A stretch of 40,136 nt of DNA. It comes from Chloroflexota bacterium. Its GTDB lineage: Bacteria > Chloroflexota > Chloroflexia > Chloroflexales > Roseiflexaceae. How positions within the stretch are numbered: position 1 is the stretch's first letter; the number at the start of each line of letters is the position of its first letter. Below are positions 1 to 40,136 of the stretch, piece by piece. The DNA lies in assembly GCA_018969485.1 (NCBI GenBank), contig JAGWYG010000024.1:1-40136 (forward strand), written 5' to 3'. The translations under genes and the position numbers were made by a program. The notes below the pieces were generated by a model. That model worked only from the letters and a program-made list of their open reading frames with translations. It was not told the origin of the DNA and searched no databases.

Positions 1-120
1 CCCCGCCCCCGTCCCTTCGTGGCTTCGTGCCTTCGTGTGAGCCCGTCTCCGGTCTCCCGTCCCCGCCCCCGTCCCTTCGTGGCTTCGTGCCTTCGTGTGA
101 GCCCGTCTGCCGCGTCCGGG
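1..120. repeat. 60-bp tandem repeat, CTTCGTG family
   Basis: Two direct units start at 1 and 61 and are identical over their first 48 bases, then diverge. Each unit contains the word series CCTTCGTGG-CTTCGTGC-CTTCGTGTGAGCCCGTCT. The same family occurs in the opposite orientation as five units at 16519-16740. The array lies downstream of the esterase gene and carries no gene. The left end is cut by the window edge, so the array may be longer. Confidence 0.9.
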
Positions 121-148
121 GTGTGATGCTGCCGGCCACGCCAGATGC

Positions 149-1102
149 TCAGTGCTGGCTGAAGAACTGCCAGATCAGCTCACTGGCATCGAGGAACAGT
201 CCATCGCCGGCGCCGGGCCAATCATGGCCACCACCGTGGATCTGGTACAGCCAGACATCGCCACCGCCAGCGCAGGCCTGATGGCGATGCCACGTCACCC
301 GGCGCGCATCGGCGCGATCAGGCGCGACGAGCTCGTCCGTCGTGGTCATCGTGCACCCGTTCCGGCGTCGCCAGAGCTCGATCACCGCATCGACGCCCAG
401 ATACGCGCCCCAGCCGTCGCGGTCGGCGAGATCGCCATCGTAGCGGGTGATGTCATCGGCGGTGCCGTTGAACGCCACGATCGGCACCGGCGCGCCAGTC
501 GCGCAGGCATCGCGATTGACGACCATCAGCGTGCCCGCGACCGGTGCCGCAGCGGCGAACAGATCCGGTCGTCGGCACGCGAGCAGATAGGACATATCGG
601 CGCCGTTGGACATGCCGGCGACGTAGGTTCGCGCCGGATCGACGCCATAGGTCGCCTGAAGCCAGGTCACGAGCGCGGCGAGCATGGCGACATCATCGAC
701 GGTCTCGACGCCCTGGTGAAAGGCGTAGCCGACGTGCCAGAAGCGTGCGCCGAGGTGATCACGGCTGCCGCGCGGATACACGACGGCGAACCCGTGGCGA
801 TCGGCGATGGCATTCATCTGCGTGTCATCGCGCAGGCTGTCGGCATCGCCGGAGTAGCCGTGCAGCATGACGACGAGTGGTGCACCGGCCAGCAATCCGG
901 CGGGAACGTGCAGCAGGTACTGCCGGGTGGTGCCGCCGTATTCGAAGGCAATGAAGCCACCTGTGGCCGGGGCGACGATCGGGGCGGGGGGCGGGTCACC
1001 GGCGTCAGGCATCGCGGTCCTCCCAGTCGCAGGACCCGGCAGCGGGGTGGCGCAGGCTCCCAGCACCAGCGCACACAGCCAGCCGCCGAGGCGACGCAGC
1101 AT
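149..1102 (-). CDS. Secreted lipoprotein esterase, PHB depolymerase/LpqC family
   Basis: Predicted alpha/beta-hydrolase of the Esterase_phb (LpqC, feruloyl esterase/PHB depolymerase) family, probably acting outside the membrane on a polyester or aryl ester; the substrate cannot be read from sequence. The chosen start gives a short lipoprotein signal with lipobox L-G-A-C, the lipidated Cys being residue 17. After a Pro-rich linker come the oxyanion segment VMLHGYSGDADS, the nucleophile elbow G-M-S-N-G (Ser165), an Asp in FNGTADD, and the catalytic His in GGGHDWPG. It begins 7 bp after the methyltransferase stop, so the two form an operon. An in-frame upstream start at 1132 would overlap the methyltransferase by 23 bp and lengthen the signal region. 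Length (317 aa) is normal for the family. Confidence 0.82.
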   Translation of the reverse strand: MLRRLGGWLCALVLGACATPLPGPATGRTAMPDAGDPPPAPIVAPATGGFIAFEYGGTTRQYLLHVPAGLLAGAPLVVMLHGYSGDADSLRDDTQMNAIADRHGFAVVYPRGSRDHLGARFWHVGYAFHQGVETVDDVAMLAALVTWLQATYGVDPARTYVAGMSNGADMSYLLACRRPDLFAAAAPVAGTLMVVNRDACATGAPVPIVAFNGTADDITRYDGDLADRDGWGAYLGVDAVIELWRRRNGCTMTTTDELVAPDRADARRVTWHRHQACAGGGDVWLYQIHGGGHDWPGAGDGLFLDASELIWQFFSQH

Positions 1103-1109
1103 GGCGCGT

Positions 1110-1841
1110 TCAGAAGCCATACACCGAGACATGGGCAGTGCTCCGGATATCGAACGCGCCGCGCCGCCAGTCGGCGTAGCGTGCCAGCAGGTGCAGCCCG
1201 GCGATGCGCGCCATCAGATCCATCTCACCGGGCGTGATCAGCCGGCAGACGATCGGCGTCAGCCGGATGCCGGCGGCACTGATGCGCACATGATTCTCCG
1301 TGAGCAGTTGGGTCACCGGATCGTAGCGCGCCACGTCGAGGGTGATGGCATCGAGCCCGATCTGTTCGGCATGCACATAGTCGGCGGTGCCCGGAGCGAT
1401 CCAGGCATGCGGCAGCGCCGTCTCGACGACGAAGCAGCCGTCGGCATCGAGATGGCGCGCCGCGTTCGCGAAGCAACGAATCTGGTCGTCGGCGCTGAGC
1501 AGGTTGAAGATGGTGTTGAACACCAGATAGACCAGGCCATAGGTTCGGCCAGTGGTCGCGCTGGCCATGTCGCCGCAGATGACCGCGAGGTCGGCACCAC
1601 CCGGTTTCTGACGCAGGCGCGCCAGCATGTCGGGCGACAGTTCGATGCCGTCGACGGCCGTGCCGGCGGCGTGCAGCGGCAGGGCGATGCGCCCGGTGCC
1701 GATGGCAAACTCGAGCGCCGGGCGGCCGCGCGCCACGTCGGCGAGGAATGCGACGGCATCGGCTTCGTCGCCACGCGGCTGGTCGTCGTAGCGCTGCGCT
1801 ACGCTGGCGCCAAAGCTGGTCGCCGGATCAAATCCCTGCAT
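1110..1841 (-). CDS. Class I SAM-dependent methyltransferase
   Basis: A 243-residue stand-alone methyltransferase of the Methyltransf_25/11 type. Motif I is LEFAIGTGR (about 43-51), followed by the acidic end of strand beta2 in GIELSPDM (Glu67) and an aromatic LVYLVFNTIFNL segment in the position of motif IV. The substrate is unknown. The start at 1841 is favoured over the in-frame ATG at 1871 because GAGGAG (1848-1853) lies 6 bases upstream of it. It is the first gene of a two-gene operon with the lipoprotein esterase and has a good sigma70-type promoter about 100 bp upstream (1934-1963). Confidence 0.82.
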   Translation of the reverse strand: MQGFDPATSFGASVAQRYDDQPRGDEADAVAFLADVARGRPALEFAIGTGRIALPLHAAGTAVDGIELSPDMLARLRQKPGGADLAVICGDMASATTGRTYGLVYLVFNTIFNLLSADDQIRCFANAARHLDADGCFVVETALPHAWIAPGTADYVHAEQIGLDAITLDVARYDPVTQLLTENHVRISAAGIRLTPIVCRLITPGEMDLMARIAGLHLLARYADWRRGAFDIRSTAHVSVYGF

Positions 1842-1933
1842 CTCGTGCTCCTCATCGGCCACGGCATCCATCGGGCGGCCACGCGGGCACCGTGCCGCGG
1901 CGCGTCATCAGGCGTTGTTGCGGTGCACCCGAC

Positions 1934-1963
1934 GGTATACTGCTACGCCGGCCATCCTGTCAA
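1934..1963 (-). promoter_or_regulatory. Sigma70-type promoter for methyltransferase-esterase operon
   Basis: On the minus strand a consensus TTGACA (1958-1963) is followed after 18 bases by TATACC (1934-1939). It points at the methyltransferase start at 1841. This is one of the few full -35/-10 pairs visible in the window. Confidence 0.6.
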
Positions 1964-2103
1964 GCAGCCGCCGCCGCCGGGGCGGGCGCCAGCACCAGCG
2001 ACGCAGCGCCGGCCGGCTGCCCGGTGCAAACCAGCCGGCGCATCGCCCGCAGTCGCCGGGATCACGCTGGTGCGCACGGGCTGCACAGCCATGCCGTGCG
2101 ATG

Positions 2104-2112
2104 TGCTATGCT
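2104..2112 (+). promoter_or_regulatory. Extended -10 for phosphatidyltransferase operon
   Basis: TGCTATGCT is an extended -10 (TGn plus TATGCT) about 90 bp upstream of the start at 2203. No clear -35 is present. Confidence 0.4.
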
Positions 2113-2202
2113 CGTGGGTGGGCATGTCCGCTGCGGCCGGGCCAGCCGCCCCAGCGGCATCACCGCCACGCCAGCCGTGTCGGGAGATGGAGGAAACCGG
2201 CG

Positions 2203-2817
2203 ATGGACAGGCTGCACCCCGCGCATTCCGGGCAGACCGCACAGCGACCGTCGGTGACGGAGCGGCGCGATGCACAGATTCGCCTGCGCGATGTGTGCCT
2301 GCCGTCCAACCTGCTCACGCTGTCCCGCCTGCTGATGCTCCCGGCGCTGGTGCGCGCCCTGCTGCGCCCCGAGCGGCACCGCGAGGCGCTGGTGCTGCTG
2401 GCGCTGGCGATGGCCACCGATGCGATCGATGGCCCGCTGGCACGTCATCGTCGCGAGACCTCGGCGCTCGGGCGCGTCCTTGATCCGATCGCCGACAAAC
2501 TGATGCTCGACACCACTGCGGTGGCGCTGAGCCTGACGCGCGGCGTTCCGTGGCCGATCACGGCGCTACTGCTCATCCGCGACGCGGCCATCCTGCTCGG
2601 CAGCCTGGCGATCTACCGGCGGCGCACGCTCGTCGTCGCCGCGCATCCGGCCGGCAAGGCGACCACCGCCGCGCTCACCGTCGCGTTGCTGCTCTATCTC
2701 GCGGACGGCCCGCGCAGCGGCCGCTGGGGCCTGGCGCTCGCCGCCGTTCCATTCATCCTGTCGCTGCTGAGCTATGGTAGTGAATATCTGCGGCAACACC
2801 GCACAGCAGGAGCATGA
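2203..2817 (+). CDS. CDP-alcohol phosphatidyltransferase family membrane protein
   Basis: Integral membrane enzyme of the PgsA/PgsB/cardiolipin synthase-like superfamily, which transfers a phosphatidyl group from CDP-diacylglycerol to an alcohol. The full signature D-G-x2-A-R-x8-G-x3-D-x3-D is present in DAIDGPLARHRRETSALG followed by RVLDPIADK. The 204-residue protein starts with NLLTLSRLLMLPALVRALL, typical of the first membrane helix, and has further helices towards the C-terminus. The start at 2203 is preceded by GGAGATGGAGGAAACC. The acceptor alcohol (glycerol phosphate, inositol phosphate or other) cannot be told, so no gene symbol is given. It lies 3 bp before the asparaginase-like gene, whose ribosome-binding site is inside its last codons, so the two are co-translated. 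Confidence 0.86.
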   Translation: MDRLHPAHSGQTAQRPSVTERRDAQIRLRDVCLPSNLLTLSRLLMLPALVRALLRPERHREALVLLALAMATDAIDGPLARHRRETSALGRVLDPIADKLMLDTTAVALSLTRGVPWPITALLLIRDAAILLGSLAIYRRRTLVVAAHPAGKATTAALTVALLLYLADGPRSGRWGLALAAVPFILSLLSYGSEYLRQHRTAGA

Positions 2818-2820
2818 TCG

Positions 2821-3753
2821 ATGCCAATCGCACTGGTGGTTCATGGCGGCGCCTGGGACATCCCCGACGACGAGGTCGTGCCGCACCGCGACGGCTGCCG
2901 CCGCGCCTGTGATGTCGGCTGGCAGGTGCTGCAGGCCGGCGGCAGCGCGCTCGATGCCGTCGAGGCGGCCGTGCGCGTGATGGAGGACGATCCGATCTTC
3001 GATGCCGGTACCGGATCGGTGCTGAACGTCGATGGCATCGTCGAATGCGACGCCGCCATCATGGACGGCGACAGCCTGCACTCCGGCGCGATCGCCGCCG
3101 TGCAGCGCGTGCGCGACCCGATCGCGCTGGCGCGACGGGTGCTCGCGAGCCAGGTGGTGCTGCTGGTCGGCGCTGGCGCCGAACGCTTCGCCGACGCTGT
3201 CGGCCATCCGCGCTGCGCACACACCGATCTCATCGTGCCGCGCGAGGTGGCACGCTGGCACGATGTGCGCGCCCGCCTGGCCCACGAGGCGCGCCAGGCA
3301 TTCGAGCGGCCGATCGGCGAAGTCGCCGGCCGCGGCATCGTCGTCGGCCCGACGGGCACGGTCGGCGCCGTCGCGCTCGATCTCGCCGGGCATCTGGCAG
3401 CCGCGACGTCGACCGGCGGCACGGGCAACAAGCCGGCCGGTCGCGTCGGCGATTCGCCGATCGTGGGGAGCGGCCTGTACGCCGACGACGAGACCGCCGC
3501 GTGCTCGACGACGGGCTGGGGCGAATCGATCGTGCGGGTGGTGCTGGCCAGGACTGCGACCGAGCTCGTCGGGCGTGGCATGGCGCCGCCGGCGGCCGCC
3601 GCGGCGGCGATCGAGATCCTGGCGCGCCGCGGGCGCGGTCTGGGTGGGTGCATTCTGCTCGATCGCGGCGGCCGCATCGGCTTCGCGTTCAACACGCCGC
3701 GCATGGCGTATGCCTATCGCAGCGGCGACGGAGTGCCCGTCGATGGCGTGTGA
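2821..3753 (+). CDS. Isoaspartyl peptidase / plant-type L-asparaginase (Ntn hydrolase)
   Basis: Member of the Asparaginase_2 (T2) family, made as a precursor that cleaves itself to expose an N-terminal threonine; it hydrolyses isoaspartyl dipeptides and/or asparagine. Visible marks are the start LVVHGGAW, the segment GGSALDAVEAAV, NAGTGSVL-like DAGTGSVLNVDG, the autocleavage site G-T-V-G-A-V-A-L-D with Thr180 as the nucleophile, and the substrate loop STGGTGNKPAGRVGDSP. The 310-residue length is normal. AGGAG lies 8 bases before the ATG, inside the end of the preceding gene. The final stop is followed by an inverted repeat (3752-3783). Confidence 0.9.
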   Translation: MPIALVVHGGAWDIPDDEVVPHRDGCRRACDVGWQVLQAGGSALDAVEAAVRVMEDDPIFDAGTGSVLNVDGIVECDAAIMDGDSLHSGAIAAVQRVRDPIALARRVLASQVVLLVGAGAERFADAVGHPRCAHTDLIVPREVARWHDVRARLAHEARQAFERPIGEVAGRGIVVGPTGTVGAVALDLAGHLAAATSTGGTGNKPAGRVGDSPIVGSGLYADDETAACSTTGWGESIVRVVLARTATELVGRGMAPPAAAAAAIEILARRGRGLGGCILLDRGGRIGFAFNTPRMAYAYRSGDGVPVDGV

Positions 3754-3783
3754 CCGCCGCGCCCGCCACGGACGCCGGCGGTC
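3752..3783 (+). terminator. Inverted repeat after asparaginase gene, possible weak terminator
   Basis: GACCGCCG (3752-3759) and CGGCGGTC (3776-3783) are perfect 8-base arms with a 16-base loop starting in the stop codon. No T-tract follows, so intrinsic termination is uncertain. Confidence 0.3.
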
Positions 3784-3791
3784 CAATGTAT

Positions 3792-3797
3792 TATAAT
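3792..3797 (+). promoter_or_regulatory. Consensus -10 upstream of the Gfo/Idh/MocA gene
   Basis: A perfect TATAAT in a very GC-rich background lies 65 bp before the start at 3863. No -35 is recognisable at 16-18 bases upstream. It suggests the oxidoreductase is transcribed separately from the asparaginase. Confidence 0.45.
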
Positions 3798-3862
3798 GGC
3801 GTCATGATGCCCGGCGACGGGCGTGCCTGGTTCACGCCCCCAAGCAGAGAGGACAGCCGACG

Positions 3863-5116
3863 ATGGCAGAGCTCAGCACCCTCCCCGCATTGCGCATCGG
3901 CATGGTGGGCAGTGGTTTCATCGCCCACTTTCATCTCCAGGCGCTTCTGAGCGTGCGCAACGTGAGCGTCACCGCCGTGTACAGCCCCACCGCCGCCAAT
4001 CGCGAGGCGCTGGCGGCGCGCGCCAACGAGCTCGAGCTCGGGCCATGCGTCGCCTACGAATCGCTCGAGGCGCTGCTGACGGCCGATGCCATCGATGCGG
4101 TGTGGATCCTCGGCCCCAACGACAGCCGGCTCGCGACAATGCGCACGATCGCCGCGCTGGTCGCCAGCGGCCAGAGCACGCTGCGGGCGGTCGCGTGCGA
4201 GAAGCCCCTGGCCCGGACGCTCGGCGAGGCGCGCGAGATGCTGCGGCTGGTCGAGCAGGCCGGGCTGCTGCACGGCTACCTCGAAAATCAGGTGTTCTCG
4301 ACGGCGGTGCGCCGCGGCAAAGACATCGTCTGGCGGCGTGGCGCGGCGACGACCGGCCGGCCATACCTGGCGCGCGCCTCCGAAGAGCATAGCGGGCCGC
4401 ACAAGCCGTGGTTCTGGCAGGGCGACAAGCAGGGCGGTGGCGTGCTGTCCGACATGATGTGCCATAGCGTCGAGGTAGCGCGCTTCCTGCTGACCGAGCC
4501 GGGCAAGCCGCGCGAGAGCCTCAGGCTGGTGAGCGCCAGCGCGACGATCGCCACGCTCAAGTGGCGCCGGCCGGAGTATGCCCGCAAGCTACGCGATATG
4601 ATGGGGCCCGAGGTGGATTATCTCACGCGGCCGGCCGAGGATTTTGCCCGCGGCACGCTGGTGCTCGAGGACGAGGACGGCAACAAGGTGATGATCGAGA
4701 GCAGCACCTCGTGGGCGTATGTCGGGCCGGGGCTGCGCATCCAGATCGAACTGCTCGGGCCGGAATATGCCATGGAGGTGAACACCCTCGGCACCGAGCT
4801 CAAGGTCTTCCTGTCGCGGGCCGTGCAGGGCAGCCAGGGCGAGGATCTGGTCGAGAAGCAGAACGCCGAGCAGGGCTTGATGCCGGTGCTCGAGGACGAG
4901 GCGGGCATCTATGGCTACACCGATGAGAACCGCCACATGGTCGAGGCGTTCCGTCGGGGGCAGATGCCGAGCGAGACGTTTCACGACGGTGTCGCGGTGA
5001 TGGAGATGCTGATGGCGCTGTATTGCTCGGCCGATACCGGGCGGACGGTGTATCTCGCCGAGACCGATCTGAGCGAGTTTGTGCCGGCGGTGGCGCGCGG
5101 CACGTTCCAGGGCTGA
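3863..5116 (+). CDS. Gfo/Idh/MocA family NAD(P)-dependent oxidoreductase
   Basis: Sugar or inositol-type dehydrogenase fold with an N-terminal Rossmann domain (IGMVGSGFIAHFHL, about residues 13-26) and the family motif C-E-K-P-L-A at the end of the nucleotide domain. The segment DMMCHSVEVARFLL resembles the D-x3-H active-site helix of the family. At 417 residues it is slightly longer than the usual 330-390. AGAGAGGAC precedes the start. The substrate is unknown; neighbours give no clear pathway. It has its own -10 upstream and a strong hairpin directly after the stop (5127-5156), so it looks like a single-gene unit. Confidence 0.86.
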   Translation: MAELSTLPALRIGMVGSGFIAHFHLQALLSVRNVSVTAVYSPTAANREALAARANELELGPCVAYESLEALLTADAIDAVWILGPNDSRLATMRTIAALVASGQSTLRAVACEKPLARTLGEAREMLRLVEQAGLLHGYLENQVFSTAVRRGKDIVWRRGAATTGRPYLARASEEHSGPHKPWFWQGDKQGGGVLSDMMCHSVEVARFLLTEPGKPRESLRLVSASATIATLKWRRPEYARKLRDMMGPEVDYLTRPAEDFARGTLVLEDEDGNKVMIESSTSWAYVGPGLRIQIELLGPEYAMEVNTLGTELKVFLSRAVQGSQGEDLVEKQNAEQGLMPVLEDEAGIYGYTDENRHMVEAFRRGQMPSETFHDGVAVMEMLMALYCSADTGRTVYLAETDLSEFVPAVARGTFQG

Positions 5117-5126
5117 GGGTGGCGCG

Positions 5127-5156
5127 CCAGACCGGGGCGCGGTGGCCCTGGTCTGG
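5127..5156 (+). terminator. 12-bp stem hairpin after oxidoreductase gene
   Basis: CCAGACCGGGGC (5127-5138) pairs with GCCCTGGTCTGG (5145-5156) through 12 positions with a single G-U wobble and a 6-base loop. It starts 10 bp after the stop codon at 5116. There is no T-run, as is common in GC-rich genomes. Confidence 0.55.
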
Positions 5157-5350
5157 TGGGCTGTGGCGCTGCCTGGCTGGTCGTGCTGCCGTGCCCCGGC
5201 CGCATGCCGGCGCGTGGATCGCATGATGCCGCGGCGTGGCTCGCGTCCCTGCGGCCGCGCGCTGGCGCGCCCGCCTGTTCGTGCGCGCCTCTGCTGGCGG
5301 CAGCGCCCGTCGCCGCGTCGGCCCGGCGGTGGCACAGGGAGAGGCGACCG

Positions 5351-6787
5351 ATGGCGAAGCTGCGACGAACCATGCCTCCTTCGCTGATGCGACGACGGCA
5401 GCACCATCTCGCGCAGGCGCTCGCGCGCATCGCGCAGCCCGGGCATGCATCGCCGACGGCCGACATGCCCTCGCCGGCAGTCGCGCGCCGGTTGAATGCC
5501 ATCCTGGCCGTGTGCGCCGCGCTGCTCGTGACGCAGGACATCGAGATGATCCTGCAGATCGTGGTCCGCGAGGCAGATACGTTGTTTCCCGGTTCCAGCG
5601 GCCCGTTGCTGTTCCTGGCCGACGAGCGTGGCGAGCAGTTGTGGCTGCGTGCGACGCGCGATGGTGTCGTGCCGTCGCTGAGCGTCCAGCCGGGGCAATC
5701 GCTCGCCGGGCACGCGTACTTCGCGCCGCGCGCCATGCTCATGGGGGCGGCGCAGATCGATGAACTGCTCGTTTCCGCCAGCGACGAACACGCCGCACAG
5801 CTCGCCCGCGTGGTCGCGCCCTGGCCGCCGCGCTCGGCGCTGCTCGCGCCGCTGCGCGTCGAGGGGCAGCGGCTGGGGGCGCTGGTGCTGCCGGGCGCCC
5901 TGCCCGAATCGCGCTTCACGCCGCACGACCTGCCATTCATCCAGTCGCTGACCGACCTGGCCGCAGTGGCGATCAGCGCGCGGCGCCAGGTGGTGCGCAC
6001 GGCTGCGCTCCAGCACGATCTGGCGCAGAGCAGGTCGCTGCACGAGCAGGCGCAGGCGCGGCTCGATGCGGCGCAGGCGCAGTTGCTGCAGAGCGCCAAG
6101 CTCGCGGCCGTCGGCGAACTGGCCGCCTCGGTCGCGCACGAGATCAACAATCCGCTGTATGCCGCGCGCAACAGCCTGTACCTCGTCGGGCAGGAGTTGC
6201 CCGACGATGCGCCACAGCGCGTGTTTCTCGACATCGCCCAGAGCGAACTGGGGCGAATCGCCCGCATCATCACCCGGATGCGTGACTTCTACCGTCCGGC
6301 GCGCGATGAACTTGAGACGACCGACGTGAACGACCTGCTCGACGAGACCATCGAACTGGTCAGGACCCATCTGCGCCATGGGCAGGTCACGGTCGTCCGC
6401 GCCCTCGATCCGCTGGTGTCGCCGATCACGGCGCATGCCGATCAGGTGCGGCAGGTGTTTCTGAACGTGATGCTCAATGCGTGCGATGCGATGCCGGGCG
6501 GCGGGGTGCTGACGGTGACGACCAGCCCGGCCGGCGGGCGGGCGCCCGCGGGCGGCGTGCTGATCGCCATCGCCGATGATGGTACCGGGATTGCGCCCGA
6601 GCACCTGCCGCATCTCTTCGAGCCGTTCTACACCACCAAGCCCCAGGGCACCGGACTGGGCCTGGCGATCAGCGCCCACATCATCACGCAGCACGGAGGT
6701 GGTATCACCGTCGAGAGCGAACTCGGCATCGGCACCACGTTCCGTATCGTGCTGCCGGCCAGTCCGCCGGGCGGGCGCCGTGCATGA
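5351..6787 (+). CDS. Sensor histidine kinase with GAF-like domain
   Basis: Predicted cytoplasmic two-component kinase of 478 residues. A GAF-like sensor occupies about 50-210, then a coiled coil (about 215-250) leads to the HisKA helix with phospho-His263 in VAHEINNPL. The ATPase domain shows the N box (LNVMLNACDA, 371-380), G1 (DDGTGIAPEHLPHLFEPFYTTK) and G2 (GTGLGLA, 433-439). No membrane helix is present, so the signal is probably intracellular. The start at 5351 has GGGAGAGG upstream; the frame stays open further upstream but gives unconvincing Ala/Arg/Pro sequence. Its last codons overlap the longest version of the response regulator (ATGA at 6784-6787), so the pair is co-transcribed. 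Confidence 0.88.
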   Translation: MAKLRRTMPPSLMRRRQHHLAQALARIAQPGHASPTADMPSPAVARRLNAILAVCAALLVTQDIEMILQIVVREADTLFPGSSGPLLFLADERGEQLWLRATRDGVVPSLSVQPGQSLAGHAYFAPRAMLMGAAQIDELLVSASDEHAAQLARVVAPWPPRSALLAPLRVEGQRLGALVLPGALPESRFTPHDLPFIQSLTDLAAVAISARRQVVRTAALQHDLAQSRSLHEQAQARLDAAQAQLLQSAKLAAVGELAASVAHEINNPLYAARNSLYLVGQELPDDAPQRVFLDIAQSELGRIARIITRMRDFYRPARDELETTDVNDLLDETIELVRTHLRHGQVTVVRALDPLVSPITAHADQVRQVFLNVMLNACDAMPGGGVLTVTTSPAGGRAPAGGVLIAIADDGTGIAPEHLPHLFEPFYTTKPQGTGLGLAISAHIITQHGGGITVESELGIGTTFRIVLPASPPGGRRA

Positions 6788-6927
6788 CGGCCGGATTGCG
6801 CGTTCACCACCGTGGGGTGTGGCATCCTTCACCGGCATCATGGCGGCATCGCCATAGCATGGGGCGACGGTGGCGCGGCGTCGGTTGGATCACTGCCATC
6901 GCCACCAGCGGGGGGTGCAGCGCGGCG

Positions 6928-7296
6928 GTGTCCCACATCATCATTGTCGACAGCGATCCAACTGCCGCGTTGGTGACGCAGCGCGGCCTGCAGCACATCC
7001 TCGGGTCTGGCTCGGTGGTCGAGCAGGTGCCATCGGCGGGTGCGGCCTGGCTGGCGTGTGCCCGTGGTGGGATCGATCTGGTGATCATCGATCCGGGCGG
7101 CCCGGATCGGAGCGGGGTCGCGTTGCTCAAGGCGCTGCACCACGAGCATCCGGGATTGACAGTGCTGGTGCTGACGGCCTACGACACGCCGCGGCTACGC
7201 AAGCAGATGGCGGCGCTCGGCGTCCGGGGCTATCTCGCCAAGCCAGTCGGGCTAGCCGAGCTTGGCGCGCTGGTGCGGCAGGTCGTCACACCGTAA
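6928..7296 (+). CDS. Single-domain response regulator (receiver)
   Basis: A CheY-like receiver without output domain, the likely partner of the upstream kinase. Starting at GTG 6928, the residues are the acidic pair Asp8/Asp10, phospho-acceptor Asp55 (DLVIIDPGG), Thr83 and Lys105 (LAKPV), all in canonical positions, and 122 residues is a normal receiver length. GGGGGGTG upstream could serve as ribosome-binding site. An ATG at 6784 overlapping the kinase stop would add 48 residues of Trp/Arg/His-rich sequence unlike any receiver, so I prefer the GTG, but the coupling ATGA makes the long form possible. Output must be through protein contact. Confidence 0.8.
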   Translation: MSHIIIVDSDPTAALVTQRGLQHILGSGSVVEQVPSAGAAWLACARGGIDLVIIDPGGPDRSGVALLKALHHEHPGLTVLVLTAYDTPRLRKQMAALGVRGYLAKPVGLAELGALVRQVVTP

Positions 7297-7308
7297 ATCG
7301 TCGGCCCA

Positions 7309-8358
7309 TCACGCGTCATCGGGCGGCAGCAGCGCAGCAGCGTCCGCGAGCGCCGCGCCCCACGCCAGGTCTTTGATGGCGCGAAACGCCGCGCGATCGC
7401 GCTTGAGGCCACGGGGCCGCGCGGTTCCGTCGCGCGTACAGAGCTCCACCTCGGCGTAGGCCTTGTTCCACGTCGGCTCGCGCAGCACCCGCGCCCAGAC
7501 CGGCTGCGTACCCGGCATCCGGCCGATGGCGCAGTAGCTGAACTTGTTCTCTTCCCACTGGCCCGACGCCGCACGGGCAGCGCGCTGGAACGCCGGGCGC
7601 ATGATGCGCTGTGGCGCGTGGCACCAGTCATCGTGGAGCGGGCACGGCAGATCGTGCGGGCACGGCGCCAGCGTCACGCCCGCCAGGCCGAGCAGGGTCG
7701 CGCGCGCCGCACGCACCACCGCAAATCCGTCGGGAGTGCCCGGCTCGACGACCAGCAGCACGCCGCTGCAGCGCATCCAGGCATTCGTGAGCAGGGCCAC
7801 GCGCTCGTCCGGGGCGATCTCGCCCAGCACATGCCCGATGACGACCAGATCACCCGGCGTCGGATGTCGCGCGACCGTCGTGCGGATGTCGCCCGCGCTC
7901 CAGCGCGCATCGCGCACGGCCGGATGCGGCGCGGCCTGGCACAGGGTCCGGCCGATGGCGATGAACGCATCCTCGCGTTCATGGGCGACCGCCCGCCGCA
8001 GCATCGGCCAGCAGGCGGCTGCCGCCCACAATGCCGTCCCCGGGCCGCTGCCGAGATCGAGCAGCGTGGCGGGCTGCCAGCCGGGGATACGCCGGGCGAC
8101 CGCCTGCATCGCGCCGCGCAACTGTGCGTATGTTGCCGGAACGAACTGCGCCAGGTAGCCGAGCACATCGCGCTCGCCACTCGCCAGCGCCCGTCCGTCG
8201 TCCTGGCGCGGTGCGCGATATCGCGCGCTCAGCGCACGGGCCGCGTGCTGCCAGCGCGCCGACGGCGCCTGTGCCAGCAGCGCCGCGATCGCACGCTCCA
8301 GATCACCTGGCAGCGTCAGCAGACGCCCGGCATCATCGGCAGCCATCGCCGCCCCCAT
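7309..8358 (-). CDS. Rsm22/METTL17-like small-subunit methyltransferase-family protein
   Basis: Homologue of mitochondrial Rsm22/METTL17 and bacterial Rsm22-like proteins linked to assembly of the small ribosomal subunit. A Rossmann methyltransferase fold is marked by LLDLGSGPGTAL (99-110). The family signature follows: APCPHDLPCPLHDDWCH with Cys233, Cys239 and Cys246, then EENKFSYCAIG, and VELC with Cys307. In METTL17 four cysteines in this arrangement bind a 4Fe-4S cluster, so this protein probably does too. It begins 9 bp after the stop of the Ser/Thr kinase gene, which suggests an operon. A second in-frame ATG at 8346, with GGGGGCGG upstream, could be the true start. Whether it still methylates RNA is not known. 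Confidence 0.82.
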   Translation of the reverse strand: MGAAMAADDAGRLLTLPGDLERAIAALLAQAPSARWQHAARALSARYRAPRQDDGRALASGERDVLGYLAQFVPATYAQLRGAMQAVARRIPGWQPATLLDLGSGPGTALWAAAACWPMLRRAVAHEREDAFIAIGRTLCQAAPHPAVRDARWSAGDIRTTVARHPTPGDLVVIGHVLGEIAPDERVALLTNAWMRCSGVLLVVEPGTPDGFAVVRAARATLLGLAGVTLAPCPHDLPCPLHDDWCHAPQRIMRPAFQRAARAASGQWEENKFSYCAIGRMPGTQPVWARVLREPTWNKAYAEVELCTRDGTARPRGLKRDRAAFRAIKDLAWGAALADAAALLPPDDA

Positions 8359-8367
8359 ATCGCCCGC

Positions 8368-9792
8368 TCACGGCTGCGGCGTCGCCGTCGGCTCAGGCGT
8401 CGCCGTCGGCTCAGGCGTCGCCGTCGGCTCAGGCGTCGCCGTCGGCTCAGGCGTCGCCGTCGGCTCAGGCGTCGCCGTCGGCCACACCGGCGGCACCACC
8501 GTCCACACCTCGAGCGTCGCCGACGGGCTCGGCTCCGGCGGCACCGTCGCCGTCGCCGTCGCCGCCGCCGGCGACGGACGGAGCGCCGGCGTCGCCGGCG
8601 CAGGGCGGGTCGGTGAGTGGCTCGTCCGCATCACTGCCGCATCGGGCGTCGCCGTCGCCGTCACTGGATCATCTGCGGCAAACCGCGCATAACCGAGCAG
8701 GATCGCCAGGGTGAGCAGCACAATCACGCTCACCACCACCAGCACCGTCGTCTGTGGCACAGTCATCGCGACCGGCGCCGCCGCCACCGGCGCACGAACC
8801 GGTGCCGCGCCGGTCGCCGGGGGCGCCGGCGTCAGCGGCGACGCCGACTGAATGCGTGCGACGCGGGCACGGCTCACCGCCGACGCATCGGCTGCCGACG
8901 CCGCCTCGGGCAGCACACGCGTCAGCGCCGCGAGGTGCGTGCGCGTCGCCAGCGGCATACCGTAGCGCCGCGACACATCGCGCAGCGCCGCGACGAAGTC
9001 GCTCCCCGTCTGGTAGCGGCGCTCCGGCTGTTTGGCCAGCGCCCGCGACAACACCACATCGAGCTCGGGGGGCAGATCCGTCGCGCCCTGGCTGATCGGT
9101 GGCGCCGGCTGCTGCGCATGCGCCGTCACGAGCTCCGACGTCGTCCCGCTGAACGGGATGCTGCCCGCGATGATCTCGTAGGCGGTCACGGCCAGCGAGT
9201 ACAGGTCGCTGCGACCATCGATGGTGCGCGCCGATGCCTGTTCGGGCGAGATGTATTCGGGCGTACCCATGAAGATGCCGGCGCGCGTGATGCGTTCGCC
9301 ACCGACCAGTTCCGGCGCGTGGGCGATGCCGAAGTCGGTCAGCAGGACGCGCCCGCCGGTGTCGATCAGGATGTTGTGTGGCTTGACGTCGCGATGCACC
9401 GCACCCTGGCGGTGGGCGTGATCGAGGGCATCAGCGACCGGCGCGATCAGCGCGATCGCCAGGCCGAGGCCGAGCGCGCCGCGCTCGCGCAGCACCGCGT
9501 AGAGCGTACGCCCGGTGACGTACTCCATCGCGATGAAGCGCCAGTCATCGATCTGGGCGACATCGTAGATCGTGACGATGGCAGGATGCCGCAGGTTCGC
9601 GGCGGTGATCGCCTCGTACTCGAAGCGCCGCGCGAACTCGGCATCGAGCGCGAGGTTCGGCAGCAACACCTTGAGCGCGACGGTGCGCCGCAGCACGGTG
9701 TCGACGGCGCGGTAGACGCGCGCCATGCCGCCGCGACCGATCTCGGCTTCGATGCGGTAACGCCCGAGTTGCTGGCCATTCTGCAGTGTCAT
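8368..9792 (-). CDS. Membrane Ser/Thr protein kinase, PknB type
   Basis: Hanks-type kinase of 474 residues. The catalytic domain (about 11-272) has the Gly-rich loop IGRGGMARVY, Lys41 in VALK, the catalytic loop HRDVKPHN (133-140), DFG (153-155), the GTPEY P+1 loop and DLYSL. A single membrane helix (about 348-368, VLVVVSVIVLLTLAILLGY) follows a Pro/Ala-rich juxtamembrane segment. The outside part is short and low-complexity, ending in six P-T-A-T-P-E type hexapeptides encoded by an 18-bp DNA repeat, with no PASTA domains. It is divergent from the FHA/winged-helix regulator and shares with it a palindromic promoter region; the FHA domain is a likely reader of its phosphothreonine. Rsm22 follows 9 bp downstream. 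Confidence 0.92.
   Translation of the reverse strand: MTLQNGQQLGRYRIEAEIGRGGMARVYRAVDTVLRRTVALKVLLPNLALDAEFARRFEYEAITAANLRHPAIVTIYDVAQIDDWRFIAMEYVTGRTLYAVLRERGALGLGLAIALIAPVADALDHAHRQGAVHRDVKPHNILIDTGGRVLLTDFGIAHAPELVGGERITRAGIFMGTPEYISPEQASARTIDGRSDLYSLAVTAYEIIAGSIPFSGTTSELVTAHAQQPAPPISQGATDLPPELDVVLSRALAKQPERRYQTGSDFVAALRDVSRRYGMPLATRTHLAALTRVLPEAASAADASAVSRARVARIQSASPLTPAPPATGAAPVRAPVAAAPVAMTVPQTTVLVVVSVIVLLTLAILLGYARFAADDPVTATATPDAAVMRTSHSPTRPAPATPALRPSPAAATATATVPPEPSPSATLEVWTVVPPVWPTATPEPTATPEPTATPEPTATPEPTATPEPTATPQP
8375..8482. repeat. 18-bp coding minisatellite in kinase tail
   Basis: Six 18-bp units, five of them exact (starting at 8393, 8411, 8429, 8447 and 8465; sequence TCAGGCGTCGCCGTCGGC), encode the P-T-A-T-P-E repeats at the extracellular C-terminus of the kinase. 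Near-perfect identity suggests recent expansion or slippage. Confidence 0.9.
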
Positions 9793-9806
9793 CGTCGGCC
9801 CAGGTA

Positions 9807-9842
9807 TGGTACAATCGCGGTAGCACCAACGCGATTGTACCA
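9807..9842. promoter_or_regulatory. Palindromic facing promoters of kinase and FHA regulator
   Basis: TGGTACAATCGCG (9807-9819) and its exact complement CGCGATTGTACCA (9830-9842) are perfect 13-base arms with a 10-base spacer. Each arm contains an extended -10, TGGTACAAT, one reading towards the FHA gene (9807-9815, +) and one towards the kinase gene (9834-9842, -). Predicted start points lie a few bases apart inside the spacer and the transcripts cross, so polymerase could occupy only one at a time. No -35 is seen on either side. Confidence 0.65.
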
Positions 9843-9894
9843 CATCGCGCCGTACGATCGGCGCGTTCGAATCACATATTCCACGAGGTACGCC

Positions 9895-10566
9895 ATGTCT
9901 TCCGGAAGCGCGCCGCTCCTGATCATCCGGCGTCCGGCGGGCAGCACGACCGAGGTGAGCTGGATGCGTGAGGTCATCACCATCGGTCGTGATAGCACCA
10001 ACGACATCGTGATCGATCATCCCCTGGCATCGCGCCGTCATGCACGCCTCGAGCGTGACAGCGGCGCCTACTATGTCCGTGATCTCGACAGCACCAACGG
10101 CACGCTGGTCAACAGCGGGCCGATCGACGGGCCACACCAACTCCGGCACCAGGACCGCATCTGGGTCGCTGATGCCGAGATCACCTTCAACGATCCCGAC
10201 GCGACACAGAAGGGCATCTTCCCGGTCGAGATCCTGCGTCGCACCCCACAGGCCGAGGAGGTCTTGCAGTTCGATGCGGATGCCCGCGAGATCGCCATCG
10301 GTGGCAAGCCGCTCGAGCCGCCACTGACCGTCAAGGAGTTCCAGTTGCTGCGGCTGCTCTACGAGCGGCGCGGCCAGGTGGTGAGCAAGGCCGTGATCGC
10401 CCGCGACGTGTGGGATTACCCGCTGTACGACTACAACGCGATCGATGCGCTGATCTACCGGCTGCGGCAGCGCATCGAGCTCGATCCGGCCAACCCGCGG
10501 TTCGTGGTGACCGTGCGGGGCGTCGGGTATCGGCTGATCGTGCGGCCGGAGCCAGTCGAACGCTGA
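9895..10566 (+). CDS. FHA domain - winged-helix (OmpR-type) transcription factor
   Basis: A 223-residue fusion of a phosphothreonine-binding FHA domain (about 28-95; GRDSTNDIVI, S46-x2-H49, DSTNGT at 65-70) and an OmpR/PhoB-type winged helix (about 128-215; LTVKEFQLLRLLYERRGQVVS, then TVRGVGYRL). There is no receiver domain. The layout implies a regulator controlled by binding a phosphothreonine, either on itself or a partner, most likely placed by the divergent Ser/Thr kinase. GAGG lies 8 bases before the ATG. It is followed 43 bp later by aroA. It is functionally comparable to, but differently built from, actinobacterial EmbR, in which FHA is joined to a BTAD regulator. Confidence 0.9.
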   Translation: MSSGSAPLLIIRRPAGSTTEVSWMREVITIGRDSTNDIVIDHPLASRRHARLERDSGAYYVRDLDSTNGTLVNSGPIDGPHQLRHQDRIWVADAEITFNDPDATQKGIFPVEILRRTPQAEEVLQFDADAREIAIGGKPLEPPLTVKEFQLLRLLYERRGQVVSKAVIARDVWDYPLYDYNAIDALIYRLRQRIELDPANPRFVVTVRGVGYRLIVRPEPVER

Positions 10567-10609
10567 CCCGGCTGTCGGACCGGCTGCCGATCTGAAAGGG
10601 GAGCTGCAG

Positions 10610-11902
10610 GTGCATTCACGCCGCATTGAGGCGCCGTCGCGCATGCGTGGATCGATTGACATTCCCGGCGACAAGTCGATCTCGCACCGCGCCGTCATGT
10701 TCAACGCACTGGCACACGGGAGCGCGCGCATCACCCATTTCCTGACCGGTGCCGACTGCCTGGCGACGATCGCGTGCCTGCGTGCCCTGGGCGTGGCGAT
10801 CGAGCAGGAGGGCGATACCGTCGTCGTGCATGGCTGCGGCAGCGCTGGGCTGCGCGAGGCTGCCGATGTCCTCGACTGCGGCAACTCGGGGACGACGATG
10901 CGCCTGCTGGCGGGCGTGCTGGCGGGCTGCGACGGGCGGTTCAGCGTGCTGAGCGGCGATGCTTCGCTCCGCTCACGACCGCAACGGCGCATCGTCGCGC
11001 CGCTGCGCGCGCTGGGCGCGCAGATCGATGGCCGCGACGGCGGTGAGCGCGCACCGCTGGCGATCCGCGGCTCCAGGCTGCATGCCGGCAGCTATGATCT
11101 GCCGATCGCTTCGGCACAGGTCAAGAGCGCCCTCTTGCTGGCGGCGCTGTGCGCCGGCGTGCCGCTCGACCTCGGCGGCCGGATCGATGGGCGCGACCAT
11201 ACCGAGCGCATGCTGCGCGGCATGGGGGTGGCGCTGGCGCTCGAGGATGGCCGGCTGCGGCTGACGCCTGGCGCCGCACTGCAGCCCTGCTCGCTGCGCG
11301 TGCCGGGCGATCCGTCGTCGGCGGCGTTCTGGTGGGTCGCGGCTGCGATTCATCCCGATGCCGAGATCACCACCCGCGGGGTGGGGATGAATGCGAGCCG
11401 CGGCGGGGCGCTCGAGGTGCTGCAGGCGATGGGCGCCGATCTGACCGTGAGCGCGCTGCGCACCGAGGGCGATGAGCCGGTGGCCGACGTCACGGTGCGC
11501 TCGTCGGCGCTGCGCGGCACCACCATCGAGGGGGCGATCATTCCACGGCTGATCGATGAGCTTCCGGTGCTGGCGGTGGCGGCGGCGTGCGCTCGCGGCA
11601 CCACGGTGGTGCGCGATGCCCAGGAACTGCGCGCCAAGGAGACCGACCGGATCAGCACGGTGGTCGGCGGGCTGCGCGCGCTGGGCGTGGCGGTCGATGC
11701 TGCCGATGACGGATTTCGCATCGACGGCGGGCGGCGGCTGGCGGGCACGGCGCTCTCCAGCCATGGCGACCATCGCCTGGCGATGGCCTGGGCGGTGGCG
11801 GCGCTGGCGGCGCACGAGGCGGTGCTGATCGGCGACGCCGGTGCCGTCGATGTGTCGTATCCCGCCTTCTGGGCGACGCTGGAGCAGCTTGGTGCGGCCT
11901 GA
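10610..11902 (+). CDS. aroA: 5-enolpyruvylshikimate-3-phosphate synthase
   Basis: Sixth step of the shikimate pathway: joins PEP and shikimate 3-phosphate. The protein opens with [16 protein letters not shown], containing the PEP-binding Lys22 and Ser23 and Arg27, followed by [14 protein letters not shown]. The second half has [21 protein letters not shown] and [16 protein letters not shown], all hallmark segments. The 430-residue length is normal. The start is GTG, with AAAGGGGAG 7 bases upstream. galE follows after 29 bp on the same strand. Confidence 0.97.
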
Positions 11903-11931
11903 CGCGGGCGCGCCGGATCAAGGGGGCCAGG

Positions 11932-12921
11932 GTGAAAGTCATCGTCACCGGCGGTGCCGGCTATATCGGCAGCGTCTGTGCTGCCGAACTGCTCGCCGCC
12001 GGCCATGATGTGATCGTGGTCGACAACCTGTACCAGGGGCATCGCGCCGCCGTGCCGCCCGGCGCCATCTGGCATCACGCCGATCTCGGCGACGCGGCAC
12101 AGGTCGCCGGGTTGTTCCGCCAGCACCGCGGCATCGACGGCGTGCTGCACTTCGCTTCGTATACCCTGGTGGGCGAGAGCATGCAGCAGCCGTTCCGCTA
12201 CCTGCGCGACAACCTGGTCGCCGGCGCGAACCTGTTCGAGCATGCCGTCGCCGCCGGCGTCGGGCGCTTCATCGTGTCGTCGACCGCCAATCTGTTCGAT
12301 CGGCCCGAACGCATGCCGATCGAGCCCGACGAGCACATCGTGCCGGGATCGCCGTACGGCGAATCGAAGTTCTTTCTCGAACGCACCCTGGCGTGGATGG
12401 AGCGCATCTACGGCGTGCGCTACGCCTGCCTGCGCTACTTCAACGCTGCCGGCGGCACGCCACAGCGCGGCGAGGACCATTCGCCCGAACATCACCTCAT
12501 CCCGATCGTGCTGCAGGTCGCGCTCGGGCAGCGCGAGCACCTGACGATCTTCGGCGACGACTATCCGACGCGCGATGGCACCTGCGTGCGCGATTACGTC
12601 CATGTGCTTGACCTGGCCCAGGCGCACATCCTGGCGCTGCAGGCGCTCGACCGGCTGGGGAGCCGGGTGTACAACCTGGGCAACGGCACCGGCTTCACCA
12701 TCCGCGAGGTCGTGCGGGTCGCCGAGGTTGTGACGGGACGGCCGATTCCGTGCGTGGTGGGGCCGCGCCGGCCGGGTGATCCGGCCGAGCTGGTGGCGTC
12801 GGCGGCGCGCATTCGTGCCGAGCTTGGCTGGGCGCCGCGCTATCCGACGCTCGAGCAGATCGTCGGCTCGGCGTGGCAGTGGCATCGCGCGCACCCCCAT
12901 GGGTACGGCGATCCGGGATGA
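11932..12921 (+). CDS. galE: UDP-glucose 4-epimerase
   Basis: Extended short-chain dehydrogenase fold: NAD-binding VTGGAGYIG (5-13), catalytic Ser in SST (117), and Y142-x3-K146 in [20 protein letters not shown] after strand beta2 and RYFNAAGG in the substrate half are typical of GalE. It interconverts UDP-glucose and UDP-galactose for polysaccharide or glycolipid synthesis. The 329-residue length is normal. The GTG start has AGGGGG upstream. It sits between aroA and the SHMT-like gene with short gaps (29 and 16 bp), so the three are probably co-transcribed though not in one pathway. Confidence 0.93.
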
Positions 12922-12937
12922 TGTCGGGGGACGAGCG

Positions 12938-14263
12938 ATGACCAGCCCACACCTGCCCTGGATCAGCGGGGCGCTGAACGCATTCGCCGAGACGACCCTG
13001 GCAGGCCTGCCGCTCGCCGACGGCGCGGCGCTGCGCGACACCGTCGAGGCGCTGGCGCTGCAACACCGGGTCGTTCACGAGCAGGAGTGCCTCAATCTCA
13101 ATCCGGCGACCAATCTGATGAACCCGCGTGCCGAGGCGCTGCTGGCCGCCGGGCTGGGCAACCGGCCGTCGCTCGGGCATCCCGGCGACAAATACGAGAT
13201 GGGGCTGGAGGCGGTCGAGCGCATCGAACTGATCGCGCGCCGCCTGGCGGGCGAGGTGTTTCGCGCCGACTACGCCGAGATCCGCGTGGGTTCGGGCGCG
13301 CTGGCGAACCTCTACGGCTTCATGGCCACCTGCCGGCCGGGTGATCGCATCATCGTGCCGCCGCCGGCCATCGGCGGCCATGTCACGCACGACCGGGCGG
13401 GTGCGGCCGGGTACTATGGGCTGGACATCCACTACGCCCCGGTTGATCCGGCGAACTACACCGTCGATCTGGCGCGGCTGCGCGAGCAGGCGCGGCAGAT
13501 TCGCCCGGCGCTGATCACCATCGGCGGCAGCCTGAACCTGCGGCCGCACCCGGTGCGGCAGCTTCGCCAGATCGCCGACGACGTCGGCGCGGTGCTGCTG
13601 GCGGATGCCGCCCATCAATGCGGTCTGTTCGCCGGCGGGCGCTGGCCCAATCCGCTGGACGACGGGGCGCATCTGCTGACGATGAGCACCTACAAGAGCC
13701 TGGGCGGGCCGGCCGGCGGGCTGATCGTCTCGCGCGATGCCGCGCTGATGCAGCGCATCGATGCCATCGCCTATCCCGGCCTGACTGCCAACTCCGACGC
13801 GGGGCGCGTGGCGGCGCTGGCGATCACGCTGCTCGACTGGCGCGCTGCCGGCCCGGCATACGCGGCAGCGATGGTCGATACCAGCCAGGCGCTGGCGCGG
13901 GCGCTGGCCGATGAGGGGCTGGCGGTCTTTCGCATGGCCGATGGTACCGCCACCGAGTCGCACCAGTTCGCCCTGCTGGCGGCGCCATTCGGCGGCGGGC
14001 AGCGGATGGCACGACAGCTGCGCCAGGCGAACATCCTCAGCTGTGGCATCGGCCTGCCCGGCGACGCCATCGCCGACGACACGAACGGGCTGCGCCTCGG
14101 CACCCCCGAGATCGTACGCAGCGGCATGGGGCCGGCGGAGATGCCCACGGTGGCGCGCCTCGTCGCCGACAGCCTGTGGCGGCGGCGGCCCGACGCGCAG
14201 ATCGCCGCCGACGTGCGCGCCCTGCGCCAGCAGTACCCGACCGTCCGGTTCACCGGCGCGTGA
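12938..14263 (+). CDS. Serine hydroxymethyltransferase-like PLP enzyme
   Basis: Fold-type I PLP enzyme clearly related to GlyA but divergent. Recognisable are NLNPATNLMNP, GHPGDKYEMG (replacing the canonical YPGxRYYGG), VGSGALANL, GGHVTH, DAAHQCGLFAGG with Asp223 and His226, and the PLP lysine Lys253 in STYKSLGGPAGG (canonical THKTLRGPRGG). The altered loops suggest a different amino acid or aldol substrate than glycine/serine plus folate, for example a threonine-aldolase or alpha-methylserine type reaction; this is inference. The 441-residue length fits. GGGGGACGAG precedes the ATG. Its last 14 bases overlap the convergent amidase gene. Confidence 0.8.
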   Translation: MTSPHLPWISGALNAFAETTLAGLPLADGAALRDTVEALALQHRVVHEQECLNLNPATNLMNPRAEALLAAGLGNRPSLGHPGDKYEMGLEAVERIELIARRLAGEVFRADYAEIRVGSGALANLYGFMATCRPGDRIIVPPPAIGGHVTHDRAGAAGYYGLDIHYAPVDPANYTVDLARLREQARQIRPALITIGGSLNLRPHPVRQLRQIADDVGAVLLADAAHQCGLFAGGRWPNPLDDGAHLLTMSTYKSLGGPAGGLIVSRDAALMQRIDAIAYPGLTANSDAGRVAALAITLLDWRAAGPAYAAAMVDTSQALARALADEGLAVFRMADGTATESHQFALLAAPFGGGQRMARQLRQANILSCGIGLPGDAIADDTNGLRLGTPEIVRSGMGPAEMPTVARLVADSLWRRRPDAQIAADVRALRQQYPTVRFTGA

Positions 14264-15680
14264 GTGGCGGCGCCTGCCGCCAGAACGGCTGTGCCTGCTG
14301 GAAGGCATACGCCAGGCGCAGCACCCCCAGTTCATCACGATGGCGCCCGACGATCTGCAGGCCCACCGGCAGGCCGTCGTCGGTGAACCCTGCCGGCAGC
14401 GAGATCGCCGGCAGCCCGGTGATCGAGATGAAATAGCACGACTGCATCCAGTCGATATAGCTCGCCATCGTCTGGCCGGCGACGGTCTGCGGATACGGCA
14501 GGTTCACATCGAACGGCGGCACCTGGGTGGTCGTGAGCACCAGGAACGCGTGGCGCTCCATGAATTCGCGCACCCGGTGATAGAGCGCGGTGCGCAGCCG
14601 CTCGGCACGGCCGAGCTGTGGCCCGGTCAACTGGCGGCCCTCCTCGATGTTCCAGATCACCGTGTCCTTCAGCTGATCCCGGTGCCGGTCGAGCAGGTCG
14701 CCGTAGCCGAGCTCGAAGCCCCAGGCACGGAACGCCTTGAACGCCTCGTCGGCCCCGTCCATCGCCGGGGCAGCATCGTGCACCTCGCACCCCAATGCCA
14801 CAAACGTCGCGCGCTGCCGCTCCAGCACCGCGGCGATCCGTGGATCGAGCGGGACGCTGCCGCCCAGGTCCGGGCACCAGGCGATCGGCGTGCCACGCCA
14901 TCCGGCATCGAGCGGCACGGCGAACTGCGCGCCCGGCTCGGCGATCGACTGCGGGGCGCGCGGGTCGGGGCCAGCCAGCACGCTGAGCAGCAGCGCGACA
15001 TCCTCGACGGTGCGCCCCATCGGCCCTTCGACGGCCAACGTCTGCCAGGCGCTGCGATCCGACCATGCGGCGACGCGGCCGACCGACGGGCGCAGTCCGA
15101 CGACATTGCAGAACGCTGCGGGGTTCCGCAGCGAGCCGCCCGAGTCGCTGCCGTCGGCCAGCGCGAACATCCCGGTGGCCAGGCCGACGGCGGCACCGCC
15201 ACTGCTGCCGCCACAGGTGCGCGTCGGATCGTACGGGTTGCGCGTCGCCCCGAAGACCGGGTTGAAGGTCTGTGAACCGGCGCCGAACTCCGGCGTGTTG
15301 GTCTTGCCCAGCGTCACCGCGCCGGCGGCGCGCATGCGTTCGATGATGATCGCATCGCGATCGGGGACAAAGTTGCGATACAGCGGCGAGCCGAACGTCG
15401 TCCTGATGTCGCGGGTGGGCACGAGGTCTTTGTGCGCCACCGGCAGGCCATGCAGCGGGCCGAGCCAGCGGCCCTGCGCCAGCGCGGCGTCGGCGGCCTG
15501 CGCCTGGGCGCGCGCCAGGTCGGGCGTGGCCGTCACCAGCGCGTTGAGCTGTGGATTGACGGCCGCGATGCGCGCCAGGTGCGCATCCAGCAGTTCCACC
15601 GCCGATAGGTCGCGGCGGCGCAGCAAGCCGGCCAGTTCGACCGCCGGGCGCCGGCACAGATCATCATGGTTCGTCGTCAT
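14250..15680 (-). CDS. Amidase signature family hydrolase
   Basis: Ser-cisSer-Lys amidase: Lys84 (LPVAHKD), cis-Ser159 in CGGSSGGAA and nucleophile Ser183 in SDSGGSLRNPA, spaced exactly as in the family. Length 476 residues is normal. It resembles stand-alone amidases more than GatA, as no gatB/gatC lies nearby. The substrate is unknown. Its ATG overlaps the TGA of the upstream C39-like gene (ATGA), showing translational coupling. The 3' end overlaps the convergent SHMT-like gene by 14 bp. Confidence 0.92.
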   Translation of the reverse strand: MTTNHDDLCRRPAVELAGLLRRRDLSAVELLDAHLARIAAVNPQLNALVTATPDLARAQAQAADAALAQGRWLGPLHGLPVAHKDLVPTRDIRTTFGSPLYRNFVPDRDAIIIERMRAAGAVTLGKTNTPEFGAGSQTFNPVFGATRNPYDPTRTCGGSSGGAAVGLATGMFALADGSDSGGSLRNPAAFCNVVGLRPSVGRVAAWSDRSAWQTLAVEGPMGRTVEDVALLLSVLAGPDPRAPQSIAEPGAQFAVPLDAGWRGTPIAWCPDLGGSVPLDPRIAAVLERQRATFVALGCEVHDAAPAMDGADEAFKAFRAWGFELGYGDLLDRHRDQLKDTVIWNIEEGRQLTGPQLGRAERLRTALYHRVREFMERHAFLVLTTTQVPPFDVNLPYPQTVAGQTMASYIDWMQSCYFISITGLPAISLPAGFTDDGLPVGLQIVGRHRDELGVLRLAYAFQQAQPFWRQAPPLTRR

Positions 15681-16423
15681 CGTGCCCCACCTTCCGCCAG
15701 GCGATCATCCGACCCGATCACCAGGCCGGCGATCCGCCGGCCGACCGAGCGCCGCGCGGGGCGGCGCAGGGTCTGCGCACGCCATTCGCGATGCGCTGCG
15801 GGGTCCGGGAAGATCGGACAGTAGTTGCGCGATGACCAGAGGCGCAGGAACTCGCCGCGCGCCAGCGTGCGGTTGCCCGGATAGTGCTCGACGGTGCCGT
15901 CACCGTCGCGATCGACGTCGTTGGCATCGAGCCGGAAGCCGCCCAGGCTGGGCCACTGGGCGTCGATGAGGTAGTATTCCTCGCGCCGCACTCCCTGCGC
16001 GTCGCGGTACGGCTCGCTGTAGCCCACCAGGACGGTGGCATGCTGGCCGAAGACGCGCAGCCGGCCGAGCTGGAACGCCGGGTAGATGTCGACGATCATC
16101 GGTACGCCCCGGTCGATCAGGCCGCGGATGACGCGCTCGGCGTCGCTGCGCGCCAGGTTGCCGAAGTGGGCGCCATACCCACGACGGCGCAGTTGCAGCG
16201 CCTTGAGGAACGGCAGCGTGCCGCCGAGCCGCGGCTGGAACAGCAGCCCGGCCTCGCGGATGAACTCGTCCTTGGAGTAGCGCGCGGCCTGGTTGAGCAG
16301 GTTGAGCGCGTTGGCGATTGAGGTGAAGCTGCACTCGTTGAACCCCTGCCCGCCGACGGGCCAGGCGTCGAGTGCGGCGCTCGCGACCACGCTGCGGACA
16401 TACGGGGGGAATGTCTCACTCAC
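15677..16423 (-). CDS. C39-like cysteine peptidase domain protein
   Basis: A 248-residue protein with the layout of peptidase family C39-like papain folds: Cys31 in [15 protein letters not shown], His128 in [12 protein letters not shown] and Asp154 in [12 protein letters not shown]. No signal peptide or transporter domain is present. After the catalytic part, [15 protein letters not shown] (167-180) looks like a calcium-binding Asp-rich loop. The start is GTG 16423, with GAGGAG 6 bases upstream; longer frames lead into the repeat array and are rejected. It is the first gene of a coupled pair with the amidase, suggesting successive steps in degrading a peptide or amide. Catalysis is inferred from motif placement only. 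Confidence 0.7.
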
Positions 16424-16471
16424 AGGGTGCTCCTCGTGCTGCGGGCGGCGCGCACCGCTGCCGCTCTGCCT

Positions 16472-16480
16472 ACCATACCA
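16472..16480 (-). promoter_or_regulatory. Extended -10 for C39-like/amidase operon
   Basis: TGGTATGGT on the minus strand, 49 bp upstream of the GTG start at 16423. It is one of the TGGTA-type extended -10s seen across this window. Confidence 0.45.
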
Positions 16481-16518
16481 GAGAGCGCCGGGCGCTGCAA
16501 TGGCGCGGCGAAGGGCGG

Positions 16519-16740
16519 GAGACGGGCTCACACGAAGCCACGAAGCCACGAAGGGGCAGGAGGCGCGGGAGATGGGAGGCGGGAGACGGGCTCACACGAA
16601 GGCACGAAGCCACGAAGGGAGAGACGGGCTCACACGAAGCCACGAAGCCACGAAGGCGCGAAGGGAGAGAGACGGGCTCACACGAAGGCACGAAGCCACG
16701 AAGGGCGGGAGACGGGCTCACACGAAGGCACGAAGGCGCG
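16519..16740. repeat. CACGAAG repeat array, five units
   Basis: Five units beginning GAGACGGGCTCACACGAAG start at 16519, 16583, 16621, 16669 and 16709. Each carries two to four CACGAAGC/G words, then a short variable G-rich spacer. Unit spacing is irregular (64, 38, 48, 40). This is the reverse orientation of the repeat at 1-120. The 425 bp between the C39-like and dihydroorotase genes (16424-16848) otherwise contain only the two promoters and the short motif at 16741. Confidence 0.92.
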
Positions 16741-16769
16741 GGGGGCAAGGCTCCATGCTCTCTTCTCGC
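16741..16769 (+). repeat. Short repeat motif shared with 28266-28295
   Basis: GGGGGCAAGGCTCCAT at the start of this stretch matches GGGGGTAAGGCTCCAT on the minus strand ending at 28295 in 15 of 16 positions, with similar C/T-rich sequence following in both. Both copies touch another repeat family. Confidence 0.55.
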
Positions 16770-16776
16770 AGGCCTG

Positions 16777-16805
16777 CTGAACGGGCGCTGGCGATGCGGT
16801 ATGAT
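16777..16805 (+). promoter_or_regulatory. Candidate promoter for dihydroorotase
   Basis: CTGAAC (16777-16782) and TATGAT (16800-16805) with a 17-base spacer, 44 bp before the start at 16849. The -10 matches five of six consensus bases; the -35 is weak. Confidence 0.4.
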
Positions 16806-16848
16806 GAGGGTGGTGCCAGTTCGCGCCTGTCGGCGGGAGGGTCTATCC

Positions 16849-17850
16849 ATGGATCGCATCACACTCGAATCGCCGCTCGACATGCATCTGCATCTGCGCG
16901 ATGGCGATACGCTCACGCTCGTCGCGCCGCTGAGCGCCGCCGACTTTGCCGGAGCAGTGGTGATGCCCAATCTGGTGCCGCCCATCGACGCGCTCGACGC
17001 GCTCGACGCGTACCGCGCGCGCATCGCCGTCGCATGCGATACCGCGCGTTTCAGCCCGTGGCTCACGCTGTTCTTCCGCGCCTACAGTCACGACGAGCTC
17101 GCCGCTGCGCGCCGTCAGATCATCGGCGTCAAGCTGTATCCCGAAGGCGTCACGACCAACAGCGCCGGCGGCGTGCGCGACCTGCGCGGCATCGATGCCA
17201 CCCTCGAGCACCTCGAGGCGCTCGGCATCCCGCTGCTGGTACACGGCGAGACGCATGGCTTCGTCATGGACCGGGAGCGTGAGTTCCTGCCGGTCTATCG
17301 GCGGCTGGCGCGGCAGTTCCCGCGGCTGACGATCGTGATGGAGCACATCACGACGCGCGAGGCAGTCGAGCTCCTCGGCGAGTATGACAACCTGCACGCC
17401 ACCATCACGCTGCACCACCTGCTGATCACACTCGACGATGTCGCGGGCGGCCTGCTGCAGCCGCACCTGTTCTGCAAGCCGATCGCCAAGCGGCCGGAAG
17501 ATCGCGAGGCGTTGCTGCACGCCGCACTCACCGGGCATCCGCGGGTAATGTTCGGCAGCGATTCGGCGCCGCATCCACGCAGCGCCAAGGAGGCTGCCGG
17601 CTGTGCCGCCGGCGTGTTCAGCGCGCCGGTCGCCCTGCCGGCGCTTGCCGAACTCTTCGCCGACCGCGACGTGCTGCCGATGCTGCAGCGCTTCGTCTCC
17701 GACAATGCGCGGGCGATCTATCGCGTCACGCCGCCACTGCGCCGCATCACCCTGGAGCGCGTGCCGTGGCGTGTCCCCGATCACTATGGCGCGGTCGTGC
17801 CGTTCGGCGCCGGGACCACGCTGGCGTGGCAGGTGACGGCACGCGCCTGA
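16849..17850 (+). CDS. pyrC: Dihydroorotase, class II (PyrC type)
   Basis: Third step of pyrimidine synthesis: interconverts carbamoyl-aspartate and dihydroorotate. The 333-residue length and motifs match the E. coli-type enzyme rather than the longer class I form. Metal ligands are His13 and His15 (DMHLHLRDG), the carboxylated Lys95 ([13 protein letters not shown]), His132 (LVHGET), the His in MEHITT and the Asp in GSDSAPH. GGGAGGG lies upstream of the ATG. It is a single gene with its own candidate promoter, convergent with the permease gene 12 bp downstream. Confidence 0.95.
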
Positions 17851-17862
17851 TGCGCCGACCGG

Positions 17863-19074
17863 TCAGAGCCAGAGCAGCGCCAGCGCCAGGGTCAGCACGG
17901 TGATCGGCAATCCGGCGCGCAGGTACGCGCGGAAGCTCAGCGTCACCCCGTGGCGCGCGGCAATCTCGGCGACGATCAGATTGGCGACCGAGCCGAGCAG
18001 CGTCAGATTGCCGGCCAGCGTGGATGCGGCCGCCAGGACGCGCCAGCCGCGTGCCGGATCGTCGAGCGCCGGCACGACGTCGAGGAAGACCATCACCGCC
18101 GGGACGTTGCTGATCAGGTTGCTGACGACTGCCACGACCATGCCGAATGCCACCAGACCGTGCCGCGTCAGCGGTTCCAGCAGCCTCACGATGTGCTCCG
18201 TCACGCCTGCGACCTCGAGTGCGTGCACGACGACGAACAGGCCGCAGAAGAATACCAGCAGGTTCCAGTCGATCAGCCGGTATGTCCGCACCGGATTCAG
18301 CCGGCGCGTGAACAGCAGCGCGCCGGCGGCGATGAGCGCCGCGCCCGCAATCGGGACGCCGAGCCAGAATGCCACGCTCAGTGCCGCAGTGACCAGCAGC
18401 GCCTTGCGCAGTTCGCGGGGCAGGATGATGCTGCGGGCCGGCTCGGGCATGACGAAGCGCACAGCGCGAAACTCGTCGCGCCACAGCACGATGATCACCG
18501 CCCAGCAGCTCACCAGGCCGAGCAATGCCACCGGCGCCAGCGTGGCCGTGAATCCGGCGTACGTCAGGCCCGAGGCGCTGCCGATCAGCATGTTCTGCGG
18601 ATTGCCGGTGAACGTCGCCACCGAGCCGACATTCGCCGCCGTCGCCAGGCCGATCAGGTAGGGGATGGCATGCCGTTGCAGCCGTCGCGTCAGATCGAGG
18701 ACCAGCGGCGTCAGCATCACAACCGCAGTGTCGTTCACCAGCAGCGCCGCCAGCGCCCCCGCCAGCCCGATGATTGCCGCCAGCAGCGTGCGGGGCCCGC
18801 GCACGATGCGCACCAGCCCCCGGCTCACCAGGCCGAAGCCGCCGGCAAGCTGCAGGCGGCTGTTCAGCACCATCATCGAGAACAGCAGCGTGATCGTCGC
18901 CAGGTCGATGCCCGCGAAGGCCTGCTCCAGCGTCAGCACACCACTGGCCAGCAGGGCTGCGGCACCGATCAGGCAGATTGTCGCCCGATCGGCGCGGATG
19001 CCCGGCCAGCGGCCGAGCGCCACTCCCAGCAGCGTCGCGCCGACGATGGCCACCGTCATGCCCGATTCCATCAT
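17863..19074 (-). CDS. ArsB/NhaD/SLC13-type ion transporter permease
   Basis: Polytopic membrane protein of 403 residues from the ion transporter superfamily (CitMHS/ArsB/NhaD-like). About ten to twelve hydrophobic helices are visible; TAANVGSVATFTGNPQNMLIGSASGL is the helix-hairpin motif typical of this superfamily, and a related VSNLISNVPAVMVFL appears in the second half, indicating the usual inverted repeat. The transported ion (arsenite, dicarboxylate, sulfate or Na+/H+) cannot be fixed. ATGs at 19074, 19071 and 19059 are all possible starts. A weak -10 (TAGTAT, 19096-19101) lies just upstream. Confidence 0.82.
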   Translation of the reverse strand: MMESGMTVAIVGATLLGVALGRWPGIRADRATICLIGAAALLASGVLTLEQAFAGIDLATITLLFSMMVLNSRLQLAGGFGLVSRGLVRIVRGPRTLLAAIIGLAGALAALLVNDTAVVMLTPLVLDLTRRLQRHAIPYLIGLATAANVGSVATFTGNPQNMLIGSASGLTYAGFTATLAPVALLGLVSCWAVIIVLWRDEFRAVRFVMPEPARSIILPRELRKALLVTAALSVAFWLGVPIAGAALIAAGALLFTRRLNPVRTYRLIDWNLLVFFCGLFVVVHALEVAGVTEHIVRLLEPLTRHGLVAFGMVVAVVSNLISNVPAVMVFLDVVPALDDPARGWRVLAAASTLAGNLTLLGSVANLIVAEIAARHGVTLSFRAYLRAGLPITVLTLALALLWL

Positions 19075-19121
19075 CCCTCGTGGCGTTCCGCGACAATACT
19101 ACCCCGGTACGCATTCTGCGT

Positions 19122-19150
19122 TTGACGCCGCGCCAGGTTGCGGGTAGTGT
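19122..19150 (+). promoter_or_regulatory. Candidate promoter for secreted-protein pair
   Basis: TTGACG (19122-19127), 17-base spacer, TAGTGT (19145-19150), 63 bp before the start at 19213. The -35 is five of six; the -10 is weak. Confidence 0.35.
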
Positions 19151-19212
19151 ACCAGTAGTCACGCACGTTCGCCACGCCGCGGCATGCGGCGGCAAGGTCG
19201 GAGGAAGAGCGT

Positions 19213-19890
19213 ATGGTCACGCAACGACAGCGACGGTTCGGCTCCACGATGCTTCTCGTGCTCGCGCTGCTCGGCGCCTTCAGCGCTACGGCAGCCGCCG
19301 CCGCCGAGCCGGCGGCCACACCCACGCTCACCGGCAGTTTCACGCTCGTCGACGATGGACAGACGATCACCTACCAGGCCAGCGGCTTCCGTCAGCATGA
19401 ATGGATCGCGACCTGGTTCACGCTCCCCGACCAGTCGGTCATGAATGGGCCCAACTTCCGTGCCGATGAGCGTGGCGCCACGCCGATCGACATCCGCATT
19501 CCGCGTAACTCGGTCTCGGGCGACTGGGCGCTGACCGTCTACGGCCTCGAGGGCAAGTTGCCGCTGGTGGCGCGCTTCACCGTCACCGGCGTCGATCCAC
19601 CCCCGGTTCCGGCGGCTCCGCTGGTCGCACCGACGGCTGGTCCGGCGGGCAGCACGTTCCGCTTCACCGTCGGCGGGCTCGAAGAGTGGGAGATCGTCAG
19701 CTACTGGATCACTGCGCCCGATAGCACGATCGCCTATGCCCTGCCCGCGACGCTGATGGTCGGCCGCTACGGTGTGGCGACGCTCGATTGGACGCCGCCG
19801 GCCGGGAGCATGGCTGGCCGCTATGTCGTCACCATTCAGGGGCTCAGCAGCCATGTGGCCCGCGCCGTACCCTTCGAGGTGCAGCGCTAG
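19213..19890 (+). CDS. Secreted two-domain protein of unknown function, paralog A
   Basis: A 225-residue exported protein with a classical signal peptide (LLVLALLGAFSATAAAA, cleavage near 31). I do not recognise the family. The mature part holds two beta-rich repeats of about 90 residues, each with the same signature: W68-F-T-L-P-D-Q-S-V and W165-I-T-A-P-D-S-T-I, preceded by a hydrophobic turn such as YQASGF or FTVGGL. The overall shape resembles Ig-like or IPT-type surface domains, with no enzymatic motif. GGAGGAAGAG lies upstream of the ATG. A paralog follows 109 bp downstream. Confidence 0.8.
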   Translation: MVTQRQRRFGSTMLLVLALLGAFSATAAAAAEPAATPTLTGSFTLVDDGQTITYQASGFRQHEWIATWFTLPDQSVMNGPNFRADERGATPIDIRIPRNSVSGDWALTVYGLEGKLPLVARFTVTGVDPPPVPAAPLVAPTAGPAGSTFRFTVGGLEEWEIVSYWITAPDSTIAYALPATLMVGRYGVATLDWTPPAGSMAGRYVVTIQGLSSHVARAVPFEVQR

Positions 19891-19999
19891 GCGCTACCGC
19901 CGGACCACTGCCGGGGTGACGGGCCATCGAGCGTGCGGGCGCGTCGGCGTGGCTCGCAGCGTGCGCCAGCGCACCCGGTCAGAGCAAGGGAGGAGAATC

Positions 20000-20686
20000 A
20001 TGCACCAGTTCGGACTTCGACGCTGGGGAGTGCTGCTCGCAGCACTGCTGTTCGCAGTGGCGATGTACGTCGCTGTGCCGCAACTCGGTGGCACGGCGAC
20101 GGCCGACTCGGCGATCACGCGCCTCACGGGCGACTCGTCGATCGTCGAGGATGGTCGCCGCATCCAGTTCCACGGCAGCGGCTTTGCGTCGCGTGAACGC
20201 ATCTCGACCTGGCTGACGCTGCCCGACCAGTCGGTCATCAGCGGCGAGTACTTTTCGTCGGACAAGCAGGGTGATGCCATCCTTGATGTGCCGATCCCGC
20301 GCTACTCGATGTCGGGGACGTGGCACCTCACGGCCTACGGCATCCGCAGCCAGACGCCGGCGACCATTCAGTTCACGGTGCTGGGCGTCGATCCGAGCCT
20401 GGCCGCGGCAGTCAGTGCCGTCTGGCCGGCGCAGGGCCCGGCCGGCGCATCGTTCCGCTTCGTCGGCTACGGCTTCGGCAGCGAGGAATATGCCAGCTTT
20501 TGGATCACCGCGCCCGACGGCAGTATTCCGTATGCGCTGTCGCGCTCGACCCAGGCCGATGCCAACGGCACGATCGTCGTCGACTATGTCGTCCCGACTG
20601 TCTGGACGAGTGGGCGGTATGTGCTGACGATGCAAGGAATCAAGACCGGCACCGCCCGGGCGATCGTGTTCGATGTGACGCCATGA
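20000..20686 (+). CDS. Secreted two-domain protein of unknown function, paralog B
   Basis: A 228-residue paralog of the preceding gene, with a signal peptide or N-terminal anchor (VLLAALLFAVAMYVAV, possible cleavage after TATA near 36). The same two repeats occur with W71-L-T-L-P-D-Q-S-V and W168-I-T-A-P-D-G-S-I-P-Y-A-L, and each repeat starts with a G-x-G-F or G-Y-G-F turn. Conserved stretches shared with paralog A include DGRRIQFHGSGF/DGQTITYQASGF and [44 protein letters not shown] before the ATG is one of the strongest ribosome-binding sites in the window, suggesting high expression. Confidence 0.8.
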   Translation: MHQFGLRRWGVLLAALLFAVAMYVAVPQLGGTATADSAITRLTGDSSIVEDGRRIQFHGSGFASRERISTWLTLPDQSVISGEYFSSDKQGDAILDVPIPRYSMSGTWHLTAYGIRSQTPATIQFTVLGVDPSLAAAVSAVWPAQGPAGASFRFVGYGFGSEEYASFWITAPDGSIPYALSRSTQADANGTIVVDYVVPTVWTSGRYVLTMQGIKTGTARAIVFDVTP

Positions 20687-20705
20687 TGCTGCCGGCGTGC
20701 ACGTG

Positions 20706-20753
20706 GCAGGAGACTCTGGGCCAGTTCCGCGATGCGCTGGCGGGGTCTCCTGC
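20706..20753. terminator. Inverted repeat between convergent genes
   Basis: GCAGGAGAC (20706-20714) and GTCTCCTGC (20745-20753) are perfect 9-base arms; the 30-base loop has a nested CCAG/CTGG pair. It lies between the secreted-protein gene and the convergent M20 gene, a position expected for a two-way terminator. No T-tract flanks it. Confidence 0.45.
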
Positions 20754-20769
20754 GGCCGGGTGAGCGCGC

Positions 20770-22029
20770 TCACGCGTCGTAGCCGCAATGGTGCAGCGCG
20801 GTGAGCGCGAGCGCCTGCGTCGCCAGCAGCAGATCGGCGATGGCGACATACTCGTCGGGGCGGTGGGAGCGGCGCACATCGCCGGGCCCGAACAGTACCG
20901 TCGGAATGCCACCGGCGTTCACCAGGTGGCGCATATCTGAACCATAGGTCATCCCGGCCACGCGGACCGGCTGGTGGTTCAGCCGGTGCAGCGCCGCCGT
21001 GACGCTGCCGACGATCGGCGCATCGCTGGCGATCGCCGCCGGGGCAAACTGCCCACCCCACCACGTGACGACGGGTGGGTGGTGCCGGAGCCACGGATCG
21101 GCTGCCGCAGCCCGCGCGACGGTAGCTTCGAACTGGGCGCGCGCCGCCGCCAGGTCTTCGCCGATCGCCACGCCGTAGCGCCCCTCGGCGACCAGGTGCT
21201 CGGGCACCGATGAGGGCCAGTTGCCGGCGCTGAGCGTTCCGATGCTCAGCGGATATGGCAGTGCGTAGCCGGCGAACCGCGGATCATGCCAGGCGGCGTT
21301 GCGCTCGCGCTCGAGTGCGAGCAGTGCCTGGTGGATCGGAATGAACGCCTCGATCGCGCTGACGCCCTCATCGCGCACGCAGCCATGCGCTGCCAGGCCC
21401 GGCACCGTGATCCGAACGTTCAGGGCCCCGGCCTGCGCCGGTGCCACGATCAGTTCCGTCGGCTCGACCACGATCGCCGCGTCGGCACGGTGGCCGCGCA
21501 GCAGCGTCGCCAGCGTGCCACAGCCGCCGTCCTCTTCGCCGATCACGCTGGCGACGAATAGCTGGCCGCGCAGCGTGACGCCAGCGCGGGCGATCGCGCG
21601 GGCGGCGAACATCGCACAGCACAGGCCACCCTTCATGTCGACGGCGCCACGACCGTACACCCGCCCGTCGGCGATGGTGCCTTGCCATGGCGGATACTGC
21701 CACAGCGCCGGATCACCGGCCGGCACCACGTCGACATGCCCGTTCAGCATCAGGCTGGGCCCGCCACGCGCCTCGCCCAGCACCCCGACGACGCCGATTC
21801 CGCTGTGTCGCTCGACTTCCTGGCAGAAATCGGGATGGCGCCGCAGCGCCGTCATGTCAATCGACCACTGGTCGACTGCCAGGCCGCTGTGGGTCAGCGC
21901 GGCAGCCATCGCGTGCTGCATCGCATCTTCCTCGCCGTCGAGACTGCGGATGGCGATCATGGCACACAGCGTCTCGAGAAGTGCCGGCATATCGATCGCT
22001 GCCAGCACGCGATCTTCGACCGTCGTCAC
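20770..22029 (-). CDS. M20 family metallo-deacylase/peptidase (ArgE/DapE/ACY1-like)
   Basis: Di-zinc hydrolase of 419 residues. Ligands and catalytic residues are in place: His98 and Asp100 (NGHVDVVP), Asp131 (GRGAVDMKGG), Glu165/Glu166 (IGEEDGG) and Glu189 (VEPTE), with a C-terminal His in RRSHRPDEY. The family removes acyl groups from amino acids such as acetylornithine or succinyl-diaminopimelate; with no arginine or lysine genes nearby the substrate is open. The start is GTG 22029, with AAGGAG 9 bases upstream, rather than the longer open frame that runs into the intergenic region. An extended -10 (22148-22156) lies upstream. Confidence 0.88.
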   Translation of the reverse strand: MTTVEDRVLAAIDMPALLETLCAMIAIRSLDGEEDAMQHAMAAALTHSGLAVDQWSIDMTALRRHPDFCQEVERHSGIGVVGVLGEARGGPSLMLNGHVDVVPAGDPALWQYPPWQGTIADGRVYGRGAVDMKGGLCCAMFAARAIARAGVTLRGQLFVASVIGEEDGGCGTLATLLRGHRADAAIVVEPTELIVAPAQAGALNVRITVPGLAAHGCVRDEGVSAIEAFIPIHQALLALERERNAAWHDPRFAGYALPYPLSIGTLSAGNWPSSVPEHLVAEGRYGVAIGEDLAAARAQFEATVARAAAADPWLRHHPPVVTWWGGQFAPAAIASDAPIVGSVTAALHRLNHQPVRVAGMTYGSDMRHLVNAGGIPTVLFGPGDVRRSHRPDEYVAIADLLLATQALALTALHHCGYDA

Positions 22030-22147
22030 AGATTCCTGCTCCTTGTTTCGCCAGGCCATGCCGTCTGGCTGCTGGTGGCGCAGTCTGGGATGGCCTCCGG
22101 AGACAGCGCCAGGCCGCCGGCGCACGGCGGGCGGCTCGCCCACCGCT

Positions 22148-22156
22148 ACGATACCA
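22148..22156 (-). promoter_or_regulatory. Extended -10 for M20 gene
   Basis: TGGTATCGT on the minus strand, about 119 bp upstream of the GTG start at 22029. It belongs to the recurring TGGTA-type set. Confidence 0.4.
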
Positions 22157-22253
22157 CACGTTGACTGGCGGGGCCTGCGCCATACGTCCCGTTACGGTCG
22201 CGGTCAAGATGTGGGAGCCGACGCGCTGACCAATCGTGTGGGCAGCATTGCCG

Positions 22254-22522
22254 TCAGTCCTGTTCCAGCCAGGTGGCCGCCGGGGCAGGAGCGCGCTCGC
22301 ACGCGCCGTGCGGCGTGATCGTGGCGCCACGGTCGGCAGCCACGCCGGCCAGATGCTCCATCCGGCCGTCGGGATGCGCCAGCCAGGGACGGGCGTTCGC
22401 ACGAGCTACGCACCGGGCATCTGGCGCTGCCGCGCGTGCAGGCCCGTACGCTCGGCGGTCTGCTGAACGGCGGTCGTCACGATCCCCTGCACCATCGCGG
22501 CAATCTGTGGGATGCCGGGCAT
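22254..22522 (-). pseudogene. Decayed N-terminus of an IS4-type transposase
   Basis: An ATG at 22522 with GAGGAG 6 bases upstream opens a 38-residue frame ending in TTAVQQTAERTGLHARQRQM and stopping at 22406. One base out of frame the reading continues as ARPWLAHPDGRMEHLAGVAA, then ITPHGACERAPAPAATWLEQ, and stops at 22254. From memory, this order (QR-K-L-T-G, then W-L-A-N-P-x-A-x-L-E-x-L-A, then I-T-P-Q-x-x-x-x-R-F-T-P-A-A) matches the start of IS4-family transposases common in Chloroflexota. The rest, including the DDE domain, is missing, and no inverted repeats or target duplication are recognised. The intact ribosome-binding site fits recent decay. Confidence 0.55.
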
Positions 22523-22619
22523 TGGGCGCTCCTCTGGCTACCGTCGTGGCGTGGTACTCCCAATGATGCCGGCGGTGCGCCGCCGTAACCAGGATGCTAC
22601 CCGCGGGCGATCCACGGGT

Positions 22620-22808
22620 CGTCCCACCGTGCGGATGCCCGGGGTGATCCCCATCTCGGGGGTACGCGTGCCCAGCGAGGCATCGGATACGGCATTCCGC
22701 TGCGGCACGCGCACGTCCAGGGGTTGCGGGGTGCCCGGCCAGGGCTCGGGCGCCAGGCGCCGCAGTGGGCCAGGCACGCCGCGGTATCCCAGCATCCCCG
22801 AGCGCGGT
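22620..22808 (-). repeat. Dispersed repeat, copy 1
   Basis: Read on the minus strand this begins CGCTCGGGGATGCTGGGA and continues with a core around CCCTGGCCGGGCACCCCGCA and CTGGACGTGCGCGTGCCGCA, ending near a CCCCCGAGATGGGG stretch. It aligns along its length with 28328-28495 (+) and, for its first part, with 40045-40136 (+). Edges are approximate. Confidence 0.75.
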
Positions 22809-22930
22809 GGGGGCTCGGCGGCGGCGAAGCTGCCAGCAACAGCCAGAGCACAGAGTCTGAGGCAGCGTTTCAAGAACGCTGATGGGCGCCCCAGGTCACG
22901 CCCCGACGTCGCGCCAACACCCATGAATTC

Positions 22931-22939
22931 TGGTAGGAT
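22931..22939 (+). promoter_or_regulatory. Extended -10 for MFS gene
   Basis: TGGTAGGAT, 75 bp upstream of the start at 23015, overlaps the palindrome ATGGGACCCAT (22938-22948). The palindrome covers the expected start point and could be an operator. Confidence 0.4.
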
Positions 22940-23014
22940 GGGACCCATCACGCGCATCGATCGCCGCACGAGCCGTGCTCGCCAGTCGTCAGCGGCCGGG
23001 GTGACACCACCATC

Positions 23015-24283
23015 ATGACCAGCGATTCCGCCAGTCCCGGCAGCAGCACCGAAGCATTCGTCGCGCGCCACGCACGGCGCAATTTTGTGTTCAACGTCAT
23101 CGATGGCGGCGTGTTCTGGTTCGGCCTGAGCATGGTCTCGCGCTACACCGTGCTGCCGCTGCTGATCGAGCGGCTGGCTGGCGACCGTTGGATGCAGGGG
23201 CTGATCCCCACCATCCTCAACACCGGCTGGCTGCTGCCCGGCCTGTTCCTGGCGCCGATCGTCGCCAACCAGTGGCGCCGAAAACCGATGCTGGTCGCAT
23301 CGACGCTGTTCGAGCGCATCCCGTTCCTGATGATCGGCGTGATGCTGCTCGTCTGGCCCGGCGCACCGGCCTGGATGCTGCTCGGCGGCTTCTTCGCACT
23401 CTGGACGGTCCACTCGCTGGCGGCGGGCTTCGCGGCCATTCCATGGCAGGACTTCATCGGCCGGATCATCCCGCGCGCGCGCTGGGGCCTGTTCTTCGGC
23501 GCCCAGACCGGCTTCGGTGGCGCGCTGGGGGTGGGTGGCGCGGCGATCGCGACATACGTCCTGGCCACGCAGCCATTTCCGCAGAGCGTCGGCTATCTGG
23601 CGCTCGGCTGCTTTGCCGCGATGATCATCTCGTTCGCGTTCCTGCTCGGCACGCGCGAGCCGGCGATTGCGCCGGGGCCACGGCAGACGATCGTCGGGTT
23701 CTGGGCCAGCATCGTGCCGCTGCTGCGGCGCGATGTCAGTTTCCGGACCTACCTGTTCAGCCGGGCGGCGATCTCGCTCAGCCTCACCGGCCACAGCTTC
23801 GTCACCGCTGCGGCGATCGAGCGCTTTGCGCTGAGCGATGGCGACGTGGGCTGGTACACCGCGGTGCTGCTGGGCGCCCAGGCGGTGGCCAACATCGCCC
23901 TCGGCTGGCTGGCAGATCGCTGGGGCCATCGGCAGGTGCTGGTGCTGGCGACGCTCGTCGGCGTGGTGGCGATGGTGGCGACCATCGCCGCGCCGGCGTC
24001 ATGGTGGTTCGTCGCGATCTTTGTGATGATCGCAACCGCCCAGGCCGGCTATCAGATCTGTGGCCTGACCCTGCTGCTGGGCTTCAGCCCGACCACCGAG
24101 CGGCCGATCTACATCGGGGTGGCCAACGCGGTGCTGGCGCCGCTCGCGATCAGCGGGCCGCTGGCCTGCGGCTGGCTGGCCGAAGTCACCAGCTACGACA
24201 TCATGTTCTGGGCGCTCACGCTGATCGGCATCGCCGGTGCCGCAGTGCTCGGCTGGCGCGTGCGGCTGCCAGCCCACCCGTAG
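23015..24283 (+). CDS. Major facilitator superfamily transporter
   Basis: A 422-residue polytopic membrane protein with about twelve predicted helices and the MFS loop motifs, e.g. GWLADRWGHRQVLVLATL in the second half and a basic loop NQWRRKPMLVASTLFERI in the first. The N-terminal 20 residues are hydrophilic. The substrate is not evident; the nearest functional hints are weak. It ends one base before the convergent stop of the 2-hydroxyacid dehydrogenase. The ribosome-binding site is weak. Confidence 0.87.
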   Translation: MTSDSASPGSSTEAFVARHARRNFVFNVIDGGVFWFGLSMVSRYTVLPLLIERLAGDRWMQGLIPTILNTGWLLPGLFLAPIVANQWRRKPMLVASTLFERIPFLMIGVMLLVWPGAPAWMLLGGFFALWTVHSLAAGFAAIPWQDFIGRIIPRARWGLFFGAQTGFGGALGVGGAAIATYVLATQPFPQSVGYLALGCFAAMIISFAFLLGTREPAIAPGPRQTIVGFWASIVPLLRRDVSFRTYLFSRAAISLSLTGHSFVTAAAIERFALSDGDVGWYTAVLLGAQAVANIALGWLADRWGHRQVLVLATLVGVVAMVATIAAPASWWFVAIFVMIATAQAGYQICGLTLLLGFSPTTERPIYIGVANAVLAPLAISGPLACGWLAEVTSYDIMFWALTLIGIAGAAVLGWRVRLPAHP

Positions 24284-24284
24284 C

Positions 24285-25265
24285 TCACCAGGCCTCGGGG
24301 TTGACCGGATGGGGCACCGGCTGGCCGGTGAGCGCTGCGACCAGGTTGGTGGCAGCGACCGTCGCCATCCGCGTGCGCGTGGCCACCGTGGCGCTGCCGA
24401 TGTGTGGCACCGCGATGACGTTCGGCAGCGTGAGCAGCGGGTGGTCGGCGCCGATCGGCTCGCGCTCGAACACGTCGAGCGCCGCATACCCCGGGCGACC
24501 GGCGCGTAGCGCAGCATACAGCGCCGCCTCATCGACCACCGGCCCACGCGAGACGTTGACGAACGTCGCGTCGGGTTTCATCAGCGCGAACTCGCGGGTG
24601 CCGAACATGCCGCGCGTCTCGGCCGACAGCGGCACCAGCACGACGATGAAATCCGACTCGGCCAGCAGTTGGTCGAGCGGCTGGTGGCGCGCGCCCGTCG
24701 CCGCCTCGAGCTCGGGTGCCGGCCGGCGATTGTGGTAGGCGATGCGCATGGCAAAGCCCTGCGCCCGCCGTGCCACGGCGCTGCCGATCCGGCCGGCGCC
24801 GACGATCCCCAGCGTTGCGCCATGCACGTCCTGGCCCACCATGAACATCGGCGACCAGCTCGTCCACTGGCCGGCGCTGATCAGGCGCTGCCCCTCGACC
24901 AGCCGGCGTGCGCCGGCCATCATCAGCGCCCACGCCAGATCGGCTGTCGTCTCGGTGAGCACGCCGGGCGTGTTGGTCAGCAGGACGCGCCGTGCGCTGA
25001 GGGCGGGCACGTCGACGTTGTCATACCCCACGGCGACCGTCGCGACGGCGCGCAGCCGCGGTGCGGCGTCGAGCAACCCGGCGTCGATGCGGTCGGTCAG
25101 CAGGCTGAGCAGCCCGTCGGCGTCGGCGATCTCGCGCAGCAATGTCGCCCGCGGCACCGCGATTGCTTCCTCATCCCACAGGCGCAGCTCGCACGCCTGC
25201 CGCACAATCGCCAATGCCGCCTCGGGCAGGCGGCGAGTGACATACACCCGTGGTCTGGTCGTCAT
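24285..25265 (-). CDS. D-2-hydroxyacid dehydrogenase, glyoxylate/hydroxypyruvate reductase type
   Basis: NAD(P)-dependent enzyme of 326 residues. Rossmann motif GIVGAGRIGSAVA (153-165), then the catalytic triad Arg240 (NVSRGPVVDE), Glu269 (DVFEREP) and His288 (VPHIGSAT). TVAVGYDNVDV and the His-Ile-Gly-Ser-Ala end are typical of glyoxylate/hydroxypyruvate reductases (GyaR/GhrB side of the family). The start at ATG 25265 has AAGGAG 5 bases upstream; the in-frame GTG at 25271 would lie within that site. It begins 27 bp after the ppc stop on the same strand, so it is probably the second gene of a ppc operon, linking C2/C3 hydroxyacids with the C3-to-C4 step. Confidence 0.9.
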   Translation of the reverse strand: MTTRPRVYVTRRLPEAALAIVRQACELRLWDEEAIAVPRATLLREIADADGLLSLLTDRIDAGLLDAAPRLRAVATVAVGYDNVDVPALSARRVLLTNTPGVLTETTADLAWALMMAGARRLVEGQRLISAGQWTSWSPMFMVGQDVHGATLGIVGAGRIGSAVARRAQGFAMRIAYHNRRPAPELEAATGARHQPLDQLLAESDFIVVLVPLSAETRGMFGTREFALMKPDATFVNVSRGPVVDEAALYAALRAGRPGYAALDVFEREPIGADHPLLTLPNVIAVPHIGSATVATRTRMATVAATNLVAALTGQPVPHPVNPEAW

Positions 25266-25292
25266 CGACACTCCTTGCCGGGATCGTGCCCG

Positions 25293-28121
25293 TCATCCGG
25301 TGTTCTTCAGGCCGGCGGCGACGCCGCTGATGCTCGCGAGAATGGCATCTTCGAGATCAGTGTGATCGGCTGCTGCCGGATCGGCGCGCAGCCGGCGCAG
25401 CAGTTCGATCTGGATGTAGCTCAGGGGATCGACATAGGGATTGCGCCGCGCGATCGAGTGCTGCAGCACCGGGCTGTCGTCGAGCAATCGGGCAACCTGT
25501 GCGACCCGACGCACCAGCGCGACAGCGCGGGCATGCTCCTCGGCGATCTGCGCAAAGATCTGCTCGCGTACCGCGGCATCGGCGACCAGATCGGCGTACT
25601 GTCTGGCGATCTGCAGATCGGCCTTCATCAGGATCATCTGGACATTGTCGAGCAAGGCGCGAAAGAACGGCCATGCCCGATACATCTGCTGCAGCCGGGC
25701 CAGGCGCTCGTCGGCGCCGGGCTGGCCGTCGGCGACGAACTGCGCCAGCGCGTGCCCCAGCCCGTACCAGCCCGGCATGGTGTGGCGCGACTGCATCCAG
25801 CTGAAGACCCACGGAATGGCGCGCAGATCCTCGATGCGATCCGAACTGCGCCGACTGGCCGGCCGGCTGCCGATCTTGAGCCGGCTGATCTCGGCGATCG
25901 GCGTCGCAGCGCGAAAATACGCGAGGAATGCTGGCGTCTCGTAGACCAGCGCGCGATAGTGATCGCGCGATGCGCGCGACAGCTGTTCGAGCGCATCCTC
26001 CCAGGCGGGATGTGGTGGCTCGGCCGGCGCAAAGCCAACCAGCATCACGGCGTTGAGCATCTGCTCGAGATGCCGATACGCCAGCACCGGCAGACCATAG
26101 CGATCGGCGATCACCTCGCCCTGCTCGGTGATGCGGATCTGGTTCTCGATGCTGCCGGGTGGCTGTGCCAGGATCGCGCGATTGGCCGGCCCGCCGCCCC
26201 GACCGACGGCGCCACCGCGGCCGTGAAACAACCGTAGATGAATGCCCCGGCGCTGGGCGATATCGCTGAGGGCGCGCTGTGCCTGGTGCAGTGCCCAGTT
26301 TGCCGACAGATAGCCGACGTCCTTGTTGCTGTCGGAATAGCCGATCATGATCTCCTGGACATCGCCGCGCAGCCGCACCTGCGTGCGATAGATCGGCAGG
26401 TCGAGCAGCGTGCTGATGATCGCGCCGCCGTGCCGCAGATCAGCCTCGGTCTCGAACAGCGGCACCAGGTTGAGCCGGCTGATGCCGCGCTCGGGTGCGA
26501 ACAGGCCGGCCTCGCGCGCCAGCAGCAGCACCGCCAGGATATCGCTCGGGCCGCGTGTCATGCTGACGATGTACGTCTCGATGGCCTGCGGGCTGAGTTG
26601 CTCGAGAATGGCAGCGATGGTGCGGCAGGTCAGGACGACCTCATTGGTCTCGGCGCCGTATGGCAGGCGGGCCGGAATCAGCGGCCGGTGACCGGCGAGC
26701 TCACGGACCAGCACGGCGCAACGCTCGGCTTCGTCGAGCGCCTCGTAGTCGTCACACACGCCGGCGTACGCCAGGATCTCGCGCAGCGCTGCACGGTGCC
26801 GTTCGCTGTGCTGACGGACGTCGAGCGTCGCCAGATGCAGGCCGAAGACCTCGACCTGGCGCATCACATGGCTGAGGGCGCCATCGGCCAGCGCCGCGCC
26901 GCCGTGCGCCCGCAGGCTGCGCTCCATCACGCGCAGATCGGCCAGCAATTCGCCGCTGCGCAGGTAGAAGTGCCGCTGCTCGCCATGCGTCGGCGCTTGA
27001 CCCCAGTCTGGCTCGCATTGCTCGGCGTGTAGCAGTGTGCGGTGCAGCTTCTCGTGGATGAGGACGCACTTCTGGCGGTAGAGCTCGTGTGGCGTGCTGC
27101 GGGCGAACGTCGCCGCGATGGCAGGGAACTGCCGCGCGTCTGCCGCAATCGATTGCACCAGTTCGTCGGAGACCGTCACCTGGCGCACCGAGGCGCTCAG
27201 GCGCTGGCTGAGCTGCTCGACTGCGCCGATGTAGTGGCGGATCGCGGCACTGCGCATCAGCCGGACGGCGCGTACCGTCACGTCGGCGGTGACGTACGGG
27301 TTGCCGTCACGATCACCACCCATCCATGAGCCGAACCGCAACAGCGGCGGTACCGACCAGTGGTGCCCGGGGTAGGTGGTGCGCAATGCGTGCTCGAGTT
27401 CGCGATACAACCGCGGAATCAGATCCATGATCCCGGTTTCAAAGAAGTAGATGCCGTTCTTGACCTCATCGACGACTTCGGGTCGCGTGACGCGCAGTTC
27501 GTCGCTCTGCCACAGGCTGACGACCTCTTCGTGAATGCCGCGGGCGATCTCGTCGGCCTCGAAGGCGCTGGCCGCTGGTTCGTGCTGATGCTCGAGCAGC
27601 GCTGCCAGCCGGCGCAGTTTCTCGATGGTCGTCCTGCGGCGTGCTTCGGTGGGGTGGGCGGTGAAGACCGGCATGATCAACGCGGTGTCGAGCCACTGCT
27701 GGACGGCGCCAGCCGCGACGCCCCGCCGCCGTAGCTCGTCGACCGCCGCGGCAATCGATTCGGGCTGCGCTGCGCGCGGCTGCGCGCGGCTGCGCTCGCG
27801 CAGCGACCAGATGCGCTGCATTTGCTCCGACAGGTTCACCAGCGCGAAGTAGGTGCTGAACGCCTTGATCAGGATTGCGGCATCGGCTGTGCCCAGGCCG
27901 GCGATCAACGCGCGCATGTGCGCCACTCCCGCCGGATCGGGCTGATCGTGCTGCTCATCCTGGCTGCGCAGCGCCTTCGAGAGCGTTCGCACGCGCTCCT
28001 CGAGTGCCAGTGCCTCCGGGCCGGCCTGGTCGGCGATGACGTCGCCGAGCACGGCGCCCAGCGCACGAATGGTGGCTGCGAGACGGTCGCGCGGGTTGAC
28101 ATGCTGCGGTCGACTGAGCAC
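25293..28121 (-). CDS. ppc: Phosphoenolpyruvate carboxylase
   Basis: Anaplerotic enzyme fixing bicarbonate onto PEP to give oxaloacetate. All hallmark segments are present in order: catalytic VFTAHPTEARRRTTIEKL (His156), FGSWMGGDRDGNPYVT, GYSDSNKDVGY, FHGRGGAVGRGGGP, IPWVFSWMQSRHTMPGWYGLG, and the C-terminal effector-site end LKNTG. Length 942 residues is normal. The start is GTG at 28121 with GGAGG 5 bases upstream. A TATAAT lies 69 bp upstream. A 2-hydroxyacid dehydrogenase follows on the same strand. Confidence 0.97.
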   Translation of the reverse strand: MLSRPQHVNPRDRLAATIRALGAVLGDVIADQAGPEALALEERVRTLSKALRSQDEQHDQPDPAGVAHMRALIAGLGTADAAILIKAFSTYFALVNLSEQMQRIWSLRERSRAQPRAAQPESIAAAVDELRRRGVAAGAVQQWLDTALIMPVFTAHPTEARRRTTIEKLRRLAALLEHQHEPAASAFEADEIARGIHEEVVSLWQSDELRVTRPEVVDEVKNGIYFFETGIMDLIPRLYRELEHALRTTYPGHHWSVPPLLRFGSWMGGDRDGNPYVTADVTVRAVRLMRSAAIRHYIGAVEQLSQRLSASVRQVTVSDELVQSIAADARQFPAIAATFARSTPHELYRQKCVLIHEKLHRTLLHAEQCEPDWGQAPTHGEQRHFYLRSGELLADLRVMERSLRAHGGAALADGALSHVMRQVEVFGLHLATLDVRQHSERHRAALREILAYAGVCDDYEALDEAERCAVLVRELAGHRPLIPARLPYGAETNEVVLTCRTIAAILEQLSPQAIETYIVSMTRGPSDILAVLLLAREAGLFAPERGISRLNLVPLFETEADLRHGGAIISTLLDLPIYRTQVRLRGDVQEIMIGYSDSNKDVGYLSANWALHQAQRALSDIAQRRGIHLRLFHGRGGAVGRGGGPANRAILAQPPGSIENQIRITEQGEVIADRYGLPVLAYRHLEQMLNAVMLVGFAPAEPPHPAWEDALEQLSRASRDHYRALVYETPAFLAYFRAATPIAEISRLKIGSRPASRRSSDRIEDLRAIPWVFSWMQSRHTMPGWYGLGHALAQFVADGQPGADERLARLQQMYRAWPFFRALLDNVQMILMKADLQIARQYADLVADAAVREQIFAQIAEEHARAVALVRRVAQVARLLDDSPVLQHSIARRNPYVDPLSYIQIELLRRLRADPAAADHTDLEDAILASISGVAAGLKNTG

Positions 28122-28189
28122 AACGGCCTCCGGCTGTCGTCCCGCAACGTCGCGGTGGCCTCGCTCATCGAGGCGACGGATCTGCGCTC

Positions 28190-28195
28190 ATTATA
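28190..28195 (-). promoter_or_regulatory. Consensus -10 for ppc
   Basis: TATAAT on the minus strand within an AT-rich island (ATTATATATCA on the plus strand), 69 bp upstream of the ppc start. No -35 is recognised. Confidence 0.5.
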
Positions 28196-28265
28196 TATCA
28201 GACTGGCGTGCCGGGCCGGCGGCGGGGCGAGTCGCGTGCGGGGGCTGAGGAGTGAGAAGCGCGGA

Positions 28266-28295
28266 GCGAGCAGCACAGGATGGAGCCTTACCCCC
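28266..28295 (-). repeat. Short repeat motif shared with 16741-16769
   Basis: On the minus strand reads GGGGGTAAGGCTCCAT and then a C/T/G-rich tail ending CTCGC, matching the motif next to the CACGAAG array. It lies just before copy 2 of the dispersed repeat. Confidence 0.55.
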
Positions 28296-28327
28296 AACCC
28301 CTGCGTGGCGTCGTGTGCGCCCGTCCC

Positions 28328-28495
28328 GGCGTTCGGGGGCTGTTGAGAGCACGCGGGGCGCCTGGCCAACGGCGGCACCGTACCTGCGAGCCCTGGCCGG
28401 ACATCCCGCAACGCCTGGACGTGCGCGTACCGCATCAGACGGCCGTCTCCGATGCCGTGCTGGGCACCCCCCGCTCGGGGGTGGGATGCGGGAAT
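28328..28495 (+). repeat. Dispersed repeat, copy 2
   Basis: Starts GGCGTTCGGGGGCTGTTGAG and contains CCCTGGCCGGACATCCCGCA followed by CTGGACGTGCGCGTACCGCA and CTCCGATGCCGTGCTGGGCA. It is collinear with copies 1 and 3. With the short motif it fills most of the 464 bp between ppc and the second 2-hydroxyacid dehydrogenase (28122-28585), in which I see no gene. Confidence 0.8.
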
Positions 28496-28585
28496 CGCGC
28501 GGCATGCACCGCCTGCCGTAGCAGTCTGGTAGCGGGCACCCCCGGGCACGGCGCCGCCCGCCGGCCAGCATCGTGCGGCGCACCA

Positions 28586-29551
28586 TCAGTACCCGAGGTG
28601 CTTGTCGACGACGTTGATGAGTGGCTCGCCCGCGAGATAGTGGCGCAGATTCTCCAGGAAGATCGCCATCGCACGTCGCTGGTAGCGCGGCGTATTGCCG
28701 GCATAGTGGCCCGTGATGATCACGTTGTCACAGCTCCACAGCGGCGAATCGGCCGGCAGCGGCTCGGCCTCGAACACATCGAGCGCCGCGCCGGCCAGCC
28801 GCCCCGCCTGCAACGCCGTCGCCAGCGCCGCCTCATCGACCGTCCCGCCGCGACCGATGTTGATGAGATATGCCGTGCGCTTCAGCCGCGCCAGCGCCGC
28901 CGCATCGATCAGGTGGTGGGTCGCGGCGGTATGGGGCACGCAGAGCACCACGATGTCGGCGCGCGCCAGGCAGCCGGCCAGTTCGTTGGGGCCATACAGC
29001 GCATCGACATCGGGCGCTGCCACTGTCGCATCGCGCCGGACACCCTCGACGCGCATGCCGAACGCCCGCGCCAGCGATGCGATGCGCGACCCGATCGCGC
29101 CGACGCCGACGACCAGCAGCGTCGCGCCGTACAGCTCGAAGACGCCCTGATGACCAGGCCGCCACCATTCGTGGCGCTGCTGGGCCCGCACCGCGTGCTG
29201 CAAGCCGCGCGCGAACATCAGCATCTGGCCGATGACGTGCTCGCTGATCGGCACAGCGTGCACGCCAGACGCATTCGTCAGAACGAACGGGTGCTCCTGC
29301 GCCGCAGGGTGGTGCATCAGCCAGTCGACGCCCGCGCCCCACTGTTGCATCCAGCGCAACTGTGGGGCCTCATGCAGCCGCTCGTATGGCATGCCGAACC
29401 CGGCGATGATCTCGACATCGCCGAGCAGCCGCGCGATCTCCTCTGGCGCGCGCGTCAGCACGACGCGCCGCCCCACGGCCAGCCGCCGGATGACATCGAC
29501 ATCGGCACGGTCGAGCTCTTCCGGATGAAACGTGAGCAGGATGACGCTCAT
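28586..29551 (-). CDS. D-2-hydroxyacid dehydrogenase, second type
   Basis: A 321-residue paralog-level relative of the enzyme at 24285 but from a different subgroup. Rossmann motif VGVGAIGSRIA (148-158); catalytic Arg234 (NIGRGGTVDE), Glu263 (DVFEAEP) and His282 in TGHYAGNTPRY, where the usual P-H is G-H. QWGAGVDWL in the substrate domain is typical of the phosphoglycerate dehydrogenase-like 'GhrA/YcdW' group. The start at 29551 has AGGAG 7 bases upstream. It is divergent from lexA and shares with it the intergenic region holding an SOS box about 80 bp from its start. Confidence 0.88.
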   Translation of the reverse strand: MSVILLTFHPEELDRADVDVIRRLAVGRRVVLTRAPEEIARLLGDVEIIAGFGMPYERLHEAPQLRWMQQWGAGVDWLMHHPAAQEHPFVLTNASGVHAVPISEHVIGQMLMFARGLQHAVRAQQRHEWWRPGHQGVFELYGATLLVVGVGAIGSRIASLARAFGMRVEGVRRDATVAAPDVDALYGPNELAGCLARADIVVLCVPHTAATHHLIDAAALARLKRTAYLINIGRGGTVDEAALATALQAGRLAGAALDVFEAEPLPADSPLWSCDNVIITGHYAGNTPRYQRRAMAIFLENLRHYLAGEPLINVVDKHLGY

Positions 29552-29624
29552 GGAACACTCCTGGAGGCATGCGCCATGCGGCGCTGGTGCGCCACACGAT
29601 GCATGCCCCGGTCTGCTGAACATT

Positions 29625-29654
29625 TTGACAACGAACAGATGTTCCGATTATACT
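29625..29654 (+). promoter_or_regulatory. lexA promoter
   Basis: TTGACA (29625-29630) and TATACT (29649-29654) with an 18-base spacer, 47 bp before the lexA start. It is the best sigma70 promoter in the window, and an SOS box fills its spacer. Confidence 0.75.
29632..29645. promoter_or_regulatory. SOS box (LexA operator)
   Basis: CGAACAGATGTTCC matches the Gram-positive (DinR-type) LexA consensus CGAAC-RNRY-GTTYC at every position. It lies between the -35 and -10 of lexA, so LexA would block its own promoter. A further GAACAT half-site at 29618-29623 lies just upstream. Confidence 0.85.
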
Positions 29655-29700
29655 GCCACGAACGGCTGCAACAGTCGACGGTTCTGTGGAACAGGAGCCC

Positions 29701-30384
29701 ATGATGATCCCTGGCAGCGACCAGCGCCGACGGCGCTCCCGACGCAATCCCGAAAGCATCTCGCTGCGGCAGCGCGAGATGCTCGAATTCATCGAGCGGT
29801 ACAGTCAGGCTCACCAGTACGCGCCATCGATCCGCGACATCCGCGACGCGCTCGGCATCTCATCGACCTCGCTGGTCGCCTACCACCTCGACGTGCTCGA
29901 GGCGCGCGGCCTGCTGCGGCGCGGTGAGCGCACCTCGCGCGGCCTGTCGGTCGTCACCACCACGCCAGCCATCCATGCGCCGCAGGTCCGCTGGCTCGGC
30001 ACGCTGACGGCCGGCACGCCGCTCCCCGATCCCGAGGACACCAGCCACAGCGACACGACGGTCAGCGTGCCGGGCGATCTGTTCCCGGCCGAACGCCTGC
30101 AGTCGGTGTACGCGCTGACGGTACGGGGCAACTCGATGATCGACGCGCTGGTCGCCGATGGTGACACCGTGCTGGTGCGCTACCAGCAGACCGCCGACCG
30201 CGGCGACATCATCGTCGCGCGGCTGCGCCACGAGAACGCCTACACCCTGAAGCGCTACGAGCCCGAGGCGGGCGGTGCAGTCCGGCTGCAGCCGGCGAAC
30301 ACCACGATGGAGCCGATCATCACCACCGCCGAGAACCTCGACATCCAGGGCGTGATGGTGGGCGTGCTGCGGCGTACCGGCTGA
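29701..30384 (+). CDS. lexA: LexA repressor
   Basis: SOS master repressor of 227 residues. The N-terminal winged helix covers about 20-85 (QREMLEFIERYSQAHQYAPSIRDIRDALGISS). The self-cleavage site is Ala104-Gly105 (TLTAGTPL), with catalytic Ser145 (GNSMIDALV) and Lys184 (YTLKRYEP) of the S24 peptidase domain, all in canonical positions. A basic N-terminal extension (RRRRSRRN) precedes the DNA-binding domain. AGGAG lies 3 bases before ATG 29701 and 6 bases before the next ATG at 29704, so the protein may start at the second Met. It is autoregulated through the SOS box. It ends 17 bp from the convergent tyrosine phosphatase. Confidence 0.95.
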   Translation: MMIPGSDQRRRRSRRNPESISLRQREMLEFIERYSQAHQYAPSIRDIRDALGISSTSLVAYHLDVLEARGLLRRGERTSRGLSVVTTTPAIHAPQVRWLGTLTAGTPLPDPEDTSHSDTTVSVPGDLFPAERLQSVYALTVRGNSMIDALVADGDTVLVRYQQTADRGDIIVARLRHENAYTLKRYEPEAGGAVRLQPANTTMEPIITTAENLDIQGVMVGVLRRTG

Positions 30385-30401
30385 CCGGGCGCGCGTGCGG
30401 C

Positions 30402-31115
30402 TCACGGCAGCAGCCGTGCCCGCAGCCTGGCGAGCGCCGCCGCGCTCATGCCGGCGCGCCCGAGGTACTGCTGCGCCGTCCCGTGATGCTGCACCAGATG
30501 CGCCAGCGTGTGATCCATCACCTCGGCGGGTGAGTCGAGTTGCGGCATGTACGCGGCGGGGCTCAGCCCGGGCGGGCGATCGTCCATCAGTTCATCGATG
30601 AGCGGCCCGATGCGCTGGCGGGTCAGGGCGTAGTCGGCCACGATCTCGTGATGTGGCACGCCGGCGAGATCGAGCAGCAGCGCCGACACGACGCCAGTGC
30701 GATCCTTACCGACGCGGCAGTGGATCAGCGCGCCGCCGTCATCGGCGAGGATTGCCTGCATCACCGCGGCGAATGCCGGCGCCGCATCGTCCAGCAGATG
30801 GCGATAGAATGGCACCAGCCCGCGCGGCCCGCTGCGCACCACGTCGGCCGGCGCCTCCAGCGGCACCGCATGCACCCGGAAGCGCGCGTCGCGCTCCAGG
30901 GGATTGGGCGCCGCGGCACGCTCGTGGGCATAGCGCAGGTCGATCACCTGACGAATGCCATGGTTCACCAGATCCAGCCGGCCGGCCTCACTGATGCGCG
31001 TCGGCGCGTCGCCACGAATCACCGCCCGCTGGCGCGTCGGCACTCCGGCACGGGTCGCCAGTCCGCCCAGGTCGCGAACATTCACCATGCCATCGATCGT
31101 CAGGTCGCGTGTCAT
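30402..31115 (-). CDS. Tyrosine-protein phosphatase (Y_phosphatase3 family)
   Basis: A 237-residue soluble phosphatase with the P-loop H-C-R-V-G-K-D-R-T-G (132-141; nucleophile Cys133, Arg139). The N-terminal NVRDLGGLATRAG is diagnostic of the bacterial PtpB/Siw14-like Y_phosphatase3 group, members of which act on phosphotyrosine, phosphoserine or phosphoinositides. The start at 31115 is set by GAGGAG (31121-31126) 5 bases upstream; the in-frame ATG at 31133 would contain that site. It has an extended -10 at 31145-31153 and directly upstream of that the PHO-box-like array, suggesting activation by an OmpR/PhoB-type regulator. Confidence 0.9.
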   Translation of the reverse strand: MTRDLTIDGMVNVRDLGGLATRAGVPTRQRAVIRGDAPTRISEAGRLDLVNHGIRQVIDLRYAHERAAAPNPLERDARFRVHAVPLEAPADVVRSGPRGLVPFYRHLLDDAAPAFAAVMQAILADDGGALIHCRVGKDRTGVVSALLLDLAGVPHHEIVADYALTRQRIGPLIDELMDDRPPGLSPAAYMPQLDSPAEVMDHTLAHLVQHHGTAQQYLGRAGMSAAALARLRARLLP

Positions 31116-31144
31116 CTCGGCTCCTCTGCTCATATCGCTGCACC

Positions 31145-31153
31145 ATCATACCA
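31145..31153 (-). promoter_or_regulatory. Extended -10 for tyrosine phosphatase
   Basis: TGGTATGAT on the minus strand, 30 bp before the start at 31115. The nearest GTTCAC unit of the direct-repeat array ends 10 bases upstream of the TATGAT hexamer. Confidence 0.6.
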
Positions 31154-31155
31154 GC

Positions 31156-31200
31156 CCTGCGTGAACAGACGATGAACCATCTGTGAATCATTGGTGAACC
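31156..31200 (-). promoter_or_regulatory. PHO-box-like array of four 11-bp direct repeats
   Basis: On the minus strand GTTCACC, ATTCACA, GTTCATC and GTTCACG follow one another at exactly 11-bp intervals (plus-strand TGAA words at 31162, 31173, 31184 and 31195). Actinobacterial PhoP binds 11-bp direct repeats with core GTTCACC, and PhoB/OmpR-type regulators in general use tandem 10-11-bp repeats. The array covers the -35 region of the tyrosine phosphatase promoter and extends upstream, as at activated promoters. Confidence 0.65.
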
Positions 31201-31218
31201 TGCGGACTGCTTGCCGCC

Positions 31219-31227
31219 TGGTATAGA
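31219..31227 (+). promoter_or_regulatory. Extended -10 for M16C peptidase
   Basis: TGGTATAGA, 53 bp before the start at 31281 and 18 bp beyond the direct-repeat array. Another instance of the TGGTA-type extended -10. Confidence 0.5.
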
Positions 31228-31280
31228 ATGATGAAAGGCTCCGCCCGGGCGCCGCTGGCGCTCCCGATGAGGACGAAACC

Positions 31281-34178
31281 ATGCACGCTGCCTTTGAGTT
31301 GACCCGTGAGCTCTGGATCGATGAACTCGGCGCGCCGGCGCAGCTCTATCGCCATCGGGCGACGGGTGCCGAGGTGCTCTCCATCAGCATCGCCGACGAG
31401 AACAAGGTGTTCGGCATCACGTTCCGCACGCCGCCTGCCGACTCGACCGGCATTGCGCACATCCTCGAGCATTCGGTGCTGTGCGGCTCGCAGAACTATC
31501 CGCTGAAGGAGCCGTTCGTCGAACTGCTCAAGAGCTCGCTGCAGACGTTCCTCAACGCGATGACCTATCCCGACAAGACGTGCTATCCGGTGGCGAGCCA
31601 GAACCTGCGCGATTTCTACAACCTCGTCGACGTCTATCTCGACGCCGTCCTGCGGCCGCGCCTCTCGCCCGACGTGCTGGCACAGGAAGGCTGGCATCTC
31701 GAGCCTGATCCGCAGGGTGATGGCGTCATCGTCAAGGGCGTGGTGTACAACGAGATGAAGGGCGTGTACTCGTCGCCCGATTCGCTGCATTATCGGGCGG
31801 TCCAGCGCTCGTTGTTCCCCGCTACCACCTATGGTGTGGATTCGGGTGGTGATCCGACGGCGATCACCGACCTCGGCTTCGAGCAGTTCGCCGCGTTCCA
31901 TGCCGCGTATTACCATCCGGCGAATGCACGGATCTTCTTCTACGGTGATGATCCGGTCGACGAGCGGCTGCGTCGGCTCGATGCCGCACTTCAGGGGTTT
32001 GGCCCGGCACCAGTCACGTCACAGATCGCCTGGCAACCGCCGTTCACTGCGCCACGCCGGATCGAGCAGAGCTACCCGGCACCCGCCGATGGCCCGACCC
32101 GCGGCATGCTCTCGCTCAGTTGGATGATCGGCCGGCCGGCGCCCGCCGAGCAGTTGCTGTGGGACGTGCTCGAGCACGTGCTGCTGGGCAGCAGCGTGGC
32201 GCCACTACGGCGTGCGCTGCTCGATTCGGGCCTGGGCGAGAACCTGACCGGCGCCGGATGTGGCGAACTGCTCCAGTGGTATTTCACCGTGGGCCTCAAG
32301 GGCGTCCCCGACGAACGCCTCGACGAGGTCGAGATGCTGATCCTGACGACGCTCGAGCAGTTGGTGCAGCAGGGCATCGATCCGGCACAGGTCGAGGCGT
32401 CGCTCAATACGATCGAGTTTCGCCTGCGCGAGAACAACACCGGCGGGTATCCGCGCGGGCTGGCGCTGATGCTGCAGAGCCTGCGCACGTGGCTGTACGG
32501 CGAGGATCCGCTCCTGCCGCTGCAGTACGAGGCGCCACTGGCGCAACTGCGCGCACGCCTGGCACAGGAGCCCCGGCTGCTCGAGCAGGTGATCGCGTCG
32601 CAATTGCTGGCCAATCCACATCGCACCACCGTGGTGTCGCGCGCCGATGCGGGATATGCCGCGCGCGTGCAGGACGCCGAGCACGCATGGCTCGCCGATG
32701 CCCGCGCGACGCTCGACGATGCGGGCATGGCGCAGTTGGCCGCGGCGGCCGAACGGCTGCGGGCGCTCCAGGCGCGCCAGGATCCGCCCGAGGTGCTGGC
32801 ACTGCTGCCGAGCCTGCGGCTGAGCGATATGACGCCGACCAGCACGAATACGCCGACGACCTACGAGACCCTCGCCGGCGTGCCGCTGCTGTGGCATCCG
32901 CTTGCCACCAATGGCATCGTCTATCTCGATCTGGCGTTCGACCTGACAGGACTGCCGGCGGAATTGCTGCCCTATGTCACCGTCCTCGGCCGGGCGCTGC
33001 TCGAGACGGGCGCTGGCGCGCTGTCGCGCACCCGCTTGACCCAGTGGATTGGCCGGGCGACTGGCGGCATCTGGGTGCAGCCGATCACCTCGGCGAGCCG
33101 TGACGGGGCGGCGCCGGTGGCGCGCTTCGTGATCCGCAGCAAGGCGACCGTCGCGCGCGTCGGCGAGTTGCTGGCGATCCTGCACGATGTCATCCACCAG
33201 GCGCACCTGGATGATCGCGAGCGCATCGGCCAGATCATCCGCGAGGAGAAGGCGTCGCGCGAGGCTGGCGTGCTGCCCGGTGGCCATTCGGTGATCAACG
33301 GCCGGCTGCGGGCCCGCTTCAGCGTGGCCGACTGGGTGGCCGAACAGCTCGCTGGCGTGTCGTTCCTCGAGACGGTGCAGCGCGATGCCGCCGGGTTCGA
33401 TGCGCACTGGCCACGCATTCATGCGGCGCTGGAGACGCTGCGTGCACAGTTGCTGACGCGCTCGCGGCTGATCATCAATCTCACGGCCGATGACGGCGGC
33501 CGTGCCGCCAGCGATGCGCCGCTCGCCACGCTTCTCGGCACGCTGCGCGACGACGCCCACGCGCCTCGCCAGGCTGCGTGGCAGGTGCTGGCCGAGCGCG
33601 CCCCCGAGGGCCTCGCCATCCCGGCGCAGGTCAACTATGTCGGCAAGGCCGCCGACCTCGCCGCGGCAGGCTACCGCTTCCACGGCTCGGCGCTGGTGGT
33701 GACGCGCTTCCTGCGCACTGCCTGGCTCTGGGAGCGCATCCGCGTGCAGGGGGGCGCGTACGGCGCCTTCAGTTCGTTCGACAGCATCTCGGGCGTGTTC
33801 AGTTTCTTGTCTTACCGCGATCCGAACCTGGCGGCGACCCTGGCGACGTATGATGCGACGGGGCAATTCCTGCGCGGGCTGGCGATCGACGACACGACGC
33901 TCGAGCGCGCGATCATCGCGACCATCGGCGATCTTGATGCCTACCAGTTGCCGGACGCGCGTGGTTTCAGTGCGCTGGTGCGCCATCTCAACGGAACCAG
34001 CGATGCCGCACGCCAGCACATCCGCGACGAGGTGCTCGGCACGACGGCCGCCGATGTCCGCGCATTTGCCGATCAGATGGACGTGGTGCGCGATGTCGGG
34101 CAGATCGTGGTGCTGGGCAGCGAGGCGACGCTCACGGCTGCCGCATTGCCCGGGATGCAGGTGCGCCGGTTGATCTGA
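31281..34178 (+). CDS. M16C zinc metallopeptidase (presequence protease/PreP-like)
   Basis: A 965-residue peptidase in which two M16 halves are joined in one chain. The inverted zinc motif is H60-I-L-E63-H64 (GIAHILEHSVLCGSQNYP), with the third ligand Glu158 in VVYNEMKGVYSSP. The second half ends with GGAYGAFSSFDSISGVFSFLSYRDPNL, the region that closes on the substrate. No signal peptide is present, so it probably degrades peptides in the cytoplasm. GAGGAC precedes the ATG. It is divergent from the tyrosine phosphatase across the PHO-box-like array. A hairpin follows directly after the stop. Confidence 0.94.
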   Translation: MHAAFELTRELWIDELGAPAQLYRHRATGAEVLSISIADENKVFGITFRTPPADSTGIAHILEHSVLCGSQNYPLKEPFVELLKSSLQTFLNAMTYPDKTCYPVASQNLRDFYNLVDVYLDAVLRPRLSPDVLAQEGWHLEPDPQGDGVIVKGVVYNEMKGVYSSPDSLHYRAVQRSLFPATTYGVDSGGDPTAITDLGFEQFAAFHAAYYHPANARIFFYGDDPVDERLRRLDAALQGFGPAPVTSQIAWQPPFTAPRRIEQSYPAPADGPTRGMLSLSWMIGRPAPAEQLLWDVLEHVLLGSSVAPLRRALLDSGLGENLTGAGCGELLQWYFTVGLKGVPDERLDEVEMLILTTLEQLVQQGIDPAQVEASLNTIEFRLRENNTGGYPRGLALMLQSLRTWLYGEDPLLPLQYEAPLAQLRARLAQEPRLLEQVIASQLLANPHRTTVVSRADAGYAARVQDAEHAWLADARATLDDAGMAQLAAAAERLRALQARQDPPEVLALLPSLRLSDMTPTSTNTPTTYETLAGVPLLWHPLATNGIVYLDLAFDLTGLPAELLPYVTVLGRALLETGAGALSRTRLTQWIGRATGGIWVQPITSASRDGAAPVARFVIRSKATVARVGELLAILHDVIHQAHLDDRERIGQIIREEKASREAGVLPGGHSVINGRLRARFSVADWVAEQLAGVSFLETVQRDAAGFDAHWPRIHAALETLRAQLLTRSRLIINLTADDGGRAASDAPLATLLGTLRDDAHAPRQAAWQVLAERAPEGLAIPAQVNYVGKAADLAAAGYRFHGSALVVTRFLRTAWLWERIRVQGGAYGAFSSFDSISGVFSFLSYRDPNLAATLATYDATGQFLRGLAIDDTTLERAIIATIGDLDAYQLPDARGFSALVRHLNGTSDAARQHIRDEVLGTTAADVRAFADQMDVVRDVGQIVVLGSEATLTAAALPGMQVRRLI

Positions 34179-34200
34179 GCGCGGTCGCCGGGCGACGCGC
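34179..34200 (+). terminator. GC hairpin after M16C gene
   Basis: GTCGCC (34184-34189) and GGCGAC (34191-34196) pair, with flanking GCGC/GCGC extending the stem past a one-base bulge. It starts right after the stop codon, between convergent genes. No T-run. Confidence 0.35.
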
Positions 34201-34239
34201 ACCGATCGCCGGGCGCACTCCCACCCCGCACGCCGCGGC

Positions 34240-35022
34240 CTAGATCGGCCCGTCGACCAGCCGGTGCAGCGTGCCGTCCTGCAGCGCCGCCGCCAGACCA
34301 GCCTCGAGCAGATCGGCGATGGCGCCGGCACGCGGCGCGAGCACGGCGATGGCCAGGTGCGTCAGCCGCTGCGCCGCCGCAGCGCGCGCCGCCGCATCGG
34401 CCGGCCCTTCGGCAAGGCCGAGGCACGCCAGCAGATCATCGCGATACCCGGGGCCACCGGGCAACGCCAGCGCCGTCGCCAGCGCCTCGCGCGGGGTATG
34501 CACCGGCGCCACCGGATGCGCCAGCGCCAGCAGCGCCGGCACGCGCAGCGCCACGCCCTGCGCCGCCAGCGCCACGCCCAGCGCATCGCCGCGGCGCCGC
34601 GCATTGCGCACCTTGGCGAACGCCTCCAGCAGATCCTGTAGCTGCGGCGCGGTGCGCCGCGCCCGGGTGATCCGCCCGGCCAGCGCGTGCGCCGCGTCCG
34701 GCGTGGCCCACAGCAGCCGCGCTACCTCGACCGACGGCAGGTACAGCGCCCAGGCGTCGGACTCACCCTCGGCATCGTCGATCCATTCCGCCAGCGTGGC
34801 CGTCTGGATGGTCGCGTGCAGCAGCCGACCGTCGGCGAGCGTCTCGAACGCGCTGCGGTACGGCCAGGCCGTGGCATCGGCGACCAGGACATCGAGGTCA
34901 AGATCGCTGTCGGGCTCGTGGGTGCCGCGGGCGAAGCTGCCGTGGCACAGGATGGCGCATGCCTGCGGCTGCTCGTGACGCAACCGCAGCACCCAGCGAT
35001 CGAACAGCGCTGTCTGATCCAT
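34240..35022 (-). CDS. Nucleotidyltransferase-domain protein (Pol beta superfamily)
   Basis: A 260-residue protein with an N-terminal minimal nucleotidyltransferase motif, C-H-G-S-F-A-R-G-T-H-E-P-D-S-D-L-D-L-D-V, with the Gly28-Ser29 turn and Asp40/Asp42 metal ligands. The rest is an alpha-helical, Ala-rich domain without a recognised family. Such proteins may adenylylate small molecules (kanamycin type) or proteins; no target can be named. GCAGGAG lies upstream of the ATG at 35022. It is the last gene of a minus-strand run and lies 46 bp after the flavin-reductase-like gene. Confidence 0.75.
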   Translation of the reverse strand: MDQTALFDRWVLRLRHEQPQACAILCHGSFARGTHEPDSDLDLDVLVADATAWPYRSAFETLADGRLLHATIQTATLAEWIDDAEGESDAWALYLPSVEVARLLWATPDAAHALAGRITRARRTAPQLQDLLEAFAKVRNARRRGDALGVALAAQGVALRVPALLALAHPVAPVHTPREALATALALPGGPGYRDDLLACLGLAEGPADAAARAAAAQRLTHLAIAVLAPRAGAIADLLEAGLAAALQDGTLHRLVDGPI

Positions 35023-35068
35023 GACTCGCTCCTGCATCCGCGCGCGGACGGCAGCGGCAGCCGTCGTA

Positions 35069-35677
35069 TCACCCGCCCGGCCGACGCAGCGTGAAGACCG
35101 CCCCCAGGCCGGCATAGTCGTCGCCGCCCAGCCGCGCCAGCGGGCGCAGCCGTGCCGCATCGACCAGGCCATCGTCGGCGCGCATCACGCCGGGCCGCAG
35201 GTGGATCTGCACAATCCGGCCCAGCACCATCGTGTAGCTGGCGTCGGGCACCGGTACCAGTTGCACCACCCGGGCCTCCAGCGCGATCGCCGCCTCGGCC
35301 ACGAATGGCGCCGCCACCAGCCGCGATGGCGCCCGGGTCAGCCCGGCCAGGGCAAATTCGTCGACATCTGCGCCGACATCGGCCGAGGTCTGATTCATCA
35401 CGGCCGCCAGCGACTCGTCGACGACGCTGAGCGTGAACCCCGGGACATCCTGGACGTTGCGCAGCGTATCTTTCGGCAGCATGCCGCGCCGCCCCACCGA
35501 CACCATCACCGTTGGCGGATCCCCGGCCACCAGGTTGTAGAACGAGAAGGGCGCCAGATTGACCATGCCGGCGGCCGACACACTGCCGACCCAAGCGATC
35601 GGCCGGGGGATCACGATGCTGGCGAGCAGCCGATAGGCGGCGCGCGGCCCGAGCGTGGCCGGATCGATCACGTGCAT
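35069..35677 (-). CDS. Flavin reductase-like FMN-binding protein
   Basis: A 202-residue protein of the flavoprotein oxygenase/DIM6-NTAB family: split-barrel FMN binding with the characteristic early segment ASIVIPRPIAWVGSVSAAGMVNLAPFSFYNLVAGDPP, followed by KDTLRNVQDVPGFTLSVVDE. It probably reduces flavin with NAD(P)H for a partner oxygenase or binds FMN structurally. The start at 35677 (MHVIDPATLG) has GAGG about 9 bases upstream; an upstream in-frame start at 35740 gives unlikely Arg/Cys-rich sequence and overlaps the preceding gene. It begins 10 bp after the membrane-protein stop. Confidence 0.85.
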   Translation of the reverse strand: MHVIDPATLGPRAAYRLLASIVIPRPIAWVGSVSAAGMVNLAPFSFYNLVAGDPPTVMVSVGRRGMLPKDTLRNVQDVPGFTLSVVDESLAAVMNQTSADVGADVDEFALAGLTRAPSRLVAAPFVAEAAIALEARVVQLVPVPDASYTMVLGRIVQIHLRPGVMRADDGLVDAARLRPLARLGGDDYAGLGAVFTLRRPGG

Positions 35678-35687
35678 CACGCGTACC

Positions 35688-36110
35688 TCAGCGGGTGTCG
35701 CGCAGCAGCGCCAGCGTGACCGGCACCGCCGCCAGCACATGCGCGATCTCGAGCACCAGGATGGTGGCGAGATCGGTTGGCAGCAGTGCGGGCGAGATGA
35801 ACGAGACGATCGTGAATGCCACGCTCACGATCAGGAACGTCCGACGCGGGCGCCGGACGGTGCGCGCCAGCACGGCAAACACCAGGGCGCCGCCGATGGC
35901 ACCGACGGCTGTTGCGACGACCATCGCCATGATCGGCAACGGCGCGACCACGCCAGCCACCGGGTCGGGCACCGGGAGCGTCAAGCCGAGCAGCCGCGTC
36001 GCCACGAGGTAGAGCGACAAATTGGCTGCGATCGCGATCGCCCCACCACGCACTGCCGCCAGCGGAATGCGGCCGGCCTGCACCGGCGTATCCTCGAGCA
36101 GATCATCCAT
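35688..36110 (-). CDS. Small four-helix membrane protein (DUF6069-like)
   Basis: A 140-residue hydrophobic protein with four predicted membrane helices (near 18-42, 52-82, 90-108 and 114-135) separated by short polar loops; the loop after helix 2 is strongly basic (RTVRRPRRT). The size and helix pattern match the DUF6069 family seen in Actinobacteria and Chloroflexota; function unknown. GGAG lies 6 bases before the ATG. It is co-directional with the flavin reductase-like gene 10 bp downstream. Confidence 0.7.
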   Translation of the reverse strand: MDDLLEDTPVQAGRIPLAAVRGGAIAIAANLSLYLVATRLLGLTLPVPDPVAGVVAPLPIMAMVVATAVGAIGGALVFAVLARTVRRPRRTFLIVSVAFTIVSFISPALLPTDLATILVLEIAHVLAAVPVTLALLRDTR

Positions 36111-36124
36111 GCATCACTCCAGCC

Positions 36125-36149
36125 GGGCGCCGCCGCGGCGACGGCGCCC
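36125..36149 (-). terminator. GC hairpin after YceI gene
   Basis: GGGCGCCG (36125-36132) and CGGCGCCC (36142-36149), perfect 8-base arms with a 9-base loop, lie 10 bp past the YceI stop. No T-tract. Confidence 0.4.
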
Positions 36150-36158
36150 GCGAGGCCA

Positions 36159-36683
36159 TCAGTCGACCTTCAGCAGTTCGATATCGATGACGATGTTGAC
36201 CTCATCGCCCACCAGCACGCCGCCAGTCTCGAGCGGAGCGTTCCACACCAGGCCCCACTCCTTGCGGCTGATCGTCGTCGTGGCGCTGAAGCCAGCCGAG
36301 CGCGTGCCCCATGGGCTGGTCGCCTGACCGTTGTAGTTCACCGCCAGCGCCACCGGCTTCGTCACGCCACGGATGGTCAGATCGCCGCGCAGCGTGGCAC
36401 GATCGGCGCCATGCAGCTCGATCCCGGTGCTGGCGAAGGTGAGCGTCGGGTAGGTCGCGACGTCGAGGAAGTCGGCCGACTTGAGGTGGCCGTCGCGCTG
36501 GGCATCGCGGGTCGTGAAGCTGTCGGCGTCGATGGTGACATTCACCAGCGCGCCGGTCGGATCGTTCTCATCGGCCTCGACGGTACCGCTGAACTGCTCG
36601 AAGCGGCCGCGAACATTGCTGACCATCAGGTGCTTGACGCTGAACGAAATGTCGGTGTGGCCGGTATCAATCTTCCAGGGCAT
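36159..36683 (-). CDS. YceI family lipid-binding-type protein
   Basis: A 174-residue lipocalin-like protein of the YceI family. It opens with WKIDTGHTDISFSVKHLMVSNVRGRF and continues with DADSFTTRDAQRDGHLKSADFLDVATYPTLTF and LTIRGVTKPVAL, all family hallmarks. Family members bind polyisoprenoid chains, usually in the periplasm, but this one has no signal peptide and should be cytoplasmic. GAGGAG precedes the ATG. It lies 121 bp downstream of the large regulator gene with an inverted repeat (36780-36803) between them, so it may be a separate unit. Confidence 0.93.
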   Translation of the reverse strand: MPWKIDTGHTDISFSVKHLMVSNVRGRFEQFSGTVEADENDPTGALVNVTIDADSFTTRDAQRDGHLKSADFLDVATYPTLTFASTGIELHGADRATLRGDLTIRGVTKPVALAVNYNGQATSPWGTRSAGFSATTTISRKEWGLVWNAPLETGGVLVGDEVNIVIDIELLKVD

Positions 36684-36779
36684 GTGGTGCTCCTCATTCT
36701 GCCATCACAGGGTCGGTGCGATCGCGTGGGCACGACGGCCGGCGCGACATGTCCATCAGACACCATCAGCGTGCGCGGC

Positions 36780-36803
36780 GGCGTACACATCATCGTATAC
36801 GCC
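36780..36803. promoter_or_regulatory. Inverted repeat upstream of YceI gene, possible operator
   Basis: GGCGTACAC (36780-36788) and GTATACGCC (36795-36803) match as inverted arms in 8 of 9 positions with a 6-base spacer. It overlaps a TATAC word that could be a -10 on the minus strand. It lies 97 bp before the YceI start and 2 bp after the stop of the large regulator. Confidence 0.4.
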
Positions 36804-36804
36804 A

Positions 36805-39800
36805 TCAGCCGGGCGGATGGATGCTGGCCAGCGCTGCATCGATGGCGCGCAGCAGGTGCTGCCGGCCGGCCAGCACCGCCGCCGCACGCGCCGTGTGCAG
36901 CATCGCCCGCGCCTCGGCGTCCGGCAGGAGTGGCGCCAGCCAGCAGCGGATCTGTGTCGCCAGATGGCGCGTTCCCAGCGCGTCGGCCTGCGCCAGCGCG
37001 AGCGACAGCTGATGGATGGCGACATCGTTCGCGCCGCGCGCCAGCGCCAGGCGCCCCAGGTTGGCGGTCAGGCCGGCGATGCGTTCGGGCATGCCGAGCC
37101 GTTCGGCCAGCGCCAGGCCATGGTCGAACCAGCACGCCGCCGCGTCCAGCGCGCCGCCGGCGAGTGCGATCTCGCCCAGCGTGCTGAGCAGATACGGCTC
37201 CAGCCCGATCATGCCGGCATCGCGCGCCAGGCGCAGGCCGGCCTCAGCGGCATCATGGGCTGCGGCGTCCCCGAGCAGATGCAGATGATAGCCCGCATTG
37301 TTCGCCGCCAGGATGCGCCACATCAGCGCATGCACCGTCCCGCCGGCCGCCGCGTGCGCGGCAGCCTCGCGATACTGCGCCACCGCCTCGACCAACTTAC
37401 CCTGCTGGGCCAGGACGCTGCCGAGCTCGAAACACACCTGGGCGCGCACGACCGCATCGACCGCATCGGGGGTGGCGGCGGCGCGGGCAAAATGCTCGGC
37501 AGCAGCGGTCAGGTCGGCGCCCTCGAGCGACAGCGCTGCGCCCCACAGGATCTCGGCGCGCGCCAGCTCTGGCCCACCGCGGGCGACCAGCCGCGCGGCG
37601 ATGGCGGCTGCGTCGGCGAAGCGCGATTGCCCGAGCAGGGCGTGGCCCCACGCCAGCGCGGCCCGCGCCGCCGTGATGTGGTCGGCGCGGGCGTCGGCCA
37701 GCTGCCAGGCTTCTTCGAGCGTCTGGCTGGCAGCGCCATATGCTGCGGCGCCGATCTGTGCCTCGCCGAGCTCGAGCAGCAGTGCGGCGCGGTGCTCATC
37801 GGCCGTGCCGGCGAGCACCACGCGATAGGCGTCGATCGCGACATCCCACGCCGCCACGCCCACCGCCCGACGTGCCGCCAGCCGGGCCGCCCGCCCCGCC
37901 CGCTGCAGATCACCGGCGGCACGCCAGTGCTGCATGACCACCCCGGCGACCGGCTCCAGGTCGGTGTGCAGTGCCTCGAGCGCCGTCGCGATGTGCCGAT
38001 GGATGCTGCGCCGTCGCAGATCGCTGGTCTGATGCTGGATCACGGCCACGGTGAGCGCGTGATCAAAGGCATAATCGGTCGCACCACCGGTGCGCAGCAT
38101 GCCGTCGGCCAGCAGTTCATCGAGCGCATCGAGCACCAGATGCTCCTCGATGGTGGTCGCGCGCGCCAGCCAGAGGCCGTCAAAACGCGGCCCGAGCGCC
38201 GCCGCCACCTCGACGATGCGTCGTGCTGTCGCCGAGAGACGCGCGAGACGCGCCGCGACCAGCGCATGGACGGCGTCGGGGATCGCGAGCGCGTCATCGG
38301 CGAGCACGGCAGCGACGCCACGGTGCTGTGCGTGGCCGGCGAGGGCGACGAGGATCAGCGGGTTGCCCTCGGCGCGCCGGGCGAGCTGGTCGAGCGCGGC
38401 CGCTGGCGCGCCGGGCAACTGGGATGCGAGCACCTGATGGGCGGCGGCTGGTGGCAGTGGCTCGAGCGGCAGCGCGGTCAGCCGCCCCTGGCGCCGGGCC
38501 GTCTGGAGCACATCGGCCAGGGCTGCCGGCCACATCGCCACCGTCACGGTCATGACGACCGTCAGCACCGGGTCGCTGCGGCGCAGCAGCGCCGCGATGA
38601 AGCCGAGCGTGGCGTGATCGGCCCAGTGGGCATCATCGAGCACCCAGACCAGCGGCCGACCGGCGCCGATGATCCGGCAGGCCTGGGCCACCGCCTCGCG
38701 CATGCGCAGCTCGTCGGCGCGCCCGTCGCCATGCGATGGGCCTGCTGGCGCGAGCTCGGGCAGCAGGCGCGCCAGCTCGTGGCGCCACGCCGGCGCCAGC
38801 TCGCGTTCGAGGCGCGCGGCGTTCGTGTGGTCGCGCAGCAGCTCGCGCACCGCCTCGACGACGGGCTGGTAAGGCAGCGAGCGATCGAGCTCGCGGGCTG
38901 TGCTGCGCATCGTCAGTGCGAAGGGTTCGCGCACGGCCTCGTCAGCGAGGCGCGTCTTCCCGATGCCGGGTGGGCCACTGATCAGCGCAATGCCTCCGGT
39001 TCCCAGCACGGCGCGCAGCCGGGCGATCTCGGCGCTTCGCCCGACGAAGCGCGGCGCCGGCGGGCGGGCGCCGGCGTGGCGGACGACGCTGACGGGCGGA
39101 GGCGCGTCGGCCGGTGGCACACGGTCGGTCACGATGGCGTCGTACAGGGTGCGCGTCGTGGTGCTCGGCGGCACGCCCAGCGATTCACCGAGTGCATCGC
39201 GCAGGCGCTCGAACATGTGAATGGCGCTGGCGCGCTCGCCAAGCTGGTAGGCGAGCTGCATCGCCGCGCGCACGACATCCTCGCGCATGGGGTCGTGCGC
39301 GATGGCGCGCTCGAGCCAGGCGAGCGCCTGATGCACCCGGCCATCGCTGGCGGCGTGCTGGGCGACCACCACCATGCCATGCTGGATCTGGCGCGCACAG
39401 TGCTCGCGCTCCAGCGTGAGCCACGCATCAAACCGCGGGGCGGCCGCCAGCGTGACTCCAGCGAGCAGCTCACCCTGCACCGCATCAAGACACGCCGCCA
39501 GCGCCGTTGGGTCGGGCGCCCGCAGTGCGAGCAGCCGGTCGAGCGTGCGCCAATCGACTGCCACGTCCGCCGACAGGCCCAGCGATGCGTCATCGCCGTC
39601 GATCAGCGGGCCGAGTGCGCGCCGCAGCGTGTGGAGGGCCGAGCGGAGCTGCTGGAGCGCCATCGGCCGCTCGAGATCGGGCCAGAAGGTCGCCAGCACC
39701 TCGTCACGGGCGACGCGCCCACCCGGTGCCGCGAGCCGCCACAGGACGGCGCGCGTACGGCGGCGCGCGATGTCGATCACCACGCCATCGCGCAGGATGC

Positions 39801-39834
39801 GCGGCGGTCCCAGGAGTTCGAGGCGCACGGTCAT
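36805..39834 (-). CDS. SARP-like transcriptional regulator: winged helix, BTAD, AAA ATPase, TPR
   Basis: A 1009-residue multidomain regulator. Residues 1-95 form an OmpR-like winged helix of the SARP type (LELLGPPRILRDG, ARRRTRAVLWRLA, FWPDLERPMALQQLRSALHTLRRAL). A BTAD domain covers about 97-240. A STAND-type AAA ATPase follows: FVGRSAEIARLR (263-274), Walker A GPPGIGKT (287-294) and Walker B PLVWVLDDAHWAD. From about 600 on, the chain is helical TPR-like repeats with many Ala/Leu pairs. The ATPase-TPR part usually senses a ligand and the winged helix activates nearby genes; the target is unknown. YceI lies downstream on the same strand. The dispersed repeat lies upstream. Confidence 0.92.
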   Translation of the reverse strand: MTVRLELLGPPRILRDGVVIDIARRRTRAVLWRLAAPGGRVARDEVLATFWPDLERPMALQQLRSALHTLRRALGPLIDGDDASLGLSADVAVDWRTLDRLLALRAPDPTALAACLDAVQGELLAGVTLAAAPRFDAWLTLEREHCARQIQHGMVVVAQHAASDGRVHQALAWLERAIAHDPMREDVVRAAMQLAYQLGERASAIHMFERLRDALGESLGVPPSTTTRTLYDAIVTDRVPPADAPPPVSVVRHAGARPPAPRFVGRSAEIARLRAVLGTGGIALISGPPGIGKTRLADEAVREPFALTMRSTARELDRSLPYQPVVEAVRELLRDHTNAARLERELAPAWRHELARLLPELAPAGPSHGDGRADELRMREAVAQACRIIGAGRPLVWVLDDAHWADHATLGFIAALLRRSDPVLTVVMTVTVAMWPAALADVLQTARRQGRLTALPLEPLPPAAAHQVLASQLPGAPAAALDQLARRAEGNPLILVALAGHAQHRGVAAVLADDALAIPDAVHALVAARLARLSATARRIVEVAAALGPRFDGLWLARATTIEEHLVLDALDELLADGMLRTGGATDYAFDHALTVAVIQHQTSDLRRRSIHRHIATALEALHTDLEPVAGVVMQHWRAAGDLQRAGRAARLAARRAVGVAAWDVAIDAYRVVLAGTADEHRAALLLELGEAQIGAAAYGAASQTLEEAWQLADARADHITAARAALAWGHALLGQSRFADAAAIAARLVARGGPELARAEILWGAALSLEGADLTAAAEHFARAAATPDAVDAVVRAQVCFELGSVLAQQGKLVEAVAQYREAAAHAAAGGTVHALMWRILAANNAGYHLHLLGDAAAHDAAEAGLRLARDAGMIGLEPYLLSTLGEIALAGGALDAAACWFDHGLALAERLGMPERIAGLTANLGRLALARGANDVAIHQLSLALAQADALGTRHLATQIRCWLAPLLPDAEARAMLHTARAAAVLAGRQHLLRAIDAALASIHPPG

Positions 39835-39983
39835 GGTCTGTATCCTGTCGCGCTCGCCGATGCCATCACCGTAGGTCGGGACACGCCTGCCCCGAGCTGC
39901 ATCGCAGCCTGGTCAGCGCTGCGGTGGCACATCAGGCCCCTGAGTATACGACGGGATGCGGCGGGGACGGATCGGGACGGGCT

Positions 39984-40064
39984 GGGCGTTCGGCGGTTGT
40001 TGGCATGCCGGCAGGAAACCGTCCGGCATCGACCAGGATGGGCCGGGCGTTCGGCGGTTGTTGG
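39984..40064 (+). repeat. 20-base direct repeat, 61 bp apart
   Basis: GGGCGTTCGGCGGTTGTTGG occurs exactly at 39984-40003 and 40045-40064. It is the first word of the dispersed repeat, so the first element of copy 3 is present twice. Confidence 0.9.
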
Positions 40065-40136
40065 GATCACGCGGCGAGCCTGACCAACTGCGGCGCCTGG
40101 CCCCCGATCCCTGGCCGGACATCCCGCACCGTCTGG
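40045..40136 (+). repeat. Dispersed repeat, copy 3 (cut by window end)
   Basis: Begins GGGCGTTCGGCGGTTGTTGG, continues CACGCGGCGAGCCTGACCAA, then CTGCGGCGCCTGGC and CCCTGGCCGGACATCCCGCA, and ends in CGTCTGG at the window edge. It is collinear with the first half of copies 1 and 2. Confidence 0.8.

Follow-up and report, generated by a model that had tools for sequence, protein, structure and literature searches.

Predicted face-to-face promoters between divergent genes for a Ser/Thr kinase and an FHA regulator in the order Chloroflexales

Genes and inverted repeat at the locus

The window analysed here, a stretch of 40,136 nucleotides from a Chloroflexota bacterium of the family Roseiflexaceae, includes a gap of 102 bases between two divergent genes, one for a Ser/Thr protein kinase and one for a regulator that combines an FHA domain with an OmpR-type winged helix (Table 1). 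The gap holds an inverted repeat with two perfect 13-base arms (9807-9819 and 9830-9842) and a 10-base centre, which reads TGGTACAATCGCG-GTAGCACCAA-CGCGATTGTACCA, exactly as described in the first-pass annotation of this DNA. The length of the arms is by itself only mildly unusual: a random 40 kb is expected to contain 0.2 perfect inverted repeats whose arms have 13 bases and whose gap does not exceed 30 bases, and the window has two. What distinguishes the repeat at 9807-9842 is its location and its conservation. The other perfect 13-base repeat, at 21505-21556 (CGTCGCCAGCGTG), has a 26-base gap and GC-rich surroundings.

Table 1. Features in and around the kinase/FHA intergenic region, with positions in the window.
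Feature	Position	Strand	Evidence and remarks
Rsm22-like methyltransferase, probable same operon as kinase	7309..8358	-	PF09243 5.2e-65; 9 bases downstream of kinase gene
Membrane Ser/Thr protein kinase, 474 aa	8368..9792	-	PF00069 3.1e-42; HRD and DFG motifs, one likely transmembrane segment, TPEP repeat tail
Left arm, extended -10 box TGGTACAAT, putative FHA-regulator promoter	9807..9815	+	sequence, motif enrichment, conserved in 55 loci; predicted start ~9822
Perfect inverted repeat, 13-base arms, 10-base centre	9807..9842	.	exact symmetry limited to source species; sister species arms 10 bases
Second inverted repeat GCGATTGTACCACATCGC (GCGAT-N8-ATCGC), candidate operator	9831..9848	.	centred on kinase -10 box; arms covary
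Right arm, extended -10 box TGGTACAAT, putative kinase promoter	9834..9842	-	sequence, enrichment; 55/58 with adjoining kinase, 0/6 without; predicted start ~9827
GAGGT, likely ribosome binding site of FHA regulator	9885..9889	+	by eye
FHA domain and OmpR-type winged-helix regulator, 223 aa	9895..10566	+	PF00498 2.6e-22, PF00486 2.6e-21; orthologs across order
aroA (EPSP synthase), probable same operon as FHA gene	10610..11902	+	PF00275 1.6e-110; 43 bases downstream of FHA gene

The gene that follows the FHA gene is aroA in 31 of the 35 loci with enough sequence, which represent four families; the promoter of the FHA gene probably also drives this gene of the shikimate pathway, and the linkage hints at the signal sensed by the regulator. 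The outside tail of the kinase (8368-8450) ends in tandem TPEPTA repeats, not in PASTA domains.

A kinase gene of this type next to a gene for an FHA regulator is known from Mycobacterium tuberculosis, where EmbR and PknH are encoded in one operon and EmbR comprises a winged helix, a BTAD domain and, at the end, the FHA domain (PMC9239209). The likeness, a Ser/Thr kinase gene adjoining the gene for a regulator with FHA and OmpR-type winged-helix domains, is found in 58 of 64 Chloroflexales loci, and by analogy with EmbR-PknH it is plausible that the two proteins act as writer and reader of one signal. However, the Chloroflexales genes are divergent, and the regulator encoded in the window does not belong to the EmbR (SARP) family, since its FHA domain (residues 28-90) precedes the Trans_reg_C domain (143-214) and a domain search of the protein gave no match to BTAD. 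In the literature, no paper was found on the kinase/FHA gene pair in Chloroflexi, and none that maps transcription starts in Chloroflexus.

Facing extended -10 boxes and their conservation

Each arm of the repeat contains one extended -10 box, TGGTACAAT, and the arms are the only two places in the window where this sequence occurs (0.05 expected). As a facing pair, TGGTACAAT...ATTGTACCA with a gap of 3-33 bases, it occurs once in the 4.02-Mb source genome, and the reversed control not at all; this and the other genome-wide counts are pattern searches compared with a reversed-motif control. The motif TGNTANAAT is found 94 + 80 times in the same genome, against 8 + 6 for its control (~12-fold enrichment); counts in ten Chloroflexales genomes show it enriched in each of them. 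Such an enrichment is what a working extended -10 element is expected to give, and it is independent of the kinase/FHA locus. Judged by these counts, the Chloroflexales clade has in TGNTANAAT a genuine promoter-like motif, and because of its enrichment over the control the reading of both arms as sigma-A-type extended -10 promoters, facing each other and serving one gene each, is well supported, as had been proposed from the sequence of the window. The hexamer GTGTCA, 18 bases upstream of the left box, would make a weak -35 element. The boxes are 18 bases apart in the window and lie outside the predicted starts, the positions of which we infer from those of the boxes; the predicted leaders are ~73 nt long for the FHA gene, with its GAGGT ribosome site, and ~36 nt for the kinase gene.

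For comparison we used 64 Chloroflexales loci with an ortholog of the FHA regulator (we take the genomes G003, G045 and G042 to be those of Roseiflexus sp. RS-1, Chloroflexus aurantiacus J-10-fl and Herpetosiphon aurantiacus, respectively). Of the 58 loci with the kinase as divergent neighbour of the regulator, 55 (22 genera, four families) have -10 boxes that face each other, and a facing pair is absent from all six loci without a detected adjacent kinase, two of which (G043 and G053) are cut by contig ends; the independent losses of the kinase neighbour number about three (G028, G051/G120 and G125). This tracking of the kinase by the right box is directly established, like the sequence, the motif enrichment and the conservation. 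In loci without an adjoining kinase the right arm is missing, yet an extended -10 is usually kept upstream of the regulator gene, and upstream of the relocated kinase of G051 an extended -10-like TGGTATCAT can be seen by eye. The exceptions among loci with the kinase are G046, where the right box is degenerate, and two genomes of a single genus (G049 and G113 of g17), in which the genes are separated and the right box is lost or degraded. Arm identity among the 22 genera is 0.89-0.93, against ~0.30, a nearly random level, for the flanking 9-mers; the arm value is somewhat inflated by the choice of loci by a pattern over the same bases, though 55 of the 58 loci passed. Beyond Chloroflexales no clear orthologs of the FHA regulator were found, and scores fall from ~1e-71 to 1e-31 and below.

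As far as the sequences indicate, the conserved unit is the two overlapping promoters and not the palindrome, because the 13-base symmetry is not kept and the spacing of the boxes ranges from 7 to 21 bases. The palindrome was therefore rejected as a strict conserved unit: the symmetry covers 10 bases in the sister species (G001) and is imperfect elsewhere. The "identical promoters" and the "perfect palindrome" of the first-pass annotation accordingly describe the source species, while in most other genera the box of the regulator reads TATAAT and that of the kinase TACAAT. The annotation had also named the loss of the palindrome from relatives that keep the gene pair as evidence against its proposal, and here the outcome is divided: the exact symmetry is gone already in the sister species and the right promoter is lost or degraded in g17, but the facing promoters persist nearly everywhere else. 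Two families have a spacing of 15-21 bases and the remaining two one of 7-9, and values of 10-14 never occur. The difference between the classes is close to one helical turn, from which we draw no conclusion, because it may go back to one ancestral event.

The facing layout is also rare. In ten genomes, facing pairs of the form TGNTANAAT-N5-24-ATTNTANCA number 1-3 per genome, with no matches to the control, and no pair but that between the kinase and the FHA regulator recurs in every one of the ten. Back-to-back pairs with a gap of 0-30 bases number 0-7 per genome.

A second repeat over the kinase -10 box

In two families (f1 and f4), complementary pentamers stand on either side of the kinase box, giving GCGAT-N8-ATCGC, and they change together: they are replaced by GTCAT/ATGAC in part of genus g8 and by TGAT/ATCA in part of g3. 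Of the 87 cells in these two families, 60 show complementarity, against a mean of 43 in row shuffles, and none of 2000 shuffles reaches 60; when only one genome per genus is retained, which is the sole correction for relatedness in this test, p is ~0.01. The covariation suggests a site for a dimeric regulator that would cover the kinase promoter, and the FHA regulator is the obvious candidate for binding it. The exact copy of GCGAT-N8-ATCGC is single in the genome, and a genome-wide search found no regulon of further sites, near matches being at most a few times more frequent than in the reversed control; many of these near matches are probably ordinary extended -10 sites.

Probable competition between the promoters and alternative explanations

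Our preferred reading, to which we assign a probability of roughly 0.8, is that the site consists of face-to-face overlapping divergent housekeeping promoters, at which the two genes would compete for polymerase and thereby have their output coupled and balanced, possibly with a regulator acting at the kinase -10 box. The left box would drive the FHA-winged-helix regulator and probably also aroA behind it, and the right box the kinase; with predicted starts ~5 bases apart, a polymerase at one promoter would cover the other, so that only one of the two could initiate at any moment. The balance may be shifted by a dimeric regulator bound to the repeat over the kinase -10 box; the FHA protein is the most likely candidate for this role. 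The footprint of polymerase extends roughly from -50 to +20, as used in PMC3134472, and because the predicted starts lie at ~9822 (+) and ~9827 (-), the two footprints would overlap by tens of bases. From this geometry we infer that polymerase bound at either promoter is likely to exclude binding at the other, which agrees with the first-pass annotation. The crossing of transcripts that it offered as the mechanism fits the predictions poorly: the overlap amounts to only ~6 nt in the window and disappears in the two families with a spacing of 7-9 bases, so that elongating polymerases are unlikely to collide and the transcripts are unlikely to pair as antisense RNAs. Exclusion alone is competition, not memory, and we regard the site as a device that couples or balances the two genes, possibly with autoregulation, rather than as a proven switch.

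The strongest competing explanation, which we nevertheless consider rather unlikely, is that two independently needed promoters overlap through the shortness of the gap, their exclusion having no selected role. The gap in the window is indeed only 102 bases long, and each box could be conserved through two independent needs within such a gap and not through selection for exclusion. Two further observations count against our preferred reading: with a range from 7 to 21 the spacing drifts and no exact geometry is held, and genus g17 keeps the pair with the genes apart and the right box lost or degraded. The drifting spacing also favours independently needed promoters, as do the lineages that have separated or lost the partner and retained the regulator. 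On the other hand, facing pairs are otherwise rare in Chloroflexales genomes and usually different between genomes, and the overlap is kept in 22 genera even where there is room to separate; because the distances between the kinase and FHA starts vary from about 96 to 424 bases, a cramped gap alone does not explain it. Less likely again, and offered as a tentative extension of competition between the promoters, is an exclusion device selected throughout the order, which would make kinase and phospho-reader in alternating bursts at a set ratio, with phosphorylation-dependent binding of the FHA protein at the covarying repeat closing a feedback loop.

It is improbable that the palindrome is mainly an operator, with its arms as half-sites for a dimeric regulator and their likeness to -10 boxes secondary. 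The perfect dyad in the window, the DNA-binding regulator encoded by the adjoining gene and the overlap of the covarying repeat with the right arm would all agree with an operator, but the 9-base motif is enriched genome-wide, far from the regulator gene, and the spacing of 7-21 bases among relatives is unlike the fixed spacing of half-sites. Moreover, the conserved bases of the arms are those of an extended -10 element, the variants TATAAT, TACAAT and TAGAAT are all -10-like, and where no kinase adjoins it is the right arm that is missing, while the regulator gene usually keeps its extended -10.

A shade less probable than the operator is a bistable switch, the reading given in the first-pass annotation, in which the exclusion of promoters would be combined with feedback from the phosphorylated FHA protein. 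The facing promoters, the possible operator in the covarying repeat and the position of the kinase next to a phosphothreonine reader are all compatible with such a compact switch. A close parallel is scbA/scbR of Streptomyces, in which divergent genes, one of them encoding a DNA-binding regulator, have convergent promoters, with a 53-bp overlap of transcripts and antisense RNA; in the model of that system bistability is lost with interference alone and antisense pairing is required (PMC3134472). The overlap of ~6 nt or none at the kinase/FHA site falls short of the tens of bases concerned, and exclusion by itself would have no memory, which speaks against a switch.

Finally, an RNA hairpin or a terminator/attenuator encoded by the repeat is very improbable and was rejected, since each predicted transcript begins within the loop and contains only one of the arms. 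Strong folding is predicted for a read-through RNA (-24.2 kcal/mol, z -5.0), but the leaders of the predicted mRNAs are not more stably folded than shuffled sequences (z -1.2 and +0.6), there is neither a T-run nor a terminator call at the repeat, and T/C differences between the arms in relatives break the pairing on one strand.

Promoters in this arrangement belong to a known class, the face-to-face divergent promoters, reportedly set out by Beck and Warren in 1988. The control regions of bioA/bioBFCD and argE/argCBH in E. coli are of this kind, and the classic cases share an operator. The likeness consists in opposing, overlapping promoters of divergent genes, predicted ones in the present case, with -10 boxes that point at each other; here, in contrast, both boxes are extended -10 elements, the linked genes encode a kinase and an FHA regulator, conservation is order-wide, and the operator is only a candidate. 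The novelty lies in the depth of the conservation and in the pairing of a kinase with an FHA regulator: other examples of facing promoters are single cases, whereas here the arrangement is kept in 22 genera and tied to a kinase and a phospho-reader. This makes the locus a good natural system for asking if the overlap of promoters is itself selected to set the ratio of two signalling partners, with ready-made controls in the lineages where the kinase is no longer the neighbour or the two genes have moved apart.

Two further systems differ more in geometry. The pR and pL promoters of phages P2 and 186 are also face-to-face, 40-60 bp apart, and form a proven lysis/lysogeny switch (PMC7498355), with regulator sites between and over them, whereas the -10 boxes at the kinase/FHA site are 7-21 bases apart. 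In symmetrical bidirectional promoters (Warman et al. 2021, described in PMC10268837), -10 elements on opposite strands overlap and the diverging starts lie outside them, 7-25 bp and usually 18 bp apart. The site in the window resembles these in having predicted starts on both strands within a few bases, but it is ruled out as a promoter of that type, since its boxes are separated by 18 bases and the starts lie inside. Within Chloroflexales, a second facing pair of extended -10 boxes, TGGTACAATGTTNNNAATATTGTANCA with a spacing of 9, is common to two Chloroflexus genomes (L199, G045:C1:3592228-3592254, and G054:C1:1168295-1168321), where the flanking divergent genes resemble those for a MerR/B12-binding regulator and a nucleotide-sugar epimerase.

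Follow-up and report, generated by a model that had tools for sequence, protein, structure and literature searches.

A four-unit PHO-box-like array upstream of a predicted MptpB/LipA-type phosphatase gene in a Roseiflexaceae genome

A repeat array between divergent phosphatase and peptidase genes

The window, by which we mean the whole 40-kb stretch of DNA that was analysed, is contig C60 of a 4.02-Mb Chloroflexales genome in 247 contigs. In it, the genes for a phosphatase of the MptpB/LipA type and for a PreP-like M16C peptidase diverge from an intergenic region that holds an array of short direct repeats and two extended -10 elements (Table 1).

Table 1. Coordinates of the array, the promoter elements and the flanking genes in the window
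Feature	Position	Strand	Observation
Predicted PHO unit 1 (TTCAC, distal)	31194..31198	-	ATCAC in G001
Predicted PHO unit 2 (TTCAC)	31183..31187	-	TTCAC in G001
Predicted PHO unit 3 (TTCAT)	31172..31176	-	TTCAT in G001
Predicted PHO unit 4 (TTCAC, proximal, 10 bp before the -10)	31161..31165	-	TTTAC in G001
Extended -10 (TGG TATGAT), phosphatase promoter	31145..31153	-	12-bp block 31143-31154 identical in G001 (12/12)
Y_phosphatase3 (PF13350) gene, MptpB/LipA-type phosphatase	30402..31133	-	P-loop HCRVGKDRTG; likely true start ATG 31115
Extended -10 (TGGTATAGAAT) of the M16C gene, probably independent of the array	31219..31229	+	Equivalent CTGGTACAAT-type element in relatives
M16C (PreP-like) peptidase gene, divergent neighbour of the phosphatase gene	31281..34178	+	

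On the plus strand, the words GTGAAC, ATGAAC, GTGAAT and GTGAAC begin at 31161, 31172, 31183 and 31194, in exact 11-bp steps. Read on the minus strand, from 31198 down to 31161, they become TTCAC-TTCAC-TTCAT-TTCAC with the same exact period. Scored against four GTGAAC words, the array reaches 22/24 and the best non-overlapping place in the window reaches 16, which bears out the four GTTCA-type words at exact 11-bp spacing claimed in a preliminary description of this DNA. In the whole 4.02-Mb genome, the array is the sole place with three TGAA words at 11-bp steps. The proximal minus-strand TTCAC (31165-31161) is followed by GCAGGGCTGG, exactly 10 bp, and then by TATGAT (31150-31145); this hexamer is directly preceded by TGG and is thus read as the extended -10 of the phosphatase promoter. 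The 10-bp distance given in the preliminary description is therefore correct, as is its comparison with PhoB/PhoP-type promoters, because the PhoB boxes of Escherichia coli, built of 8-bp repeats with a 3-bp linker, also lie 10 bp upstream of a TAN3T -10 (PMC1906773). At the sequence level, the array has the features of a PHO box: four head-to-tail units with an 11-bp period, the final one 10 bp upstream of a TAN3T element.

The translated phosphatase contains the P-loop HCXXGKDR[TA]G that defines the atypical lipid phosphatases (ALPs; MptpB/LipA) (PMC3091653), here as HCRVGKDRTG, and it matches Mycobacterium tuberculosis PtpB in the solved-structure set. Translation more likely starts at the ATG at 31115, which opens MTRDLTIDG... 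and is closely preceded by GAGGAG; the annotated ATG at 31133 is disfavoured because it would leave a leader of only ~5 nt. No signal peptide was evident at the N terminus.

Beyond the M16C gene, positions 34240-35172 encode a nucleotidyltransferase that resembles ANT(4′)-II aminoglycoside enzymes but scores well below the curated cut-off, and a resistance function is not implied. Positions 36805-39834 encode a large SARP/AfsR-type regulator (BTAD + AAA ATPase).

PHO-box-like sites at phosphate genes of the genome

As a family-wide motif, the plus-strand word RTGAAY gave nothing coherent outside the window. The array was instead read as TT[A/C]AC on the minus strand, because the pst promoters of relatives carry TTAAC-type 11-bp repeats. 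With this pattern, without the -10 part, intergenic arrays were found upstream of several phosphate genes in the genome. The composite pattern TTMAY-N6-TTMAY-N6-TTMAY-N10-TANNNT was then run over the 4.02-Mb genome with ≤2 mismatches, with the backwards pattern as the control. Six matches were obtained, in a scan that was not fully blind, as the pattern had been refined to T[A/C] after the pst and phosphatase promoters of relatives were viewed. The window site was the sole perfect match (0 mismatches), and the backwards pattern had 0 matches in the genome.

One of the other matches lies upstream of a response regulator gene (G000:C79, ~25.2 kb) whose PhoB/RegX3-like product contains both a receiver and a winged-helix domain. 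Its best NCBIfam model is PhoB (8.2e-64, 215 bits, below the 296-bit cut-off), and among solved structures it matches M. tuberculosis RegX3 best (3.7e-52). No sensor kinase was found next to this gene, where one open reading frame was compared and had no match. Further matches lie upstream of phoU, the product of which is over the model cut-off; of a UDP-sulfoquinovose synthase gene, for which this is the best model by far (5.5e-144, below cut-off); and of a family-4 glycosyltransferase gene whose best models are lipid glycosyltransferases. The remaining match (L290, G000:C97:29736-29778) precedes a binding-protein gene; the models that fit its product best are those of 2-aminoethylphosphonate binders, which suggests that phosphonate use may be under phosphate control. 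A site at G001:C419:1780, in the sole other species of the genus, was put down to chance; the open reading frame that it overlaps has no family match.

A matrix was also trained on 11 sites, with no phosphatase promoter among them and with the genome's own pstS promoter left out. It scored the window site at 30.9 and the best unrelated place in the window at 6.2. The pstS promoter, which the pattern search had missed, was detected with a score of 21.2; its array (TTAAC/TTCTT/ATAAC/TATAC/TTCAC, then 10 bp, then GATGAT) is less regular than that of the window. The genome-wide search for further copies at phosphate genes that the preliminary description had proposed thus located the motif at phoU, the PhoB/RegX3-like regulator, the sulfolipid synthase, the phosphonate-type binding protein and, by the matrix, pstS. 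By sequence, the window array is the best-preserved predicted PHO box of this Chloroflexales genome.

A separate kind of array was seen in five Roseiflexus-group genomes (L299 (G003:C1:3608813-3608850), L264-L267 and L280). It consists of three to four TTAAC units at 11-bp steps and lies between convergent genes, which by eye are GH4-like and galT-like. Such arrays might flag a small RNA under phosphate control or a further operator.

Conservation in relatives

Conservation in relatives, which the preliminary description had set as a test of its reading, was seen both within the genus and beyond it. In G001, the four units read ATCAC/TTCAC/TTCAT/TTTAC, and the 10-bp spacing and TATGAT are kept. 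Between the two species, 21/24 positions of the array words and 12/12 of the extended -10 block are identical, against 4/13 in the gap beyond the array (ungapped comparison). The site at the regulator gene, with its 10-bp spacing, recurs in G001, G004, G006 and G012, as expected of an autoregulated regulator.

In genus g8, the matrix detected boxes at the phosphatase homologues of 8 of the 11 genomes. Six are strong (G018 23.2, G024 18.9, G014 17.3, G022 17.3, G011 17.2 and G025 15.5), each with p 0.003, the lowest value attainable with 300 shuffles, and two are weaker (G023 12.1 and G008 9.8, each with p 0.013). No box was present in the phosphatase copies scored from G020, G021 and G016. In the other genera tested, such as those represented by G002, G003 and G005, the matrix found no PHO box at the phosphatase homologues, and outside the boxed genera the homologue often follows an ABC transporter gene. 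Because the homologues lack a box in genera that have the gene behind an ABC transporter, the predicted Pho control of the phosphatase gene is taken to be lineage-specific.

Proposed mechanism and alternatives

We propose that the array is a PHO box, that is, a set of tandem head-to-tail sites, one per helical turn, for a response regulator of the PhoB/PhoP/RegX3 type. When phosphate runs short, the regulator, once phosphorylated, would occupy the four units at the usual -35 position and bring the housekeeping RNA polymerase to the TGG-TATGAT extended -10, and the divergent phosphatase gene (minus strand, 30402 to 31115 or 31133) would be turned on. We assign this mechanism as a whole, with the M16C gene probably a mere divergent neighbour, a probability of roughly 0.88; regulator binding, activation and the low-phosphate signal are inferred from the sequence.

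It is improbable that a different member of the OmpR family, for example one responding to envelope or osmotic stress, uses the same 11-bp geometry here and that the phosphatase answers a non-phosphate signal. Such a reading can draw on the similar tandem sites used by all OmpR/PhoB-family regulators, on the window units being all TTCAC-type, in contrast to the TTAAC of many pst boxes in the family, and on the C79 regulator scoring below the PhoB cut-off. However, TTCAC and TTAAC units are mixed inside single promoters of this same genome (phoU, the regulator gene and pstS), and all the other composite matches fit phosphate metabolism.

The preliminary description had the array controlling the phosphatase and/or the M16C gene, and the phosphatase half of that claim is the one that stands. 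The array faces the phosphatase gene, in which direction it scores 30.9, and copies occur at phosphate genes; towards M16C the score is 2.9. Wherever a boxed promoter was examined, the TT[A/C]AC words read along the coding strand of the gene that follows, and the window units face away from M16C. The M16C extended -10 (TGGTATAGA, 31219-31227) does have the array just upstream, at a distance that we measured as 19 bp rather than the 18 bp given before, and both -10 elements are kept in G001. Many Chloroflexales M16C genes, however, have a CTGGTACAAT-type extended -10 upstream and no array. Moreover, the phosphatase copies of other genera are not at an M16C locus, and those of g8 are still PHO-boxed there. 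Control of M16C as the main function of the array was rejected on unit orientation and on these array-less relatives with the same extended -10, and that the array mainly or also serves this gene is rather improbable. M16C is probably a divergent neighbour with its own promoter, on which the bound regulator may have a side effect. Relatives of the M16C protein include those of the Chloroflexota Chloroploca, Viridilinea and a Roseiflexaceae MAG. Across Chloroflexales, an M16C extended -10 of the form CTGGTACAATA was recorded upstream of the start codon at loci L006-L032, as well as at 31219-31229.

The alphaproteobacterial LexA site, GTTC-N7-GTTC, also has an 11-bp step. This sequence can be read on the minus strand of the array, and a lexA gene (29686-30384) lies 0.8 kb away. 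The lexA promoter itself, however, contains the palindrome GAACAGATGTTC (29633-29644) between TTGACA and TATACT, and because of this LexA here most likely recognises GAACN4GTTC. That motif is absent from the array, and an SOS operator was rejected as a very remote prospect. In its own right, GAACAGATGTTC is an ordinary GAACN4GTTC SOS box, and LexA autoregulation in this lineage probably uses a palindrome of the Gram-positive type. A chance repeat without function is just as remote: although comparison within the genus could draw on a single further genome (n = 1), the composite pattern with ≤2 mismatches occurred 0 times in 156.6 million simulated positions (second-order Markov, ~19 genome equivalents), it is linked with phosphate genes genome-wide, and the array words are conserved where the adjacent gap is not.

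Discussion

The phosphatase most likely belongs to a classic Pho regulon, together with phosphate-uptake and phosphate-sparing genes, because TTMAC-type units with 10-bp spacing also precede phoU, the regulator gene, the sulfolipid synthase, the glycosyltransferase, the phosphonate-type binding protein and pstS. We found no published Pho regulon of Chloroflexales in the literature searched. The array is most likely a control site of a known kind, but the gene that it would govern is unusual and the group has been little studied.

Each known Pho system resembles this predicted one in part. The preliminary description had equated the core of the array with the actinobacterial PhoP repeat, and GTTCACC, the core of the direct-repeat units in the Streptomyces PhoP PHO box (PMC4415409), indeed matches the distal unit of the array exactly; both systems also have direct repeats with an 11-bp period. 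Unlike in Streptomyces, the units of this regulon can be TTCAC or TTAAC, giving a broader family-level motif of TT[A/C]AC, the boxes end 10 bp before a -10-like hexamer, and the organism belongs to the phylum Chloroflexota. Cyanobacterial SphR boxes (three or more copies of CTTAACCT, 8 bp plus a 3-bp linker; PMC1906773) have the same period and repeat number of at least three, and their TTAAC variant appears at the pst and regulator promoters of the family, whereas the window array is TTCAC-type in all units. From the E. coli PhoB boxes, with which it shares its repeat arrangement and spacing, the array differs in its core and in having four units. The likeness to RegX3-type regulators lies in the best solved-structure match of the C79 regulator.

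The phosphatase resembles the MptpB/LipA ALPs in its P-loop, its Pfam family (Y_phosphatase3) and its PtpB structure match. It differs from them in having no evident signal peptide, in its predicted link to the Pho regulon and in the genome from which it comes, where inositol-1-phosphate synthase (PF01658) was undetected. This synthase was undetected in both g1 genomes and in all eleven g8 genomes, g1 and g8 being the two genera with boxed phosphatase copies; that the genomes are drafts is a caveat on absence. It was found in several of the family's other genera. This distribution follows the division of the phosphatase copies into PHO-boxed and unboxed ones. Because the synthase was undetected in g1 and g8, the phosphatase of these genera is unlikely to act on an inositol lipid or phosphoinositide of the cell's own making.

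These observations give the lineage a predicted PHO box, in which TT[A/C]AC units recur every 11 bp and end 10 bp before the -10, together with a first regulon that would cover phosphate sensing, phosphate uptake, phosphonate-type uptake and the synthesis of phosphorus-free lipids. Predicted phosphate control of a bacterial MptpB/LipA-type phosphatase suggests a nutritional role in a family studied mostly as virulence factors. We tentatively suggest, as a possibility with the odds somewhat against it, that in two Roseiflexaceae genera a predicted cytoplasmic MptpB/LipA-type phosphatase has joined the Pho regulon beside genes for sulfolipid and glycolipid synthesis. Its substrate would probably not be a cell-made inositol lipid, and it might free phosphate from another phosphomonoester or lipid intermediate of the cell during membrane remodelling. 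If true, this would give a virulence-associated enzyme family a physiological role in free-living bacteria.
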